From NCBI GenBank assembly GCA_938743325.2, contig OW568889.1, positions 248,001 through 312,000 on the forward strand: a stretch of DNA of 64,000 bases, in the 5' to 3' direction. Below the pieces are notes generated by a model that saw nothing but the letters and a program-made list of their open reading frames with translations, made no database searches and had not been told where the DNA came from. Both the position numbers and the translations under genes were made by a program. This stretch comes from Pycnococcus provasolii (lineage: Eukaryota; Chlorophyta; Pseudoscourfieldiophyceae; Pseudoscourfieldiales; Pycnococcaceae). Every line of letters starts with the position of its first letter. The first letter of the stretch is position 1. Shown here one piece after another: positions 1-64,000 of the stretch.

Positions 1-1
1 C

Positions 2-481
2 ACGAGTATTCCAGGTACGCTGGTTTTGACGACGCGGAGATTGCTCTTTGTTCCCCTGGACATGGATATCATAACACCTACGAGGAGTGGTGGCGTCGTC
101 ATTGCAGTGCCTTTTCGAGCCATAGCCGTGCACGCCATCGCGCGCGACCCGCCGGGAATCTACATGCAAGTGGAAGGCGCACTGCCAGCAGAATTAATTG
201 CGTCGACAGCTCCTGAAGACGACGACGACGACGTCACGTCGGAAGTGAGACTACTCACCGACGAGGTGGATGTCGTCTACGAGGAGATGAGCGCGATGGC
301 AGCTCTCAACCCCGACGACAATTCTGACGACTCGGACGACGACGTGTACGAAGAAGGTGACGACGACGCGCGGCGCGCTGCCATGCTCGACCGTCTCGAC
401 GCCATGCTTGAGGCGCCCACACCCGCCGCGAACGTCGACCGTCTCCTGGAGGAGGATCGCGAGCGCTTCGACGACGCGTGA
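2..481 (+). CDS. Methylosome subunit pICln (chloride conductance regulatory protein ICln), 5' end cut by window
   Basis: The frame is open to the window edge, so the N-terminus is missing; the 26-28 TTG is not a real start. The visible residues follow the pICln pattern. A GTL..T..RLLF strand is followed by a hydrophobic strand ending in AVHAIARD, which matches the family's ISLHAVSRD segment. Next come an acidic loop, a segment ending ALNPDDNSDDSDDD that matches the ALHPDP..DSDD region, a helix LDRLDAMLE and a short acidic tail. In other eukaryotes pICln has a PH-like fold, binds Sm proteins and delivers them to the PRMT5 methylosome for snRNP assembly; that role is inferred here. The stop lies 45 bp from the convergent SDR gene, so the 3' UTRs must abut or overlap. 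Confidence 0.8.
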   Translation, partial: TSIPGTLVLTTRRLLFVPLDMDIITPTRSGGVVIAVPFRAIAVHAIARDPPGIYMQVEGALPAELIASTAPEDDDDDVTSEVRLLTDEVDVVYEEMSAMAALNPDDNSDDSDDDVYEEGDDDARRAAMLDRLDAMLEAPTPAANVDRLLEEDRERFDDA

Positions 482-526
482 AGAGTGAATGCACTGTACC
501 AAAGAAAAGAAAATAAAATTTTGTTT

Positions 527-1765
527 TCAACGGCCAATGCCTTGCGGCTTCGTCGTTGCCTTGACGGCGGCTCCACCCGCAATCAGCGCGGGAGCCTTCA
601 CCTCGCCAGTCATGCCGTCCATGCTCGAAAACAGAGTGTCGACGATGCGCTGATCTTCGGACATGTTCGCGAAGTCGTCGTTGATGGGTCTTCCGTCGAC
701 GTACCACCTCGCCGTCTGTCCCTGGACGTCGGGCTGCCTGCTCGTCGCCACCTCCACGCACGTCTGCACGTTGCGCCGCATCGCCTCGCTCACGCCGAGC
801 CCGACGTCGCCACCTTCGACGTTGTAATTTCCCGTTTTTCGACTTCGACCTCGGAACAGCTGGTACAGCGCCATCGGCTTGCGCCGGTCCGCTATCGTGC
901 CCGGGTGGCACGAGTTGACGGTGATGCCCAGCGGCGTCAGCTTCGGCGCCCAGATGTATGGCATCATGCGAAGCACCTGCATGTTGCTCTCAAACACAGC
1001 CTGAGGCGTCGGGTGCCGCTGGGCGAACGACAGGTCGCGGAAGTCCGCGCCTCCGGCTGCCAAGCTAGCCACCTGCACGACGCGGGCGTTGTCCTTGATG
1101 TTGGGCATCTGCATTGTGCGCGCCATCAGCTCGGTGGTGGCGTAGATGAGGCGGTAGTGCAGCAACACGTTCACGGCAAACTCCTCGGAGATGGGCGTGA
1201 CCTTCGTGGCGATGGGCTGCTTGAGCCCGCTCTGAACTCTCTCGCCTTTCGCCGTTCCCGTCGCGTCCCAAGCACCCTCCGCCGCAACAGGGTCAGGCAC
1301 GCCCATCGTCGCGGCGTTGACGACCACGTCCAGCCTGCCGAACGTGGTATCAACGAACTTCACAGCCTCGTTCACACCTTGCCACGTGAAGATGTCGCCC
1401 TCGAACAACACCACCTGCTTTCGCTGCACGAGGGTGTCGTATCTCGAGATCTGCCTCTGCTTGGTGAGCGGGTCGTCGAAGTTCTGCCTGAACTTCTGCA
1501 AAAATACGCAAACGGTCGCGTGGTTGCGCACGAGCCCCTCGACGATCGCCACACCCATTTCGCTGTCTCCTCCCGTGACGAGCGCCACGCGCGGGTCGAA
1601 GAGCGCCTCGATCTGCTTCTTCTCCTCAACCTGGTACACGTCGTACTCACGCTTCGCCAGGATCGCGAGCGCGAGGACGAGCGTTCCGATAGTCACGTAC
1701 GTCGCGAAGCGTATCCACCAGGCGCGCGTCGGGCCGGACGATACGGGTTGCATGAGCATCACCAT
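527..1765 (-). CDS. Membrane-anchored short-chain dehydrogenase/reductase-like protein with lost YxxxK
   Basis: 412 residues. An N-terminal membrane helix lies at about residues 15-37 and is followed by a Rossmann fold of the retinol-dehydrogenase-like SDR type. ALVTGGDSEMGVAIVEGL stands in for the usual TGxxxGxG cofactor loop, GDI precedes a conserved segment, and NAATMG replaces NNAG. The end of the fold, GITVNSCHPGTI, is very typical of the family. At the active site, however, the tyrosine of YxxxK is Phe258 and the lysine is Met262, while the preceding serine strand (VQVASLAAG) is kept. The protein may therefore bind a nucleotide or lipid without classical SDR chemistry. ATG start at 1765. 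Membership of the fold is clear; any enzymatic role is doubtful. Confidence 0.82.
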   Translation of the reverse strand: MVMLMQPVSSGPTRAWWIRFATYVTIGTLVLALAILAKREYDVYQVEEKKQIEALFDPRVALVTGGDSEMGVAIVEGLVRNHATVCVFLQKFRQNFDDPLTKQRQISRYDTLVQRKQVVLFEGDIFTWQGVNEAVKFVDTTFGRLDVVVNAATMGVPDPVAAEGAWDATGTAKGERVQSGLKQPIATKVTPISEEFAVNVLLHYRLIYATTELMARTMQMPNIKDNARVVQVASLAAGGADFRDLSFAQRHPTPQAVFESNMQVLRMMPYIWAPKLTPLGITVNSCHPGTIADRRKPMALYQLFRGRSRKTGNYNVEGGDVGLGVSEAMRRNVQTCVEVATSRQPDVQGQTARWYVDGRPINDDFANMSEDQRIVDTLFSSMDGMTGEVKAPALIAGGAAVKATTKPQGIGR

Positions 1766-2137
1766 GATTCGTTCGTCGCAGGAACTATCTTAGCTAAAAA
1801 AGAAAGAGGAGTAAGCAGCGAGCGAATCCTTCACCACCTACCTCAACACACACGTCTTAAGAGCACAGCGTCTTGCACGCACACGCGCGGGCACAGATAC
1901 GCTAACTTAAGGCTGATCTATTGATCACCAAAGCGATGGCGACAACAGGGATCACCAAATATATGTAAGCTCAGTAACCAGACAGGTCGGTGAGTTGGCC
2001 GCTGACAAGCTGAGGAGCAAGAGCGGTGGAATAAGTTGATGGGAAGAATGGCGGGCAAGGGCAGCGCTGCGCAGCGCAGACTGCAACGCAGAGCCCAAAC
2101 GAAACGAGCCAAAGAAGGCGCACAAAACTCCTCGCAC

Positions 2138-2464
2138 AAATCACTCGACCAAATGGAACCTCTCCGACCAAATCACTCGACCAAATCACTCGACCAAATG
2201 GGACCTCTCCGACCAAATCACTCGACCAAATCACTCGACCAAATGGGACCTCTCCGACCTAATCACTCGACCAAATCACTCGACCTAATGGTAACCTCTC
2301 CGACCAAATCACGCGACCAAATCACTCGACCTAATGGAACCTCTCCGACCAAATCACGCGACCAAATCACTCGACCTAATGGAACCTCACCGACCAAATC
2401 ACTCGACCAAATCACTCGACCAAATGGGAACTCTCCGACCAAATCACGCGACCAAATCACTCGA
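2138..2464. repeat. 45-bp minisatellite (about 7 copies)
   Basis: Composite tandem repeat made of two copies of a 13-mer, AAATCACTCGACC, followed by a 19-mer, AAATGGGACCTCTCCGACC, giving a 45-bp period. Variants include CACGCGACC and CTAATGG. Because 45 is a multiple of three, long spurious open frames cross it on both strands. One unit carries a 1-bp insertion (TAATGGTAACC) that shifts frame, which argues against translation. It lies between the divergent SDR and DTW genes, in the upstream region of both. Confidence 0.9.
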
Positions 2465-2655
2465 TTCCCCATCTAAAAATCTGATCACCGCCGATCCCTC
2501 CCTGATCATCGCACGCCCTTTTATTCTCAAGCAACTCACAAGGGAACTTCAAGCATTAGTTTTTAGTTTTATTCCACTGGCGGCGTCGCATCGGCGTCAC
2601 CATTGTCACCGTCCGCTTCAATTCTTACACACGCGTTCTTACACACGTTTATCAG

Positions 2656-3801
2656 ATGACGGTGTCTCTCCTTCGCTCGTCTCTGGCGCTCCCTGCGTGT
2701 TCCGCGGCGTCGTCATCCTCGGCAGTTACGCAAAAGACAATCACGTCATCGACATCGGCGCTGAAAGCTGCGGCGGGGCCGACATCTGGCGGTGCAGGTG
2801 CGGGTGCAGGTGCGCTACGCGCGTCGCTCGCGTTCGACATACATAACAGGCAAGATGTGCAGCCTGTTGACGCGACGTTCTTCGAAGAGAGACGTGACGC
2901 TGTTCACGCGACGCTGAAAGATGCGTCCGTGGCGCCGGAAGATAAGCAGGACATATCCGCACTCTGGTGGGCGCGAAAGGCGCTCAGCGCGAACCGCTGC
3001 CCCAGCTGCTGGCTCAATCCACGCTACTGCGTCTGCAACATCGTTCGAGACATGTGCCAGGAGACAAACGTCACCACGCCGCACAAGGTTCACGTGTGGA
3101 TGCACCACAAGGAGTTCGGTTCGGCGTCCAACACCGGGAACATGCTCTGCCACGTGCTGGGCAGCGAGAAGTCGCGCCTCCACCTTCTTGGGCATCGCGA
3201 GTCGTCGCTTGAGCTGCTCAACCTGCTCCACTCAGCGAGTGCGTCGCGGCCAACGCTCGTGCTCTATCCCGCGCCGGATGCTGAGCCGATTTCACGCGTC
3301 GCTGAGACGATGCGCGAGAACGGCGTCAGCGCGTGCGACCTCGTCGTGCTAGATGGTACGTGGGGTCACGCGAGGCGCATGTACCGCGAACTTCCTGAAC
3401 CAAGGCCGCCGCACGTGCACCTCGTCGCGTTCGGCACAGACGGCGACGCCGATGCCGTCGTTCGCAAGCCGGTATTCGCTCGTGGCGATGCAAGGCGCAA
3501 AGCAAGCTACTGGAAATCCACGGACAAGGCGTACTGGCAGGCGCTTGCCGCTGGCGATGCACCCACAGACGACGAGACGGCGCCTTCGAGCTTGTTGGCG
3601 CCCGTGCGCATGTATCGCGGCCCTGGTTCCGGAAGGCTGTGCACTCTTGAGGCGTGCGGCATTGCGCTTCGCGCGCTGGACCCGGACGGTCGCGACGGCG
3701 CGATGGCTCTGGACGAGACTTTACGCGCGGTTCTGCGACGCAAGGTGGACCGCCTTCTCTTGCAGAACGGCACGGAGGCTGTGTATTGCGACGACGTATA
3801 G
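2656..3801 (+). CDS. DTW-domain tRNA-uridine aminocarboxypropyltransferase (DTWD1/DTWD2/TapT family)
   Basis: 381 residues. A Ser/Ala-rich N-terminus of about 60 residues looks like an organelle transit peptide. A zinc-binding cluster CPSCWLNPRYCVC (Cys115, 118, 125, 127) comes next, then a conserved N-T-G-N segment near residue 159. The family signature follows as DGTWGHARRM, with the DTW-equivalent at 233-236. Characterised family members transfer the aminocarboxypropyl group of S-adenosylmethionine to uridine in tRNA, making acp3U. The start is an ATG preceded by in-frame non-coding sequence. A TGTAA poly(A)-type signal lies 26 bp after the stop. The family is clear; the exact tRNA position and compartment are inferred. 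Confidence 0.88.
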   Translation: MTVSLLRSSLALPACSAASSSSAVTQKTITSSTSALKAAAGPTSGGAGAGAGALRASLAFDIHNRQDVQPVDATFFEERRDAVHATLKDASVAPEDKQDISALWWARKALSANRCPSCWLNPRYCVCNIVRDMCQETNVTTPHKVHVWMHHKEFGSASNTGNMLCHVLGSEKSRLHLLGHRESSLELLNLLHSASASRPTLVLYPAPDAEPISRVAETMRENGVSACDLVVLDGTWGHARRMYRELPEPRPPHVHLVAFGTDGDADAVVRKPVFARGDARRKASYWKSTDKAYWQALAAGDAPTDDETAPSSLLAPVRMYRGPGSGRLCTLEACGIALRALDPDGRDGAMALDETLRAVLRRKVDRLLLQNGTEAVYCDDV

Positions 3802-3826
3802 TGACACAGCAATACACGCAGTACGA

Positions 3827-3831
3827 TGTAA
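3827..3831 (+). terminator. TGTAA poly(A)-type signal for the DTW gene
   Basis: TGTAA pentamer about 26 bp after the DTW stop codon. This is the poly(A) signal common in green algae; assignment is by position only. Confidence 0.4.
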
Positions 3832-4024
3832 CATAACTACAACCAAATACTCTGCAGATTACGGACAGCCTCGGCGCTCGGTACCACGACTGGCACCACA
3901 CCGCGAACGTCGGCTGCTATGGCGCCGAGTGACTCGACTGGCTCTGCGGGACCATGGACGAGTTCTGGGCGAGCGAAGGAAAGCGCGTATAGATGTTAAG
4001 CGCAGTGTATTACACAATCTTTAT

Positions 4025-4029
4025 TTACA
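4025..4029 (-). terminator. TGTAA poly(A)-type signal for the RING gene
   Basis: Read on the minus strand, TGTAAATAAAG lies about 115 bp beyond the RING gene stop, and a second TGTAA follows 10 bp later. Position and motif suggest the cleavage signal. Confidence 0.4.
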
Positions 4030-4141
4030 ACAAGTACACACACGCAGAGCAATGATGAATAAATACGCAAGCACGGTGCGCTCACTTCGGGCGACACCGG
4101 CAACAAGGTTCAGGAGTGCAAGAAAGCCGTTTGTTCGGCGC

Positions 4142-4948
4142 TCACACCGCTTGCGCCGGCGCGCTAGGCGCTTCGTCCAGGAGAGTGACGCGCGCGATAT
4201 GCTCGCGGCAGAGTGGACAGGAAACGTCGTCGTCGGCGTTTGCGTCGAGGCACTCGAAGCATGTGGTACAGATACACCCGTGGCCGCATGGGCTGAAGCG
4301 CAGGTCCGGTGCACTGTGCATGCACACGATGCACTCCTGCTCAACCGGGTAGAGGAAGCGCGGCGTCACGTCGCGGCGTTGGCGCAGTGCGCGTTTCTTG
4401 CGGGCACGTCGCCACGGTGAGGTTGGCGCGGTGCTACCAGACGAAGGTCCGGCGAGCACGTCTTCGTCTTCGTCGTCGGTGTTGTAGTCCTCAATGCAGT
4501 CCAAGCACTCGGCGTACAGCAGAAGCGTGGCTGCTACAAACAGGCACCAAGACGCCGTGAGGCATATGAGATCGGTAGGCACCTTGCTTGCACTACCTTG
4601 CAGAGTGCGCAGTTTGCCTCGTTGACGTGCGCACGTTCCCTTAAGTTTGTCATTCTGGGTGCGCCAGGCGAATTGGCACTGCGGCCCGAAGAGCGTCTTC
4701 CTGACCCGCTTGTTTTCGCCGTCGAGCACTGCTTTGACGTTCAGGATGGGCGCAGGAGCCATTCGCACATTCAAGAGTTCAGTGGAAGTGGGAAAGGAGC
4801 GAGAGGATAGGAAAGGTAAGGCGAAGTCACCCCCCTCGCCAACGCTCAACGCCTCAGCTTGCATCATTGAGAATGACGCGGCCAGCAAGGCCAGCGAGAA
4901 TGAGGCGAAGGCAGGCAAGGGCGGCCAGGCCACCACCTTGGTAAGCAT
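4142..4948 (-). CDS. Membrane RING-finger (C3HC4) protein, probable E3 ubiquitin ligase
   Basis: 268 residues from the ATG at 4948; the open frame extends further upstream but only to a GTG. The chosen start gives a strongly hydrophobic N-terminus (about 1-30) like a signal peptide or membrane helix. A second membrane segment lies at about 126-148 (LICLTASWCLFVAATLLLYA), followed by an acidic patch and a basic patch. The C-terminal RING-HC domain spans Cys206 to about Cys247: CIVC, CGHGC, CTTC and CPLC in the expected order. The layout, with the RING exposed at the C-terminus after a membrane helix, resembles organelle-membrane E3 ligases such as MUL1/SP1, but I cannot recognise a GIDE domain between the helices. 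Substrate unknown. Confidence 0.78.
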   Translation of the reverse strand: MLTKVVAWPPLPAFASFSLALLAASFSMMQAEALSVGEGGDFALPFLSSRSFPTSTELLNVRMAPAPILNVKAVLDGENKRVRKTLFGPQCQFAWRTQNDKLKGTCARQRGKLRTLQGSASKVPTDLICLTASWCLFVAATLLLYAECLDCIEDYNTDDEDEDVLAGPSSGSTAPTSPWRRARKKRALRQRRDVTPRFLYPVEQECIVCMHSAPDLRFSPCGHGCICTTCFECLDANADDDVSCPLCREHIARVTLLDEAPSAPAQAV

Positions 4949-5262
4949 CACGAGCAAGAGTGTGCGCGCCGAGATGCAACGCACGCGACGTGCTGCTGAC
5001 GTGTGCACAGAGCGCGGAGAATGACCAGTGCGGAGAATGATTAATCCGGCGGGAGGGAGCGGAGAGGGGGAGGAGGAGGAGGGGAGGGAGGGATGATTTG
5101 GTCGTGGGAATAGGTCCTAGGGGTAAGAAAACCCTCAACGCACATAACCGCAGATTAGGGTCGGGAACGACTGGTAATTAATGGGAATAGTAGGTTGGTA
5201 AAGTACATTTGTTGTTGTTGCTCGTGGAAGCAAAGCACGCATAGCAGCTTTTCGTGCCTTTT

Positions 5263-6132
5263 TTAGTCTTGGGCTAGCACGTCATCTATGAAAAACCGTT
5301 TCATTGCGTCCCACGACCGCGTAGCAGCCTTTGGTGCGTACTGGAAACCGGCGTCATCATCCTCTTGCGTCGTCTTCTCAGGGCGCGTGAACGCATGCTT
5401 CGCACCCAGAAATGTTAAGATCTGAACGTCCGCGTCGCGGTCCGCCATGTCGCGCAGAAACGCTTGGAACTGATCCTCCGGAATGAACGGGTCCGCGGAA
5501 CCGTGGCACGCAAGCACGGAAGCGCTCATCGGCTTCAACGCAAGCGCAGGCGCATCCAAGATGCCGTGAAAGCTTACGACGCCGAGAACCTCAGGACGAG
5601 CGCCACGCGCCAAGTCCAGCACAGCCTTCCCACCAAGGCAATAGCCGAACGCAATCGCCTTGTCTACTCCAGGCTGCGACATCGCGAGCTCCAGCGCAGC
5701 TTCCATGCGCTTCAGCAGAACGTTGCGATCTTGAAGTTCTGCCATGTACCTGCGCCGATCTTCGGCGTCCCACACCGTCTCTCGTGTTCCGTACAGGTCG
5801 CACGCAACCGCGACAGCTCCAAGTTCCTTCGCCGCACGCCGCGCCGCATCAAGCACGAAGTCGTCGCGCACGCCGATGGCGGTGTGCGCGACGAGCACTG
5901 CAGGCACGGCACCTCGTACCGCAGCCTCCTGAGGCGCGTCAACCACCAACGCGCATAGCGACGTTCCATCGCAGTCGTACTCCACCCATCGCTCCGCCGA
6001 AGCCGACGCCGCCGCCGACGACGGTGCTGATCCCCTTCTTAAGGCGTGTGCAGGAGGAGCAGCAGACATCGGCGAGGACGAGGACGAGGGCGCGCGCTGA
6101 ATGAGTCTGTGTCGAGGAGCGCGTGCGAGCAT
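5263..6132 (-). CDS. Dienelactone hydrolase family alpha/beta hydrolase, probably organelle-targeted
   Basis: 289 residues from the first ATG (6132); the frame opens slightly upstream at a TTG. The N-terminal 45 residues are rich in Arg, Ser and Ala, like a transit peptide. The fold then shows the dienelactone hydrolase triad: nucleophile Cys165 in GYCLGG, acid Asp214 in GSADPFIP and His246 in AKHAFTRP, all intact. Family members hydrolyse lactones or small carboxylic esters; the substrate cannot be read from sequence. The spacing of the three motifs matches the family's usual length of about 240 residues after the leader. Confidence 0.85.
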   Translation of the reverse strand: MLARAPRHRLIQRAPSSSSSPMSAAPPAHALRRGSAPSSAAASASAERWVEYDCDGTSLCALVVDAPQEAAVRGAVPAVLVAHTAIGVRDDFVLDAARRAAKELGAVAVACDLYGTRETVWDAEDRRRYMAELQDRNVLLKRMEAALELAMSQPGVDKAIAFGYCLGGKAVLDLARGARPEVLGVVSFHGILDAPALALKPMSASVLACHGSADPFIPEDQFQAFLRDMADRDADVQILTFLGAKHAFTRPEKTTQEDDDAGFQYAPKAATRSWDAMKRFFIDDVLAQD

Positions 6133-6138
6133 GCGCAA

Positions 6139-6505
6139 TTCGCCTCGCGCGAATCCGGAATGCCGGGAGGGAATAATGCCGGGCAGAGGGGGGCGGAAAA
6201 AAACGGAACCCCTCGTCCAGACCCCCCCCTCTCAAGAAGTTCCCGCCGTCGCGCGTCGACACGTCAGCCTCGTCGGCGCCGGTGTCGGCGCCGGCGCTTC
6301 CTCGTGTCGCCTTATCCCTTAAGTGCCTTATGTAAGATACTATGAGTGAGTAATTTGATGTACCTATACCCTGCGTGCAAGTGTGCTGCGTCCTGCGCGC
6401 AAGTAAGGGTACAACATAGTCTATACATACTACTACAGTGTTTTTGTGTGTGTGCTACTCAATCAATTTTACGTCTATAGTCTATTTAATTAGCTATTAT
6501 TCAAT
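6139..6505. other. Intergenic region without a gene
   Basis: About 370 bp between two minus-strand genes. It holds the upstream region of the dienelactone hydrolase and an AT-rich stretch at 6340-6510 that should include the 3' flank of the dienelactone hydrolase's neighbour. I see no repeat or RNA gene. Confidence 0.5.
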
Positions 6506-8548
6506 TCACAGAGCACGCAAGCTCCCTGGAGTGCTGTGCCCAATGCGCGCTGCGCTCAAGCGAGCACCGAGACGCTCGCACTGCATCGCAACCTGCATTG
6601 GACTCAAACCGCCACTCTCCAGCGCACGTCTCAGCTGATTCGCCTCGTCTTGCATGCGCCAAAGAGCGAGCTCGTACGGGTCAGACGTCTCGATGCGAGG
6701 GTGTGCACCAACGGCTGTCATCACAGTGCCACCCGCCGAGCTCAGCGATGCAGCAGAACGGCTGAGGCGCGCGCGCGCTTCGGCGGCGGCGGACTCCGCA
6801 GCTGACGGCGGCGTGCGAGGCGATGCACCAGGGCTTGACATGCTGTCGTCGCCGCGAGGGCTGCTCGCGCGCTCGAGCGTGCCAAGTGTACCGCCATCGT
6901 TCGAAACTGCCATCCATCGACGCAGGACATGTTCCTTTCTCCGCGCCATGCGCTTGGCATGCCATGCTCGTGCACGAGCCTTCTCGTGGTCGTCGAGCCC
7001 AGACGCGTCGTCGTCCAGCCAACGCATCGTGCGCGAGGAAGACGTTGGACTTGGACTGCTGTTCGCCGAGGACACTCCCGTGGGGCTCACGCCAGAGAGC
7101 TCCGCCGTTGCTCGCGCACTTGCGAGACGCACGGCCGCGGCGCGCTGCTGCGGCAAGCTGCGCCGTTTTGCCTCGGAAGCAACACGGTGCACGCTCGCAT
7201 CCACGAGCGTTTCGATCGCGCCGTACTTGCGCGTCATGTGCCGCTTAAACTGCTTCGTCAGTGCGGCGACGAATGCGCCATTACCGGCGAGGCCGCCAGT
7301 TGCTGCCGCCGCCTCGCTTGCGGCAATAGCGGCAGCTACGGCCGCAGCATCCTCGGACGGCGTTCCGCTTCTCGACGATGGCGCGTTGGATTGCATCGAA
7401 TACCAGCTCGTTCGGCTGCTGGGCCTGTTGTTGATGTTGGCGTAGTGGTTGTTGTTGTTGTTGCTGTTGCTGTTGCTCACGCTCGCGGCTGAGAAAGGCG
7501 TACGTGGTGGGAATGGCGTGGCGGCGGCGGCGGCGGCGGCGTGGAATGGCGTTGTCGGACTGGGGCTTCGACTTGGCACTTGGTGGTGGCTGTGGTGGTG
7601 GTGGCTCCCGAGGCCTGCGGGTACGGCCCACGGCGTGGGCGGGTTGACGCGAAGGTACCCTGGCTCGCGATCCGGTGTCGGCGACGACGGCCCCTGCGGA
7701 CTCGCGTTTGCCGCGCGTGTGTCGGCGACGTACGTTTGCCATGCGCTGAAGCATGACAGGACGCACTTGTTGCGCCACTTGGCGACTGCTCGTGCAACCT
7801 TTCTTCTGCGACGAATCCGCGCGGTGACCTTGCGCCAAGCCCGTATCGAAGCTCGCAGGCGTCCGGCAGCGCTGTGGCTGGCGAGTGCCATCCGCTGAAA
7901 GAGCTTTCCCCTACGCATGCGCGCATATCTGCGCCAGTCGGCGAAGTACTGCTTGAGCCTGCCGCTGTACCAGTGCGACATGGCGACGTTCGCGAGGTCT
8001 TTCATGATCATCAGGTTCATGTGCACCTCGCACCACCACGCCATTGCCTGGATGAGCAGACCGCTTCGCATGCGCCTCAGCGACGCGTTCACCCTCTTGC
8101 GCGCCGTTTTCAAGCGCATGACGGTATTGTTCCACAGCGCAAATGCGCTGGCGCGTTTCCAGTTGTTCATGTGCGCGACGAGCGTCGCACCCACTTCTCT
8201 CATGTGAGCGTTCTGCGCGGCGTTGATGTGCCATGCGTGAATGATGCGCGCATGTCTCCTGTTGACGATGTGCGCCGTCGCCCACTCCACGAGTTCTCTT
8301 CTGTACACGACGTGCGCGTGCCACTTTCTCCAGTTGTAGTAGCTGTTGCTTAGTGTTGTTCTTGACAGCCTCGACATGGCGTAACGCAGCATGCGCGCCT
8401 CCTCGGAGGTCAAGGCGTGCTGCAGACCAGACCGTGGCCGTCGTGGCGACAGGTCGTCCGACTCCTCTGTGTCCTCCCACGGCGAGTTATCGTCCCACGG
8501 ACGTATTCGTGGCGACACGGTCGTCGGCGACACCGACCCTGACGACAT
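6506..8548 (-). CDS. Sfi1-like centrin-binding-repeat protein
   Basis: 680 residues. The N-terminal half (about residues 60-290) is a helical region with tryptophans spaced about 30-35 residues apart in short motifs such as YNWRKWHAHV, IIHAWHINAA, FALWNNTV, AMAWWCEVH, YFADWRRYARM, SIRAWRKVTAR and CFSAWQTYV. These resemble the A/L-x3-W-x-R repeats of Sfi1, which bind centrins along a long helix at centrosomes and basal bodies. One similar motif (LRRWMAV) recurs near residue 585. The middle is low complexity: His, Asn, Ser and Ala runs encoded by trinucleotide repeats. Other W-repeat helical proteins are possible; function at a microtubule-organising centre is inferred. Confidence 0.6.
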   Translation of the reverse strand: MSSGSVSPTTVSPRIRPWDDNSPWEDTEESDDLSPRRPRSGLQHALTSEEARMLRYAMSRLSRTTLSNSYYNWRKWHAHVVYRRELVEWATAHIVNRRHARIIHAWHINAAQNAHMREVGATLVAHMNNWKRASAFALWNNTVMRLKTARKRVNASLRRMRSGLLIQAMAWWCEVHMNLMIMKDLANVAMSHWYSGRLKQYFADWRRYARMRRGKLFQRMALASHSAAGRLRASIRAWRKVTARIRRRRKVARAVAKWRNKCVLSCFSAWQTYVADTRAANASPQGPSSPTPDREPGYLRVNPPTPWAVPAGLGSHHHHSHHQVPSRSPSPTTPFHAAAAAAATPFPPRTPFSAASVSNSNSNNNNNHYANINNRPSSRTSWYSMQSNAPSSRSGTPSEDAAAVAAAIAASEAAAATGGLAGNGAFVAALTKQFKRHMTRKYGAIETLVDASVHRVASEAKRRSLPQQRAAAVRLASARATAELSGVSPTGVSSANSSPSPTSSSRTMRWLDDDASGLDDHEKARARAWHAKRMARRKEHVLRRWMAVSNDGGTLGTLERASSPRGDDSMSSPGASPRTPPSAAESAAAEARARLSRSAASLSSAGGTVMTAVGAHPRIETSDPYELALWRMQDEANQLRRALESGGLSPMQVAMQCERLGARLSAARIGHSTPGSLRAL

Positions 8549-8581
8549 GGATAATTATATTAGATATAGCTGCCCGGCGGT

Positions 8582-8656
8582 CCTCACCTCGCCGAGCCCG
8601 CACCTCACCGAGCCCGCTCCTCACCGAGCCCGCTCCTCACCGAGCCCGCTCCTCAC
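8582..8656. repeat. 16-bp minisatellite upstream of the Sfi1-like gene
   Basis: Three perfect tandem copies of CCTCACCGAGCCCGCT, preceded by a diverged 21-bp copy and followed by a 6-bp partial copy. It begins 34 bp from the start codon of the minus-strand gene, so it lies in its 5' UTR or promoter. Confidence 0.85.
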
Positions 8657-9627
8657 GTGCACAGCTTCCACAAGGCGCGGCCAGTAATCACTAAAGACAC
8701 ACCCTTAAGTTAAGCGCAAGATACGCCAGGACTGAGCAAGCGGGAGCGGAGAAAAACGAAAACCGCGCCTAAAAGTTTAATTTCTGAATTCTGATGATGG
8801 AGAAATGAAAACAAAAACCCAAAAACCCAAAAGCCCGGCCGGCCGGCAAAACGGCGTGACCCAACCTGCAACCAGGTGGCGCCGTGCCGAACAGCCGAAC
8901 AGGTAGGTGTGCCGAACGTCCCTGGCTGCCTGGAGGTGGGTGCCGAAGCCCTCCTACTTCGAGAGTTCGAGTCAAAGCCTCAAAGCCTCAAGGCCTTCAG
9001 TCTTGCTTCCATTCAAGAAGACGCCTGCCCCTTCTTTTTTAGTTTTTTTTGCATTCAACGAAACCAACGTTGATTTGCCTACCGGGTAGGGGCAAGCACA
9101 CGCCCACTTGCTCTCTTGCCAAGCTCTCTGGCCTCTTCTTCCAGCATTCAAGCATATTTCCAATTTCAAGAGGCTTGCACATGATGAACCGGTGGGTTTG
9201 CCGGTAAAGTTTACCACGGTAAGTACTATAATAATAATATTACAGTAGATGGGTCCTTGTCTTGGTCGGGCTGGCAAGTTCGCGCCTTCGCGGCCGGACT
9301 TGCAAGAAACGCTCGTTCCCAACAGAGGCCGGTGGTCAAGACAGGTGGTCAAGAAAAGATGGGAGGAGTTGAGAAAAGGTTTAGAAGCGGGAAACGCGTC
9401 CTTAACTTTTTCATTCTAGTAACAAACGACTTTACCTTAAGTACTCTCTTTCCCTTAAGGTTACTCACCTACTACACGTAGCTGATTCATGGACTTATTG
9501 TACATGTGATACATTCTGATGGGGGTGTTGTACTCGGTGAAAAGTGTCTTCGTGCACGATATCGCTTTCTCGTGATCAACACGAATATGCTTAGCCTCAG
9601 CAAACGTGTCGTCACACTTTCTGCTCG

Positions 9628-9697
9628 GACGTCCCGGCGCGTCCCGGGACGGCGTTTTGGCGTCCCGGGACGTCCCAGGACGTCCCGGGACGTCCCA
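9628..9697. repeat. Palindromic GTCCCGGGAC cluster
   Basis: Reiterated 10-bp palindrome GTCCCGGGAC with variants (GTCCCAGGAC, GTCCCGGCGC) phased every 10-12 bp. The cluster is nearly self-complementary along its length and could fold into a long hairpin or cruciform. No gene is seen in it. Confidence 0.8.
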
Positions 9698-9724
9698 AGG
9701 GGATGGGACGGAATAATTCACTAA

Positions 9725-9904
9725 ACCCCGCTATTTTGGGGATTCGACCCCGTTGGGCTTGGCGGGGTCGTTTTCCTAAAACGGGAAAACAGGTCCACAG
9801 TTTCAGGCAAGTCGAGGGTCACCACTTTAAGGGAAATGACCCCACCCATAGGCCATCTACTGGGGAATAGAGACACGATGCGTTGTTACCTTAAATAGCG
9901 GGGT
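9725..9904. repeat. Element bounded by a perfect 12-bp inverted repeat
   Basis: ACCCCGCTATTT at 9725-9736 is matched by its exact reverse complement AAATAGCGGGGT at 9893-9904, 156 bp apart. There is no open frame inside. Size and structure would fit a MITE-like element, but I see no clear target-site duplication, so the call is tentative. Confidence 0.4.
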
Positions 9905-9953
9905 GGGGGCTATTGACGGGGTAGGAAAGGCAAGCAAGTTCCCGCCTTGCCTA

Positions 9954-10244
9954 TCAGTTTCCCGACTTAGAAGCCGAATCAGAGGTGGTATTATTTTTTT
10001 CATTTGTTTTGTCTGCGGCCGGAGTATCCATAGCAGCTGAATTAGTAGAGGTCGAGTTCTTGCATTTATAGCAAGTGGCTTGGCGGTGGCCGTATTTTCC
10101 ACAAAACAGGCACAACCCCAGCTTAATTGCGGAAATTTTGTCCGGCTCGGCAGTGTAAGGCGGCGTATGTTCGTCAGCTGCTCTTGCCGCATCCCTTTCC
10201 CTTTGTTCTTGCGCGTGTACGTGGCCCCCCGTCGTCGATGCACG
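9954..10244 (-). pseudogene. Retrotransposon gag-like fragment with CCHC zinc knuckle
   Basis: A minus-strand frame of about 97 codons, open from 10244 to a TGA at 9956-9954 and without an ATG of its own, encodes a textbook CX2CX4HX4C zinc knuckle, CLFCGKYGHRQATC, at 10112-10071, followed by CYKCK. It is preceded by a charged Arg/Glu stretch and followed by a Ser/Thr/Asn-rich tail, as at the C-terminus of Copia-type gag. Upstream sequence is open only in other frames, so the copy looks frameshifted and dead. A cellular CCHC protein fragment is the alternative. Confidence 0.5.
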
Positions 10245-10675
10245 TCAAACTCAAACTCTTGTCCACCTCGGATGGTTTAAAAAGCTTCGGTGTGGAGCCA
10301 CGCGTGTGAAGAAGAAAGTAGCACAATGGCAGCGTCGTCCGCGGGAAGGCGGAGGAGTTTGATAAGCTCGAGCCCGGCGATGGCGCACGCGTCGTCGCGG
10401 GTGAACGGTGGTGGTGGGTGGGAGCGGAAGGTGGCGTAGACCACTTAACTAGTGCGAGTGTGAGCGCGAGTGGGCCCACAGCCCCCTCGCGGGCCGGAGG
10501 GGGCCCGGTTGAACTCTAGGACCTTGTGCAATGGTGGTTCCCCTCCGCTAGCCAGGTAGGTTGGGGAATCCCAGCCAGCCCTGAGGTCTCCCCCCCCCCC
10601 CGGCGCCGTCGCCGTCGGGTTCTCGGCTCCGGCATTCCCCGGGGGGACGCAGACCTTCCCAAATAAAATAAATAA

Positions 10676-11344
10676 ATGGCGAAGTCTTCGTTGGCGTCGT
10701 CGTTGGCGTCGTCGTCGTCGTCTTTGTGGAGAGGGCTGGTGGGAGGTGCGGGGCTAGTGGGTGCTGGTGCTGGTGGGGTTAGCTTGCTGGGATCCACCAT
10801 CGGTTTAGGGAATCGATCGCTCATAGGTGGCTCGTCACTTGCGTCTCACATTCATGGTTCGTCTCACATTAATGGTTCTCGTGGTGGTCTGGCTTCCTGG
10901 TTCTCGTCATCCACACCATTCTCAACCTCCGCAGAGTCAGCAGCATCAGATCACCACTCGCGCCTCGAAGGCGGTGCGTTCACGTCGCGCGTCAAGGGAA
11001 AAGCACACACGCTGTTTGAGAGGGAGTTTTTGGACAAATATCCAGACACAAGCCCCGAGCTCATTCAACAGGCGGAAGCGCGCGTCTTTGGAAACTTCAT
11101 CAACGAAACGCAGTTAAGAACTGGACGAAAGGTCGTCAAGGGATACCTGAAGTACCAGCACTACTACGACTCGCAAGCCTTCCCTGACTTGGTGAAATAC
11201 TCGAAACATCCGATGTACCGTGACCCGCTGACGTCGTTCGACGAAGAACAGCGCGAAGACCGAAGGAGAAGAGGAAAAGTCAAGCCGAAGAAGGGGGAAG
11301 GCAAGCGTGCGCAGATGACCACAAAGGGCGGCAAAGGACGGTAA
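10676..11344 (+). CDS. mrps33: Mitochondrial small ribosomal subunit protein mS33
   Basis: 222 residues. The C-terminal part (about 130-215) matches MRPS33: ARVFG near the domain start, then TGRKVVK, a YRDPLTSFDEEQ segment equivalent to YRDEHQDFMDEQ, and the diagnostic basic tail KPKKGEGKRAQ. The first 100 or so residues are Ser/Gly/Ala-rich and low complexity, far longer than in the human protein (106 residues in total); they probably include the mitochondrial presequence. The product would be part of the head of the mitochondrial small subunit. ATG at 10676 lies in an AATAA-rich leader. Family assignment rests mainly on the C-terminal signature. Confidence 0.85.
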   Translation: MAKSSLASSLASSSSSLWRGLVGGAGLVGAGAGGVSLLGSTIGLGNRSLIGGSSLASHIHGSSHINGSRGGLASWFSSSTPFSTSAESAASDHHSRLEGGAFTSRVKGKAHTLFEREFLDKYPDTSPELIQQAEARVFGNFINETQLRTGRKVVKGYLKYQHYYDSQAFPDLVKYSKHPMYRDPLTSFDEEQREDRRRRGKVKPKKGEGKRAQMTTKGGKGR

Positions 11345-11417
11345 GAAAGAAGGTAACTTACCTACAGAAAAAAAAAGTGCCTAAAAGGAAAAAAAAAACG
11401 TGATTGCGCGCGCTCAC

Positions 11418-13040
11418 TCAACGCGTGACGCACAAATGAGTGAAGGCGCGCGCCGTCGCGGCGGCGGCGGCGGCGTCAGATGACGTGAGAAACACAGCGC
11501 TAAGAGCTTGGCATGCGGCGATGCGTGCGCGACGCACGAGCTCCTGCTGCGCGGCAGAAAGCGAGCACGTCTTTGCGTCGTCACCTTTCTCCACAGGCTG
11601 CGAACGGCGTCGATGCGTGCGGGTGTCGTTGTTCGCGCTGTCCCACGTATCCGTGCGCCTCGCCGCTCGCTGTTGGTACTCGGCTGGAGTTGGGAGAAAA
11701 ACGAGGTCGTCGTTGTCGTCGTCAACCACGTCCTCGAGGAACACGTATGGCTCCTTAGTTGCCTCCTCCATATCGCTGCTCTTTGTGCTGCTGCAAGTCA
11801 CGAGATCAGGAGACCTGCCGAAATATATCCGGGATGGCTGTTCCGAACGAAGCGGCGGGTCGGGCAGAAGCCAAGCCGTGTCCGGAGACGCCGTAGCGGC
11901 GAGCGATGACGCTTGTGTCGTGATGGCGCCACGTGGGCGGAATAAGATGGGCGTCTTCATCGCAGTCGTAGGACATGCCTTGACACTTGGTCGACGCGAA
12001 TTCGTGCTAAGGCTGAGGTTGTTAATGTCTCCATTCTCGTCGATGCCACTCATCATGCCAGGCACCTCCTTGACAATCGGTCGTCGCGGCGTCTTCATCA
12101 CCGCTGGCGTGCGTGGTTCGTTAAGTATCACCTTCGCCGGCTGCGCTGCTGCAAGCCGGTGTGTGCTGTCATTGAGTGGAGCATTGCTCGGAAGTTTTGT
12201 GATTGGCTTCGGCTCGCAGCTTGTCGTTCGCCGAAGCTGCGTCCGTGATGAAGGAGGTTTGCTGCCGCTGATCTTGTTGTTGTTGTCGGTTTCTACAGCG
12301 GCATCTTCCTCATCCTCTGCATCCATCCTCTTTGCGACGAGCGACGTCGCCAACTTCGGCTCCTCCTCCGGCTGTGGTGGTGTCGTGTGCAGATTCTTGA
12401 TATTGATTGATGACGATAGCTTTATTAGTTTGGCCAATCGTTCTTCGATGCGGCGACGGCGGCTGTCCATATCTCTCAGCCGATTCTCTTGCACATCGAC
12501 ATCTCGTGCCAGTGCGGCAAGTCTTGTTGAAACGAGCCTCCTTGAGCTCAACTCTGAGATTTCGTCTATGGAATTTCTGGATTGCGCTTCGGCAGCTCTT
12601 TGCTTGTCGTCGTCGTCGTTGTCGTCAGTTATCATCCCCGCGAGCAATTTCTCAGGAGTGCTGCACGGCGAGAAGAACTCCTCATCAGCAGGCTCCTCAA
12701 TTGCTTTCTTCTTCTGAGTAGTTGTCGTCGTTTCGTCCGACACCTCCAACGACGATGCCTCCTCAGTCTCTTCCTCATCCTCATCATCACCCCCCATCAT
12801 CATCACGCACATGTCGTCAGCGTCAACATCGCCATCAGTGTCGTCGTCAAAGACCGCCTGAAGAACGTCATCGGGGCTACCCAAGGAGAAAGACGAGAAG
12901 GATCTCTTTGATGAAGTACAACTACCAGCAGAACTAGCAGAATAAAAGGTGGACCCACCGCGTGATGCCACGCCTGTCAGTGATTGGGAATCATCCGACA
13001 TTGATGACGAGCACACAGGATTACTACTGCGAGACGCCAT
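11418..13040 (-). CDS. Uncharacterised 540-residue low-complexity protein with a coiled coil
   Basis: I do not recognise this protein. It begins with a Ser-rich region and has an acidic stretch around residues 60-150. A predicted coiled coil lies at about residues 150-215 (DEISELSSRR, then DVQENRLRDMDSRRRRIEERLAKLIKL). A Pro/Ser/Arg-rich disordered middle contains repeated (K/R)TP-type sites such as AVMKTPRRPIVK and TAMKTPILFRP. The C-terminus is Ala-rich and helical. Many SP/TP sites and the coiled coil would fit a cytoskeletal or cell-cycle scaffold, but this is only an impression. It is divergent from the P450 gene, with 321 bp between the start codons. Confidence 0.6.
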   Translation of the reverse strand: MASRSSNPVCSSSMSDDSQSLTGVASRGGSTFYSASSAGSCTSSKRSFSSFSLGSPDDVLQAVFDDDTDGDVDADDMCVMMMGGDDEDEEETEEASSLEVSDETTTTTQKKKAIEEPADEEFFSPCSTPEKLLAGMITDDNDDDDKQRAAEAQSRNSIDEISELSSRRLVSTRLAALARDVDVQENRLRDMDSRRRRIEERLAKLIKLSSSINIKNLHTTPPQPEEEPKLATSLVAKRMDAEDEEDAAVETDNNNKISGSKPPSSRTQLRRTTSCEPKPITKLPSNAPLNDSTHRLAAAQPAKVILNEPRTPAVMKTPRRPIVKEVPGMMSGIDENGDINNLSLSTNSRRPSVKACPTTAMKTPILFRPRGAITTQASSLAATASPDTAWLLPDPPLRSEQPSRIYFGRSPDLVTCSSTKSSDMEEATKEPYVFLEDVVDDDNDDLVFLPTPAEYQQRAARRTDTWDSANNDTRTHRRRSQPVEKGDDAKTCSLSAAQQELVRRARIAACQALSAVFLTSSDAAAAAATARAFTHLCVTR

Positions 13041-13361
13041 GGATTGGTGGTGGAAAATCGCAAGAAAAAGGCGCGTCTGAATTGGGCAATTCCTGAAGTT
13101 CGAAAAAATGGGCGCGGTAATTTTTCCCTGTCGATTGCGATTGGGGTTTTCAGAATTTCAGACAGGAAAACTCAACTCGTTTATCGTACGGACGGGAGGA
13201 GGAAAATCGGAAAATCGGAAAATCCCCATCCAATGCAAATTTCAGCCACATTCGTCGCGCTTTCTGCATCCGCCATTGATCGCGCCATTGAACGTGCCCA
13301 CCTGTCCAGACCTGGTAATCTGAAGTCCATCGCCATAATCTAGGCAATCTAGCTAGCTGCC
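13041..13361. promoter_or_regulatory. Short shared upstream region of two divergent genes
   Basis: 321 bp separate the start codons of the coiled-coil protein (minus) and the P450 (plus). Both promoters and 5' UTRs must lie here. A run of CGGAAAATCGGAAAATC repeats is visible at about 13200-13220. No defined promoter motif can be named. Confidence 0.4.
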
Positions 13362-15083
13362 ATGTCGCCGTGGGATTATGTGAAGCTGGTGGCTGGCGTT
13401 GGCGGCGGTGCGTACATTTTGCAGTGGTGGATCTCAGTGGTGGATCGCGTCGACGGCTTCTGGACGCCCTTTGTGCTCACGATCACGCTGACTATCGCAG
13501 CGGCGTCTGTCGTGATGGGAATCGCCTCCTTGGTGTCGAAGGACAACGACGACATTCCCAGCGTGCCTGGCGCACTACCCTTCCTCGGAAATGTCGGCAT
13601 CTACAGAGATGTTGAACGATTCACGAGCAACGTGGAGGCTGCTGTGAAGCGATACGAGAACGACAAAGGATTCACAAGCCTTCGCCTTCCTTCGCTGAAT
13701 CCTTTCGGGCGACGTGTCATTCTGGTGAACAACAAGGATGCAATCCAGCAGATGCTAACGCGACGCCCAACCACATTCGAGCGACCGCAGCTTCTTGTCG
13801 ACGTCATGCACGGAATGTTGGGTTTTAGCAAAGATCTCAGCGTGTTCACGTCTGGTGGATTTGCGGACTGGGGTCGTGCACGCCGCATCACATCTCCATC
13901 CTTCAACCACACGAACGTTGCGACGATGAAGCCGCAGTGCTTCGAGGTTGCCGCAAGTCTAGTGCAACGCTGGTTGGAAGCCGCAAAACATTATGCAACA
14001 GGAGACGTCGTGGATGCTCTCGAAGACTTCAACTTGTTCACGTTCTCGGTGGTCGCACAAGTGGGTTTTGGCCTTCCATTCGACGCGCTCTCCTCAGACA
14101 GCACGTTGCAGGATACGCGAGAGGGTGCACCCAAACCTCTGTCCACGCTCCTTCCTGATCTGAAGGAAACGACTAAGCACCAGGGTGACTGGACGCTGAA
14201 TCCGCTCCTCCAGGTACTCGACCCGCTCTTTTCCAAGACGAAGCTAAACGAGACTCTCATCAAGCGTGATCGTGTGCGCGATTACCTCGATGAGCTGATA
14301 GAGTTTGAAAAAAAGCAGCTTGAGGAGGGCGGACATTCGAAATCGCTTCTCTCGAAATTATCTGATCCAGCGACGAAGCTGACGGCGGAGGAGGTGATTT
14401 CGAATTTCACGACGTACTTTTTTGCTGGGGTGGACACCACCGCTGTTGGACTGTCTTGGTCCATCTGCTACGCCGCTCTTGATCAATCTCTTCAACGCAA
14501 GCTCGCGGAGGAGGCTGATGCGGCTGGCGTGACGGCATGGATTCGCGCTAGGCTGCTCGGGTCGAAGCAGCAGGATCTTCCCTTCTCGGACGTGGGCATA
14601 GCGACGCTACTATCGAACAGCTCTAAGAATCCGCTTAAGCTTGCGCGTGGGGTATTCCTCGAAGCGCTACGTCTTCACCCACCCGCAAGCCAGCTTGGCG
14701 CGGACGTTGGTGCGGATGGAGCGGAGCTGATGGGATACCGCTTTGAGCCCGGAACTCTGATGTTCCAGATGTTGCGCAACCAAATGTGCAGTGAGCGCAA
14801 CAACGTCAAAGAACCCGCGTCATTTTCGCCGGAGCGGTGGTGTGAAGATTCGCCTGACAAGATCGACGACGCTTTTCTGTCTGCACTGATGTTTGGCGGT
14901 GGACCACGGATCTGTCCTGGAAGGCACTTGAGCGTGCTCGAAGCGTCGATCGTCCTCTCATGCATATTTTCGCACCTCGAGGTGCACAACGTGAGTGGTG
15001 GCGCGGCACTTCCTGCGGAGGTGACGCGCTTCACGATGCAGCCCGAGATGGCGCTCGTACGCGTGAGCCGACGCATTAACTAG
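13362..15083 (+). CDS. Cytochrome P450 monooxygenase
   Basis: 573 residues. Two hydrophobic segments at the N-terminus (about 5-25 and 33-55) should anchor it in the ER or plastid membrane; they precede the Pro-rich hinge IPSVPGALPFLGN. The catalytic core is complete. The I-helix oxygen-binding motif FAGVDTT is at 354-360 and the K-helix ExxR is in FLEALRLHP. A PERW motif follows, and the haem loop FGGGPRICPGRH carries the axial ligand Cys518. The length is slightly above the usual 500 because of the double anchor. The CYP family and substrate cannot be assigned by eye. TGTAA is not obvious right after the stop. Confidence 0.93.
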   Translation: MSPWDYVKLVAGVGGGAYILQWWISVVDRVDGFWTPFVLTITLTIAAASVVMGIASLVSKDNDDIPSVPGALPFLGNVGIYRDVERFTSNVEAAVKRYENDKGFTSLRLPSLNPFGRRVILVNNKDAIQQMLTRRPTTFERPQLLVDVMHGMLGFSKDLSVFTSGGFADWGRARRITSPSFNHTNVATMKPQCFEVAASLVQRWLEAAKHYATGDVVDALEDFNLFTFSVVAQVGFGLPFDALSSDSTLQDTREGAPKPLSTLLPDLKETTKHQGDWTLNPLLQVLDPLFSKTKLNETLIKRDRVRDYLDELIEFEKKQLEEGGHSKSLLSKLSDPATKLTAEEVISNFTTYFFAGVDTTAVGLSWSICYAALDQSLQRKLAEEADAAGVTAWIRARLLGSKQQDLPFSDVGIATLLSNSSKNPLKLARGVFLEALRLHPPASQLGADVGADGAELMGYRFEPGTLMFQMLRNQMCSERNNVKEPASFSPERWCEDSPDKIDDAFLSALMFGGGPRICPGRHLSVLEASIVLSCIFSHLEVHNVSGGAALPAEVTRFTMQPEMALVRVSRRIN

Positions 15084-15491
15084 GGTGGATGGGGCAAAAA
15101 CGAATTGAAGAGAGTGGGTGGTGCGGCGTAGTAGAAGAAGGTAAGTGGATAGTAACGAAGAATCAACTTAATCACATTTCCAGTCATCCTTCATCCCTTC
15201 CCTCCTGAGAAGTAACTGGTCGTCGGATGTGTGAGTTTAGGGGTTTGATCATAGATCAGTTTCGCGAGTGGGGCCGGAAAATCAGATTTCTATCTGGGAG
15301 AACCGTTTTCCGATTCTCCTCCAAGAAATCCGGAGTAATTTAATTCTTCTCGGCGTCATTCAGAAATCGCTCGATTCGTGGTGGATAATACACTCCACTC
15401 CACTCCACGGAAGCCATACTGGAGCACGCCATACCTGCTTGTGTATTGTGTTTTGTGTTTTGTGTATCTGGTGTATTTGGTGGGTTCGATC

Positions 15492-17726
15492 ATGTCGCAG
15501 GGTGAGTCTGAGTTGGCTCTCGCGCCCATCTTGGCGTTGTTGAAGGCGTCCGCAGACCGGGAAGCGGCGGCGCTCGACGAAGCGCGCCGTTGGAAAGTTC
15601 GATTTTCCAACCTGCTTTCGGCGCATCAAAGTCAGTCGGGAACGGGGGCTGGGGCGTCATCTGCATCTGCATCTGCACCTCACGACAATGGTCTCTCTGG
15701 TGTCTCTAACGTGACTTTGGATGGGTTAAGGTCGGTATCGGCGCTCTCGGCGTCTCTGTCTCCGCGTACCAGGGTAGGTACCAACGAGGACGCTTCTGCT
15801 TCTGCTTCTGCTTCTGCAACAACCAAGGACCATAAGGATAACAACAACAACAACACACCTCCTGTTCTTTCTGCTCCGACGGCGCTGAACCACCAACATC
15901 ATCATCAAAAAAGTCATAACAAGAACACCACAACGGATGACGCATCACAACAACACAACGCCGCAATAATCAAGGGTTCCAACGCCACGACCATCAAACA
16001 AGGTGCTGCCGCCGTCAATCACAACCACAACCACGAACCGCATATCCCTGAGTCAGACCCAATACCGCTGCCAATCCTGCCCAAGTCGCCGACGTCGCGC
16101 AGAAATAGCCACGTGCGTGTATCGCTCGACGCGGACGAAGCGGACAGCGTGCTTTTCGACGATACGGGACACGGATCCGTGGGTGCGGCGGCGGCTTCCG
16201 CAGTCGCTATGCTAGGAGCACGTGCGTGGCTGAGGCCAAATAGTCCGAGCAGGCCAAATAGTCCGAGCAAAGACGAAGACGACAGCAGCGACAGCAACGG
16301 CAGCAGGGACGACGATTTGACAGCCAACCACAACCACGGCTCCACGACCGCCAACCACACCACGCCAACAAAGGCGAGGTTCAGGCTGCTGTGCTCGAGT
16401 CAGGCTGCTTCGACGTCGTCATTCGCCGTGGGAAATCGAACTCCTCAGGTACGCAACGGCAACGACAGCGACAACAGCAGCCGTAGCATAACGCCGGTGT
16501 CGTCGTACGAGGAAATTCCAAAAATCCTGTCAAATCCTGACAACACGTTCGCCCGCCGAGCTGCAAAGTCGTCATTAGTCAACTCGCAGGCCTCGCCTTC
16601 GGCATCCTCGCCACGATCGCACAAGACGCTCGACGCAAGCGTCGTCACACGCAAGGACACAAACACGCTGGAAACGTCTTTGGGACACACGGGATATGAC
16701 CTTGAGCACGTGCTGTCGCTCACGTGGCTGTCACGGCCATCGCGCGTGCTGATCGTCGCTAAGCCGAGCGAGGATATCATGCGTGCGGTTGAGCGATGCG
16801 CGATCCACCTGCTGCACAAGAGAATCACCGTATACGTCGAGCCGAAGATGCACAAGCGAATCAGCGCAAGCCCCGTCGTCACGAGCTTTACCAACTTCTC
16901 CTCTCTCGTTCTGACGTGGCCAGTCTCGCCGGCTGCTACCGACGACGATGAGAGCATGTATATGCCCGACCCGATCCCTTGCGACGTTTCCGAGCGCCTT
17001 GACCTCGCGGTGACGCTTGGCGGCGACGGAACGGTTCTCTGGACGAGTCGACTGATTGGTGCCGCGCCATGTCCACCTCTCGTGAGCTTTCACCTAGGAA
17101 GCCTCGGCTTCCTCGCGCCGTTCGACCCGAAGGAGATGGAGACGACGTTAGACGGCATTCTATGCGGCGGGTTCAACCTGTTTTTGCGCCATCGTCTGCT
17201 CTGCCGCCTGGTTCGCGCTGGCGAGAATGTTGTTCGCGAGAAGGCGGTGATGAACGAGGTTGTGATTGACCGAGGCCCGTCGCCTTTCCTCACCAACCTG
17301 CAGTGCTTTGTTGGCGATGCATTCATGACATCCGTGCAGGGCGACGGCGTGCTTATCAGCACACCCACGGGCAGCACGGCGTACAATCTTGCCGCCGGTG
17401 GCTCGATGGTGCACCCTGCCGTCCCCGGCATCATGTTTACACCCATTTGTCCTCACAGCCTGAGCTTCCGGCCGCTCGTTCTGCCCGACACGTTGACACT
17501 CAAAATCATGGTGCCGGACGGCGCGCGAGGCGATGCGTTCGTGTCGTTCGATGGCAAGGAGCGCGAGCGACTCGGTCCAGGAGATCAGCTGTACATACGC
17601 GTGAGTCCTCATCCTATCCCGTCCGTTTGCGTCAAGGATGGAACGCGCGACTGGTTTCTCAATGTTAGGAATGTGCTCAAGTGGAACGACCGAGACAGTC
17701 AGCAACTGATGAGCAATCCGATCTGA
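15492..17726 (+). CDS. NAD kinase with long disordered N-terminal extension
   Basis: 744 residues from the ATG at 15492. The frame is open further upstream only through a GTG at 15378, which would add a hydrophobic stretch; I reject it. Residues 1-420 are low complexity, rich in Ser, His, Asn and Asp. The C-terminal half is a canonical ATP-NAD kinase: GGDG at 510-513, the substrate-binding VMNEVVIDRG, the TPTGSTAYNLAAGGSMVHP loop and a closing beta-sandwich. The enzyme phosphorylates NAD+ to NADP+. Length exceeds most family members because of the N-terminal region, which may be regulatory. TGTAA lies about 40 bp after the stop. Confidence 0.93.
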   Translation: MSQGESELALAPILALLKASADREAAALDEARRWKVRFSNLLSAHQSQSGTGAGASSASASAPHDNGLSGVSNVTLDGLRSVSALSASLSPRTRVGTNEDASASASASATTKDHKDNNNNNTPPVLSAPTALNHQHHHQKSHNKNTTTDDASQQHNAAIIKGSNATTIKQGAAAVNHNHNHEPHIPESDPIPLPILPKSPTSRRNSHVRVSLDADEADSVLFDDTGHGSVGAAAASAVAMLGARAWLRPNSPSRPNSPSKDEDDSSDSNGSRDDDLTANHNHGSTTANHTTPTKARFRLLCSSQAASTSSFAVGNRTPQVRNGNDSDNSSRSITPVSSYEEIPKILSNPDNTFARRAAKSSLVNSQASPSASSPRSHKTLDASVVTRKDTNTLETSLGHTGYDLEHVLSLTWLSRPSRVLIVAKPSEDIMRAVERCAIHLLHKRITVYVEPKMHKRISASPVVTSFTNFSSLVLTWPVSPAATDDDESMYMPDPIPCDVSERLDLAVTLGGDGTVLWTSRLIGAAPCPPLVSFHLGSLGFLAPFDPKEMETTLDGILCGGFNLFLRHRLLCRLVRAGENVVREKAVMNEVVIDRGPSPFLTNLQCFVGDAFMTSVQGDGVLISTPTGSTAYNLAAGGSMVHPAVPGIMFTPICPHSLSFRPLVLPDTLTLKIMVPDGARGDAFVSFDGKERERLGPGDQLYIRVSPHPIPSVCVKDGTRDWFLNVRNVLKWNDRDSQQLMSNPI

Positions 17727-17762
17727 CGAAGTGTACTTTGCAAAAGAACAAATAATTTCGTT

Positions 17763-17767
17763 TGTAA
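17763..17767 (+). terminator. TGTAA poly(A)-type signal for NAD kinase
   Basis: TGTAA in TTTGTAAATAAG, about 37 bp after the stop codon. Assigned by motif and position. Confidence 0.4.
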
Positions 17768-18254
17768 ATAAGTATCAATGTTGTGTTTTTACCAAACAAT
17801 CACACGTCCATGCATCCTAAAAGACTTTTTTGGTAAGTGGTGTAACGTTAAAGTGCACGGTCCACCGCGTTCGTTCCTCCAGACTTGTTTCACCAGCCGA
17901 TCCTGCATCTCCGGCACCTTCCATCACCGTTGACTTGACCCGACGGCCACCAGCGCGCGCTCACGGCGCTCGACGCTCTCGCCCAGACGGCTCTCGCCAC
18001 GGACGAGCGAGGCGAGCGCCATCACGACGGGCAGCACCACCAGCACGCTCTCCGCCGTCGCGCCATCGTGACGTGCGCTCGGGCTGCCGCCGTCAGGTTC
18101 GTCACGTGCAGCAGCCATGCGCGTGCCGCTCATCGTGAGCGTCACCAGGTTTTAAATGGACGATTTGGGTTTGTTAGGGTTGGTGTTTTATTTGTGGTGT
18201 AACGAATTGTTTATTAAAAAGTACAAAACAAATATCAAGAATGAATCACAGCGA
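17768..18254. other. Convergent intergenic region without a gene
   Basis: About 490 bp between the 3' ends of NAD kinase and the next minus-strand gene. AT-rich at both ends, GC-rich in the middle. I see no conserved frame, repeat or RNA gene. Confidence 0.5.
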
Positions 18255-19934
18255 TCATTTCTTCTTCGGCGTCTTACCCTTTTTCGGGCTGCCGCCTTTG
18301 CCACCAGCTTTTTTAGCAGACTTCTTGGCGCTCGCCCGCATGATGTCCTCCACGCTCAAAACCTCGGAGCGGTGCGCTTGGCCAGGCGGCGGTAACCGCG
18401 AAAGAAGTTCCGACTCCGAGCGAGACTGCGACATGGGATTCGCCGCTTGCATTAGCCGATGTGCACGAACCTTTGGGTTTGGCGTGAGCGCCGTCTCGTC
18501 CACGGAGGGTGTCCAGTAGACGCTCAGGGCACCGCCGGCACCGACGCCGTCTGATGACATGGATGCGCCGAAGGTTGTGCCGGGACTCATCGGGTCCTCC
18601 TCGTTGCCGAAGCGGCTGCGTTGTTGCGTGCACGCTGGCTCTGGCATTCCAACACGTCGTCGAGCTTCCGATCGAGCGAGCCAACCCGCCTCTGCGCGCA
18701 TGAGGCTTTGCTCGTCCGCCAGGGCCTTGCGCTCGCCGTACTCCTCCATCGCATTGTCGACGTAGCTTGCCACCGCCGCCTCGCCGTTGCGAAGCTCGAC
18801 CCACCTCTCGCGTAGCCAGCTCGCTCGCGCAGCCTCGGCGGGAGTTAGGGTGCGAACGCGCTGCGCCGGTTCAGGTTTTGGTGGTGGTGCAGCTAAAGGC
18901 GGGCGAGATCGCTGCGGGCTCTTAGGCGGAGCGACGTTGCCCTTCCAATCGCGCGGCGTGAGCCCTCCGTGCAGTTCTGGCGTCTCCTGCGGAGCGCGTA
19001 TGCGCGCGGCACGAGCCGCCGCCTGCTGTGGCGTTTCCTCCGGCGGTGGCTTCCACGTGCTTGCGGGAAGGAAGTGGTAAGCCGGCGTTCGCAGTTTAGA
19101 CGCCGACGACTTTGTCACGGGTGCGGCCCTCGTGCCTGAGTACGGCGTGACGAAGGTTCTTCTCTTCGTTTCGCTGTGAAGCAGACGGCTCGCGCATCGT
19201 TCGAGGCTTGCCGCACTCGGGCTTGCGGTGATTGTGCCCACGGAGATCTGGCTAACGCTCGGCGCAAGGCTGACGGCGCCTGGCGTCGGCGTGTTTGCGA
19301 AGAGCGCCGCACCGAGCGGCGTTGCGGAGTTTGCGGCTGGCGTCGGCTTGCTCTTCTTGAACCACCTCTGCGTGGCCGCGACTCTGGATTTCCACTCAGC
19401 TGCTGGTGCGAGAAGGCACGACCTGAGCGCTTGTCTTGCCGCTCTCCAGAAGGCGCGTTCGCGTGCGGTGGTTGGTGTGGGCGTGGGCACGTCGTCGTCG
19501 ACGCCCAAGGCTTCCTGGTTCGGCGTGGTAGGTCCTTCAGCCGGCAGGTGTATTTGTTCCCACGTGAGTAGTTCGTCGTACATTCGCGTGAATGCAAGAG
19601 TCGTAGTAGCATCGGTCACGGAGGATTTCGCCTTCAGGCAGTCTTGCACGTAAGCGTCGAGGGCGGAAGGCCCTAACTTCGACGAGGTCTCTGAATCACC
19701 ACCACCACCACCACCTTTCTTAAATCTTGATGATGACATGATTGACGTCTTCAACAAAAACGACAACGCAACGGAACCTGAGGTTGCGATACCACTTCCT
19801 CCTGAGGCTGAGGCTGAAGACGACGACATTGAGAGTGAATGGGACGGATCACCAACACCACCACCACCAACACCACCACCACCACCACCAGAGGACGAAC
19901 GCAACGCACTGCGCAAATTATGCCAACGAGACAT
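18255..19934 (-). CDS. Uncharacterised 559-residue basic, proline-rich protein
   Basis: Not recognised. It begins MSRWHNLRS followed by Gly and Ser runs. A segment at about 85-170 contains helices with several Trp residues (LTWEQIHLP, RAFWRAARQALRS, EWKSRVAATQRWFKKS). A long Pro/Ala/Ser/Thr-rich linker follows, then a charged helix near residues 375-435 (ASWLRERWVELRNGEAAV). The C-terminus is a lysine-rich tail (KKSAKKAGGKGGSPKKGKTPKKK type) like histone H1 or other nucleic-acid-binding tails. The opening MSRW recurs in the SEC14-like gene at 39843, which may be coincidence. Nuclear or microtubule association is possible but unsupported. Confidence 0.55.
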   Translation of the reverse strand: MSRWHNLRSALRSSSGGGGGGVGGGGVGDPSHSLSMSSSSASASGGSGIATSGSVALSFLLKTSIMSSSRFKKGGGGGGDSETSSKLGPSALDAYVQDCLKAKSSVTDATTTLAFTRMYDELLTWEQIHLPAEGPTTPNQEALGVDDDVPTPTPTTARERAFWRAARQALRSCLLAPAAEWKSRVAATQRWFKKSKPTPAANSATPLGAALFANTPTPGAVSLAPSVSQISVGTITASPSAASLERCASRLLHSETKRRTFVTPYSGTRAAPVTKSSASKLRTPAYHFLPASTWKPPPEETPQQAAARAARIRAPQETPELHGGLTPRDWKGNVAPPKSPQRSRPPLAAPPPKPEPAQRVRTLTPAEAARASWLRERWVELRNGEAAVASYVDNAMEEYGERKALADEQSLMRAEAGWLARSEARRRVGMPEPACTQQRSRFGNEEDPMSPGTTFGASMSSDGVGAGGALSVYWTPSVDETALTPNPKVRAHRLMQAANPMSQSRSESELLSRLPPPGQAHRSEVLSVEDIMRASAKKSAKKAGGKGGSPKKGKTPKKK

Positions 19935-19980
19935 TTCTTAAGGTAAGTTTTATTTTAGTTTTTTTAGTTTTTTGTACGAT

Positions 19981-20262
19981 TCTACCGAAAGGTTTAGTCG
20001 GGGTAAACGGTAGAGGGCCCCCTCTGAGGTGCCGAGCCGCGGGGTGGCTCGGCTGCTAGGGTTTAAGGTGGTCTCCCTCGGACCACCATTCCTGCTGCTG
20101 GTTGCGCTGTTCGCGCAACCTTTGCAGCCACACGTGTCGAGACGCGTGGGATCACTGACGTGAGGAGTTCACAAGTGAACTACCTATCTTGTTACTCCGA
20201 GGAGATTTCTGATTTAGTTACTACTCCGAGGAGATTTTGATTAAGTGCTTGAGGGCACTTGC
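19981..20262 (+). other. Structured leader: series of consecutive perfect hairpins
   Basis: At least seven short perfect stems follow one another upstream of the open frame that starts near 20259. They are: TCTACC/GGTAGA with inner GTTTA/TAAAC (19981-20014); AGAGGG/CCCTCT (20012-20025); GCCGAGCC/GGCTCGGC (20031-20053); GGTGGTC/GACCACC (20067-20087); GGTTGCGC/GCGCAACC (20100-20120); CACGTGTC/GACGCGTG (20131-20148); and AGTTCAC/GTGAACT (20166-20181). Two direct copies of TACTCCGAGGAGATTT follow, then AAGTGC/GCACTT. A folded RNA leader of a mobile element is the likeliest reading; no known RNA family is recognised. Confidence 0.5.
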
Positions 20263-20714
20263 ATATGGCAGCTGTTGCACAAGAGCCACCTGAGATTGTG
20301 GCCTTGCGTTTGCAGTTGCAGATTGCGGAAGCTCAACGTGATCAAGCTGTGGCTGAGGCCCAAGGCAGAGCTGTTGCGCCTGTAGGACAACAGCCGGTGC
20401 AGCTTAACTATTTGCTTCCGAGGGATTTCGAGGAGGTCGTCTCTGCTGATCTTTTCCCTCGCGACGGTGTTGGTCGTCAAGGTGCAGTCAACCCGCTTCG
20501 CCTTGATAACGATCTTGCCATAACCGAGTACTCTAGACGCAAGTCTAAGCACCAGGTGTGGACGTATCGGCGATCGCGTACAGCTGGTGCTTACCTCGAG
20601 CTTGTTGTATCCGCTTTGGGAGACGTCATAGCTGACGGTCAAAACTTCGAGGACGGTCTAGCCCCTCTAGCTGGCGAGGACGCAGCTGCTTCCTTCGCCA
20701 GAAACGATACGTAG
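20259..20714 (+). CDS. Hypothetical protein, possibly gag-like, downstream of the hairpin leader
   Basis: About 150 residues; the best ATGs are at 20259 and 20265. The N-terminus is a short coiled coil (VALRLQLQIAEAQRDQAVAEAQ). A globular part with well-balanced composition follows (YLLPRDFEEVVSADLFPRDG, then PLRLDNDLAITEYSRRKSKHQVW). I do not recognise the family. Two features suggest a mobile-element ORF rather than a host gene: the structured leader before it, and an in-frame TAG at 20712-20714 after which the frame stays open for about 60 more codons. On the opposite strand another frame with CxxC pairs overlaps the end. Uncharacterised host gene is the alternative. Confidence 0.4.
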   Translation: MHMAAVAQEPPEIVALRLQLQIAEAQRDQAVAEAQGRAVAPVGQQPVQLNYLLPRDFEEVVSADLFPRDGVGRQGAVNPLRLDNDLAITEYSRRKSKHQVWTYRRSRTAGAYLELVVSALGDVIADGQNFEDGLAPLAGEDAAASFARNDT

Positions 20715-20930
20715 CGAACGCATGTTTCGGGTGCCGCCGGGAGCGGCGAAAGGTTCTGCGACGTGCATAAGCCAATGAATTTCTCGAACTTGCCGCCATG
20801 GTCGTATACGACGTGTAGCGGTTCTTTGGCTACCGCTGCTATTCGTGCATTTGATGGACATGTGCAACATTCTTGTCCGCAGACGAAGCAAACATCGTCT
20901 CTGTTTTGAGAGGCCTGTTTTTTTTGGTTT
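20639..20930 (-). other. Cys-rich antisense open frame overlapping the hypothetical ORF
   Basis: On the minus strand a frame reads VCFVCGQECCTCP followed by about 75 residues of balanced composition to a stop at 20639. Just upstream on this strand, a run of A ending AAAAAAAACAG resembles the acceptor of the two introns seen elsewhere in this window, so this could be the last exon of a minus-strand gene. No matching donor or first exon could be fixed. It overlaps the plus-strand frame, so at most one of the two is likely to be coding. Confidence 0.25.
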
Positions 20931-21611
20931 TTAAATATAAAAAGTACACAATTCGTCGCCCTCGTATTCATTATTTTGCGTTCATGTTTGCTATCCCGTC
21001 CTCCTCCGGACATTGCGTCCCCCTCCTGCCAGTTCGCGTGCAAGGCGTTCGTCCTCCTCCTCCTGCCTCTGACGATCCTCCTCATCTTGCGTCACTAGCC
21101 AAGTCTGCCGCAAGAAGGAGTATCTGCTGCCATCGTTAAGGGAGTTGGCGAACGATCTTCGGCGGCGGCGGTGGCGGCATCTTCGGCGGCGGCGGTTAGG
21201 GCCGGGTTCGGCCACGACGTCGCCGGCGACGACAACGGTTCGTCGACACCAACGAAGTCGGTGCCACTGTCGCCAAGAGCCGTTTCCCCTGGGCCGAAAA
21301 GGAAAACCGTTCTGAACATCGCACCCACGACGGATCCCCGATTCCCGTGAAAGCCGGACCCGTGCCCCTCCCTCGAAAAAATAAATCTCACAGGCCTCCT
21401 CCGAAACTGACAGCTGAAGAATGACGCGACGAGACGAAATGGACATGTACCACTAAATAAGTGCGTTATGCGTGCGGCACCTGTGTTATTTGTGTTACTT
21501 GGTTTGACCAGTGGTTTGCTTCTATTCGGTGGAACCTTTGCATATTAATTAGTTTGGTTTCACGACGTCCGGTGGTAGTTTCGGTTGTTGTTGTGGTGGT
21601 GGTTTCATTTG

Positions 21612-22661
21612 ATGGCGTTGATGATGATGAGGCTCGACGTTGGTGTGGTGATGCTCGTCTACATGATGTTCACGTGCGGTTCATTCACGGTGATGAAGAA
21701 TAACGATAAGTTTGTTTCAGCGTACACGCGAATTGCAACGACTGTCTCGCTTTCAGAAGAAACTCAACAGCAGAATAGGAGGTTCCTGGATCGTGTGCTT
21801 GATGCACGAGACACGCACAGCATGATCACGTTTCTCCCAGAAGAAACGGAAGGAAAGCCTGTTCCGCTCGTCGTCGCGCTGCACGGATTCTGCCTGCAGC
21901 CGGAAATACAAGAAGCTGTCATGCTCAGGCTTGTCCCGTACGTCACAAACACAAAAAAGGCGATGTTCGCTATGCCGAACGCACCATCCATGGCGTCGGG
22001 CGTCGGTCTGCCCGCCTGTCGCGCGTGGGACGCGACTGAGGCGACTCGCCCGTTCTGGATGCTTTGGAACCGCAAGCCCGAGGGAGATGTGCCGTACGTG
22101 ATGGCGGCAATCGACAAGGCGGTCGCAACAGCGGCTCAGAACAACGTTATTGTTGATTGGTCAAAAATTTACGTGTACGGTCTTGCGAATGGCGCGTTCA
22201 TGGCGCACAGACTGTTGTGTGAGAAACCAGGAATGTTCGCGGCAGCGGCATCATACACAGGGTCGACGGATTTTGCGCTCGAGGATACGTGCACGAAAAA
22301 TCTTGCAACAAGTCCAACATCCTTGCTACAGATTCACGGGACGCTCGACACGGTCGTGCCATACGGCGGAACGCCGTGGTGGCCAGGGTCTGAGGAATCG
22401 GCGCGTCTCGTCGCAGAGTGGAATCAGTGCAACTTGGAAAGTCCTTTGACGACGGAATCGCGCTTGAATACGAATCCTTTCTTTTCGTACGCCGTGACGT
22501 CGACGCGCTACGAAGGCTGCGCGTCGAACAACGTCGTGGAGGAGTGGCGCGTGCACGGCATGGATCATTTGCCCGGTATCGCTGGTGGCGGTCTCGTCGA
22601 GGTTTCGCGCAAGGCGGTGGACTGGCTGCTGGACGAATCAGCCGTCTCAGCATCTACGTAA
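21612..22661 (+). CDS. Secreted PHB-depolymerase/feruloyl-esterase-like alpha/beta hydrolase lacking the serine nucleophile
   Basis: 349 residues from the ATG at 21612 (a TTG lies 27 bp upstream in frame). The hydrophobic, Met-rich N-terminus looks like a signal peptide or anchor. The fold follows the LpqC/esterase-PHB depolymerase family: ALHGFC after the second strand, a conserved WD in CRAWDATEA, the nucleophile elbow, the acid in HGTLDTVVPY and a terminal histidine in VHGMDHLPG. At the elbow the usual GxSNG reads GLANG, with Ala192 (GCG) in place of Ser. The rest of the elbow helix (MAHRLLCEKPGMF) is well conserved. The protein therefore probably binds without hydrolysing, or uses different chemistry. 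Confidence 0.82.
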   Translation: MALMMMRLDVGVVMLVYMMFTCGSFTVMKNNDKFVSAYTRIATTVSLSEETQQQNRRFLDRVLDARDTHSMITFLPEETEGKPVPLVVALHGFCLQPEIQEAVMLRLVPYVTNTKKAMFAMPNAPSMASGVGLPACRAWDATEATRPFWMLWNRKPEGDVPYVMAAIDKAVATAAQNNVIVDWSKIYVYGLANGAFMAHRLLCEKPGMFAAAASYTGSTDFALEDTCTKNLATSPTSLLQIHGTLDTVVPYGGTPWWPGSEESARLVAEWNQCNLESPLTTESRLNTNPFFSYAVTSTRYEGCASNNVVEEWRVHGMDHLPGIAGGGLVEVSRKAVDWLLDESAVSAST

Positions 22662-22710
22662 ATGAACTTTTATCGTTGATAGACTACAAAATATATATAC
22701 ATATGCCACG

Positions 22711-23586
22711 TCAATTTTTCTCGTCAAATCGCATGACGAACGTCTCCTCCTCATCCAGGTCAAAGAGGCACGCTTTAAAGCTTGGATAGAGAATGTGATG
22801 CTCCGCCACGGCCACGCCGATGTCAGAGATGTCATATTCGTGCGTAAGTGTATTCACCACCTCCGCAATCACGTCACTTGCCACAGAGCTGCTTGCAAGC
22901 GCAGGCACGACCGCCGTGTCGTGCATAATGCCCACGAGGCTTGTGTCAGAAATGGCACGCGAGAAGCCAACAAGGCGCCACTCCGAGGCATTGTCACCGT
23001 CAGAGTCTCTGTCGTCACCTAAGATGGTCCCCGTGCCGTCGAGCCAGCGAGCTAGCGTCGTCGCGTAGTCGCTGTGCGCGTCGTCTTCGTCGTCTTCTTC
23101 GTCGTCGTCGTTTAGCGTTCCATCAAGGTACGCGCGTATGTCCGACGTTCGTGCGTGTGCGGCGCATATGACTGTACTGTGTTGTAGCGCCTTGGCAAGT
23201 CTTACTGGGTCAGGTGGCTGCATGGACGGTCTCTGCGACGCCGGCGTGCATGCCACGATAAGTTCAGCGAGCTCGTTGCAGTCGACATCTTCGCAGCGGG
23301 CTGTGAGTTCCAGTGGTATGGGTGGTGGCAAACCTTTGCCACTACTATCCGGGATAGAAGGCAGGAGGTTTTCTAACAAATTGCTGAAGAGAGATTGCGT
23401 TCGCCATAACCTTAGGTGAAGACTTGAGCGACTTCTTCTTCTTCTGCTCCTTCTCATAAGGTGAAGTGAGAGAATATGGCGCTGCAAGGGAGCAGACGAG
23501 GTTGGTGAGCAGACGTTTTTAAAGTTGCTGCTGCTACTAAGAGTAGTGGCAGTGGCTTTGATGCGCGCGTGCACCACCATTCGCAT
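22711..23586 (-). CDS. GNAT-fold acetyltransferase-like protein with degenerate acetyl-CoA loop
   Basis: 291 residues from the first ATG (23586). An Arg/Ser-rich N-terminus resembles a plastid or mitochondrial transit peptide. The C-terminal region matches plastid-type GNAT proteins: LVGFSRAISDTSLVGIMHDTA aligns with the usual VGFARAxSD...A.IxDxxV strands, DISDIGVAVAEH with the fourth strand, and the end with the FY..GF region. However, the Q/R-x-x-G-x-G/A pyrophosphate loop that binds acetyl-CoA is replaced by VPALASSSVASDVI, and an acidic Asp/Glu insertion interrupts the front half. Catalysis is doubtful. It is convergent with the hydrolase upstream, 49 bp apart. Confidence 0.6.
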   Translation of the reverse strand: MRMVVHARIKATATTLSSSSNFKNVCSPTSSAPLQRHILSLHLMRRSRRRRSRSSLHLRLWRTQSLFSNLLENLLPSIPDSSGKGLPPPIPLELTARCEDVDCNELAELIVACTPASQRPSMQPPDPVRLAKALQHSTVICAAHARTSDIRAYLDGTLNDDDEEDDEDDAHSDYATTLARWLDGTGTILGDDRDSDGDNASEWRLVGFSRAISDTSLVGIMHDTAVVPALASSSVASDVIAEVVNTLTHEYDISDIGVAVAEHHILYPSFKACLFDLDEEETFVMRFDEKN

Positions 23587-23715
23587 TCGCACGCACTTCT
23601 TCGCCCTCCTCCCAGAAGAATGAGACGAAAAAAAAAAAATGAAAATTGTGCGAGGATAACAAAGGGTGAGATTTTCGTGATTTTGGGGGAGTGTTCTCTC
23701 CAGTAGTAACTTAGT

Positions 23716-24885
23716 TTACACGGCGTGCTTCATCCAGAAGTCAAGCACCTTTGGCGTGCTCGCGCTCGCAATCGCGTGCACCGCATAAGCGGAATACAGC
23801 GCCTCGTGCAACGTTCGTGCGCCGGTCGCGTCGAGCGTTTGCGTAATCTCAGAAGGTACGACTTCTGGTTCGTGTCCGCGGGGATCGTACGCGAGGTAGC
23901 CGTCCGAATCCACCGCACGAATCGCCGTGAGGTGGTCGAAGAGCTGGCGTGCGAGCGAAGGGGCGAGGCGCGCGTAGGTCTCAAGCCAAGGTGCTGAGAT
24001 AGCGTGCGGGTGATCCTCAACGACCAAAACAGGCACGCCGATGCGGCGCAGCTCGGACGCGTCGTGTTCGACGTGTTTCGCGGTTCGCTTGTCGCGCGGC
24101 ATGTGTGCGAATGCCACGGCAATGTCGTCGTGGCGATCAAGCGTTTCCCAGTCTTTGGCGTCAGCGTGCAGAGACGCGACTTGAATGCACAAACCGCGGA
24201 GGTGCATGTTGATTCGTTGTCGGACGAACGGCAACGTGCTTGCGAAGTACCCACCGGAAGAGAGACCGTGCGCAAACAGCTTGGTGTGTTGCGACCAGCC
24301 GTGCTTACTTGCGAGTTCGTTGAGGCGTGCGATGACCCGCGGCGTGTCTCTGTTCATGGACCAGCACTTATGCGTTCGGTCTTCGCTGGACATGGCGACG
24401 ACCGCCATGTTGTACTTGTGCATCGTCGCGACAATTTGCGTATCGTGCGGCTCTCCTGTGCACTTGGTGCACGTGTTTGTTTTGGGAAAGAAATTTAGAG
24501 CAGACCCTCCACATCCGTGTAAGACGAGAACGACGCCACCAAGATGAGAACCACCACCACCTGCACTTGCAACACGTGGTATTGCGACGACCGTTTCAGG
24601 TAATGATTCGTCGTTGAATAATGTGTCAGCTTCTGGGTAGTACGTCAAAGAAGACGAGTACACGCTTGAGTCGAGAATGGGCGTGGAGTTGGAAGGAGGA
24701 CGACTCCTGGAAGAATAACAATATGTAAATGCTAGTAGTAGTAGTAAAGTAACGCCAACAAAGAAGTACCGAGTTTGAGAAGCATAAAAAGCGTGTGCGA
24801 CGGACATGGCAGGTGGCGGAGAAATTCTTCGTCGTCTATGGGGTGTTGTCCCGGACGGGAACCACGAAACGATAGTCCTAAACAT
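23716..24885 (-). CDS. Type II membrane alpha/beta hydrolase
   Basis: About 389 residues from the ATG at 24885; an alternative ATG at 24807 starts just before the membrane helix. The open frame itself begins at a GTG at 24933. A single membrane segment (RYFFVGVTLLLLLAFTYCY) is followed by a lumenal or extracellular alpha/beta hydrolase domain: VLVLHGCGGSALNFF as oxyanion strand and GLSSGG as an intact GxSxG nucleophile elbow. Catalytic Asp and His cannot be fixed with certainty. It may be distantly related to the GLANG protein at 21612, since the HG and elbow spacing are similar. Substrate unknown. Confidence 0.75.
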   Translation of the reverse strand: MFRTIVSWFPSGTTPHRRRRISPPPAMSVAHAFYASQTRYFFVGVTLLLLLAFTYCYSSRSRPPSNSTPILDSSVYSSSLTYYPEADTLFNDESLPETVVAIPRVASAGGGGSHLGGVVLVLHGCGGSALNFFPKTNTCTKCTGEPHDTQIVATMHKYNMAVVAMSSEDRTHKCWSMNRDTPRVIARLNELASKHGWSQHTKLFAHGLSSGGYFASTLPFVRQRINMHLRGLCIQVASLHADAKDWETLDRHDDIAVAFAHMPRDKRTAKHVEHDASELRRIGVPVLVVEDHPHAISAPWLETYARLAPSLARQLFDHLTAIRAVDSDGYLAYDPRGHEPEVVPSEITQTLDATGARTLHEALYSAYAVHAIASASTPKVLDFWMKHAV

Positions 24886-25363
24886 CAGTACTATGAGGGA
24901 TCCCCACCTTCCCTCCTCAGTACGGTAGGTCACACCTAGGGCTTCCTACTCCTATCTTAGGATGGACCCTTCTGTGCCGGATGTGAGTGCGCTTGGACGT
25001 AGTTAGAGATGAAGTACTGTACGTAAAAGCGAAAGAAGAGGTTACTAAAGAATAAAAGGCCCAAGGGAAGGAAAACGCTCACCAGGGGAGGAGCTTTAGA
25101 GGTCCTCTATCGGCGTCTTCGGCGAAGGCCAGACGAAGACGAACGTCACCTCGGTGAGGTCGACGAAGCCTTGCAGCCTGAAGAGACAGCGTAGGGTTCA
25201 TTCTTTGCGTTCCATCTTACATAGGCTTTGTAACTGCCTTTGCCGCCCGCGTAATTCCATCCGTAACCGCCTCGCCCGTGTCGCGGGAAGTCGGTCCAAG
25301 ACGAAAGTACTCGCCGAATGGCGGCGTCCGTCGTACGCGAGCGCCGCGACGCTCCGTCGGTGC

Positions 25364-25486
25364 TACGTACTTGAAACTGAAAGCACCGACGCACGATACC
25401 TTCTCGCGGCAGCACTTGCTCACGTTGCCCGCATCGACGCCAAGCGTGCGTGCCGCATCTTTAGCGTTGGCATATTGGGTCCACTC
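25364..25486 (-). pseudogene. NUMOD1-like helix-turn-helix fragment
   Basis: A minus-strand frame encodes EWTQYANAKDAARTLGVDAG followed by NVSKCC and, at the end, FSFKYV. This is the pattern of the roughly 40-residue units (YxSxxEAARxLGVxxxxISxCCxGKxxxxGGYxFRY) seen in proteins of algae and giant viruses and related to the NUMOD1 motif of homing endonucleases. The usual GKxxxxGGYxF part is degraded to EKVSCVGAFSF. The upstream part is a Gly/Pro/Arg artefact of the GGGATCCCGG repeats, and the downstream frame runs on without recognisable domains. Probably a decayed gene or an exon of an unrecognised spliced gene. Confidence 0.4.
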
Positions 25487-25530
25487 GTCCGTGCCTGCCT
25501 GCCCTGCCATCCACTCGTCGCCGGGAGTCC

Positions 25531-25563
25531 GGGATCCCGGTCCGGGCCCCGGACCGGGATCCC
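25531..25563. repeat. Perfect 16-bp hairpin with 1-nt spacer
   Basis: GGGATCCCGGTCCGGG, one C, then CCCGGACCGGGATCCC: two perfectly complementary 16-bp arms. Further GGGATCCCGC half-units follow at 25557-25575 and 25616. No transcript feature is evident. Confidence 0.85.
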
Positions 25564-25874
25564 GCCTGGATCCCGCCTGCCCCAAACACATGGACAAGGG
25601 GAACGGTTCAAGAGCGGGATCCCATCCCTAGGGCCCGTCCGAACGCCCCACTCACTCACGGGTCTGCCCCGACCCCTGGGCCTGCAGGGGGGAGGCCGCG
25701 CCCTTTTCTTATTGTAAGAACTACTTTTTCCCTCCCCCCGCGCGGGGACAGGTTTGGTTTGAACCCCTTGGTTTGTAGCCGGCCTCATTTTCATTCTCAT
25801 TCTTGTCGCGCGCGCATTCGCAGTGCACCTTAAGGCCGGTATTAAGTTTAAGGCCGGTATTATTGATAAGTTCA

Positions 25875-28800
25875 ATGGAGTCGTCGTTGTCACCATTGTC
25901 ATCATTGCCACCGGCTTTGATTCAGTGTGTCTCACCACCATCGTCAAAGTCATCCTCGTCGTCGAAATGGAAATCTTGGGGGAAGGGCAGGGGGGATGAG
26001 GAGGAGAAAAATACCGATAATAAGCTTCTCCTCGAAGATGACCAAGTTGATGATGATGATGACGAATCCTCATCCTCACGTGCTGATGCTGCCCTTACAG
26101 AGGAGGAGGAGGAGCAAGAAGAACCTCAAGGCCTCAATGACAGCACGCAGCAAAACAGCGGTGCTGTGCAGTCGTACGAAATGGATACACCCACACTGCT
26201 GCACTGGCTGCGTCGAATGCTCGCCATGCGGGATATGCCCTCACTCGCATACCTCGTCGAACACCCGCACGTTTTCGCCGCGGCGATTGAAAGACTTGGG
26301 CACCAGACGGAGTCGGACGACCTAGGTGCATGCCTCGAAGCGGCGGGACTGAACGGGGCAAGCAGGCTTGTCGCGGACATGACGTGCGTCACATCTGGGG
26401 ACAGCGACAGGCAGAGTGCGGCGAGCAGCCTACTCAGCAGGCTGTACCGACTGTGCTACTTCGACTTCCTCAGGAGCTGCGCGGACCCCAACGCCGCAGC
26501 GCAGGCTCTGGTGAGACGGAGCACAAACGCAAGCCTGACGTCGGAAGACCTCGACAGCCCTGTGAGGCAACTCAGATTCAGCAAGGTGGGTACCACTTCC
26601 TCAGTCGAGGCTGCGGGCGACGATGCCGCACCGAGCGAAGAAAACGATGCCGCACCAAGCGACGAGACGGTGTTGCCTCTGCCGCCGCAGCCGCAGCCGG
26701 CCCGAACGCGCGAGTCTCTCGCGGAGGAGGCGCTGCTTGCCAGCCTGCTGCCCAAGGTATGCTCTGAACAGATGCGATCACTTGATGCTACCACCACCGA
26801 GGAGGATCCGGAGCAGCACGAGCACGAGCTGCCACTTCGCGAGCTGCCTGAGGAGGAGGAGGAGGTCGAGGAGGAGCGGGAGGCGGCATCATTGGAGGAG
26901 GTGGAGAACGAGAACGACGACGACGACGACGACAACGACCACCGCCACCATCAGCAGGCTGCTGCACAGGAGGAGGACTTGCCACTGTCGCCATCAGGCT
27001 CTGACATTTCGGCTGATACGCTCGTCTCGACACCGCCACCTCCGCAGCAGCAGGCTCCCTCTCCCTTCCAACAACAACAACAACAACAACCTTCTTTTTC
27101 GCCCCCGCAGCCACCAATCTCGTCACCGTTCGCTCATAGCAACCGTGTCGGCGAGTCGATGGACGTGCTCGCAGGTGTGCCGATGACGCGTCGTGCTGTG
27201 GCCACCATGCCTGCGTCCGAACAGGCTGGAGCACCATCGACATCGACGGAAGCTGAGGAATTGCGCGCGGAAAATGCGCTGCTGCGTGAGCAAATGACCA
27301 TTCTCAAGGCACAGCTGCACGCCGCGGAGGAAGCGGTGTCGCGCGCAACATCACGCGTTGACCAGCACAACGATGATGACATACCGCTGCCCGCAAGCCC
27401 GCCGCCTTTGGACGAGTCTGCTCGCCGTGCGGCGACGCGAGCTCGACTGGGGGAGAGCCTAGCTGCCGCCGAGGCCGTTGCGGAAAATCTTCAGCGTCGC
27501 GTATCCGACGAAGGATTCGCTCAGCACGACGCACTCGCCGAGGCTGCTCGCGAGGTGTACGCGCAGGATTCCTCACGCGTGCGTGAGGAACTCGAGTGGG
27601 AAGGTCCGCCAATATCACAAGGTGAAGTCGAGCTGGAACGTCCACCGAGGCGAGGGGTGACCAACCTGTCTGTGGACGCACCTCCCGAGCTCGACCTGAA
27701 TGCATCGGTGGGAGTCGGAACTCTGGATGAGGCGGAGGTTAGCCTAGAGGAGGCAGAGGTTGATGCGTCGCTGGGCTCGGGCTATTCGGTATTCTGGGCA
27801 AATCTTGGTCAGCAGGGTGCCGCAGCGGCAGCTGGATCACGCAGACGTCGCGGTGGTTGGTTCGACGGAGGTGAGGCGCCACCGCCACCTCGCTCCGGCG
27901 CTTCGTGGCTGCAGGCTTCGGGCGATGCGCCCGCACCATGGGAGCGGCCACCACCACCACAACCGCAGGATCCGACACCCGTGCCAGCACCATCGACACC
28001 GGCAACGCCTGAATCAGGTGAGGAAGCGACGACCGCGCCAAAGAGAGCTGGCGTTGCTCTTTTCGTCGACGCTGCATCACCTCCAACGGAGGTAACGGAG
28101 AACGAGTCGCCCAATGCAGCACACAAGAAGATGAACCCCGCCGTGCTCGCGAAGCGTGCCGAGCTCGATGCAAAGCGCGTTGCTTTTCTGACGCAGAGGC
28201 GACAACGCAAGGCGACAGCGACACGAGCGCAGCCGGCCGACAGTGCGGTGCCGCCACCGACACCTGAGCGTCAGCAGCCCGACCCTGGCGTGCTGATTCG
28301 CGCGGAGCTTGACTCCGCGACAGCGGCTGTTGACGCTCTTCTCGCCGAGCACGCGGCTCTAGCGCTTGAGGACGATGCTGCAGCTCCGCCTTCTCACGAC
28401 GCTCGGGCAGGAGCCTCCCCCCTCTCCAACCCAGCGAGCCCTCTTGGCAGGGAGGAAAGTAGCAGCACGCCATCCGCAGCGCCGTCACGAGTGAAGCTTT
28501 ACAGGCCGCTCAGCAGCTCGCGCCTTTCGAATAAGAAGCTGGTTCACAACGCACTGCGCACGGTGTGCCTTGCAGGTCGTGCGGATGCACCGATCCTTGA
28601 GGAGGTGGTGATGAACCTCGAGGATCACAGCCGCACGTACGCGGAGGGCGGCGGCGTGTTTGTGATTCTGCTAAAGGACAAGAGCCTGACCCGCTACTCC
28701 GCGCTGTACGCTGTACGCGACACGAAGCTCGGCCTGATGGCGAAGCTGCACGGCGTGGGCCCGGCGGAAGTGCACGGAGACATGCTTGTTGTGAGCTTGA

Positions 28801-28889
28801 AGTACGACTCCGGAGGGCGTCGCTTCGTGGAAATGAATGGCGCGAAAGGCCTTCCCGCGAATGCTTGCGCAATCAAATTGCGCCGTTAA
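25875..28889 (+). CDS. CKK-domain (CAMSAP/Patronin-type) microtubule minus-end-binding protein candidate
   Basis: 1004 residues from the ATG at 25875 (frame opens at a TTG 72 bp upstream). A helical N-terminal domain lies at about 100-230 (TLLHWLRRMLAMRDMPSLAYL). A long acidic and Gln/Pro-rich disordered region follows, with a coiled coil near 455-490 (AEELRAENALLREQMTIL). Residues 873-1004 match the CKK domain: SNKKLVHNALRTVCLAG, then PILEEV, FVILLKDKSLTRYSALYAV, GLMAKLHGVGPAEV, LKYDSGGRRFVEM and a final strand ACAIKL. In animals CKK binds microtubule minus ends. No calponin-homology domain is recognised. The CKK match is strong; function here is inferred. Confidence 0.8.
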   Translation: MESSLSPLSSLPPALIQCVSPPSSKSSSSSKWKSWGKGRGDEEEKNTDNKLLLEDDQVDDDDDESSSSRADAALTEEEEEQEEPQGLNDSTQQNSGAVQSYEMDTPTLLHWLRRMLAMRDMPSLAYLVEHPHVFAAAIERLGHQTESDDLGACLEAAGLNGASRLVADMTCVTSGDSDRQSAASSLLSRLYRLCYFDFLRSCADPNAAAQALVRRSTNASLTSEDLDSPVRQLRFSKVGTTSSVEAAGDDAAPSEENDAAPSDETVLPLPPQPQPARTRESLAEEALLASLLPKVCSEQMRSLDATTTEEDPEQHEHELPLRELPEEEEEVEEEREAASLEEVENENDDDDDDNDHRHHQQAAAQEEDLPLSPSGSDISADTLVSTPPPPQQQAPSPFQQQQQQQPSFSPPQPPISSPFAHSNRVGESMDVLAGVPMTRRAVATMPASEQAGAPSTSTEAEELRAENALLREQMTILKAQLHAAEEAVSRATSRVDQHNDDDIPLPASPPPLDESARRAATRARLGESLAAAEAVAENLQRRVSDEGFAQHDALAEAAREVYAQDSSRVREELEWEGPPISQGEVELERPPRRGVTNLSVDAPPELDLNASVGVGTLDEAEVSLEEAEVDASLGSGYSVFWANLGQQGAAAAAGSRRRRGGWFDGGEAPPPPRSGASWLQASGDAPAPWERPPPPQPQDPTPVPAPSTPATPESGEEATTAPKRAGVALFVDAASPPTEVTENESPNAAHKKMNPAVLAKRAELDAKRVAFLTQRRQRKATATRAQPADSAVPPPTPERQQPDPGVLIRAELDSATAAVDALLAEHAALALEDDAAAPPSHDARAGASPLSNPASPLGREESSSTPSAAPSRVKLYRPLSSSRLSNKKLVHNALRTVCLAGRADAPILEEVVMNLEDHSRTYAEGGGVFVILLKDKSLTRYSALYAVRDTKLGLMAKLHGVGPAEVHGDMLVVSLKYDSGGRRFVEMNGAKGLPANACAIKLRR

Positions 28890-28908
28890 TACATTTGTTA
28901 TTATTATA

Positions 28909-30651
28909 TCATTCATTTACAGGTATACATTGTTTGATTTCCTCAAGACCTGAGAAATCGTCGCCATATTCTCTCCTAGCGTACTCCCTGTTCTGATCCC
29001 ACGCCAATGCTAGCCTACGAAGCGTCTCCTGCGGAAGCTTAGGATGCTGCTGCATGCCGATCAACCTCGACTCCTCGATGCTCACGTTGTAGAAGAGCAT
29101 CGCGAGCTCCACCAGCTCAAAGGTAAGCATGTGTAGGATGTGAAATCCAGTAAATTGTCGCCACTCGTGCAATGCCAACGCACCCTCCGCAATATCTCGG
29201 CACGCAGAAAATGAATTGAAGTGAACGCCTGCTCTTAGACTAATCGCGTGAAGGGCAGCCTTGGACGCGCGCACACGATTTGCCGGCGTCTGCTCCTCCT
29301 CAAGAGCATCGAATTCTCTTGACGCCAGTGCTCTCCAATGCTCGAGCTGCACCGAACGCAATCGAACTGTCGTCCAGTGAGCGAGTCCAAGATGCTGCGC
29401 ACATCTTTCAATGATCTGAGGCAGTTTACGTAGCATCCTCGCAGGCTTAGAGTCCGGTGATTCGTGCGCTTCGGGCACGAGCTCGCCACTCCCGTCATCC
29501 GTCTCCACCTCGCTGATGAAATTGTAAGCGACGTTTTCGTGAAAGGTCTCGATGCCAGATGGAATCTCCGGTTCACCGGCAGTGATTGCACCGCACAGAC
29601 GGCACCTCCACGCCGACGTTGCAGTCGTCTCCAAGTTGGCGCAAAATGCAACTGCGTCGTTGGTGTCCAGAACGGCGCTGTCTTCCTTGCTTGGCTCTTG
29701 TGTGATTGGTACGCATGCTGCACATTGCGAATCCCGTTTCCAGCGATCTTCGTCGTCAACGAGATTCTCCATGTCAAGCATACCATCCTCATCACGTGGA
29801 TTGCATTTCGCACATGGCAGCTGTCGACATAGGTCATTCGCCAGCACGTTGCACCTTGCACAACGGCACAAGAAGAGCTTAGATTCGAGCAGCACCGCGC
29901 GTCGTATTCGCCTTGACGTTTCACATCCGATTCCAAGGTAGGAGATGCACACCAGTTCGCCTGCGTTGATTTGTCGCGTGGTTGAGAATCGCATCACGCC
30001 GCGTTCCTCAACGAATCGGAACGTGAGATTGGCGGAACCTGGCGTGGCACCCGTGCACGCGTGTGCGAACAGGCATCCGAACTCGAAGAGCGCCTCTCCT
30101 CGTCCTGCTCCGATCGCCATGCTATTTAATTGTTTGATTTGCAGGAGTGTCGCGACGTCTTCGACGGTCCACTGTGCTGCTTGTTGTTGATCCTTGAGTG
30201 CGTTAAGCATGGTTTGCGCGATACTTTTTGTTTTGTCGGCAAGTTTGTTTGCAAGGTGTGTGACTATGCCAGCTTCCGGACAACTGTTGTCTTGCAGCAG
30301 GTGTTTCAGTACATCGTCGGCGGTAACGAATCCTTTGTTCAGGACGTCTCTAGCTTTTGCAGGTTCCCTTAAGATGGCGATCATCACGTCAACGTCGTCA
30401 TCGTCGACGCCTTCCAGATCTGCAAAAGGATGAGAGCCCAAGGGAGCAAAGATCGAAGAAGAGCAAGCATCATCAACTCCACCAACCCAGCCATCAACCG
30501 AGGAAGCCGAGGAAGAAGGAGTCCACATCCATATGGGCGTTTCTTCTAAAATTACGGTATTCGCAGGTATACCCAGGTAGTCTATGCAGCGTACATACCG
30601 GCCTCCGAAGCTATCTGAGGAGCTTATATGACACCCGGGATGCAACGCCAT
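28909..30651 (-). CDS. SET-domain protein of SMYD type, putative lysine methyltransferase
   Basis: 580 residues from the ATG at 30651 (a GTG precedes it by one codon). The N-terminus (about 15-45) contains the first SET strands (GGRYVRCIDYLGIPANTVILEE). A long helical insert replaces the usual MYND. The SET core continues with FGCLFAHACTGATPGSANLTF, where the standard NHSCxPN reads AHACTGA..SAN, followed by ITAGELVCISYLG-like GELVCISY and post-SET cysteines in LFLCRCARCN and CAKCNPRD. Several further Cys pairs lie up to residue 330. The C-terminal half is helical (TPR-like), as in SMYD proteins. The altered NHS motif leaves catalytic competence uncertain. Convergent with the CKK gene, 19 bp between stops. 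Confidence 0.72.
   Translation of the reverse strand: MALHPGCHISSSDSFGGRYVRCIDYLGIPANTVILEETPIWMWTPSSSASSVDGWVGGVDDACSSSIFAPLGSHPFADLEGVDDDDVDVMIAILREPAKARDVLNKGFVTADDVLKHLLQDNSCPEAGIVTHLANKLADKTKSIAQTMLNALKDQQQAAQWTVEDVATLLQIKQLNSMAIGAGRGEALFEFGCLFAHACTGATPGSANLTFRFVEERGVMRFSTTRQINAGELVCISYLGIGCETSRRIRRAVLLESKLFLCRCARCNVLANDLCRQLPCAKCNPRDEDGMLDMENLVDDEDRWKRDSQCAACVPITQEPSKEDSAVLDTNDAVAFCANLETTATSAWRCRLCGAITAGEPEIPSGIETFHENVAYNFISEVETDDGSGELVPEAHESPDSKPARMLRKLPQIIERCAQHLGLAHWTTVRLRSVQLEHWRALASREFDALEEEQTPANRVRASKAALHAISLRAGVHFNSFSACRDIAEGALALHEWRQFTGFHILHMLTFELVELAMLFYNVSIEESRLIGMQQHPKLPQETLRRLALAWDQNREYARREYGDDFSGLEEIKQCIPVNE
28917..28921 (-). terminator. TGTAA on the minus strand overlapping the SET-gene 3' end
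   Basis: On the minus strand, TGTAAATG follows close to or at the very end of the SET frame, next to the stop. The convergent CKK gene ends 19 bp away, so 3' ends must overlap. Confidence 0.25.
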
Positions 30652-31651
30652 CACGGAAATGATCGTCGGCTGCGGATTCCGATGATGATGAGGTGGCGCT
30701 TTTTTTGCTATGGTACTTTAGGGGGAGGTTTGGGGGTTGGTTTCGGGGTTGGGGTTTCCCTTTAGGGGTTTGGTCTGGGGTTTTGGAGTTTGGACTGTGA
30801 CCCTTGCACACGGCTCCCATTAATGATGCCTTGGCCTTGCCTTGTTTGGCGCCGCCCCGGCCCTTGCCCTTGCTGGACACGTGTCGGAACGCGCGATGCT
30901 CGAGGACCACTGTACTCGTATAGGATAGGAGCGCGTCTGAAGTACATACTTCGGTGTAAAGCGAGTCCCAGGTGAGCACACAACAGCGGTGAGGTAAGTC
31001 CATGAGTGAGCTCAAGTCTGCTCAAATGAAGACGAAAATGAAGAGAGATGAGCGCCGGCCGGCTTTGAAAGCTGGAAAGCAAGCCAGACCAGACCTTCTG
31101 GGACCGTCAGGAGTTGAAAAAGGAAAGGGGAAACCCTCCTTCGAGGCTCGTTCGTTTGGACTTTGGACTTCTTTGGAGCAACAAAGCGCGAAGAACCACC
31201 AGTCGCTCTAGGCTGCTAGGGTAGGAACTACAGTACCTGCCTGCTCAAGAATCCCATGAGCAACGGAACCGTCAGACCGTGATCGCTCAAGACTCACAGG
31301 GAGAGAGGACTCGCATGGAAGTGTGAAGTTGGAACAAGGCTCCAGTGGAATGGAATAAATTGAATGAAGGCCTTCAACTCTTCAAGCATGACGTCTCAAT
31401 TCAAGAAAACACCACCAAGTACCCACCACCAAGTAGCCACCAAGTACCAAGGTACCAAGTTTACCAACGAGGCGAGGCTCACCAGGAGGCTCATCAAGCA
31501 AGACGAAATAATTGAGGCGAAAGAGGATTCCAAGACGACTTGAAGACGATTCCCAGACGAAAAAAAAAGTTTGAGTTTTCCCAAACCAAACCAACCTCCT
31601 CGGGCTCAGACCTCCCTCCCCCCGGCCCCTCCCTCGAAGTTGAACTGAAGC
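30652..31651. other. 1-kb intergenic region with G-rich and low-complexity tracts
   Basis: Divergent promoters of the SET and IPT/TIG genes must lie here. A G-rich stretch is listed separately. At 31408-31465 the short unit CACCAAGTA is reiterated (ACCACCAAGTACC, GTAGCCACCAAGTACC). I see no credible gene. Confidence 0.5.
30719..30795 (+). repeat. G-run-rich tract (GGGGTTT-like)
   Basis: About nine runs of 3-5 G separated by TT/TTT within 75 bp (GGGGTTGGGGTTT, GGGGTTTGG, GGGGTTTTGG). On the plus strand it could form G-quadruplexes; it also resembles a degenerate telomere-like sequence. It lies about 70-145 bp upstream of the SET-gene start. Confidence 0.6.
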
Positions 31652-34600
31652 ATGGCCATGGCCATGGCCAATGCGTGTTCTCCTGAGGAGGTGCGGCCTC
31701 AGGTTTTCAACACGCATCCATGTTACTCGAAGCGGCAACAACGGCCTGTTCTGTTTCTTTCAAGACTTCAGGGGCCCTCTAGTGGTGTGTTCTTGCGGCC
31801 GTTTCAGTTTTCTTACATCTTGCTTGCTTCCTTTATCCTATTATGCTCCTCCTCCTTTTTCGGTCTTGGTTTTGGTGCTTCTGCGGCGTACTCGTCGCAC
31901 GGACGAGCTTCAGGAGTTCCCACGAACATTGGGCCGCGAGGGTCGGCGTACCGCGCACCGGGAAACGCACACACGGCGCAGGTCAAGCCGCCTATCCTAA
32001 GAAGCATATCGCCCAGCCATGGAGCACGGGAAGGAGGCGCGACACTCACGATACGAGGGGCGGGCTTTCGAAGGGCAAACACGCTCAGCGTGCGCTTCGC
32101 GGCGACGTGGCCACGCACGGAGCTCGACATTGTGCCGGCGACGTACGTGGATGCTAGCACCATCACGTGCAAGGCGCCGAGCAGGGAAACGGACCACACG
32201 GCGCACGTCTCGGTGAGCAACGACGGAATCACGTACAGCAGCGCTCCCATGAAGACGTTCGCGGGACACGGGACGTACCTGTGGTACGCAACCGTCAGCC
32301 CGAGGCCAACGGGGCACTGGAGGCTGTGGAACAGCACGTTCCCCGCGCAAGGTGGCGGCGTGCTCACCGCGTTCCTCGACGGCAAATTCGTCGACGGCAA
32401 GCCGGATGGAAGCACGTTCTTTTCAGGAGGACTGCTGTACTGCAGCTTCGGCGCGACGACGAGGCGAACATTCACGGAATTCACGACGCCGCAGTTTTTC
32501 GACTCCGCCACGGCGCTCACGCAGGACGTCGACCTGTACAACAACTTCGTCGCCGTGGGACACCAGTACGGCAACAAGCAGGGACACCAGGCGACAAATC
32601 TGCCGACGCCGAACACGCTCAACAGCGACCAGGCACTCTCCGTGTACCCGTACGTCGCGGACGACTACGACACGTACCAGACCAAGAACATCACGTACGA
32701 GCTCGTGGGCAACACCTCAACGCACTTCAGGTGGCGCAAGTTCGCCGCGGGCATGGCGCCGAGCGGCGACTTCTCGGACCCGCTGGCGTACTCCGCGACA
32801 GCCTGGACGGAGCTCGACCTGGGCGTGAAGGTGAAGTTCCGAACGACAAGCGGGAAGAACCTGTACGACAAGTGGGTGTTCACCGCCGTCAGCGAGGTGC
32901 CCTACCTGTCGTCCGCCGCGTTTCACAGCGACCGCGAGATGTCGTGCAAGGCACCCGCGCTGGACCCGAGCCTCGGCGGAGACGAATTCGCGCGCGACGT
33001 CGACCCGTACCGGGTTGGCCATCAGCACGAGCTCAAGGCAACGGCGCGCGGTCTCGGCGCCTTCTCTGCGGTGACGTACTACGACGCCTCCGACCAGCGC
33101 ATCGTCCTCGGGCCCACGTCGTCGCACGCGGACTCGGGCGACTGGCCGCACCACAGCACGAATGCGATCGACACGCCTCGTCCGGGAACGCTGCCAGCCT
33201 TCTCGCAGGACATCAAGATCGTCGTCGAGGGCTACTACACCGGAGCGCAGGAGTACACGTACGACGTGGCTATGGTCAGCAGCACGGAGTGGGTCTGGAC
33301 CAAGTACCCCGCAAGGCAGCGCCCCAGCACAGGTGGTCCCACGACCGGCGCGCGACGTGCGCTGAGCACATCCGCACAGGAGCTCGACAGCGGCGTGTTC
33401 ATCCGGTGGGCATCCACCACCGGCAAGACGGCAGGTGATCGGTGGACGTTCACCGCATACACGTTCTGGAGCCTATCGTTCTCCGACGTTCGGCCGAGCG
33501 CGGAGGCGGACGCGCACGACATTGTCGTCGAGGGCACATTCATCTGCGATGACAGCGCGACATACGAGGTGGTCACGCAGGGCGACTCTTCCACGTTCAA
33601 GTGGCGTCGCTGGCCTTACACGGGGTCCGCCCCCGCGGGTGAGATGGGGTACGGTGGAAACGTTGCGTTCACCGACAACACGCCCATCACGCTCGACTGC
33701 GGCTTGACTGTGCGTTTCCCCACCGGCGCATCGGGCAGGAAGGTTGGCGACACGTGGACCTTCGACGCGTACTCCGGACACGTCGTGACGTACCTTTCGA
33801 AGGATTACATCTCGCCCGCCGTCGGAGATGTGACGAACAAGGTTGGAGATCCGCGCGTACCAACGACTTCCGGCACGTACCTTGGCAACGCGACGGTGAC
33901 GTACGCGATCGAAATATGCAACCCAGATCTTCTGCACGGCCTTCCACCTTGCACGACGAGCTGTACGAACTTCCGTTGGATGAAAAATGCCACGGAGGCT
34001 GGCGGCGCGTCGGTTTGGACGGACGCGGGGTTTGTAGACGGAACTTGGAGTGAGCCGATCGCCATGACGGACGCGCCAATGCCAATCGCCGATGGCCTTT
34101 ACGTGCAGTTTGGCATGACGAGCGGTTACCAGCTCGGCAACAAGTACTACGTCACCGTGAAGCCGTTGCCATCGAGCATCATACCAATCATGCACGCGTA
34201 TCCCCCGGCGGCGATACGGCCGACACCGTACCGACCGTGGTTCACGATGGACTCCGAGCCGCAGATCTTGGTGAGCGGTACGTACGAGACGAAGGGCGAC
34301 GTGCCCACGCACGACAACATCGTCACGATCGAGTTTCTCACGCCGAGCTCGTTCGTGTACCGCCGCAACACCGAGGCTTACATTGGCCCAGTCACGCTCA
34401 CCTCGGATTCCATCAAGGAACCAATGCCGCTGTACGGCGGTATCGGAACGTATGGGCTGAACTTGACGTTTACGAGCTACACGGGATACAAGACGGGAAT
34501 CAAGTACCTCATCCCGCTCAAGACTCACATTCCACGCGTGAGATCGATCAGCACCACGTCCACGACGCCGTACACGCTGCCAGTGTTAACGGTCCCCATG

Positions 34601-37600
34601 GCGGATTCGGGGAACTACAGGAACACGAACAACGGCTCACTGCTCGGAGACCTCGTTTCTCTTCCGTCGAATGTGGGCTTCACCAACGTCACGATGTGGA
34701 CGAGCGCCGGGATGGGCAGGGGAGATGAGCACAACTTCGTGACGAGTGAGACGGCGGGAGTGTCCAACTTCGCGACAACGGTTCACACGCCTGGCTACGT
34801 GTACCATACGTATCCGCAAATTGAGATTCAGATTGCGGGCGACGCGGCGGTCGGTCCCATCCGAACGCAGCAGGCACCGACAAGCTTGAATGTCAGCGAC
34901 ACGTACACTGGGCTGAGCAGTTACGTGTACGAAATTCAGGTGCCCGCGACAAGCTCGACGGTATTCCAGTGGAGGAAGTGGATGAAGGGATTTACCACGG
35001 AGACGGCGACCAACTGGAGCCCGAGCCTGCCAATCAAGGTGCTCTCGCAGGGCGGCGAGCTCTTCGATGACGGCATGTACGCGGCATTCGAGCTTGGCAG
35101 CTACTCATCAGGCTCGAACTGGGTCTTCACTGCAGAGCGCGGACACAGCTTCCGCTATCGTGTGGTTGGAAATCCCACGTGGAGCCCGGAGACGGAGATC
35201 ACGGGAACGTCGCAGTCGCTGGCTGCGGGATTCAGCGTTCGATTCGGCGCGCTGAGCGGATATTCTTCAGGTGACGTCTTCTACTCGACAAATCGCACGG
35301 TGGATGCGTATGGCATCTACAGCGGCATGTCGGATGCCTCGTACACGATGGAGATTGTGGGCGGTGTCATCGTCGACGCACCGATTATCCTGCGAACGAC
35401 AGGATACGGCGTTTCGCAGTACTCGCCGCCGCTGTCGACGACAACTGGTCTTGCCGCGCAGCTCAGTGTCACGGGCACCTACGAAGGTCGCGATACGGTG
35501 ACGTATGAGCTGATGATCTCCCAGGCGGGAAGCCCGAGTATGTTCCGCTGGCGCAAGTTTTTCATAGGGCATCGAGATGGTGCGGGCCCGTTCAGCGGCG
35601 AGCGCATCGTCACTCTGAGCCCCACGTACATCGACGACGGCCTAAGCGTGGCCTGGGGCGCCATCACGGGGCAGAGCCTTGGTGACGTCTTCACCTTCAC
35701 CGTGCACAAAGGTGACGCGTTCCGCTGGCGGAAGTCAAGCCTGGCGTACAACCCAAGCTCTCGAATGCAGCAGGAGGGCAAGTACGAGGGCACGTTTTCC
35801 AGAACGTACCGCATGTACGGCGTCGGTTTCGTGGAATCGGACTTGAATAATCAGGACGCTGACAGCTTGGCGAATGATGCGATCAAGGCGATCGGTACGT
35901 ACACAGGGGTGAAAGACTACACATACGTCGTCGAGATCCTGCACGGCGGCACAAGCTTCCGCTGGAAGTACGGCCCATATGACCAGGCGGAGGGACGCAC
36001 GAGCCCCGACTCGATCAACACAAAAGCAGGCGCGTACGAGGTGGTACCCGTCGACTCGGTGGTGAGGGATTCGGTCGAGGGCGGCAAGCTCCCGAGCGTG
36101 AGCACGCACGACAGGCCCGATGAGATTGGCGCGTGGAGCGGCGCCGTTAGCATGGTGGCTGGATTCCCGCTTCATCTGGAAAATGGCCTTTTCCTGCTCT
36201 TCAATAAGGCGAGTGGCTTTGCTCACGGCGACATCTACTACATCCCATGCAAGGCGACGACGCACTTCGAGCTCAGCGATGGTGTGCACATCGTTTGGGG
36301 AAGCCGCGGCGGCTATGCGAAGGGTGACAAGTGGTCGTTCCAGGCGAGGGCGGCGTTCCCCGCCCGCGGGCCTATGGACGGCAAGACGGAGTTGACAGTG
36401 AAGGGCAGCGGATTCCTGCCCACGGATAAGCTGCGATGCCGCCTGTACGATCCCAAGACTCAGCACAACATGGTGATGCCCGCATACTACGACAGTGACA
36501 CGCAGTTGCGGTGCATTACCAAGGCTCATCCGCGGGATACGATTTCCGATCCGGAGTTCAACGGGTTTGGTCTGAGCCTGCTGGAGTCGGGCGGAGTCTT
36601 CACCGGTGGACAGACGACGACGTACATTATCGAGATGATCTCTCCGAGCACGTTCCGCTGGAGGGCAATTCAGGCGGACTCGTCCGCTCGCGAAAAGGCG
36701 AGCGCGTGGAGTGCCACGATGAGCATTCCAACGACGTATCCGCAGTTGGCGACGTACCCGCCCCCGCCACCAAACTACAGCGGCGCCAACAGGAGGCGAC
36801 TCCTGTACGACGAGTACTACTCGGCGCCGGCGCCGGTGTACGCTCGCGAGCCGGCTGTTACCGGTGGCGAGATTGCGCAGTTCCAGGGCGTGGAGACGAG
36901 CCACCTGAACTTCATGACGACGCACCTCGGCCCATTCTACGTCTACGGCACGGAGACCTCGGGAGGGCTGGGGTACTACTGGCCAATTTACCTCACGCGC
37001 GACAGCGGGCGGGCGGCGGACAAGAACGCGAAGGTGCACGAGCACACGTTCGCGGAGTACCCGGAAACGACGTTCTACATGCCATCTTCCGGCACCGTGC
37101 ATCACGCAAAGGCGAGGCCACCGACAAACAACACGATTGTTGACTTTGGCTACCGTGGCATCGTGTCGCCGCAGCCTTCGACAAGTGCGCCTTTCATCCC
37201 ATGGACGGATCTTTCGAACGGTGTTCGCATTCGATTCGCACGCTCCGACGGCTACACAACCGGCGACATGTGGCGTGTGCACGCGTACTACCTGCAGAGT
37301 GGCGACATCGGGGCTGACAGCACGCCGGCTGTTCAGCTGGATTCGCTCAAGCCTGGCGTCGTCAAGCACCTGTACGTGTCGAACGACGGCGGCATGACTT
37401 GGTCGAAGGATGAGTCCGGGTTGACGCGCTTCATTTCGAGCGACCTGTACGTGAGTGTTAGCGGCAGCGATGAGACGGGAGACGGCACGTACGACCGTCC
37501 GTTCGCGACGATTCAGCGCGGAATTAACGCCGCGCTCGAGTCGCCGCGCACGTCGTACCGTCACAACGACCTAGAGGCGGACAATGCATACCTCGGTGCG

Positions 37601-37954
37601 CCAAGCAACCGAGGACTGGACGCATACATCAACCGAGATCGCATCATTCTGATGCCTGGCCGGTACACCGGCGTGGGAAATGTAGACCTCGTCCCTCGTG
37701 GACGGATGATCGAGCTCATTTCCCACGAGCCTAACGCCGCGGTTATAGACTGCAGTGGAACACAGAGCGGCGACATTGTGTACCAGGGAGACATGTACCA
37801 GGGTGGTGGCGTACCAAACATCGGCGCGGTTCGATTTTCGTTGGTGAATGTGGAGAGCTGCGACGACCATCGCGTTAGCCTGGTCTACAACGCGGCTGCC
37901 GAGGGTCGAAGTCGTGACCCGTTTCCGACAAGACCATCGCCCATTAAGCCATAG
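31652..37954 (+). CDS. Giant IPT/TIG-domain surface protein with about nine FRWRKW repeats and a short pectate-lyase-like end
   Basis: 2100 residues. A membrane helix at about 50-75 (YILLASFILLCSSSFFGLG) acts as signal anchor. An IPT/TIG domain follows at about 111-190 (ILRSISPSHGAREGGATLTI). Then come about nine copies of an unnamed unit of 100-190 residues: tYEl...s.FRWRKw...l..GL.V.F....GY..GDxWtFtA. Examples are THFRWRKF, STFKWRRW, NFRWMKN, VFQWRKW, MFRWRKF and SFRWKYG. A second IPT/TIG lies near 1570-1630. The C-terminus starts a DUF1565/right-handed beta-helix motif (LYVSVSGSDETGDGTYDRPFATIQ) but stops about 175 residues later. Cell-wall or adhesive role inferred. The stop codon lies inside a 16-bp direct repeat. 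Confidence 0.8.
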   Translation: MAMAMANACSPEEVRPQVFNTHPCYSKRQQRPVLFLSRLQGPSSGVFLRPFQFSYILLASFILLCSSSFFGLGFGASAAYSSHGRASGVPTNIGPRGSAYRAPGNAHTAQVKPPILRSISPSHGAREGGATLTIRGAGFRRANTLSVRFAATWPRTELDIVPATYVDASTITCKAPSRETDHTAHVSVSNDGITYSSAPMKTFAGHGTYLWYATVSPRPTGHWRLWNSTFPAQGGGVLTAFLDGKFVDGKPDGSTFFSGGLLYCSFGATTRRTFTEFTTPQFFDSATALTQDVDLYNNFVAVGHQYGNKQGHQATNLPTPNTLNSDQALSVYPYVADDYDTYQTKNITYELVGNTSTHFRWRKFAAGMAPSGDFSDPLAYSATAWTELDLGVKVKFRTTSGKNLYDKWVFTAVSEVPYLSSAAFHSDREMSCKAPALDPSLGGDEFARDVDPYRVGHQHELKATARGLGAFSAVTYYDASDQRIVLGPTSSHADSGDWPHHSTNAIDTPRPGTLPAFSQDIKIVVEGYYTGAQEYTYDVAMVSSTEWVWTKYPARQRPSTGGPTTGARRALSTSAQELDSGVFIRWASTTGKTAGDRWTFTAYTFWSLSFSDVRPSAEADAHDIVVEGTFICDDSATYEVVTQGDSSTFKWRRWPYTGSAPAGEMGYGGNVAFTDNTPITLDCGLTVRFPTGASGRKVGDTWTFDAYSGHVVTYLSKDYISPAVGDVTNKVGDPRVPTTSGTYLGNATVTYAIEICNPDLLHGLPPCTTSCTNFRWMKNATEAGGASVWTDAGFVDGTWSEPIAMTDAPMPIADGLYVQFGMTSGYQLGNKYYVTVKPLPSSIIPIMHAYPPAAIRPTPYRPWFTMDSEPQILVSGTYETKGDVPTHDNIVTIEFLTPSSFVYRRNTEAYIGPVTLTSDSIKEPMPLYGGIGTYGLNLTFTSYTGYKTGIKYLIPLKTHIPRVRSISTTSTTPYTLPVLTVPMADSGNYRNTNNGSLLGDLVSLPSNVGFTNVTMWTSAGMGRGDEHNFVTSETAGVSNFATTVHTPGYVYHTYPQIEIQIAGDAAVGPIRTQQAPTSLNVSDTYTGLSSYVYEIQVPATSSTVFQWRKWMKGFTTETATNWSPSLPIKVLSQGGELFDDGMYAAFELGSYSSGSNWVFTAERGHSFRYRVVGNPTWSPETEITGTSQSLAAGFSVRFGALSGYSSGDVFYSTNRTVDAYGIYSGMSDASYTMEIVGGVIVDAPIILRTTGYGVSQYSPPLSTTTGLAAQLSVTGTYEGRDTVTYELMISQAGSPSMFRWRKFFIGHRDGAGPFSGERIVTLSPTYIDDGLSVAWGAITGQSLGDVFTFTVHKGDAFRWRKSSLAYNPSSRMQQEGKYEGTFSRTYRMYGVGFVESDLNNQDADSLANDAIKAIGTYTGVKDYTYVVEILHGGTSFRWKYGPYDQAEGRTSPDSINTKAGAYEVVPVDSVVRDSVEGGKLPSVSTHDRPDEIGAWSGAVSMVAGFPLHLENGLFLLFNKASGFAHGDIYYIPCKATTHFELSDGVHIVWGSRGGYAKGDKWSFQARAAFPARGPMDGKTELTVKGSGFLPTDKLRCRLYDPKTQHNMVMPAYYDSDTQLRCITKAHPRDTISDPEFNGFGLSLLESGGVFTGGQTTTYIIEMISPSTFRWRAIQADSSAREKASAWSATMSIPTTYPQLATYPPPPPNYSGANRRRLLYDEYYSAPAPVYAREPAVTGGEIAQFQGVETSHLNFMTTHLGPFYVYGTETSGGLGYYWPIYLTRDSGRAADKNAKVHEHTFAEYPETTFYMPSSGTVHHAKARPPTNNTIVDFGYRGIVSPQPSTSAPFIPWTDLSNGVRIRFARSDGYTTGDMWRVHAYYLQSGDIGADSTPAVQLDSLKPGVVKHLYVSNDGGMTWSKDESGLTRFISSDLYVSVSGSDETGDGTYDRPFATIQRGINAALESPRTSYRHNDLEADNAYLGAPSNRGLDAYINRDRIILMPGRYTGVGNVDLVPRGRMIELISHEPNAAVIDCSGTQSGDIVYQGDMYQGGGVPNIGAVRFSLVNVESCDDHRVSLVYNAAAEGRSRDPFPTRPSPIKP

Positions 37955-37996
37955 TTAACAAGATGTTAAGTTTTAACCTACATAGTTAACAAGATG
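37950..37996. repeat. 16-bp direct repeat around the IPT/TIG gene stop
   Basis: CATAGTTAACAAGATG occurs at 37950-37965 and again at 37981-37996; the first copy contains the TAG stop. It could be the footprint of a small insertion with target duplication. Confidence 0.6.
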
Positions 37997-38245
37997 AAAT
38001 GAATACAGTAAGATTGGAGAAAGAAAAAAAAAGTAAAGCACACACACAAATAGTCTAGGATGATATGAGCTGTAACAATCACACATTCAAAACAAATAAG
38101 GACTCCGTTTTCTTGTGGTGGGTGGTGGTGATGGTGATGGTGGTGGTGGTGGAGCACTTCATTCTCTCCCTTCTCTTCATGTACTTTAAAAAAATGCGCT
38201 GCTGAATGGCACCGGTGAGTGGGCTGAATGGTGAAAGTGAATGGT

Positions 38246-38300
38246 GTGAATGAACGACCGTTGGACAAACTAAAGTACATTCCATTACTGAATGAGAGAT
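38246..38300. repeat. Dispersed 3'-flank element, copy 1
   Basis: GTGAATGAACGACCGTTG, then TAAAGTACATTCCATTAC and AGATCT, directly next to the stop of the minus-strand SEC14-like gene. A diverged copy sits at 47714-47792, next to the stop of another minus-strand gene. Confidence 0.65.
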
Positions 38301-38301
38301 C

Positions 38302-39843
38302 TCAGCTCTTGAGCTGTTTGCTCCACGCCTCGAGTATGTCGAGGTAACTCGCTTCGCCGAGGTGGCAGTGGCCATCCTCGTTGACGTGAGCACCGCGATC
38401 GACGCATTTGTCGGGCGATGATCCTCGCAGCGGGTGCGGCGGTACGTACGGCGTGCCGGCGAAGTAGTCTTTTGGCGATCTTTGACGTACGTCAAGCATT
38501 TCTCTGTACACCCAGTTCCCAAGCTCGTCGCCGAACGCAGCCTGCAGGTGTTCTCGTTTGCACGCGCCGTGGTCAGCCCTGTCCTTGGACGCGGGGATGA
38601 ATTCAATCTTCTCGTACGTGACGGGGTCGACGACGCGCTGGATCACCTTCCACAGCCCCGAGAAGAGGCCCGGGGCGCTGAGCAGGAGGATCTTGCCGAC
38701 GCGCTCGGGGAAGTGCTTCGACATAACTTCGAGGAACATTATGGACGTGTTGATGGACATGTCGCGCACTCCGAAGCCGTGGAAGTCGACGGCCCAGACG
38801 AGCCTTTCGTGGTGCCTGCCAAGTTTCCACGGATCCGGTTCTTCGCACGTGGCGAAGTGCGGGTACATGCTGTGCCTGCGCATGAACGCGATGAGCTTCT
38901 CGGCGTCGGTCATCGTCGCGATGACGTGCGCCCTGTTTTCGTCCAACTTCTTCGACTTTGCACGGCTGAAGGCTGAGTAGGCGACAGGTCGTCGCTTCTT
39001 GTCGACACCAATCAGGTGCAGGTAGTGTGAGCACTTTTCCTTCTGGCACGCGAAGCAGCCTTCGTGTCTTGCGGCGTGCGTTGCCGTGCTTTTGTGAAAA
39101 GCGATGGTATCTCGCGCTCTTGCCAGCGCCTTATCGAAGCTGTACGTGACTTCGACAATAAGGCTCGTTTTCTTATCCCTTTTGGTGGTGCACGTCGCAC
39201 GCAGGAAGCGTGCGCACGAGTGTTTCTGCTCGTGCTCGTCGTCGCCAATTGCCTTTCTTTCCTGGTCTGTGAGGCTTGCGTGCATGTCCAGCACGAGTCG
39301 TGCCTCCTCGTCTCGGTTTTGCGCAGCGCACGACGATCCTGCTGCAGCGTCTTCGACGTAGTTTCGTGGTTGGTCTTGGTCTGGTTGGTTTTTCTCCAAG
39401 ACGGTAGAAAGGGAGGAAGTTGACGCGTTTGACGCAGGTGCAGGTGCGAGTGCTGCGGAGGAGGAGTCGTTGTCATTGGCGTCGTCAAGCGCTAATTGGT
39501 TCATGCCAAGATTCAAGGAAGCAAGGCAAGAAGAAGAAGAAGACGCCATTTCTAATCCATCTGAGACAGAGTCAGAACCTCCAACCTCATGGCCATGTCC
39601 ATGGCCAGGGCCCGAAAAAGATGGCAAGGCGTCAAAGTACTCGGACGAAGTATCATCAGAATTCACAGAGTTCACGGACCCATTATCATCGTCAAGCTCA
39701 CTACCCGTAGACACCAAACTTAACGAGCTTAACGACTTCTTCATCACTTCTTCACCCGTACCGTCATACCGTGGAGGAGGAGGAGGTGGAGCACCATTAC
39801 CACCACCATTACCACCACCACCACCAAACCACCAACGCGACAT
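38302..39843 (-). CDS. SEC14-like CRAL-TRIO lipid-binding protein
   Basis: 513 residues. The first 160 are disordered (Gly/Pro, then Ser/Asp-rich). A segment at about 180-225 resembles the CRAL-TRIO N-terminal helices, with an ARFLRAT motif equivalent to the LLRFLRA signature. The CRAL-TRIO pocket runs from about residue 280 to 450: an opening strand VDKKRRPVAYSAF, then VWAVDFHGFGVRDMS, MFLEVMSKHFPERVGKILLLSAP and the lid region with VDPVTYEKIEFI. SEC14-like proteins carry phosphatidylinositol, tocopherol or other lipids between membranes. The particular ligand cannot be read. A C-terminal extension contains several His and Cys (HVNEDGHCHLGE). Confidence 0.82.
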   Translation of the reverse strand: MSRWWFGGGGGNGGGNGAPPPPPPRYDGTGEEVMKKSLSSLSLVSTGSELDDDNGSVNSVNSDDTSSEYFDALPSFSGPGHGHGHEVGGSDSVSDGLEMASSSSSCLASLNLGMNQLALDDANDNDSSSAALAPAPASNASTSSLSTVLEKNQPDQDQPRNYVEDAAAGSSCAAQNRDEEARLVLDMHASLTDQERKAIGDDEHEQKHSCARFLRATCTTKRDKKTSLIVEVTYSFDKALARARDTIAFHKSTATHAARHEGCFACQKEKCSHYLHLIGVDKKRRPVAYSAFSRAKSKKLDENRAHVIATMTDAEKLIAFMRRHSMYPHFATCEEPDPWKLGRHHERLVWAVDFHGFGVRDMSINTSIMFLEVMSKHFPERVGKILLLSAPGLFSGLWKVIQRVVDPVTYEKIEFIPASKDRADHGACKREHLQAAFGDELGNWVYREMLDVRQRSPKDYFAGTPYVPPHPLRGSSPDKCVDRGAHVNEDGHCHLGEASYLDILEAWSKQLKS

Positions 39844-41394
39844 ACTTCTTAAAAAGTAAAAATCGATTGTGATGACGAGAATGATGGAATCCAGAAGAAC
39901 TGGAACAAGGAAATATCAGAAATGGGAAAACTTGCAAAAACTTGCATGCGCACCACCTTGCATGATTCCTCCTTCCCAATAATAATGCACAATGCACGCA
40001 CGCACGCGTTTTTCTCCTCCTCCCTTTTTGCATGCATGGACTTCCTTCCGGACAAGACTTGACCCTTCGCGGCCGTAAAAAGACACACACACACATTCTA
40101 CTGCATGTAGTCTCTGATCTTTTCCCAACGTCTGCGTCTGTTGGCATCTCTTCGAGCTCGACGACATCATCCGTACCCTACCGGGTAGTGCGGCGGCCTC
40201 GCAGTTTTTGTTCGTTGCACGAAGGAATCTTTTTCGCTGCGGTGCCCATTGCAAGACTCACATACCAACCAAAATAACCAGAATTTAGGTCCATTATCTG
40301 CACACATTCCACACAAATGTGTTTCGGTATTTCCAGGGCCCGGCCCTTAACCACAACCAGCGTTGTTGGCTTGCCCTTCTTGTCCAGTTTCTGTACGCCG
40401 TATGGTGGTCGACTGGTCGTCATAGTCTCATAGACTCGGGATCATCTACGGATAGGAGACGGTGGCCACGAATGTAAACGGTATCCGTGAGAGAATCATC
40501 GACGTATGCGTTGTGCGCATCTTTGAATCCCAAGTAGATGTATTGTTTCCCGTGCGGCTGCAGCCTGCATGGCGTTGCGAAGCTGTTTGGGAACGTATAC
40601 GTAAATGAGGCTGCCGAAAATGCGAAGAGCATACATCACACATCTCTAGCTAAGGCGCTTCCACCGCCGCCTTCCACACCCGATTCGCGCGCGTTAGATC
40701 GAACTTGGAGCTCGCCGTCATAAACTTGCCTGAGATGGAGAACGCAGTCAACGCACCGCAGACCAACAACAAGTGTTGTGCGAGCTACTCTTATGACCGT
40801 ATCTGGCTAGGATAAGGCTGCTGAAAGTGGTCTGACCACCTGCCACAGCGGAAGGTTAGGTCGAGAGCTGTTTTCCACTACGCAGTTTCGCTTCGCGTTT
40901 CAGTTGTAGTCCAAGTTTTTGAAAACGGTAAAGTGTGACCTGACTACGCTTGACTACGTGCCTTGGGCACGAGGTGTCCTAAAAAAAGGGCCCGCCAGTA
41001 GCCCAGGACATGATCTTAGCACAAATGGTGTATCCCGATGGCCCTTGAAAAGTTTTCCCCGAGGGAGAGGGAGGGGAGGGGGGATACCTCTTCCTCCGTT
41101 GTGTTGAAAGTCCTTGGGCGCGGCGGCGGAGCGCCATCCGCATCGGCATCCGCATTGGCATCCGCATTTTGGCATCGGCGCCATCCAAAATCCACTGTTC
41201 CGAACCTGCGAAGGGACCACCTGAAAATTATTATTGGTCATCATCATCATCACCCACCATCATCCACCCACGACGAATCATTAGGGTGGGTTAGGCTTAC
41301 CCATCCACTTCACGTTTGATTCGTTCGTCGTCGTCCACGACTGCGATAAATAAACAACGTTTTCGTCGGTTTTTGCTAAGTCAAAGCATTTGCC
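39844..41394. other. 1.5-kb intergenic region containing a dead Copia fragment
   Basis: Between divergent SEC14-like and eIF5B genes. Apart from the Copia piece listed separately, the 40650-41390 stretch shows no credible gene; it contains ATCCGCATTGGC-type short repeats around 41140-41170 and must hold the eIF5B promoter. Confidence 0.5.
40420..40645 (-). pseudogene. Frameshifted Copia-type retrotransposon fragment (integrase C-terminal region)
   Basis: On the minus strand one frame reads RIFGSLIYVYVPKQLRNAM, matching the LRVFGCxxYVHVPK segment after the Copia integrase core. The next frame then reads GKQYIYLGFKDAHNAYVDD, matching the following KCIFLGYxxxxKAY segment. The two parts are in different frames, and stop codons lie just upstream and downstream, so this is a decayed piece. 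Downstream minus-strand sequence to about 40180 may be the following linker but shows no reverse transcriptase motif. No long terminal repeats are visible nearby. Confidence 0.65.
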
Positions 41395-44300
41395 ATGGGA
41401 AAGAAAGCCAAGGGCAAGAAGGGGAAGTGGGACGACGACGAGGCGTGGGAGAACGAATTCAAGGAGACGCCAGCGGGTGACGCTGCTGCTGCTGCTGCTG
41501 CCGAGCCGCCAGCTTCTGGATCAAAGAAGAAGGGCAAGAAGGGCAAGAAGGGTGGTGGTGACGACGACTTCGACAGCGAGTTTGGCATCGGAGTTCCGTC
41601 AACGGAGGAAACGACGACGACGACGACATCGGCAGACGGTGGAGACGCTGACGACGAACCTGCAGAGACCTCCAACGCCACTCAGTCCAAGAAGAACAAG
41701 AAGAACAAGAAGAAAAAGGGCAAGTTTGACGATGACGACGACTGGGGCGAAGAGACGGCGGCGAAAAAGGCGGCGTCCAGTCCGTTTGCAGCTCTGGGAG
41801 GAGGCGACGACGACAACGACGACGACGACGAGGCGGAGGAGCAGGAACAGAAGCAGGCTGAAGAAGACCCTGAAGAGGACGACGAGGATACGTCAGCAGC
41901 CACGACGGCACCTCGCAGTGCGTTTGCCATGCTGATGGGAGACGACGAAGACGAAGACGAAGACGACGAGCAGCAGGAGGAAGATGAGCCTGAACCTGCC
42001 GCACCTCCTATTCTCACCATTGGCAAAATCGTCAAGATTGAAAAACATCCCAAGGCAGACAAGCTGAAGATTGTACACGTGAACGCAGGCAAGGGAACGG
42101 TGGAGGTGGTCACGAATGCGACGAATGTGCGTGCGGGCATGATGACCGTTTATGCACCAGTCGGAAGCACGACGCGGGGATCGGCAACGGAAGTCACGGA
42201 GGCGAAACTACGAGGTGTGCCTTCGTTCGGCATGCTGTGCTCCAACTTTGAGGCGGGATGGGCAAAGACTTGCGACGGTCTCGCGGTGGAAGTCCCCGGC
42301 TCCTGGGATCTCGAACCTGGCGACGCGGCACCTGAAAAGCGACCGAAGGGTGACGAAGACGATGAGCAAAACGATGACGATGACGACGTCGAAGCGATGC
42401 TGGAGGCGAAGAAAAAGAAGAAGGAGTCCAAGAAAAAGAAGGAGTCCAAGAAAGCCGACTTTGAGGACCTAGAGGCGGAGGCGGAGGAGGCGGAGGATGT
42501 GATGGCGGCGCTGGGCGAGAAGAAGGAGAAGAAGAAGAAGAAGAAGAGCAGCTCTGCGGTGGACCTCGAGGCGATGATGGCAGAGGCGGACGCAGCAGAG
42601 GATGCGATGGCGGCGCTGGGCGAGAAGAAGGAGAAGAAGAAGAAGAAGAAGAGCTCAGTGGACCTCGAGGCGATGATGGCAGAGACGGACGCCGCGGAGG
42701 CGGGCCAGGAAAGTGCCAAGGCTGAGGAAGACCTGAGCAATGTCAAGCGCAAGAGCTACATGACGAAGCAGAAGACGGAGGATGAGAAGGAGGTGGACGA
42801 CATTCTCGCGATGCTCGACGAACCGAAGCAGCAGGAGGAAAAGCCGCAGGAGACAGCCTCGTCAAAGAAAAAGAAGAAGAAGGGCAAGGCTTCTGGTGGT
42901 GGCGACGGGGGAGGTGGTGACGACCTCGACGATGTTCTTGCATTCCTCGAGGATGACACGAAGAAGGCTGAACCGAGCGCATCCTCGAAAAAGAAGAAGA
43001 AAGGCAAGAAGGGTGGCGAAGATGACGAGCCAGCTGAAGAAGCAGCAGCAGCGGCGACGGAGGAGAAGGCTGAAACAGAGGCCGTCCCGGAAGCCGCCCC
43101 GGAAACCACGGCGGCGGAGGAAACCACAGCGTCGACGCAAGGAAAGGAGAAGGAGGACGATGAGGAGGATCTGAAGGCGATGCTGGCTTCTGGCAAGGAC
43201 AAGGATGGCAATCCACTAACGGACAACCAGAAAAAGAAGCTGAAAAAGAAGCTGAAGGAGAAGGAACGCAAGGATACTGGTGAAGACGAGGCTGGAGATG
43301 GTGGCAAAAAGGGCAAGGGCAAGAAGGCTCCTTCTGCGGCTGTGCTAAAGATGCAGGAGGCACTTGCCGCACGCGAGGCTGCCGAGCAAGCTGCGGAGGA
43401 GGAGCGCAAGGCGGAGGAGGAGCGCATCCGGCTGGAGGAGGATGATGAAGAACGCAAGCGCCTTGAGGCGGAGGAGATCAAGCGGCAGAAGAAGGAGCGC
43501 GAGCGACTGAAGAAAGAGCAGGCACGAAAGGAGGGACGCCTGCTGACGGCGAAGCAAAAGGAGGAGGCAAAGCGCCTTGCAGCGATGCGAGAGCAGATGC
43601 TTCGAAATGCAGGGTTGGAGGAGGGCGAGGAGCCGGAGCAGGAGGCCAAGCCGAAGAAGGTGGTGTACGAAAAGAAGAAGAAGCCGAAGAAGACGGAGGA
43701 AAGCCAGGAGGATGTGCCTGCTCCCGATGCTGCCGAGGAAAAGGTTGTGGAAAAGCAGGAGGAACAACCTGCCATCGTGGAGGAGGAACCAGAGGAATCG
43801 GAGGAGGAAATGGACGACTGGGATGCTGTGGATGCCGAAGAGCTAGCTGCGAAGCTGCCCACGAAGCGGAAGAAGCATGGAGAGGACGAGGAGGAGGCTG
43901 TGGAGGAGAAGGCAAAGCGAAAGACGTCTGCCATCACCGACACTGCCAATGCCGCCGAGGATAAAAGCGATGAAGAGGACGACGAAGACGAAGATGAGGA
44001 CGAGGACGAGGACGAGGATGACGAGTCAGATGACGAGTCGGATGCCTACAGCGACTACTCGGACTACTCGTACTCCGACTACTCCGAGACGGAATCGGAA
44101 AAGGCTGAGCGTGAGAAGGAGGAGCGCATCGCAAAGGCTCGAAAATCTCGAGTTGCTCGACACGAGGAGCTCATGAAGATTCGTACGCCGGATGATCTTC
44201 GCTCGCCGATTTGCTGCATTATGGGCCACGTAGATACTGGCAAGACGAAGATCCTGGACAAGATTCGCAGAACGAATGTGCAGGACAAGGAGGCTGGTGG

Positions 44301-46020
44301 TATCACGCAGCAGATTGGTGCAACATTCATGCCCGCGGAGGACATCGAGAAGCGCACGGCGTCCGTGGTGTCTGATGCGGTGGAGAGTGGCGAAATCAAG
44401 AGCGCGTCCGACTTTGCCCTCAAGATGCCGGGACTGCTGGTCATCGACACGCCTGGGCACGAGAGCTTCGCCAATCTTCGCACACGAGGCAGCAGCCTCT
44501 GCGACATCGCCATCTTGGTTGTTGATATCATGCACGGCCTGGAACCGCAGACGATCGAGAGCCTGAATATGCTCCGGTCGAAGCGCTGTCCGTTTATCAT
44601 CGCCCTGAACAAAATCGATCGCATGTACCAGTGGGAGACTGAGCCTAATCGGCCGAGCCGTGCTTCGCTCAACGCGCAGGCTAAGCACGTGAGGGATGAG
44701 TATCAGACGCGTCTTGACAAGATCAAGGTGGAGTTTGCCGAGCAGGGCCTGAACGTGGCTGAGTACTGGGCGAATCCTGACATCCGCTCTTACATCAACA
44801 TCGTGCCTACGTCCGCCATCACCGGCGAGGGCGTTCCCGACCTGCTGTATCTGCTCTGCAAGCTGACGCAGACGATGCTCGGCAAGAAGCTGCAGTACAC
44901 GCCCGCGCTGCAGTGCACGGTTCTCGAGGTAAAGGCAATCGAGGGACTAGGCACGACTGTGGACGTGATTCTAATCAATGGCGTGCTGAAGGAGGGAAGC
45001 CAGGTTGTGCTGTGCGGCCTAAACGGACCGATCGTCACGAACATACGCGCGCTGCTCACGCCGCATCCTATGAAGGAAATGCGCGTGAAAGGCTCGTACC
45101 TGCACCACAAAACGATCAAGGCGGCGATGGGCGTGAAGATCACCGGCGAGAACCTGGAAACGGCGATTGCAGGCACGCCGCTGTTCGTCGTCGATCATCC
45201 AGAGGACAGCGTCGAGGAGCTCGGCGACGCGGTGATGGAGGACATGACGAGCATCCTGTCCAAGGTGGATCGCAGCGGCGAGGGTGTGTGCGTCCAGGCA
45301 AGCACGCTCGGCTCGCTCGAGGCTCTGCTCGACTTCCTAAGCTCCGACGCCGTTCGCATTCCCGTTAGCGGCATCTCGATCGGCCCGGTGTCCAAAAAGG
45401 ATGTGACACGAGCATCGGTGATGCACGAGCACAAGCGGCCTGAATTTGCCACAATCCTAGCTTTTGATGTGCCCGTGAGTCGTGAGGCGAACATGCTTGC
45501 CGCAGAGATGAACGTGCGCATCTTTACCGCGGACATCATTTACCACCTGTTCGACGCCTTCACAGGGTTCATGGAGGAGGTGAACAAGCAGAAGAAGGAG
45601 GCGTGCGCTCTGGACGCCGTCTTCCCCGTTATATTGAAAATTCTTCCCAACTGCGTGTTCAACAAGCGAGACCCATTCGTCTTTGGCGTTGACATCGTGG
45701 AAGGAACGCTTCGCGTTGGAACGCCGATATGCGTTCCGTCAAAGAATTTCACAGACCTGGGCCGTGTGGCTGGCATCGAGGTGAACCACAAGTCCGTGCA
45801 GACAGCCACGAAGGGTACGAGCGTGGCTGTGAAGATCTGCTCCACCGCGCCTATGGAGGCGACGCGCTTGTACGGACGACACTTCTCGCACGAAGACGAG
45901 CTCACGTCCCGCATCAACAGGAGAACGATCAACGTACTGAAGGAGTGGTATCGCGACGAGATGCGCAAGGAGGATTGGAAGCTGCTCATTCAGTTGAAAA
46001 AGACATTTTCGATTGACTGA
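41395..46020 (+). CDS. Translation initiation factor eIF5B with an inserted tRNA-binding OB-fold domain
   Basis: 1541 residues. The N-terminal half is the usual Lys/Glu-rich disordered region. At about residues 206-302 it carries an unexpected tRNA_bind OB fold (TIGKIVKIEKHPKADKLKI, ATNVRAGMMTVYAP, EAKLRGVPSFGMLCS) like PheT/MetRS/EMAP-II domains. A 35-residue unit (DLEAMMAE..AAEDAMAALGEKKEKK) is repeated three times at about 360-440. The GTPase is complete: GHVDTGKT at 944-951, GGITQQIGAT, DTPGH from 1018, NKID from 1072 and SAITGEG. Domains II-IV follow to the end. eIF5B is the GTPase that joins ribosomal subunits with initiator tRNA. Confidence 0.95.
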   Translation: MGKKAKGKKGKWDDDEAWENEFKETPAGDAAAAAAAEPPASGSKKKGKKGKKGGGDDDFDSEFGIGVPSTEETTTTTTSADGGDADDEPAETSNATQSKKNKKNKKKKGKFDDDDDWGEETAAKKAASSPFAALGGGDDDNDDDDEAEEQEQKQAEEDPEEDDEDTSAATTAPRSAFAMLMGDDEDEDEDDEQQEEDEPEPAAPPILTIGKIVKIEKHPKADKLKIVHVNAGKGTVEVVTNATNVRAGMMTVYAPVGSTTRGSATEVTEAKLRGVPSFGMLCSNFEAGWAKTCDGLAVEVPGSWDLEPGDAAPEKRPKGDEDDEQNDDDDDVEAMLEAKKKKKESKKKKESKKADFEDLEAEAEEAEDVMAALGEKKEKKKKKKSSSAVDLEAMMAEADAAEDAMAALGEKKEKKKKKKSSVDLEAMMAETDAAEAGQESAKAEEDLSNVKRKSYMTKQKTEDEKEVDDILAMLDEPKQQEEKPQETASSKKKKKKGKASGGGDGGGGDDLDDVLAFLEDDTKKAEPSASSKKKKKGKKGGEDDEPAEEAAAAATEEKAETEAVPEAAPETTAAEETTASTQGKEKEDDEEDLKAMLASGKDKDGNPLTDNQKKKLKKKLKEKERKDTGEDEAGDGGKKGKGKKAPSAAVLKMQEALAAREAAEQAAEEERKAEEERIRLEEDDEERKRLEAEEIKRQKKERERLKKEQARKEGRLLTAKQKEEAKRLAAMREQMLRNAGLEEGEEPEQEAKPKKVVYEKKKKPKKTEESQEDVPAPDAAEEKVVEKQEEQPAIVEEEPEESEEEMDDWDAVDAEELAAKLPTKRKKHGEDEEEAVEEKAKRKTSAITDTANAAEDKSDEEDDEDEDEDEDEDEDDESDDESDAYSDYSDYSYSDYSETESEKAEREKEERIAKARKSRVARHEELMKIRTPDDLRSPICCIMGHVDTGKTKILDKIRRTNVQDKEAGGITQQIGATFMPAEDIEKRTASVVSDAVESGEIKSASDFALKMPGLLVIDTPGHESFANLRTRGSSLCDIAILVVDIMHGLEPQTIESLNMLRSKRCPFIIALNKIDRMYQWETEPNRPSRASLNAQAKHVRDEYQTRLDKIKVEFAEQGLNVAEYWANPDIRSYINIVPTSAITGEGVPDLLYLLCKLTQTMLGKKLQYTPALQCTVLEVKAIEGLGTTVDVILINGVLKEGSQVVLCGLNGPIVTNIRALLTPHPMKEMRVKGSYLHHKTIKAAMGVKITGENLETAIAGTPLFVVDHPEDSVEELGDAVMEDMTSILSKVDRSGEGVCVQASTLGSLEALLDFLSSDAVRIPVSGISIGPVSKKDVTRASVMHEHKRPEFATILAFDVPVSREANMLAAEMNVRIFTADIIYHLFDAFTGFMEEVNKQKKEACALDAVFPVILKILPNCVFNKRDPFVFGVDIVEGTLRVGTPICVPSKNFTDLGRVAGIEVNHKSVQTATKGTSVAVKICSTAPMEATRLYGRHFSHEDELTSRINRRTINVLKEWYRDEMRKEDWKLLIQLKKTFSID

Positions 46021-46070
46021 CTGACTTGAATGTGAGTGTGCGTTATCTTATCTGCTTATCTCGTGTTATC

Positions 46071-46075
46071 TGTAA
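46071..46075 (+). terminator. TGTAA poly(A)-type signal for eIF5B
   Basis: TGTAA about 50 bp after the eIF5B stop codon; assigned by motif and position. Confidence 0.4.
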
Positions 46076-46169
46076 CAATATCCAACAAAGGTTTCCGAAA
46101 GTCTTTCTGTTTTTTCCAACAAAGGCTAAGGTACATACATAAGTACTACCAACTATGTAGTTTCCCCCT

Positions 46170-46187
46170 GGGTTAGGGTTAGGGTTA
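46170..46187 (+). repeat. Short interstitial telomere-like repeat (GGGTTA)3
   Basis: Three tandem copies of GGGTTA between eIF5B and the AP2 gene. The hexamer is the vertebrate-type telomere unit; many green algae use TTTAGGG instead. Confidence 0.6.
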
Positions 46188-46294
46188 CCCGCGGGCGGGG
46201 AGTTCGTCACGTCTTGTGTCCGCACTCTTCCCCCCCCCCCTGTGAAGCGACCTCTCGCTCCTCTTCATCACTTCTGACGCGCGTCATCATCACC

Positions 46295-47527
46295 ATGCCG
46301 CCATCCTCCGCTCGCATCATCTCGTGGGATACGAACACAAAGTCGCTGAGACTCAGGACTCAGCAGTCACGCAAGCGCACTGCTGGTGACGACCGAGTCA
46401 GTGATGGCACGCACCAACCGCCGCCGCAAAAGAAGGTTGCTGTGGTGCAACAACAATCCGCACAGCCGTCGTCTCCTAACATTGCAGCGCCAATTCAACC
46501 ATCGGGAGGCAACACCAAATACCGCGGAGTATATTGGAACAGCTTGCAAAAACATTATGTGGCACGTATTTGGAACAACAATAAGTCTCTTTACGTCGGA
46601 GATTCTGCGGATGCCAAAGAGGCAGCGTTCATGCGCGATCGCGCTTGGCGCGACTTGGGCAAGGATCCGTCTAAATTGAACTTCGACGACACGGTCACGA
46701 TTCCTGACGAGTACCTCGCCTCGGTGGCTGAAGCCAGCAAGAAGGTCGCATCGCACACCGCTGCTCGGGCAGCGGCCGCCGCCCGAGCAGCGGTGCCGCC
46801 GCCGCCACCACCGATAGCTCTGCCGCCGCCGCCGCCACCGCTGCAACAATCCGCACAGCCGTCGTCTCATGCCATTATTGCAGCGCCGACTGCAGCATCA
46901 TCACCCGGATATCGCGGAGTGTATTGGATCGAAAGGGATCGTGTGTTTCACGCACAAATTAAGCACAACTACAAGGCTCTTTACGTCGGAGCATCTGCGG
47001 ATGCCAAAGAGGCAGCGTTCATGCGCGATCGCGCTTGGCGCGACTTGGGCAAGAATCCGAATTTGTTGAATTTCGACGACACGGTACCGATACCTAACGA
47101 GTACCTCGCCTCAGTCGCAAACGCCAGCAAGAAGGTCGCATCGCATGTGGTGCAACAAACTGCGCAACAACCGTCGTCTGTTGCCATTGCAGCGCCATCG
47201 GCAGAAGAGGCAGCGGCTGTTCTCGAGAGGGCAGCGCCTTCCTCGTCGGGCGTTCCGGTCCCTGACGGTCCGGCTCACGGTTCGGCTGAGCACGAGCATG
47301 TTTATCAGCCGACAAAGCTCTCTCGGCTGATAAAGATGCTCGTGCTCCACTCCGGACTGCCCCCGGACAAGCTCTCGGCGTGCTTGGTGGCAGCCACGGA
47401 TGCCACCAAGGTGCAGGAGATCTCCGAGGACGTCGGCAGGCTGATCGACGTGTTCGAGAGAGAGAGGCTAGCAGAGACGAAGGCGGCGCTAGCGAAAGCA
47501 ACGGCCAGCTTCTTTTTGTTGCAGTAA
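46295..47527 (+). CDS. Tandem AP2-domain DNA-binding protein
   Basis: 410 residues from the ATG at 46295; the open frame extends upstream only to a GTG. Two AP2-type units start at about residues 76 and 206: YRGVYWNSLQKHYVARIW and YRGVYWIERDRVFHAQIK. Each is followed by the conserved ADAKEAAFMRDRAWRDLGK helix and LNFDD. The two copies are nearly identical after the beta-sheet (about 30 of 32 residues), which suggests recent internal duplication. Ala/Pro-rich linkers separate them. The C-terminus is a helical segment (LSRLIKMLVLHSGLPPDKLSACLV) with no named domain. Probably a sequence-specific transcription factor; AP2-carrying mobile proteins are the alternative. TGTAA signals follow at 47580 and 47594. 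Confidence 0.82.
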   Translation: MPPSSARIISWDTNTKSLRLRTQQSRKRTAGDDRVSDGTHQPPPQKKVAVVQQQSAQPSSPNIAAPIQPSGGNTKYRGVYWNSLQKHYVARIWNNNKSLYVGDSADAKEAAFMRDRAWRDLGKDPSKLNFDDTVTIPDEYLASVAEASKKVASHTAARAAAAARAAVPPPPPPIALPPPPPPLQQSAQPSSHAIIAAPTAASSPGYRGVYWIERDRVFHAQIKHNYKALYVGASADAKEAAFMRDRAWRDLGKNPNLLNFDDTVPIPNEYLASVANASKKVASHVVQQTAQQPSSVAIAAPSAEEAAAVLERAAPSSSGVPVPDGPAHGSAEHEHVYQPTKLSRLIKMLVLHSGLPPDKLSACLVAATDATKVQEISEDVGRLIDVFERERLAETKAALAKATASFFLLQ

Positions 47528-47579
47528 GGTGCGTGAGGAGGCGTGCAGCGGAGACTCCTCTTCTACGCCATGGACTTTT

Positions 47580-47598
47580 TGTAAGATCAAAGCTGTAA
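47580..47598 (+). terminator. Paired TGTAA signals after the AP2 gene
   Basis: TGTAA at 47580-47584 and again at 47594-47598, 50-70 bp after the stop codon. Assigned by position. Confidence 0.4.
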
Positions 47599-47634
47599 CA
47601 GTTGCAAGCTTTACAACAACTTGTCATTCCGTAC

Positions 47635-47792
47635 GGTCGTCCATTCACACCAGCGCATTCACATGTATCATCCAGCCCATTCATTGGTAAAATGCAGGAC
47701 AGGTAAAGTTTACGTGAATGAACGGCCGTTGTTGGAACAAAGTAAAGTTTAAAGTACATTCCATTACCGTACTGAATAATCGATCTGAAATT
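47635..47792. repeat. Dispersed 3'-flank element, copy 2, with an inverted arm
   Basis: GTGAATGAACGGCCGTTG and TAAAGTACATTCCATTAC lie beside the stop of the minus-strand GT47 gene and match the element at 38246-38300. In addition, 47635-47648 is an inverted copy of its start (12 of 14 bases), so this copy has imperfect terminal inverted arms, as in a MITE. Confidence 0.55.
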
Positions 47793-47801
47793 AGTGTACG
47801 C

Positions 47802-50800
47802 CTAAGCGGCGCATTTCGAATTGCGCACGCGGTAGAATTTATCCGCCATCCGGAACTTGGCCGCCGTATCGAATTTTTCCACCTGCTTCCTCTGAAACAG
47901 AACGTCCACCAAACTCTGGTAAGCGTCGGTCTTCATCGCAGGCAAATCGAGAACCTCCTCGAACAGCGGATACGTCTTATCCCAGATCAATCTAGGCCAA
48001 ACGCAGTTCAGAGCACTCTTCATCCGGCGAATGTCATCCTCCGCGTAGTACTCGAGGTAGTGCATGATGTTCTCGATCTTGTAAGGTTCGCCCTGGTGAA
48101 TCTTGTGCGCCTTTTTCGACCTTCGATTCGGCGGGGGAACGCCGTTGAAAATCACAATCATCTCCTCCCACGGTATGATCTCCGAGTATGGCAGGTCCAC
48201 CTGAGGTGCCAGCACCACCGGAATGCTGTTTTATTTAGTGTGTTAGGTTGTTAGTGAAATATGTGTATCCGCCACGGATGGTTAGAGGTAAACTTACCAG
48301 TCATTCAGGATGATCTCCACAAACTCAATGTTCCATCCACGACGCACTGTCGTAAGGCAAAACGTAGACTTGCTGTACAGCTCGTGCATGTGCTCCGTGC
48401 TCACGCCAGGAACGCCATTATCGTTCACCGCACCGCTCAGTGTGTGTCCCTCACCCTTCTGATCTTTAATAAGGTACAGCCTCTCGCGTAGTTGCACGCT
48501 GTTCCCCGGTTCGTTGTCCTTTTTCAGTTGCTCCACCAGAGCCTCGTAATCGTCGTACGACTGGTTTGTGAAATATTTCCCAAGCTGCTGCTGCATTCCC
48601 AGGCTATAGTCACGCTCCGTCAGCTCAGGTTCAAGCATCTCCAGCCTGCCGAACGCGTACATCGGCTTGTCCACCACATTGCCTCTCGAGGTTTTCCCGT
48701 CACGAAGCCGTTCCAGCATGCCCTTGTATCGATCCTGTCGCCAGTCCTTCACGGGTGGCAGGACGATGTCCTTGCCCTTGCGGTGGCAGTCGCCGCCAAA
48801 CGAGGGCAGGTACGCCGGAACTGCCGTCTCGGCAGTCTTATCCTGGTTCCCACTAGCACCCGTGCCGTCGCGCATCATACCCCAGTGAGATAGACGAATC
48901 GCATCACGTCCAATCGGGCCCGCGAATGCGCGGCATGCACCGACATTTCCTGCAAATGGGACGACGTGATCAGCGAATGAATTTTTCTTCGCAATCTTCG
49001 GGAACTTTTGCTCTATCCACTCCATCACACGATTCACGTACTCCCAATCCATTCCGTCGAAGCCGTTGCCGTTGGCCATCTGTAGCAGAGGAACGAAGTA
49101 GAAGTCTGCGTCATTCGGGTAGTCAGACCCAATCGTAAGATGCGTAACGCGTGTATTCACGTCTCGAAGCATTGTCTCCCAGAGGCGCACTTCCATCGCA
49201 TACGACGTATCAGCAGCCCAAGAAACGCCGTAGCCTTGCTGGCTGAAAATTTCCGTGCTCAGGTGGGGTGGCAGGTCATAGATGTAAACATTCAGCGCAG
49301 CTTCTCCCTTGAGGTTCTCCTTGAATTTGAGAATTTCCTTCTGCTGCGCCTCGTCAGGGTCCTCCGGAAGAGACTGGAACATTGGCAGTGAACAGTCGGC
49401 GCCGTACGCGCCGACCGTGCAGTTGCAAGTTCCGGAGGCGCACGTGCCATAGGTTGAGCAGTCATTCACGCAGAGAGGATCGTGATGTCCGCAGTCTGGT
49501 CCGGTAAAGCCGGGAAAGCATTCACATGCCGTCGCCTGCGTGTCGAGATCTGCCACGCAGTATCCACGCGATCGGCAGAGATGCGCGCCGCAGGCCTTGG
49601 CGTTGCGAAGAGGCTTGATTGGCCCAGCGACCTTCGTGCGATCGTGCATCCACATGTCACGTTCGATGTACTCATCGCGCGGCTGGTCCGAGCCCGGCCT
49701 CATCCATCGCTTCCAGTGCGTGAATGTCTCGTTGCCGACCATGTAGTAGAGCGAGCGGTGCGCGTTGTAGTCGCACGTCTCAACATCAGTGGGCGTTTCA
49801 CAGTCGACGAGATCGTAATCCCACAAGCGCCTTCCGCTCTTCTCCATTTCCGGCTGCATGTCGTACATGATAGTGTGCATCTGCTCATCGCGCTCGTCCC
49901 ACTTGCTGCGATCTCCATCATCCCATATCGGCTTGTAGTACATAGGAAGCTGCACGCCAAACTCGTTCTCAAGCCGCTCGATGTTTGCTGCGAGCGCGGG
50001 CGTGAGCATCTGCGTGAGGTTGTCGTACTGTGCATACCCAGGTCGCCACTCGTAGCGGCGCACGTGGCTCGTGCTCACGCTCGCGCGTGCCCTAGTTTCG
50101 ACGCCCTCCTTAAAGGTTTCGTCGCGAGCCTCTGGCATGTACGGCGGCACGAGACATCCTGGCGTTGCATTGAACATTCCGACGCCAGCTTCGTAGCACT
50201 GCTTTCTGCACTCGCAGCTCGCCGCCGTGGACCCGCACGGCACCTTGACCAGCCCGGGAACGGCGATGCACTTTTCGAACGCCTCTTCCTTGCAGAACGT
50301 CCCTCGAAAGCCTGGCAAGCACTGGCATATTCCCGTCTCCTCGTTGCAGTATCCGTACGGCATGCAAGCGCCAAGGTGGCCGCACTTGCTGCTCAGCGGC
50401 GAGGCAAGTTCTTTGCCGATTCCAAGCAGAGGGCTGAGCCGCTTTCGCTGATACCGCTCACGCAACTTCTCCCACACGGTGGTGGAGGAGGAGTCGCCGA
50501 ACAGCAGGTCACGGTTAACTTGCGGGTCATCGGCGTCCACGCGTCCCACCTCGTACTTTTTCTCAGGCGTGTCGTTCGGCGACGCATGCTCCTCACGTTT
50601 TGCACGCCCTTTGCCCCCGAGAGCCCTCCCCCACCACGATCCGATGGCGTTTGTCACTTCTCTGAGCGCGGACTCCTTGGTGGCATGCTCTTTGCTTTCG
50701 TCGTTCTGCCTCCTGATTTCGTGGCTAGCGAGGTGGTCTCTTTCCCCCGGAAGCGTGCCCCCGTCGACGACGTTATCTCCTGCGTACGACCCACCTCGAC

Positions 50801-51083
50801 CCGCCATGTAGTGCGCGACGAGGTGTGCAGAGTCCGTGCGTCTCCCAAACGCGTCGGATTGCACGGCGTGTTGAAACGTGTGAAGATACTTTTCCTTATC
50901 AACAGCATCGGCGCGACGTTCCGCCTTGCGCGGCGCACGCTCTTGCTGCGACTGGCGTACTGCAAACCGATCGTTCGCCCAACCACTGTAGGTCTCGCCG
51001 TGCGGACCCGTGCGGCGCGCCAATACCCCAGAAGGCGCCAAAGCTGACACCACCACTAAGACCACCAGCAGAGCGAGCGACAT
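47802..51083 (-). CDS. EGF-domain exostosin-family (GT47) glycosyltransferase, two exons
   Basis: Coding exons are 51083-48298 and 48225-47802, giving 1069 residues. The frame is open above 51083 only through a TTG; the ATG there gives a good signal peptide (SLALLVVLVVVSALAPSGVLA). EGF-like modules start near residue 233 (CGHLGACMPYGYC, CQCLPGF) and near 498-560 (CRSRGYC, CECFPGF, CASGTCNC). The GT47 domain runs from about residue 594 (LNVYIYDLPPHL) through FYFVPLLQ and STFCLTTVRRGW. Splicing joins IILND to CIPVVLAPQVDLPY, the diagnostic exostosin segment, with the Cys codon split TG|C. Probably a Golgi or secreted enzyme for cell-wall or scale polysaccharide. Confidence 0.9.
48226..48297 (-). 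other. 72-nt spliceosomal intron in the GT47 gene
   Basis: Minus-strand donor CTG|GTAAGT and acceptor AAAACAG|CATTCC, with CTAAC as a possible branch site. Removal restores a Cys codon and the family's CIPVVLA motif; without it the frame stops at once. Confidence 0.92.
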
Positions 51084-51313
51084 GACGAGCGAGCGAGCGA
51101 GCGAGCGGGGAGTGTGCTGGGATCCGCAGAATAAAATGAATATCACCTCACGCAACGCCGCGGCCCCCAGAACTGTTTTTCTACGTCTTACGTCTTCGGC
51201 CCGGGATACCTCGTTGCGTGCATCCCCTTTTCCCTGCCGGACCTGATACGATAATAGCAATGAATGTCCTCTACGACGCGTAGGAGGAGGCGTGCTGGTT
51301 GGTGCGGCTAGCC

Positions 51314-51580
51314 ATGGCGTGTGCTTTTGTGCACGTCGTGGACGAGGACGACGAAAACAAGGACGTGCGCGCTTCCGACCTCACGCCCGAGCTCAAGGAG
51401 GCGATCGGCGACTACAAGTTCAGTTGTACGAGCACGGGTGTTAAGCTGAACGGCCTGCCTCGTTGCGCCGCGCTTAAGACGCTTACCGGCCGCCTCGTTG
51501 CGCCGACGTTAAGCTCAAGGGCCTGCCTCGTTGCGCCGCGCTTAAGACGCTTACCGGCCGCCTCGTTGCGCCGACGTTAA
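51314..51580 (+). CDS. Small hypothetical ORF running into a repeat array
   Basis: 88 residues from the ATG at 51314. The first 45 residues look protein-like (MACAFVHVVDEDDENKDVRA, then LTPELKEAIGDYKF). From 51439 the frame enters the 68-bp repeat array and becomes compositionally repetitive (CAALKTLTGRLVAP). It is divergent from the GT47 gene by about 230 bp. I do not recognise it; it may be a truncated gene whose 3' part was replaced by repeats. Confidence 0.25.
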   Translation: MACAFVHVVDEDDENKDVRASDLTPELKEAIGDYKFSCTSTGVKLNGLPRCAALKTLTGRLVAPTLSSRACLVAPRLRRLPAASLRRR

Positions 51581-51623
51581 GCTCAGCGGCCCGCCTCGTT
51601 GCGCCGTCGTTAAGCTCAGTGGC
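51439..51623. repeat. Alternating A-B tandem array (35 + 33 bp)
   Basis: Five units that all start GCCTCGTTGCGCCG. Type A continues CGCTTAAGACGCTTACCGGCC (35 bp) and type B continues NCGTTAAGCTCARNGGCC (31-33 bp), in the order A-B-A-B-B, preceded by a partial B unit (GTTAAGCTGAACGGCCT). The 68-bp AB pair is thus a higher-order repeat. Confidence 0.85.
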
Positions 51624-51765
51624 ACATCGACAATGTCGGCCTCCCAGTCGGGCACCGAGCGAGTTCTCGGTGACGTGTTCTCCTCGAAAACGTATTGCAC
51701 ACTACACGTACGACATCTTTGTGCTCAAGGTGGTACGAGCACCGCGGTTTGTGTGAACCGAGCAA

Positions 51766-52005
51766 CTAATGCGTCGTGACTCGTGACGCGGCAATGCCAT
51801 TGCACATGAACGTCTCGAGGTTTGTGACGCCGAACTCGTTCTTGAGGCGCGCGAGGATGCGGAAGATGCGCTCTTCGTCGCCGACACTAGAGAGACCGAT
51901 AGAGCCATCTTCCGAGTCGCCACCGCCGACAGAAGAGGGGGAAAGACCGGGATCCCCAGGTGCCCAAAAAAAACCCGATTTCCAGTCTACATATATAGCA
52001 ACCAA
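51766..52005 (-). other. Unassigned minus-strand frame upstream of the methyltransferase
   Basis: About 79 codons ending at 51766. The last part has ordinary globular composition (DEERIFRILARLKNEFGVTN, then LETFMCNGIAA), better than the Arg/Ser-rich plus-strand reading of the same bases. It may be a gene fragment. No family recognised. Confidence 0.2.
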
Positions 52006-52078
52006 TTACGGATCCCCATCGTCGGGGGAAAATACAGCAGGGCCCGGAGCATCACTCCGTCCGGCGCATCCGTGTGCG

Positions 52079-53179
52079 ATGCCGGACGCCGACGCCGACG
52101 CCGACGCCGCGTCGCGTCAGCGCCAGCACGTGTCCTCTTCGTATTCTGCAGTGGCTTCGAAGGAAGGGTCGTGCTGCGTCTCCGTCTCACCTTCTCTCGT
52201 AGGATACTCCGCTTCAGACCTCTCTCTCTCAGGGGTTGCCAGCGCAAACCTCGGCGTGGGATGTGGAACGCCAGTTCGTCTCGCTTCGTTGAAGCCTGAA
52301 GAAAGTGTTCTGGACCTAGGATGTGGTGCTGGAGTTGACTGCATACTCGCCGCACAAGAAGTGGGCGAGGCGGGTGCCGTCGTCGGCGTGGACATGACGC
52401 AGGATATGCTTGCAAAGGCGCGAGAAAACTCGAAGCATCTACCCAACGTGAAATACCGACTGGGAGAAATCGAACATCTGCCTGCGACTGACGGCGAATT
52501 CGACGCCGTCATCAGCAACTGTGTCATCAACCTCTCTCCTGAAAAGGGTAAGTCGATCCTCTGACCAACCGTGGCGGATGAACGAGCAATTGTCACTCAC
52601 AACCTATCCATAACACGCTCAATAATAAAAACAGATAAGGTGTGCCGCGAGATGTTCCGAGTGCTGAAGCCGGGAGGACGAATCGCCATCAGCGACGTCG
52701 TGTCGAAAACGGACTTCATGCCAGAGCACCTCCGAACTGCGGAAGCGCTCGCCTGCTGAGTGGCGGGGGCACCCTCGGCCGGTAATTTGGCCGAGTTGCT
52801 CGTCAAGGCGGGCTTTGAGGCGGTGAAAATCGCCATGAAGGATGAGAGTGCCGAGTTCATCAAGCAGTGGATGCCAGACGCCGAGAAGTACGTCGTCGCG
52901 GCTGACGTGACTGCGAGGAAGCCGCAGGTGGCGAAGGTGGCGATGGCAGGAGTGGTTGCGTCGTCCGCAAGCGGCCTTTGTTCGGCGCTCGTCGACACGC
53001 TGCATGACATCTCGACTAACCTGAAGAAGGTGGTGTCGAGTTGGCTGAGTAGTGTGCCGCCGTCGAAGACAACGACAAAAGCGAAAGCGGCAGAGCAGCA
53101 GTGCTGCCCGCCTGCAAGTTCGTGTGGACCGCCGCCGATGCCAGCACGTGCTGTGAAGGCATCTACGGCGTCATCGTGA
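52079..53179 (+). CDS. Arsenite methyltransferase-like protein (ArsM/AS3MT), probable selenoprotein, two exons
   Basis: Coding exons 52079-52547 and 52635-53179, 337 residues, with the in-frame TGA at 52757-52759 read as selenocysteine-198. The SAM fold is clear: ANLGVGCGTPVRLASLKP, VLDLGCGAGVDC, VVGVDMTQDMLAKAREN, YRLGEIEHLPA, VISNCVINLSPEK, then across the intron MFRVLKPGGRIAISDVV. After LRTAEALAC the TGA falls where the family has its conserved arsenic-binding cysteine (GCIAGA / ECLGGA), and VAGAPSAGNLAELLVKAGFE continues the family pattern without a break. A Cys-rich tail (QQCCPPASSC) also fits ArsM. Role: methylation and detoxification of arsenite. I could not find a convincing SECIS by eye. 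Confidence 0.85.
52548..52634 (+). other. 87-nt spliceosomal intron in the methyltransferase gene
   Basis: Donor AAGG|GTAAGT, acceptor AAAAACAG|ATAAGG. Splicing joins NLSPEK to DKVCREMFRVLKPGG in frame, as in related methyltransferases. The acceptor closely matches that of the GT47 intron. Confidence 0.9.
52757..52759 (+). other. In-frame TGA, probable selenocysteine codon
   Basis: TGC-TGA-GTG-GCG-GGG-GCA reads C-U-VAGA; homologues have Cys-Ile/Leu-Ala/Gly-Gly-Ala here. Downstream coding continues for 140 codons with conserved family motifs. Confidence 0.75.
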
Positions 53180-53543
53180 GGCCCACCGCCGCCGCCGAAG
53201 CCCGAGCCCGTTTCGGCGTGCGGTCCTGGCGGCTGACATTAGCTTCACGCGACGTCTGTTTTTTTCTTTTTGGTGTACGTTCCCGTTGACGCCGCATGGT
53301 ACAAACCACATGGTGGCCATGTGAAGGCTGAGGGTGCTTACGATACGCACGCACGTGCACACACCACAGGAGTACTGTACTTACCACGGTAAGGTCCTGT
53401 AATCCATTTTTGTGACATTTTCCAACTTCCTATCGTATGAGTAGTTCCACCCAACTAAGGTGGGCGCGTCTTGGCTAAAATCACGTGTTGTTGATGTATA
53501 ATTTTTACGAAGTAATGTTACAGCTCACGAATAGTATTTATTG
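53180..53543. other. 3' flank of the methyltransferase; expected SECIS region
   Basis: Contains several hairpins: CACATGG/CCATGTG at 53307-53323, CTTACC/GGTAAG at about 53379-53392 enclosed by CAGGA/TCCTG, and CCACC/GGTGG at 53446-53462. A TGTAA signal is at 53398. None shows the full SECIS core (NTGA, apical AA, 3' GA) to my eye. Confidence 0.4.
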
Positions 53544-56500
53544 CTACATCCAGATGGCGACGGGGGGCGCATTCAACACGGCACTGCACCACGGGCAGGT
53601 CACGCCGCCAGTCGGAGAGGCGCTCTCCCACACGCTCATCGCGCAACTCAGGCACTGCTTCGCGTGCAAGCAGGGAAAGAACAAAGCGCGGCGACCATCG
53701 CCGTTGAGCGACAATGCCTCAAAGCACACGCCGCACTCATCCGCCTGAACCGCGCTGCCGTCCGCATCATCCACGTCCGTGTCACGTGCCGATGTGGGAG
53801 GGGCGGCGGCAGCAACATCCACGTCTACAGCAGCGGCCGCCTGCTGCTCGGTATCCTCACCCGCCGCGGATGCAGCAGCAGCCTTAGCCGCAGCACTTTC
53901 ACTGGCGAAATCTGCTGAAGATGTCATCTCGCCCAAGGAGGCGTTGGCACCTTGGCCGTCCGCGTACCCGAGGAAGTCGCCCATGGATGTCCAGCCCGAT
54001 CCCTTGTACGTCGTCTGAGGAGCGCTTGGTATGTCGTGCGGCCTCGCGCCTGACGAACTCCACGCACGCCACTCCTCCCAGCTCTTCAGACCGAGCGTGC
54101 GCACGTACTTGCGCGCATCCTCGAACGTGCGAAACGAGCCGCGCGCACCTTGGCCCTCCGCGTATCCAAGGAAGTCGCCGAACGATGTCCAGCCCGATGA
54201 CGCGTACGTCACATTAGGAGCGCTCGGAATGTCGTGCGGTCGCTTGCCTGACGAACTCCACGCCTCCCACTCCTTCCAGCTCTTCAGGCCGAGCGTGCGC
54301 ACGTACTTGCGCGCATCCTCGAATGTCGCCTTGCCCTTATCATACCCGAGGAAGTCGCTCCAAGACGTCCAGCCCGATGACGCGTACGTCCTAGTAGGAG
54401 TGCTCGGAATGTCGTGCGGGCGCTTGCCTGACGCACTCCACGCACGCCACTCCTTCTCGCTCTTCAGGCCAAGCGCGCGCACGTACGCGCGCGCATCGTC
54501 GAAGCTGTGAGACGAGCCGCGCGCACCTTTGCCCACCGCGTATCCGAGGAAGTCGCCCCAAGACGTCCAGCCCGATGACGCGTACGTCTTCTCAGGATGG
54601 CTCGGTATGTCGTGCGGTCGCGCGCTTGACGAGCTCCACGCCCACCACTCCTTCGAACCCTTCAGACCGAGCGTGCGCACGTACGCGCGCGCATCGTCGA
54701 ATGTGCGATATTCACCAGCCACACTGCCAATCGCGTATCCGAGGAAGTCGCCATACGATGTCCAACCCGATGATTTGTACGCCTGCTGAGGAGTACTCGG
54801 AATGTCGTGAGGTCGCGCGCCTGACGACCTCCACTCATGCCACTCCTCCCAGCTCTTCAGGCCGAGCGTGCGCGCGTACGTGCGCGCATCCTCGAACGTG
54901 CGAAACGTTGTACTCCGCGCCTCCTTGCCCTCTGCGTACCCGAGGAAGTCGCCGAACGACGTCCAGCCTGATCCCTTGTACGTCAGATTAGGATTGCTCG
55001 GTATATTGTCCGGCCTCGCGCCTGACGAACTCCACGCACGCCACTCCTCCACGCTCTTCAGGCCAAGCGTGTGCACGTACTTGCGCGCATCCTCGAACGT
55101 GCGAAATGTTGTACTCCGCGCCGCCTTGCCCTCCGCATATCCGAGGAAGTCGCCGTACGACGTCCAACCCGATGATTTGTACGCCTGCTGAGGAGTACTC
55201 GGAATGTCGTGAGGTCGCGCGCCTGACGACCTCCACTCATGCCACTCCTCCCAGCTCTTTAGGCCGAGCGTGCGCACGTACTTGCGCGCATCCTCGAAGC
55301 TGCGAAACGAGCCGCGCGCACCCTGGCCTTCCGCATATCCGAGGAAGTCGCCCCAAGATAGCCAGCCTGATGACGCGTACGTCCTTTGAGGACTGCTCGG
55401 TATGTCGTGCGGCCTCGCACCTGACGAACTCCACGTGTGCCACTCCATCCGGCTCTTAAGACCGAGCGTGCGCACGTACGCGCGCGCATCCTCGAAGCTG
55501 CGAAACGAGCCAGACACCTTGCCCTCTGCGTATCCGAGGAAGTCGCCCCAAGACGTCCAACCCGTTGACGCGTACGTCACATTAGGAGCGCTCGGAATGT
55601 CGTGCGGCCTCGCGCCTGACGAACTCCACGCCTTCCACTCCTTCTCGCTCTTCAGACCGAGCGCGCGCACGTACTTGCGCGCATCCTCGAAGCTGCGAAA
55701 CGTGCCAGCCACCTTGCCCACTGCAAATCCGAGGAAGTCGCCCCAAGATAGCCAGCCTGATGACTTGTACGTCCTTTGAGGACTGCTCGGTATGTTGTCC
55801 GGCCTCGCGCCTGACGAACTCCACGCTTGCCACTCCTCCTGGCTCTTAAGACCAAGCGTGCGCACGTACTTGCGCGCATCCTCGAATGTGCGAAACGAGC
55901 CGCGCGCACCTTGGCCCACCGCGTATCTGAGGAAGTCGCCCCAAGACGTCCAGCCCGATGACGCGTACGTCACATTAGGCGCGCTCGGTATGTCGTGCTG
56001 TCGCTTGCCTGACGCACTCCACTCCCTCCACTCGTTCTCGCTCTTCAGACCGAGCGTTCGCACGTACTTGCGCGCATCCTCGAAGCTGCGAAACGAGACT
56101 GCCGCCTTGCCGTCCGCGTATCCGAGGAAGTCGCCGTACGATGTCCAGCCCGATGACGCGTACGTCCTTTGAGGACTGCTCGGCATGTCGTGTGGACGCG
56201 CGCCTGACTTGCTCCACGCCTCCCACTCCTTCTGGCCCTTCAGACCGAGCGTGCGCACGTACTTGCGCGCATCCTCGAACGTGCGAAACGTTGTACTCCG
56301 CGCCGCCTTGCCCTCTGCGTATCCGAGGAAGTCGCCGTAAGATGTCCAGCCCGATGACGCGTACGTCACATTAGGAGTACTCGGCAGGTCGTGCGGTCGC
56401 GCACCTGACGAACTCCACGCCGACCACTCCTTCCAGCTCTTCAGGCCGAGCGTGTGCACGTACTTGCGCGCATCGTCGAAGCTGCGAAATGAGCCAGCCA

Positions 56501-58040
56501 CCTTGCCCTCCATGTATCCGAGGAAGTCGGGGTAAGACGTCCAGCCCGATGACGCGTACGTCGTATCAGGACTGCTCGGAATGTCGTGCGGGCGCTTGCC
56601 TGACTTCCTCCACTCCCTCCACTCCTTCTCGCTCTTCAGGCCGAGCGTGCGCACGTACACGCGCGCATCCTCGAAGTTGCGAAACGAGCCGCGCGCACCC
56701 CGATGACCCTCCGCGTAGCCGAGGAAGTCGCCGTACGACGTCCAGCCTGATGACGCGTACGTCGCCTGAGGATGGCCCGGAATGTCGTACGGACGCGCGC
56801 CTGACTTCCTCCACGCCTCCCACTCCTTCTCGCTCTTAAGGCCGAGCGTGCGCGCGTACGTGCGCGCGTCCTCAAAGCTGCGAAACGAGCCACGCGCACC
56901 TTGGCCCTCCGCGTATCCAAGGAAGTCGCCGTACGACGTCCAGCCCGATGACGCGTACGTCGCATAAGGATGGCTCGGTATATCGTGCGGTCGCGCGCCT
57001 GACTTCCTCCACGCCTCCCACTCCTTCTGGCTCTTCAGGCCGAGCGTGTGCACGTACTTGCGCGCATCCTCGAATGTGCGAAACGAGCCAGCCACCTTGC
57101 CCTCCGCAAATCCGAGGAAGTCGCCGTACGACGTCCAGCCTGCTGATTTGTACGTCGTTTGAGGATTGCTCGGAATATTGTCTGGCCTCGCGCCTGACGC
57201 ACTCCACGCCCTCCACTCCTTCTCGCTTTTAAGGCCGAGCGTGCGCACGTACGTGCGCGCATCCTCGAAGCTGCGAAACGAGCCGCGCGCACCTTTGCCC
57301 ACCGCGTATCCGAGGAAGTCGCCGTACGACGTCCAGCCCGATGACGCGTACGTCGCATAAGGTTGGCCCGGAATGTCGTGCGGACGCGCGCCTGACTTGC
57401 TCCACGTCTCCCACTCCTTACAGCTCTTCAGGCCAAGCGTGCGCACGTACACGCGCGCATCCTCGAATGTGCGAAACCAGCCGCGCGCACCTTGGCCGTC
57501 CGCGTAGCCGAGGAATTTGCCGTACGACGTCCAGCCTGATCCCTTGTACGTCAGATGAGGAGTACTCGGAATGTCGTGCGGCCTCGCGCCTGACGAACTC
57601 CACGCCCACCACTCCTTTGCGCTGTTCAGCCCGAGCGTGCGCACGTACGTGCGCGCATCCTCGAACGTGCGAAATGAGCCGCGCGCACCTTGGCCTTCCG
57701 CGTATCCGAGGAAGTCGCCGTACGACGTCCAGCCCGATGACTTGTACGTCACATAAGGATCGCTCGGTATGTCGTGCTGTCGCTTGCCTGACTTACTCCA
57801 AGCCCACCACTCCTTCTCGCTCTTCAGACCGAGCGTGTGCACGTACGCGCGCGCATCGTCGAAGCTAAGAAACGCACCGCGCACTTTCTTTCTCTCGTGG
57901 CACTCGTCATCATCGCCATCATCACCAGGTATACGTTTTCTCTTCACCACCACAGCAGAAGACGAAGACGACATCGTGTGTGTGATGGAGCCAAACTTAT
58001 CAAGTGGGATCGACGACTGTTCGGCAAGGGGATTCGGCAT
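53544..58040 (-). CDS. Twenty-repeat INT_rpt (phage-integrase repeat unit) protein with C-terminal RING finger
   Basis: About 1498 residues from the ATG at 58040 (second ATG at 57974; the frame opens with TTG). After a short basic leader with a KRKR motif come 20 tandem units of about 65 residues: F.sFEDAR.YVRTLGLKS.KEW.AWS.SGARPHDIPS.P..TYASSGWTSYGDFLGYAEG. This is the pattern Pfam calls the phage-integrase repeat unit. Linkers alternate among QGARGS, KVAGS and KAARSTT types. A Ser/Ala-rich spacer leads to a C3HC4 RING: CGVC, FPCLH, CLSC, CPWC. Likely a ubiquitin ligase with a repeat-based binding array. High repeat identity at DNA level implies recent expansion. Confidence 0.88.
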   Translation of the reverse strand: MPNPLAEQSSIPLDKFGSITHTMSSSSSAVVVKRKRIPGDDGDDDECHERKKVRGAFLSFDDARAYVHTLGLKSEKEWWAWSKSGKRQHDIPSDPYVTYKSSGWTSYGDFLGYAEGQGARGSFRTFEDARTYVRTLGLNSAKEWWAWSSSGARPHDIPSTPHLTYKGSGWTSYGKFLGYADGQGARGWFRTFEDARVYVRTLGLKSCKEWETWSKSGARPHDIPGQPYATYASSGWTSYGDFLGYAVGKGARGSFRSFEDARTYVRTLGLKSEKEWRAWSASGARPDNIPSNPQTTYKSAGWTSYGDFLGFAEGKVAGSFRTFEDARKYVHTLGLKSQKEWEAWRKSGARPHDIPSHPYATYASSGWTSYGDFLGYAEGQGARGSFRSFEDARTYARTLGLKSEKEWEAWRKSGARPYDIPGHPQATYASSGWTSYGDFLGYAEGHRGARGSFRNFEDARVYVRTLGLKSEKEWREWRKSGKRPHDIPSSPDTTYASSGWTSYPDFLGYMEGKVAGSFRSFDDARKYVHTLGLKSWKEWSAWSSSGARPHDLPSTPNVTYASSGWTSYGDFLGYAEGKAARSTTFRTFEDARKYVRTLGLKGQKEWEAWSKSGARPHDMPSSPQRTYASSGWTSYGDFLGYADGKAAVSFRSFEDARKYVRTLGLKSENEWREWSASGKRQHDIPSAPNVTYASSGWTSWGDFLRYAVGQGARGSFRTFEDARKYVRTLGLKSQEEWQAWSSSGARPDNIPSSPQRTYKSSGWLSWGDFLGFAVGKVAGTFRSFEDARKYVRALGLKSEKEWKAWSSSGARPHDIPSAPNVTYASTGWTSWGDFLGYAEGKVSGSFRSFEDARAYVRTLGLKSRMEWHTWSSSGARPHDIPSSPQRTYASSGWLSWGDFLGYAEGQGARGSFRSFEDARKYVRTLGLKSWEEWHEWRSSGARPHDIPSTPQQAYKSSGWTSYGDFLGYAEGKAARSTTFRTFEDARKYVHTLGLKSVEEWRAWSSSGARPDNIPSNPNLTYKGSGWTSFGDFLGYAEGKEARSTTFRTFEDARTYARTLGLKSWEEWHEWRSSGARPHDIPSTPQQAYKSSGWTSYGDFLGYAIGSVAGEYRTFDDARAYVRTLGLKGSKEWWAWSSSSARPHDIPSHPEKTYASSGWTSWGDFLGYAVGKGARGSSHSFDDARAYVRALGLKSEKEWRAWSASGKRPHDIPSTPTRTYASSGWTSWSDFLGYDKGKATFEDARKYVRTLGLKSWKEWEAWSSSGKRPHDIPSAPNVTYASSGWTSFGDFLGYAEGQGARGSFRTFEDARKYVRTLGLKSWEEWRAWSSSGARPHDIPSAPQTTYKGSGWTSMGDFLGYADGQGANASLGEMTSSADFASESAAAKAAAASAAGEDTEQQAAAAVDVDVAAAAPPTSARDTDVDDADGSAVQADECGVCFEALSLNGDGRRALFFPCLHAKQCLSCAMSVWESASPTGGVTCPWCSAVLNAPPVAIWM

Positions 58041-58986
58041 AGGTATTCGGCATACCACCAGCAAAGCCCTCCTTGCACACCGGCCGGCCCACCTTGCGGC
58101 CCACCTTGCATGCAAGCCCTTGCCCCCCGGATCCCCCGGCCGGCTGTTTCTTGCATCACGAGTGTTGCTTCACGTGGTCAAGAATGACCATTGACCATTA
58201 GAATACAGTACATTCCAGATTCCAGTATGAGGGATCCCGAACGCACAGCGATGGGTCGTGCAACTTGCCGGCCGGCAAAGCAACCCTTCTCGAGTAAAAC
58301 TCGCGGCCGGCCGGTGATTGGGAAAAGAGCTCTAAGAGGGGGCAACTTAGTGCTTAGTCTAAGGAAGAGCTCTGTCAGTGTGTGTGTGTGTGTGTGCACT
58401 GTGCAAGAAACACTCGACTATGAAATATGTGTGTGCCCGTTCGCCCTTGAACCGGTATTCCCATTTGTATTTTGAACATTTGTATTTCCCTTCTGTGTGC
58501 GATGCGATGCGATGCGATGTCGCTGCCAGATACATGTCGCTTGCTTGGTGGTTTTTTTTTAATAAAGAGACTTGTGTGTGTGTGGGGGCCACTGGGTCAC
58601 TGGGCCACTGGGCCAATGTGCCACTGGGCCACTCTGGGCCACTTTTATGTGTGTGTGTGCGCGACTTGTGTTGTGTGCGACAGTAGAACTGTTGAGCTTG
58701 CAGGATAGCTTGCACTGACTGACTGACTGACTGCTTGTGTGTGTGTGTGTGGAGCAGCAGGCAGCGTGTATGTAGCAGTGAGTGTTTGTGCGCATATGTA
58801 TGTCTCGCCTTTACTTTCCATCATATGTGCTCATCGGGCTCATGCAGGGGCGCTCCTTAACTCGCTCGTTCAAGGCCTTGCTTCATCTTCATTTTGATTG
58901 CTTTCATTCTTCACGTTGCATTGCATTGCACTCATCGTGCAGACATTTGCCTCGTCTCGTCTCAACAACAAAGTAGTTAACTGCTC
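58041..58986. other. Divergent intergenic region rich in simple repeats
   Basis: Upstream region of both the INT_rpt-RING gene and the kinase-like gene. It contains several GCCGGCCGG motifs (58075-58315) and the microsatellite cluster listed separately. No gene seen. Confidence 0.5.
58377..58755. repeat. Cluster of micro- and minisatellites
   Basis: (GT)n at about 58378-58398; (GCGAT)4 at 58499-58519; (GT)n at 58573-58584; a CACTGGGC minisatellite at 58588-58642 (about six copies); (GT)n at 58650-58661; (ACTG)n at 58714-58732; (GT)n at 58736-58751. Confidence 0.85.
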
Positions 58987-61900
58987 ATGTCGCTCTCGCT
59001 CGCGATGGAGTCAACAGTTCCGTCGTCGCGGATGGAGTGCGCGCTCACTGCAATCACCAAGACGTCAAAAGCTTCGGCGCAAAGAGGAAACGCGGGCCTG
59101 CCATGGTCGCCGTCGTACAACCACAAAAATAACGCAGGAATGAGCAGCCAACACACGTCGTCTAGCACAAATCTGCACTCTGGTGCACCTGCTTCGTCCA
59201 AATCCTCGTCGGAATTAACCATACAAGAACGCGTCTTTCTCGTCGAAGCACTCAAGCAAAACTTCCTGTTTCGAGGATTCTCAAACAGCGTGCTCGAAAG
59301 CATCGTCAGGCACATGAAGTACCGCACATACCCGCAGAACGGAACGCCCGTCGTCATGCAGGGGGAGGAGGGGGACAACATGTACATCGTCGACCACGGA
59401 AAACTCGACGTCTACGTCGGCACAGGAGGAACCTCGCGCAAAATTCTTCAGTACTCACGAGGCGCGTCGTTTGGGGAACTCGCCCTGATGTACGACTGCC
59501 CGCGAAGCACGACGGTGAAAACCGCAACGCCGTTCGTCAGCGTGTACGCGCTCGACAAGTCAAACTTCAAAACAACCGTAAGTCGCATGAGAGAACGCCA
59601 GCGTCATATGCTGCTCTTCCACGAAATACCTCTGCTGAAGGACAACCTCAACCGCGCACAGCTTGTCGAGCTGTGCTCGCGCGCCGTGCTCCGGCGACAC
59701 GACGGAGGCATGCCCAGCGCCGATGGCAAGGCGGCTTACGCACCCATCTTCGCCAAAGGGCTGTGCGAGGCTCGCGGCACGAATCACACGCACATCCGCC
59801 GTGCGTCGCTCACGACGCGGCTGAATCAAGCGGCACAGCCTCGAGCGCTCGCCGGCGCGCCGCTGTACATCATTCAGGTTGGTCGCGTGCTCGAGTGCGA
59901 ATCTGCCGAGGATGCAGAGCAAGGACGTGGGCACATGCTGCACGCAGGCGATGTCATCGGCATCGACGCGTTTCTCGAGGGAAAGCCGCTCGCGTACAAC
60001 TACTACACGCGCGAGACGACACTGCTTCTGCAGCTCAAGGATGACGAGAATGACAACAACGGCGCCAGAAAGAAAAATGCAGCTCTGCCAATGGCGTGGG
60101 CATCGGCGCCGTCCTCAAACGGCAAAGGAGACGGCTCTAGCACTTCGTCCGGGGCTCTCAGTCCTGGCACGCTTCGAGCTCTGCTGCGTGAGCCGCTTCG
60201 GATGTACGGCAGGATGTGCGCGTTGCGTCAGTCTTGCGCAGGCAACCTGCAATTCTCGTGGCTCAGCCGAGACATGCTCAACCGATTGGCCAAAGATCAC
60301 ATGATCGAAATCACGCTGCCCGAGAGGACTGTGCTCGCGCGGCGTGGGACCATTGCTGACAGGTTGACAATCGTCGTGTCAGGAAGTGTGAGCACGAGCC
60401 GAGGAAGTATGGACGACGACGACGACGACGGTGGTGGTGGTGGCGAAGGCAGCACGATGATGAAAAGGGAACCTCAGGAGGCAACGACACAAGAAGTGCT
60501 GGCCGGTGCTGATCAGGGTAGGCGATTCGGTACCGGCGTGCTCGTGGCAACCGTGGGATGTAGCCTCGTTACGCACTTGCCAGAAATGGGGGATGTCGTC
60601 ACGACGTCGACATGCAAGGCATTTCAAGTTGCGCCGGGCATCGCAACAGCACCCACGCCCGTTGCGGCAACACCGAAAGTCGGTGGTACAACCAAGCGTG
60701 CGAGCACGCTGGGCTCATCTCGTAGGCCAGCGGAGAAGTTGGCGGCGTTTGCGCAGGTATGTTCCGAGCTTCATCGCAAGGGTGCGGCACATGCACTGGC
60801 TCAGGCACTTGACGCAATGGGAGGAATCAGCCTTGGTGCGAAGGAGGTGGAGCGAGTGGCCCAGGACTTTCGCGCACTTCCATTCGAGCCCGGAGACACG
60901 CTTGTTCGGGAGGGGGCGCCGGGAGAAAAGTTCTTCCTACTCGCCTACGGCGAGGTGGAGATCAGCGTTCGCACGATGCCAACCGAGTCTATCAACTCGA
61001 CAGGCCAGGTGGTTGGTGTGAGCCGGAATCTGCAGCAGGAGGCGTCGTCCAAGGAAAATCCGCGTCGTGCGACACCTGCCACCGGAGTGCTGATGAAATC
61101 TGCTCTGGGTGCTATTGCGAATGTTCCACGTGCATCAAATGCGCGCAGGCTTACGAGGTGTTCCACCGAAGATACTGGCACCGTGTCGCGACGTGCGACG
61201 CGCGTTAGCCAGACGCTCACTCGATTGAAGGGTGGAAATGGTGCGTACTTCGGCGAACGGGCACTCGTGGAAAAGAAGCCTCGAGCAGCCACCGTGCGCG
61301 CTCTCACGCACGGAATGTGCTACAGCCTTTCCCGTGATGCCTTCGAGCGACACTTCGGGAAACTGCGCGACCTGATGCGTGCCGCTGCCAAACGAGAGGA
61401 CCTTGCGCAGAAGGAGCGCAACATCTCGACGGACAATCTTGACGTGGTGCGCACGATCGGCATCGGCACATTCGCGCGCGTAAGGCTTGTGAAGGACTCG
61501 TTGACGGGTAACGTGTATGCGCTCAAGACGATGGATCGTCGGCGCATCACCAAGTATCGCCATCAGCACCGCGTGCAGAACGAGCGCGCGATCCTAGCCG
61601 CGTGCTCGCATCCCTTCATCACACGGCTTGTCAAGACGTTCAAGGATGCCAGCGACGTGCACATGCTGCTGGAGGCGCACCTTGGGGGTATGATCTTTCG
61701 TTTTCTCGATGAGCTGCACGAGCAGACGTTCGACGAGGCATCTGCGCGCTTCTACGCAGGCTGCATCATAAGCGCGTTAAGCTACCTGCATGCTCGCGGC
61801 GTGGTGTATCGCAACATTCGACCGGGCAACATCTTGCTCGGCGCTGACGGGTACGCGCGTCTGATTGACTTTTCCTTCGCGAAAACGATCGGGTTCGACG

Positions 61901-62430
61901 ATCGCACATTCAGCGTTGTCGGAGCTCCCGACTATGCGGCGCCCGAGATGATTTTGCGCAAAGGCCACGCCTTTGGCGTCGACTGCTGGGGGCTAGGCTG
62001 CATGATCTTCCAGATGCTGACAAACACGTCGGCATTCGCGCCGAGAAGGAGTGGTCCGGCGTACGAAAGTCAGGTGTACCGCAACGTGCTCGACGGATCT
62101 CGTGCGGCAATGGGTCGACACCTCAGCGTGCAAGCGCGAGGCATTGTCGACGCTCTGCTCGTTGTTGACGAGAATAAGCGACTTGGCCATGTCAGCGGCA
62201 TCCAAGACGTGAAAGAGCATGGTTGGTTCTGGCGCATTTCGTGGGCAGATTTGGAAGCTCGCCGCCTTCCTCCACCAGCTACGGTCATACCTGGAGAATC
62301 GAATTTCGACTTTTTCGAGGATGACAACTTGGATTGGAGGCCAGGTTGCGACTCTGGTGGCAAGACGGTGGTGACTGCAGCAGCACGTGCCGACGACGAC
62401 GTTGAGTGCTCGTGGGACTCGGAGTTTTAA
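58987..62430 (+). CDS. PKG-like cyclic-nucleotide-binding protein kinase, probable pseudokinase
   Basis: 1147 residues. The N-terminal region carries several cNMP-binding folds. The first, at about 95-205, is canonical (GEEGDNMYIVDHGKLDV, FGELALMYDCPRSTTV). Two degenerate ones lie at about 225-350 and 440-600. The last, at about 620-800, again has a good cassette (GERALVEKKPRAATV). The AGC kinase domain spans about 815-1090 with G-loop GIGTFARV, VAIK-lysine Lys847 and APE in YAAPEM. The HRD loop reads YRN (Asn943 instead of Asp), K168-equivalent is Arg, and DFG is DFS (961-963). FFEDDNLDW is the AGC tail. Cyclic nucleotide sensing is likely; phosphotransfer is doubtful. Confidence 0.88.
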   Translation: MSLSLAMESTVPSSRMECALTAITKTSKASAQRGNAGLPWSPSYNHKNNAGMSSQHTSSSTNLHSGAPASSKSSSELTIQERVFLVEALKQNFLFRGFSNSVLESIVRHMKYRTYPQNGTPVVMQGEEGDNMYIVDHGKLDVYVGTGGTSRKILQYSRGASFGELALMYDCPRSTTVKTATPFVSVYALDKSNFKTTVSRMRERQRHMLLFHEIPLLKDNLNRAQLVELCSRAVLRRHDGGMPSADGKAAYAPIFAKGLCEARGTNHTHIRRASLTTRLNQAAQPRALAGAPLYIIQVGRVLECESAEDAEQGRGHMLHAGDVIGIDAFLEGKPLAYNYYTRETTLLLQLKDDENDNNGARKKNAALPMAWASAPSSNGKGDGSSTSSGALSPGTLRALLREPLRMYGRMCALRQSCAGNLQFSWLSRDMLNRLAKDHMIEITLPERTVLARRGTIADRLTIVVSGSVSTSRGSMDDDDDDGGGGGEGSTMMKREPQEATTQEVLAGADQGRRFGTGVLVATVGCSLVTHLPEMGDVVTTSTCKAFQVAPGIATAPTPVAATPKVGGTTKRASTLGSSRRPAEKLAAFAQVCSELHRKGAAHALAQALDAMGGISLGAKEVERVAQDFRALPFEPGDTLVREGAPGEKFFLLAYGEVEISVRTMPTESINSTGQVVGVSRNLQQEASSKENPRRATPATGVLMKSALGAIANVPRASNARRLTRCSTEDTGTVSRRATRVSQTLTRLKGGNGAYFGERALVEKKPRAATVRALTHGMCYSLSRDAFERHFGKLRDLMRAAAKREDLAQKERNISTDNLDVVRTIGIGTFARVRLVKDSLTGNVYALKTMDRRRITKYRHQHRVQNERAILAACSHPFITRLVKTFKDASDVHMLLEAHLGGMIFRFLDELHEQTFDEASARFYAGCIISALSYLHARGVVYRNIRPGNILLGADGYARLIDFSFAKTIGFDDRTFSVVGAPDYAAPEMILRKGHAFGVDCWGLGCMIFQMLTNTSAFAPRRSGPAYESQVYRNVLDGSRAAMGRHLSVQARGIVDALLVVDENKRLGHVSGIQDVKEHGWFWRISWADLEARRLPPPATVIPGESNFDFFEDDNLDWRPGCDSGGKTVVTAAARADDDVECSWDSEF

Positions 62431-63061
62431 GAAGGCATAAGTTTATGCATGCCGGTATTGTGGTTGACGAAAACTTGAATGAGGTAGTGGGGTAGGGTAA
62501 TAAATTTTCATTTCAGGGGCTGGGTTCGGGATGACTTAATTTTTTGTGTAAATCCCAAGGTATTATGATTTGCACGCGCGAAATATCGCTCTAGTGGTAT
62601 TATCACCTGAGTGTTTTCTTAAAGTATATCACTTCATTTTACCCAACAAAAACAATTCAAGATGTACAGTAGTCGCAGAAACGCGTCGGCTTTTGTTGGC
62701 GAGCTCGAGCAAACGGCTGGCTTGGTGCGTCACTTGACGTGCGTTTCGTACAGTAATTCCCAAAGTTCTCCTAACCTTACATAGTTCTTACATACCCGTA
62801 TCATCAGACGCAAAGCGAGCTGTCGAAAACCTTTTCATAACAGGTAAAGGTATGTAGCAAGACGTGTGACGTGTGTATGTATCCGAGTTGTACCCCACCA
62901 TCCTATCCTCCTAAAAAAGTGGGATTTGCTATCCGGATTGTCGCCCTAAAATAATTTTATGGGTCTGGATTCTCACTTTCGGGGATTGGTTTTCTTTGAG
63001 CCTGGGGAGAATAGGGGGTGAGAATTTGCCGGGTGCCGATCAGTTTTGGGATCGCGATAAT
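62431..63061. other. Intergenic region without a gene
   Basis: AT-rich 3' flank of the kinase-like gene (TGTAA at 62547-62551) and the promoter of the next gene. I see no repeat or conserved frame. Confidence 0.5.
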
Positions 63062-64000
63062 ATGCGCGATGATGCCGGTGCGTCGTCCGCCTTGCCTCGG
63101 ACTGTGCGTCTCCTGTGCCTGCACGGTCGATGTCAGTGCGCGTCCGTCTTCTGTCATAGGCTCGAGTACCTCACTCGTCGACTCAACCGCTTCGCATCCA
63201 TGAGGTTCGTTGACGCACCGCACATCCTCGCCGATGACGATGAAGGGAAACGCGCGTGGGTGTGCAATGCGACGAATGACAGAGAGGAGGTGTACCGTGC
63301 CATCGCATATCTCGAAGAACACTTAGCACAAACGAACGCGCCGTCCTTCGACGGTGTGCTCGGATTCTCAGAAGGCGCGTCGCTCGCCGTCGCAATCCTG
63401 CACGTCGTGCAACACAATCCCTCCAAGTTCCCCTTGCTCGCGACGAGACTGCGATTCGCCGTCGTCGCTGGTGGCGCTTCCAAGTACCTCGAGCGAGTCA
63501 AGCACGATAACGACGACGGTAAGATGCTGAGCTTGCCAAGTCTGCACTTTGGAGGAGAGGCGGACGAGGCTGTGCCAATAGCAACCTCAAGAGAACTTGC
63601 GGTGAAAGTTGGAGGTGAGTTTGTCGCACACAAACAGTCGCACGTCTTTCCCGTCAAGAGAGCTGAGGTTGACCGCATCGTTGACTTCATCGTCAATCAA
63701 GGCGATCAAAATCACAAGGCGATGGATGCCGTGGCGAAGAGAGGCTTACAAAATACAGCCGCCGACGACGTGGAACTGCTGGAAGAATTCGACGCACTTA
63801 CGGCAATCTTCGCCGAAGACGTTGAAGTGCACGCAGGTGACAACGTTTTTCCACCCGTCGTACGCGTGCGTCTCAAATCGGACGACTCGTCAGCCTTCCT
63901 TCGTGCAGAGATTCCTTGTGACTATCCAACAGCTCCGCCACGTCTTGACGTCGAAGGACCGTCTGCTGGACCTGCTTTTTGCAATCGCATCCTAGGTGTG
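63062..64000 (+). CDS. FSH1-type serine hydrolase fused to an RWD domain, 3' end beyond window
   Basis: At least 313 residues, open to the window end, from the ATG at 63062. The FSH1 (OVCA2-like) alpha/beta hydrolase starts at once: VRLLCLHG, then RFVDAPHI, the nucleophile elbow GVLGFSEGASLA with Ser103, RFAVVAGG, the acid strand HFGGEADEAVP and the histidine in HKQSHVFP. The triad is intact. From about residue 237 an RWD domain follows: LLEEFDALTAIFAEDVEV, then VRVRLKSDD and the diagnostic EIPCDYPTAPPRLDV. RWD domains mediate protein contacts in GCN2, RNF14 and related proteins. The C-terminal part, possibly RING or another module, is cut off. Confidence 0.82.
   Translation, partial: MRDDAGASSALPRTVRLLCLHGRCQCASVFCHRLEYLTRRLNRFASMRFVDAPHILADDDEGKRAWVCNATNDREEVYRAIAYLEEHLAQTNAPSFDGVLGFSEGASLAVAILHVVQHNPSKFPLLATRLRFAVVAGGASKYLERVKHDNDDGKMLSLPSLHFGGEADEAVPIATSRELAVKVGGEFVAHKQSHVFPVKRAEVDRIVDFIVNQGDQNHKAMDAVAKRGLQNTAADDVELLEEFDALTAIFAEDVEVHAGDNVFPPVVRVRLKSDDSSAFLRAEIPCDYPTAPPRLDVEGPSAGPAFCNRILGV

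What the first reader, a model, noticed from the sequence alone, without database searches (positions are those of the whole stretch)
52079..53179. Arsenite methyltransferase with in-frame TGA at the conserved arsenic-binding cysteine: probable selenoprotein
After splicing the 87-nt intron, the methyltransferase frame meets one TGA and then continues for 140 codons with clear family sequence. The TGA sits in ALAC-U-VAGA, aligned with the Cys of GCIAGA/ECLGGA, one of the cysteines that binds As(III) in ArsM/AS3MT. Replacing that Cys by selenocysteine would be chemically meaningful, since selenolate binds arsenic strongly. A random nonsense mutation would be unlikely to hit exactly a Cys position and leave the rest intact. 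I recall reports of Sec-containing methyltransferases in algae but cannot verify them here.
Basis: partly seen in the sequence, partly recalled or inferred. Interest (0 to 1): 0.92.

Follow-up and report, generated by a model that had tools for sequence, protein, structure and literature searches.

The report
Algal selenocysteine arsenic methyltransferase gene
A marine green alga encodes an arsenic-methylating enzyme in which a UGA codon, normally a stop, almost certainly inserts selenocysteine at the arsenic-binding site, as reported for other algae; a second UGA in the protein's tail may do the same, which would be new.

Summary
Confirmed. The gene (ATG 52079, 87-nt intron 52548-52634) encodes a bacterial-type ArsM with an in-frame TGA at 52757 (codon 198), at the third As(III)-binding cysteine (CmArsM C224). 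The genome matches Pycnococcus provasolii and holds tRNA-Sec(UCA), SecS, SelD, eEFSec and other genes with TGA at selenocysteine positions. Of 236 aligned homologues, 62 end exactly at this codon, 3 have Trp there and 168 Cys; near-identical public sequences keep the frame after it. So codon 198 is almost certainly selenocysteine. Not new in kind: selenocysteine ArsM is listed as experimentally verified in prokaryotes and was reported for eukaryotic algae in 2007-2008. One SECIS-like element lies in the 3' UTR (53273-53348); it meets published spacing rules but has an atypical core (UUGA, not the GUGA of the elements I assigned to this alga's other genes). A third TGA (53234) is probably the stop.

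The parts
52079..52547 (+). Exon 1 of the ArsM gene: N-terminal Cys pair (C32/C33), As-binding C62 and C148, SAM-binding motif
   Evidence: a protein named arsenite methyltransferase [Pycnococcus provasolii] (P0003) starts at the same Met
52548..52634 (+). Intron, 87 nt, GTAAG...AG, phase 1
   Evidence: joining restores the ArsM alignment
52635..53233 (+). Exon 2, coding part up to TGA3: methyltransferase C-terminal half plus Pro/Cys-rich tail (up to 53176 if TGA2 is the stop)
52757..52759 (+). TGA1, codon 198: selenocysteine at the As(III)-binding position (CmArsM C224), context ALAC-U-VAGAP (UxxG)
53177..53179 (+). TGA2, codon 338: candidate second selenocysteine (SSUGPPPPP, resembling the upstream SSCGPPP unit) or the ordinary stop
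   Evidence: undecided
53180..53233 (+). 18 open codons after TGA2, GPPPPPKPEPVSACGPGG
   Evidence: motif resemblance beyond chance, codon usage neutral
53234..53236 (+). TGA3, codon 357: probable terminator (37 nt before the SECIS base); next stop TAG at 53240
53273..53348 (+). Candidate SECIS: helix I, core UUGAC/UGAG (UGA 53287-53289, GA 53330-53331), 13 nt to AAA, mini-stem (form 2)
   Evidence: published spacing rule in PMC2375036

Best explanation
The gene encodes a nuclear, bacterial-type As(III) S-adenosylmethionine methyltransferase (ArsM) of the green alga Pycnococcus provasolii in which the third arsenic-binding cysteine is selenocysteine. Mechanism, inferred: the ribosome meets UGA at codon 198; the 3'-UTR SECIS recruits SECIS-binding protein and eEFSec with Sec-tRNA(UCA), and Sec is inserted. 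In the enzyme the selenolate joins C62 and C148 to hold As(III) while SAM methylates it. Shown here: the frame, the residue match, the conservation of the position and the genome's Sec machinery. Inferred: SECIS function, decoding and arsenic chemistry.
For: Frame and position: (C62/C148/codon 198 align with CmArsM C72/C174/C224). Conservation: first search, 115 Cys, 3 ending at the codon, 2 Trp of 120 listed; both searches pooled, 62 of 236 end exactly there, 3 Trp, 168 Cys, 1 Leu, 2 irregular gene models (the second search used a profile that included truncated forms, and both lists are capped at the best 120, so 62 is not a frequency). Post-TGA halves P0123 (26 members, 99% identical), P0124 (4, 95%) and P0125 (1, 93%), from ENA contigs without organism names, keep the frame and differ by substitutions and in-frame indels. 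Sec machinery. Other selenoprotein genes. SECIS candidate.
Against: Rfam found no SECIS in 52000-55000, but it also found none in six TGA-containing gene loci of this genome, so this is weak. The candidate's core is UUGA/UGAG, whereas the six SECIS-like elements I assigned in this genome all begin GUGA (two of them, L017 and L021, were settled partly by looking for GTGAA, so the contrast is partly of my making). Its 87-nt fold is not more stable than shuffles (z 0.64; 151 of 200 fold at least as well) and the SECIS fold is 1.3 kcal/mol above the best fold. Only protein ends, not the DNA, of the 62 relatives were seen. No transcript, protein or 75Se data were available.
Confidence: 0.95

Rival explanations
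1. Double (or triple) selenoprotein: TGA1 and also TGA2 (53177) are read as Sec, giving a tail with Cys and Sec in CGP/UGP repeats; TGA3 (53234), too close to the SECIS, terminates (or is also read, ending ..GGUH at TAG).
For: The TGA2 context SSUGPPP resembles the upstream SSCGPPP, and the frame after it holds SACGPGG. [SA]CGP arises in 10 of 5000 shuffles of the 54-nt piece and after 0 of 1832 other TGAs in the window and 0 of 2364 in other loci. Alignment score to the upstream tail: 52 of 2000 shuffles and 5 of 1833 after-TGA pieces (itself included) reach it. An unnamed relative's tail has Cys at the aligned place (P0127, KSECQPKPRKP). 6 of 7 other TGA-containing genes meet TAA/TAG as their next in-frame stop, introns not considered. 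TGA2 lies 110 nt, TGA3 53 nt before the SECIS core; a published minimum is 51-111 nt (PMC3316567 passage).
Against: Codon usage of the 18 codons is neutral (log-odds 0.0; frame +1 gives 1.2; exon 2 mean 3.2). The piece is low-complexity and the motif was chosen after looking. P0126 does not align Cys with TGA2. P0123 and P0124 stop at this point, as an ordinary stop would give. One of the 7 other genes (L020) meets TGA next.
Confidence: 0.4
2. TGA1 is a nonsense mutation and the gene is a pseudogene or makes a truncated 197-aa protein.
For: The public protein P0003 ends there.
Against: 59 further sequences from the second search end at the same codon; the downstream half is kept in near-identical public sequences with in-frame changes; it is an As-site residue; the genome has Sec machinery.
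Confidence: 0.02
3. UGA is read through by another amino acid (near-cognate tRNA, general reassignment) or removed by splicing or editing.
For: Two relatives have irregular gene models around the codon (P0170, P0180); one has Leu there (P0128).
Against: TGAs in SelT-, SelW-, SelM- and GPx-like genes of the same genome sit where Sec is known in those families (positions recalled); the position is Cys in 168 of 236 homologues; tRNA-Sec is present.
Confidence: 0.02

Closest known systems
Eukaryotic algal methyltransferase selenoprotein (Ostreococcus, Thalassiosira; PMC2375036); PMC2398784 names arsM (PRK11873) among selenoproteins shared by prokaryotes and eukaryotes
   Same: Same enzyme family by text; aquatic algae; predicted Sec. 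Homologues found here that end at this codon include one named Thalassiosira exigua (P0155).
   Different: I did not see their sequences or Sec positions (supplements not available). This member has a long Pro/Cys-rich tail with another TGA; several relatives seen here carry long N-terminal extensions (P0011 with a thioredoxin match PF00085), and the three with Trp at the codon (P0010, P0011, P0129) end right after the domain.
Prokaryotic selenoprotein ArsM (UxxG, NF008823, WP_011987699.1; listed as experimentally verified in PMC13188914, passages)
   Same: ArsM family, Sec in a UxxG motif (here UVAG)
   Different: Eukaryotic gene with an intron; the SECIS must act from the 3' UTR; tail TGAs
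Methyltransferase/UXPK-star double selenoprotein (NF047649)
   Same: Listed with two Sec and a UxxG motif (PMC13188914); NF047649 hit at 160.6 bits
   Different: Well below its cut-off of 460; by its name a U-x-P-K-stop end, which this gene lacks
CmArsM / AS3MT (PDB 4fr0, 8xt7)
   Same: Homologous domain and the three As(III)-binding positions
   Different: Cys at the third position. The same genome also has a Cys-type AS3MT-like copy (L001, GECLAGALY)

Membership tests
ArsM / AS3MT arsenite methyltransferase | SAM-methyltransferase domain matching ArsM models | tested here: met
   NF008823 E 2.4e-76, 256.8 bits, best of 60 families but narrowly under its curated cut-off of 263 with Cys placed at the TGA codons; the five best PDB hits are arsenite/arsenic methyltransferases
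ArsM / AS3MT arsenite methyltransferase | Conserved As-binding positions C72, C174, C224 (CmArsM; PMC5552862 passage) | tested here: met
   C62, C148, codon 198 align; Cys at 62 and 148 in 236 of 236 listed homologues; the third is TGA here
ArsM / AS3MT arsenite methyltransferase | Methylates As(III) with SAM | not testable with these tools
   needs biochemistry
Eukaryotic selenoprotein | In-frame TGA at a position that is Cys in homologues | tested here: met
   for TGA1; TGA2 only suggestive
Eukaryotic selenoprotein | SECIS element in the 3' UTR | tested here: inconclusive
   One candidate in the 3' region; spacing rules met (13 nt UGA-AA, 25 nt AA-GA); the same scan gives 18 hits in 128 kb (itself included) and a hit in 19 of 1000 shuffles of the UTR; no Rfam match; atypical core; 3' UTR extent not known
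Eukaryotic selenoprotein | Sec machinery in the genome | tested here: met
   tRNA-Sec TCA, SecS, SelD, eEFSec E 1.8e-150 to PDB 5izk; SBP2 and PSTK not searched
MTase/UXPK-star double selenoprotein (NF047649) | Score over the curated cut-off and U-x-P-K at the end | tested here: not met
   160.6 bits against 460; ends GPGG or GGUH

The most novel reading that the evidence does not exclude
A eukaryotic ArsM with two selenocysteines decoded by one 3'-UTR SECIS: one in the arsenic site and one in a mobile Pro/Cys-rich tail (CCPP-SSCGPPP-SSUGPPP-SACGPGG) that could hand over arsenic or reduce the catalytic selenolate, with a third UGA used as the stop because it lies too near the SECIS. Three UGAs in one message would then be read Sec, Sec, stop by position alone.
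Probability: 0.35. Interest if true: 0.65.

Novelty: new member of a known kind. Interest (0 to 1): 0.42.

Why it matters
It documents a selenocysteine arsenic methyltransferase in a marine green alga for which I found no paper on selenoproteins, and shows that a public protein record ends at the catalytic residue (P0003). It links selenium supply to arsenic methylation in marine algae. If the tail TGA is also Sec, the gene would be a compact natural test of how position relative to the SECIS decides between Sec insertion and termination.

Tried and rejected
Rfam on the region and on six selenoprotein loci found no SECIS, so I wrote structural scanners. My first scans of three minus-strand loci (L015, L019, L021) used the wrong orientation and were redone. 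A MAFFT alignment of the seven SECIS segments was poor, so no covariance model was built. A viral-contig scan for relatives found none. The best SelB-model hit (L027) reads as an EF-Tu (my reading); L029 is eEFSec. No clear SECIS was found for one GPx gene (L020). Codon usage did not support translation past TGA2. I rejected pseudogene, splicing-out and general reassignment for TGA1. A third Sec at 53234 is possible but unlikely. A paper search on minimal UGA-SECIS distance led to PMC3316567.

Full report
What was checked. The gene is on the plus strand: ATG 52079, exon 1 to 52547, an 87-nt GT..AG intron (52548-52634), exon 2 from 52635. The spliced frame reads ...LRTAEALAC-TGA-VAGAPSAGNLAELLVKAGFE..., with TGA at 52757 (codon 198), then 139 sense codons to TGA 53177 (codon 338), 18 more to TGA 53234 (codon 357), one more (CAT) and TAG 53240. 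A public protein named arsenite methyltransferase [Pycnococcus provasolii] (P0003, 195 aa) matches at 99% over 55% of the query and ends just before codon 198. The assembly searched here has 32,333,900 bases in 46 contigs, one of them 24,277 bases. The published P. provasolii CCAP190/2 genome has 32.2 Mb in 44 chromosomal pseudomolecules plus a 24.3-kb mitochondrial and a plastid genome (PMC11130579, abstract). I take the window to be that species.

Family. With Cys placed at the TGA codons, the best NCBIfam match is NF008823 arsenite methyltransferase (E 2.4e-76, 256.8 bits, just under the curated cut-off of 263), and the five best solved structures are arsenite or arsenic methyltransferases. 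The alignment to CmArsM puts C62, C148 and codon 198 on C72, C174 and C224 (numbers counted by me). PMC5552862 (passages read) names these three as integral to arsenite binding.

Conservation of the position. In the first protein search the 120 listed homologues (of 7334 matches) were aligned: 115 have Cys at codon 198, 3 end just before it (P0003, P0041, P0085) and 2 have Trp (P0010, P0011). A second search used a profile of those five sequences, so it favours such forms. Of the 236 distinct listed proteins of both searches (five hits of the half-protein search and my own two translations left out), 62 end exactly there (one of them, P0187, with Trp instead of Cys as its last residue), 3 have Trp, 168 Cys, 1 Leu (P0128) and 2 have irregular gene models (P0170, P0180) (the script printed 167 Cys and mis-scored P0018 as Thr, which is Cys by eye). 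Names in the second list include Thalassiosira exigua (P0155, ends at the codon). That the ends are TGA, and that Trp is TGA read under another code, is my inference: only proteins, not the DNA, were available. Searching with the half after codon 198 found five proteins, among them P0123 (139 aa, 99% identical, 26 member sequences), P0124 (95%, 4) and P0125 (93%, 1), from ENA contigs without organism names. P0123 and P0124 begin at codon 199, with the GTG after TGA read as a start; the three differ from the window by substitutions and in-frame indels. Downstream sequence that keeps its frame is what translation through the TGA predicts.

Sec machinery. tRNA-Sec: 69.5 bits, anticodon TCA. SecS 249 bits. 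SelD 265 bits. eEFSec: an ORF in L029 has PDB 5izk, Selenocysteine-specific elongation factor, as its best match at E 1.8e-150. TGA-containing genes: both Rdx hits (SelT- and SelW-like by my reading), 4 of 5 GPx hits and the one Sep15/SelM hit; the four AhpC-TSA_2 hits have none. SBP2 and PSTK were not searched.

SECIS. Six of the seven TGA genes gave a SECIS-like element downstream, all with GUGA at the 5' core; that of L017 is weak, those of L017 and L021 were settled partly by looking for GTGAA, and none was clear for L020. A stricter form-2 scan finds the elements of L015, L016, L019 and L022, that is 4 of 7 loci (for L017 it finds another place). In the ArsM 3' region (53100-54700) it finds one, UGA at 53287, AA 13 nt later, GA at 53330, with a mini-stem. 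The same scan gives 18 hits in the 128 kb of both window strands (this one and one in ArsM exon 2 included), 16 in 116 kb of other loci, and a hit in 19 of 1000 shuffles of 53180-53560, 7 at least about as stable. The published rule is NTGA, 10-13 nt to AA, 15-39 nt to GA (PMC2375036, passage), which it meets. Against it: the core is UUGA, whereas that paper reports an unpaired G before the core in all but a few Ostreococcus elements; the fold is no more stable than shuffles (151 of 200 fold as well); and a different fold is 1.3 kcal/mol better (the gaps for the other six are 0.0-5.7). I give it about 0.65. The convergent ORF on the minus strand ends at 53544, so the 3' UTR may be short (no transcript seen).

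The second TGA. The tail reads EQQCCPPASSCGPPPMPARAVKASTASS-TGA-GPPPPPKPEPVSACGPGG-TGA. SSUGPPP resembles SSCGPPP, and the post-TGA2 piece holds SACGP. The motif [SA]CGP occurs in 10 of 5000 shuffles of the piece and after 0 of 1832 other TGAs in the window and 0 of 2364 in other loci (an earlier run gave 4 of 2000, and an alignment score to the upstream tail is reached by 52 of 2000 shuffles). One unnamed relative, P0127, has Cys at the aligned place; P0126 does not. The next in-frame stop of the other TGA genes is TAA/TAG in 6 of 7 cases, TGA in L020. Against: codon usage is neutral, 0.0 against 1.2 in frame +1 and 3.2 on average in exon 2; rank 343 of 1833. The motif was picked after looking, and P0123 and P0124 end here. 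TGA2 is 110 nt and TGA3 53 nt before the SECIS core; PMC3316567 (passage) cites 51-111 nt as a minimum for Dio1. I give TGA2 about 0.4 and TGA3 about 0.1.

What is known. PMC13188914 (passages) lists arsenite methyltransferase (UxxG, one Sec) as experimentally verified in prokaryotes, and fusions with two or three Sec. PMC2375036 (passages) lists a methyltransferase selenoprotein in two Ostreococcus species and Thalassiosira. PMC2398784 (passage) names arsM among selenoprotein families found in both prokaryotes and eukaryotes, the latter mostly aquatic. PMC7539508 (section 5 and passages) lists MT, methyltransferase, among its abbreviations. PMC9312934 (passages) lists arsM too. The first Sec is therefore a new member of a known kind. 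A two-Sec eukaryotic ArsM did not appear in the listings of searches or the passages read; supplements and subscription papers were not seen.

Verdict. The main result is ordinary in kind but solid; the possible second Sec is the open part.

Noticed in passing
window 53544-58115 (-): 1523-aa ORF made of about 20 tandem 198-nt units (Pfam INT_rpt PF14882, 87 bits) with a Cys-rich, RING-like C-terminus by eye; convergent with the ArsM gene.
   Followed up: partly
window 58987-62430 (+): 1147-aa ORF with three cyclic-nucleotide-binding stretches and a protein kinase domain, like cGMP-dependent kinases (likeness recalled).
   Followed up: no
window 51440-51618: Tandem repeat with 68- and 33-nt periods upstream of the ArsM start.
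   Followed up: no
L020 1597, 1969: GPx gene with a TGA at the Sec place whose frame also seems to end in TGA (1969), with no clear SECIS found by my scans.
   Followed up: partly
L001 1072-2460 (-): Cys-type AS3MT-like paralogue (462-codon open frame, GECLAGALY, ending GGSCC) in the same genome; Sec and Cys forms coexist.
   Followed up: partly
P0125: A 93% identical public sequence whose tail ends at PPASS, exactly where the window has a TGT Cys; either a contig end or a stop such as TGA there.
   Followed up: no
P0011, P0130, P0176: ArsM sequences with long N-terminal extensions, P0011 with a thioredoxin match (PF00085), before a Sec-type ArsM domain; perhaps diatoms.
   Followed up: no
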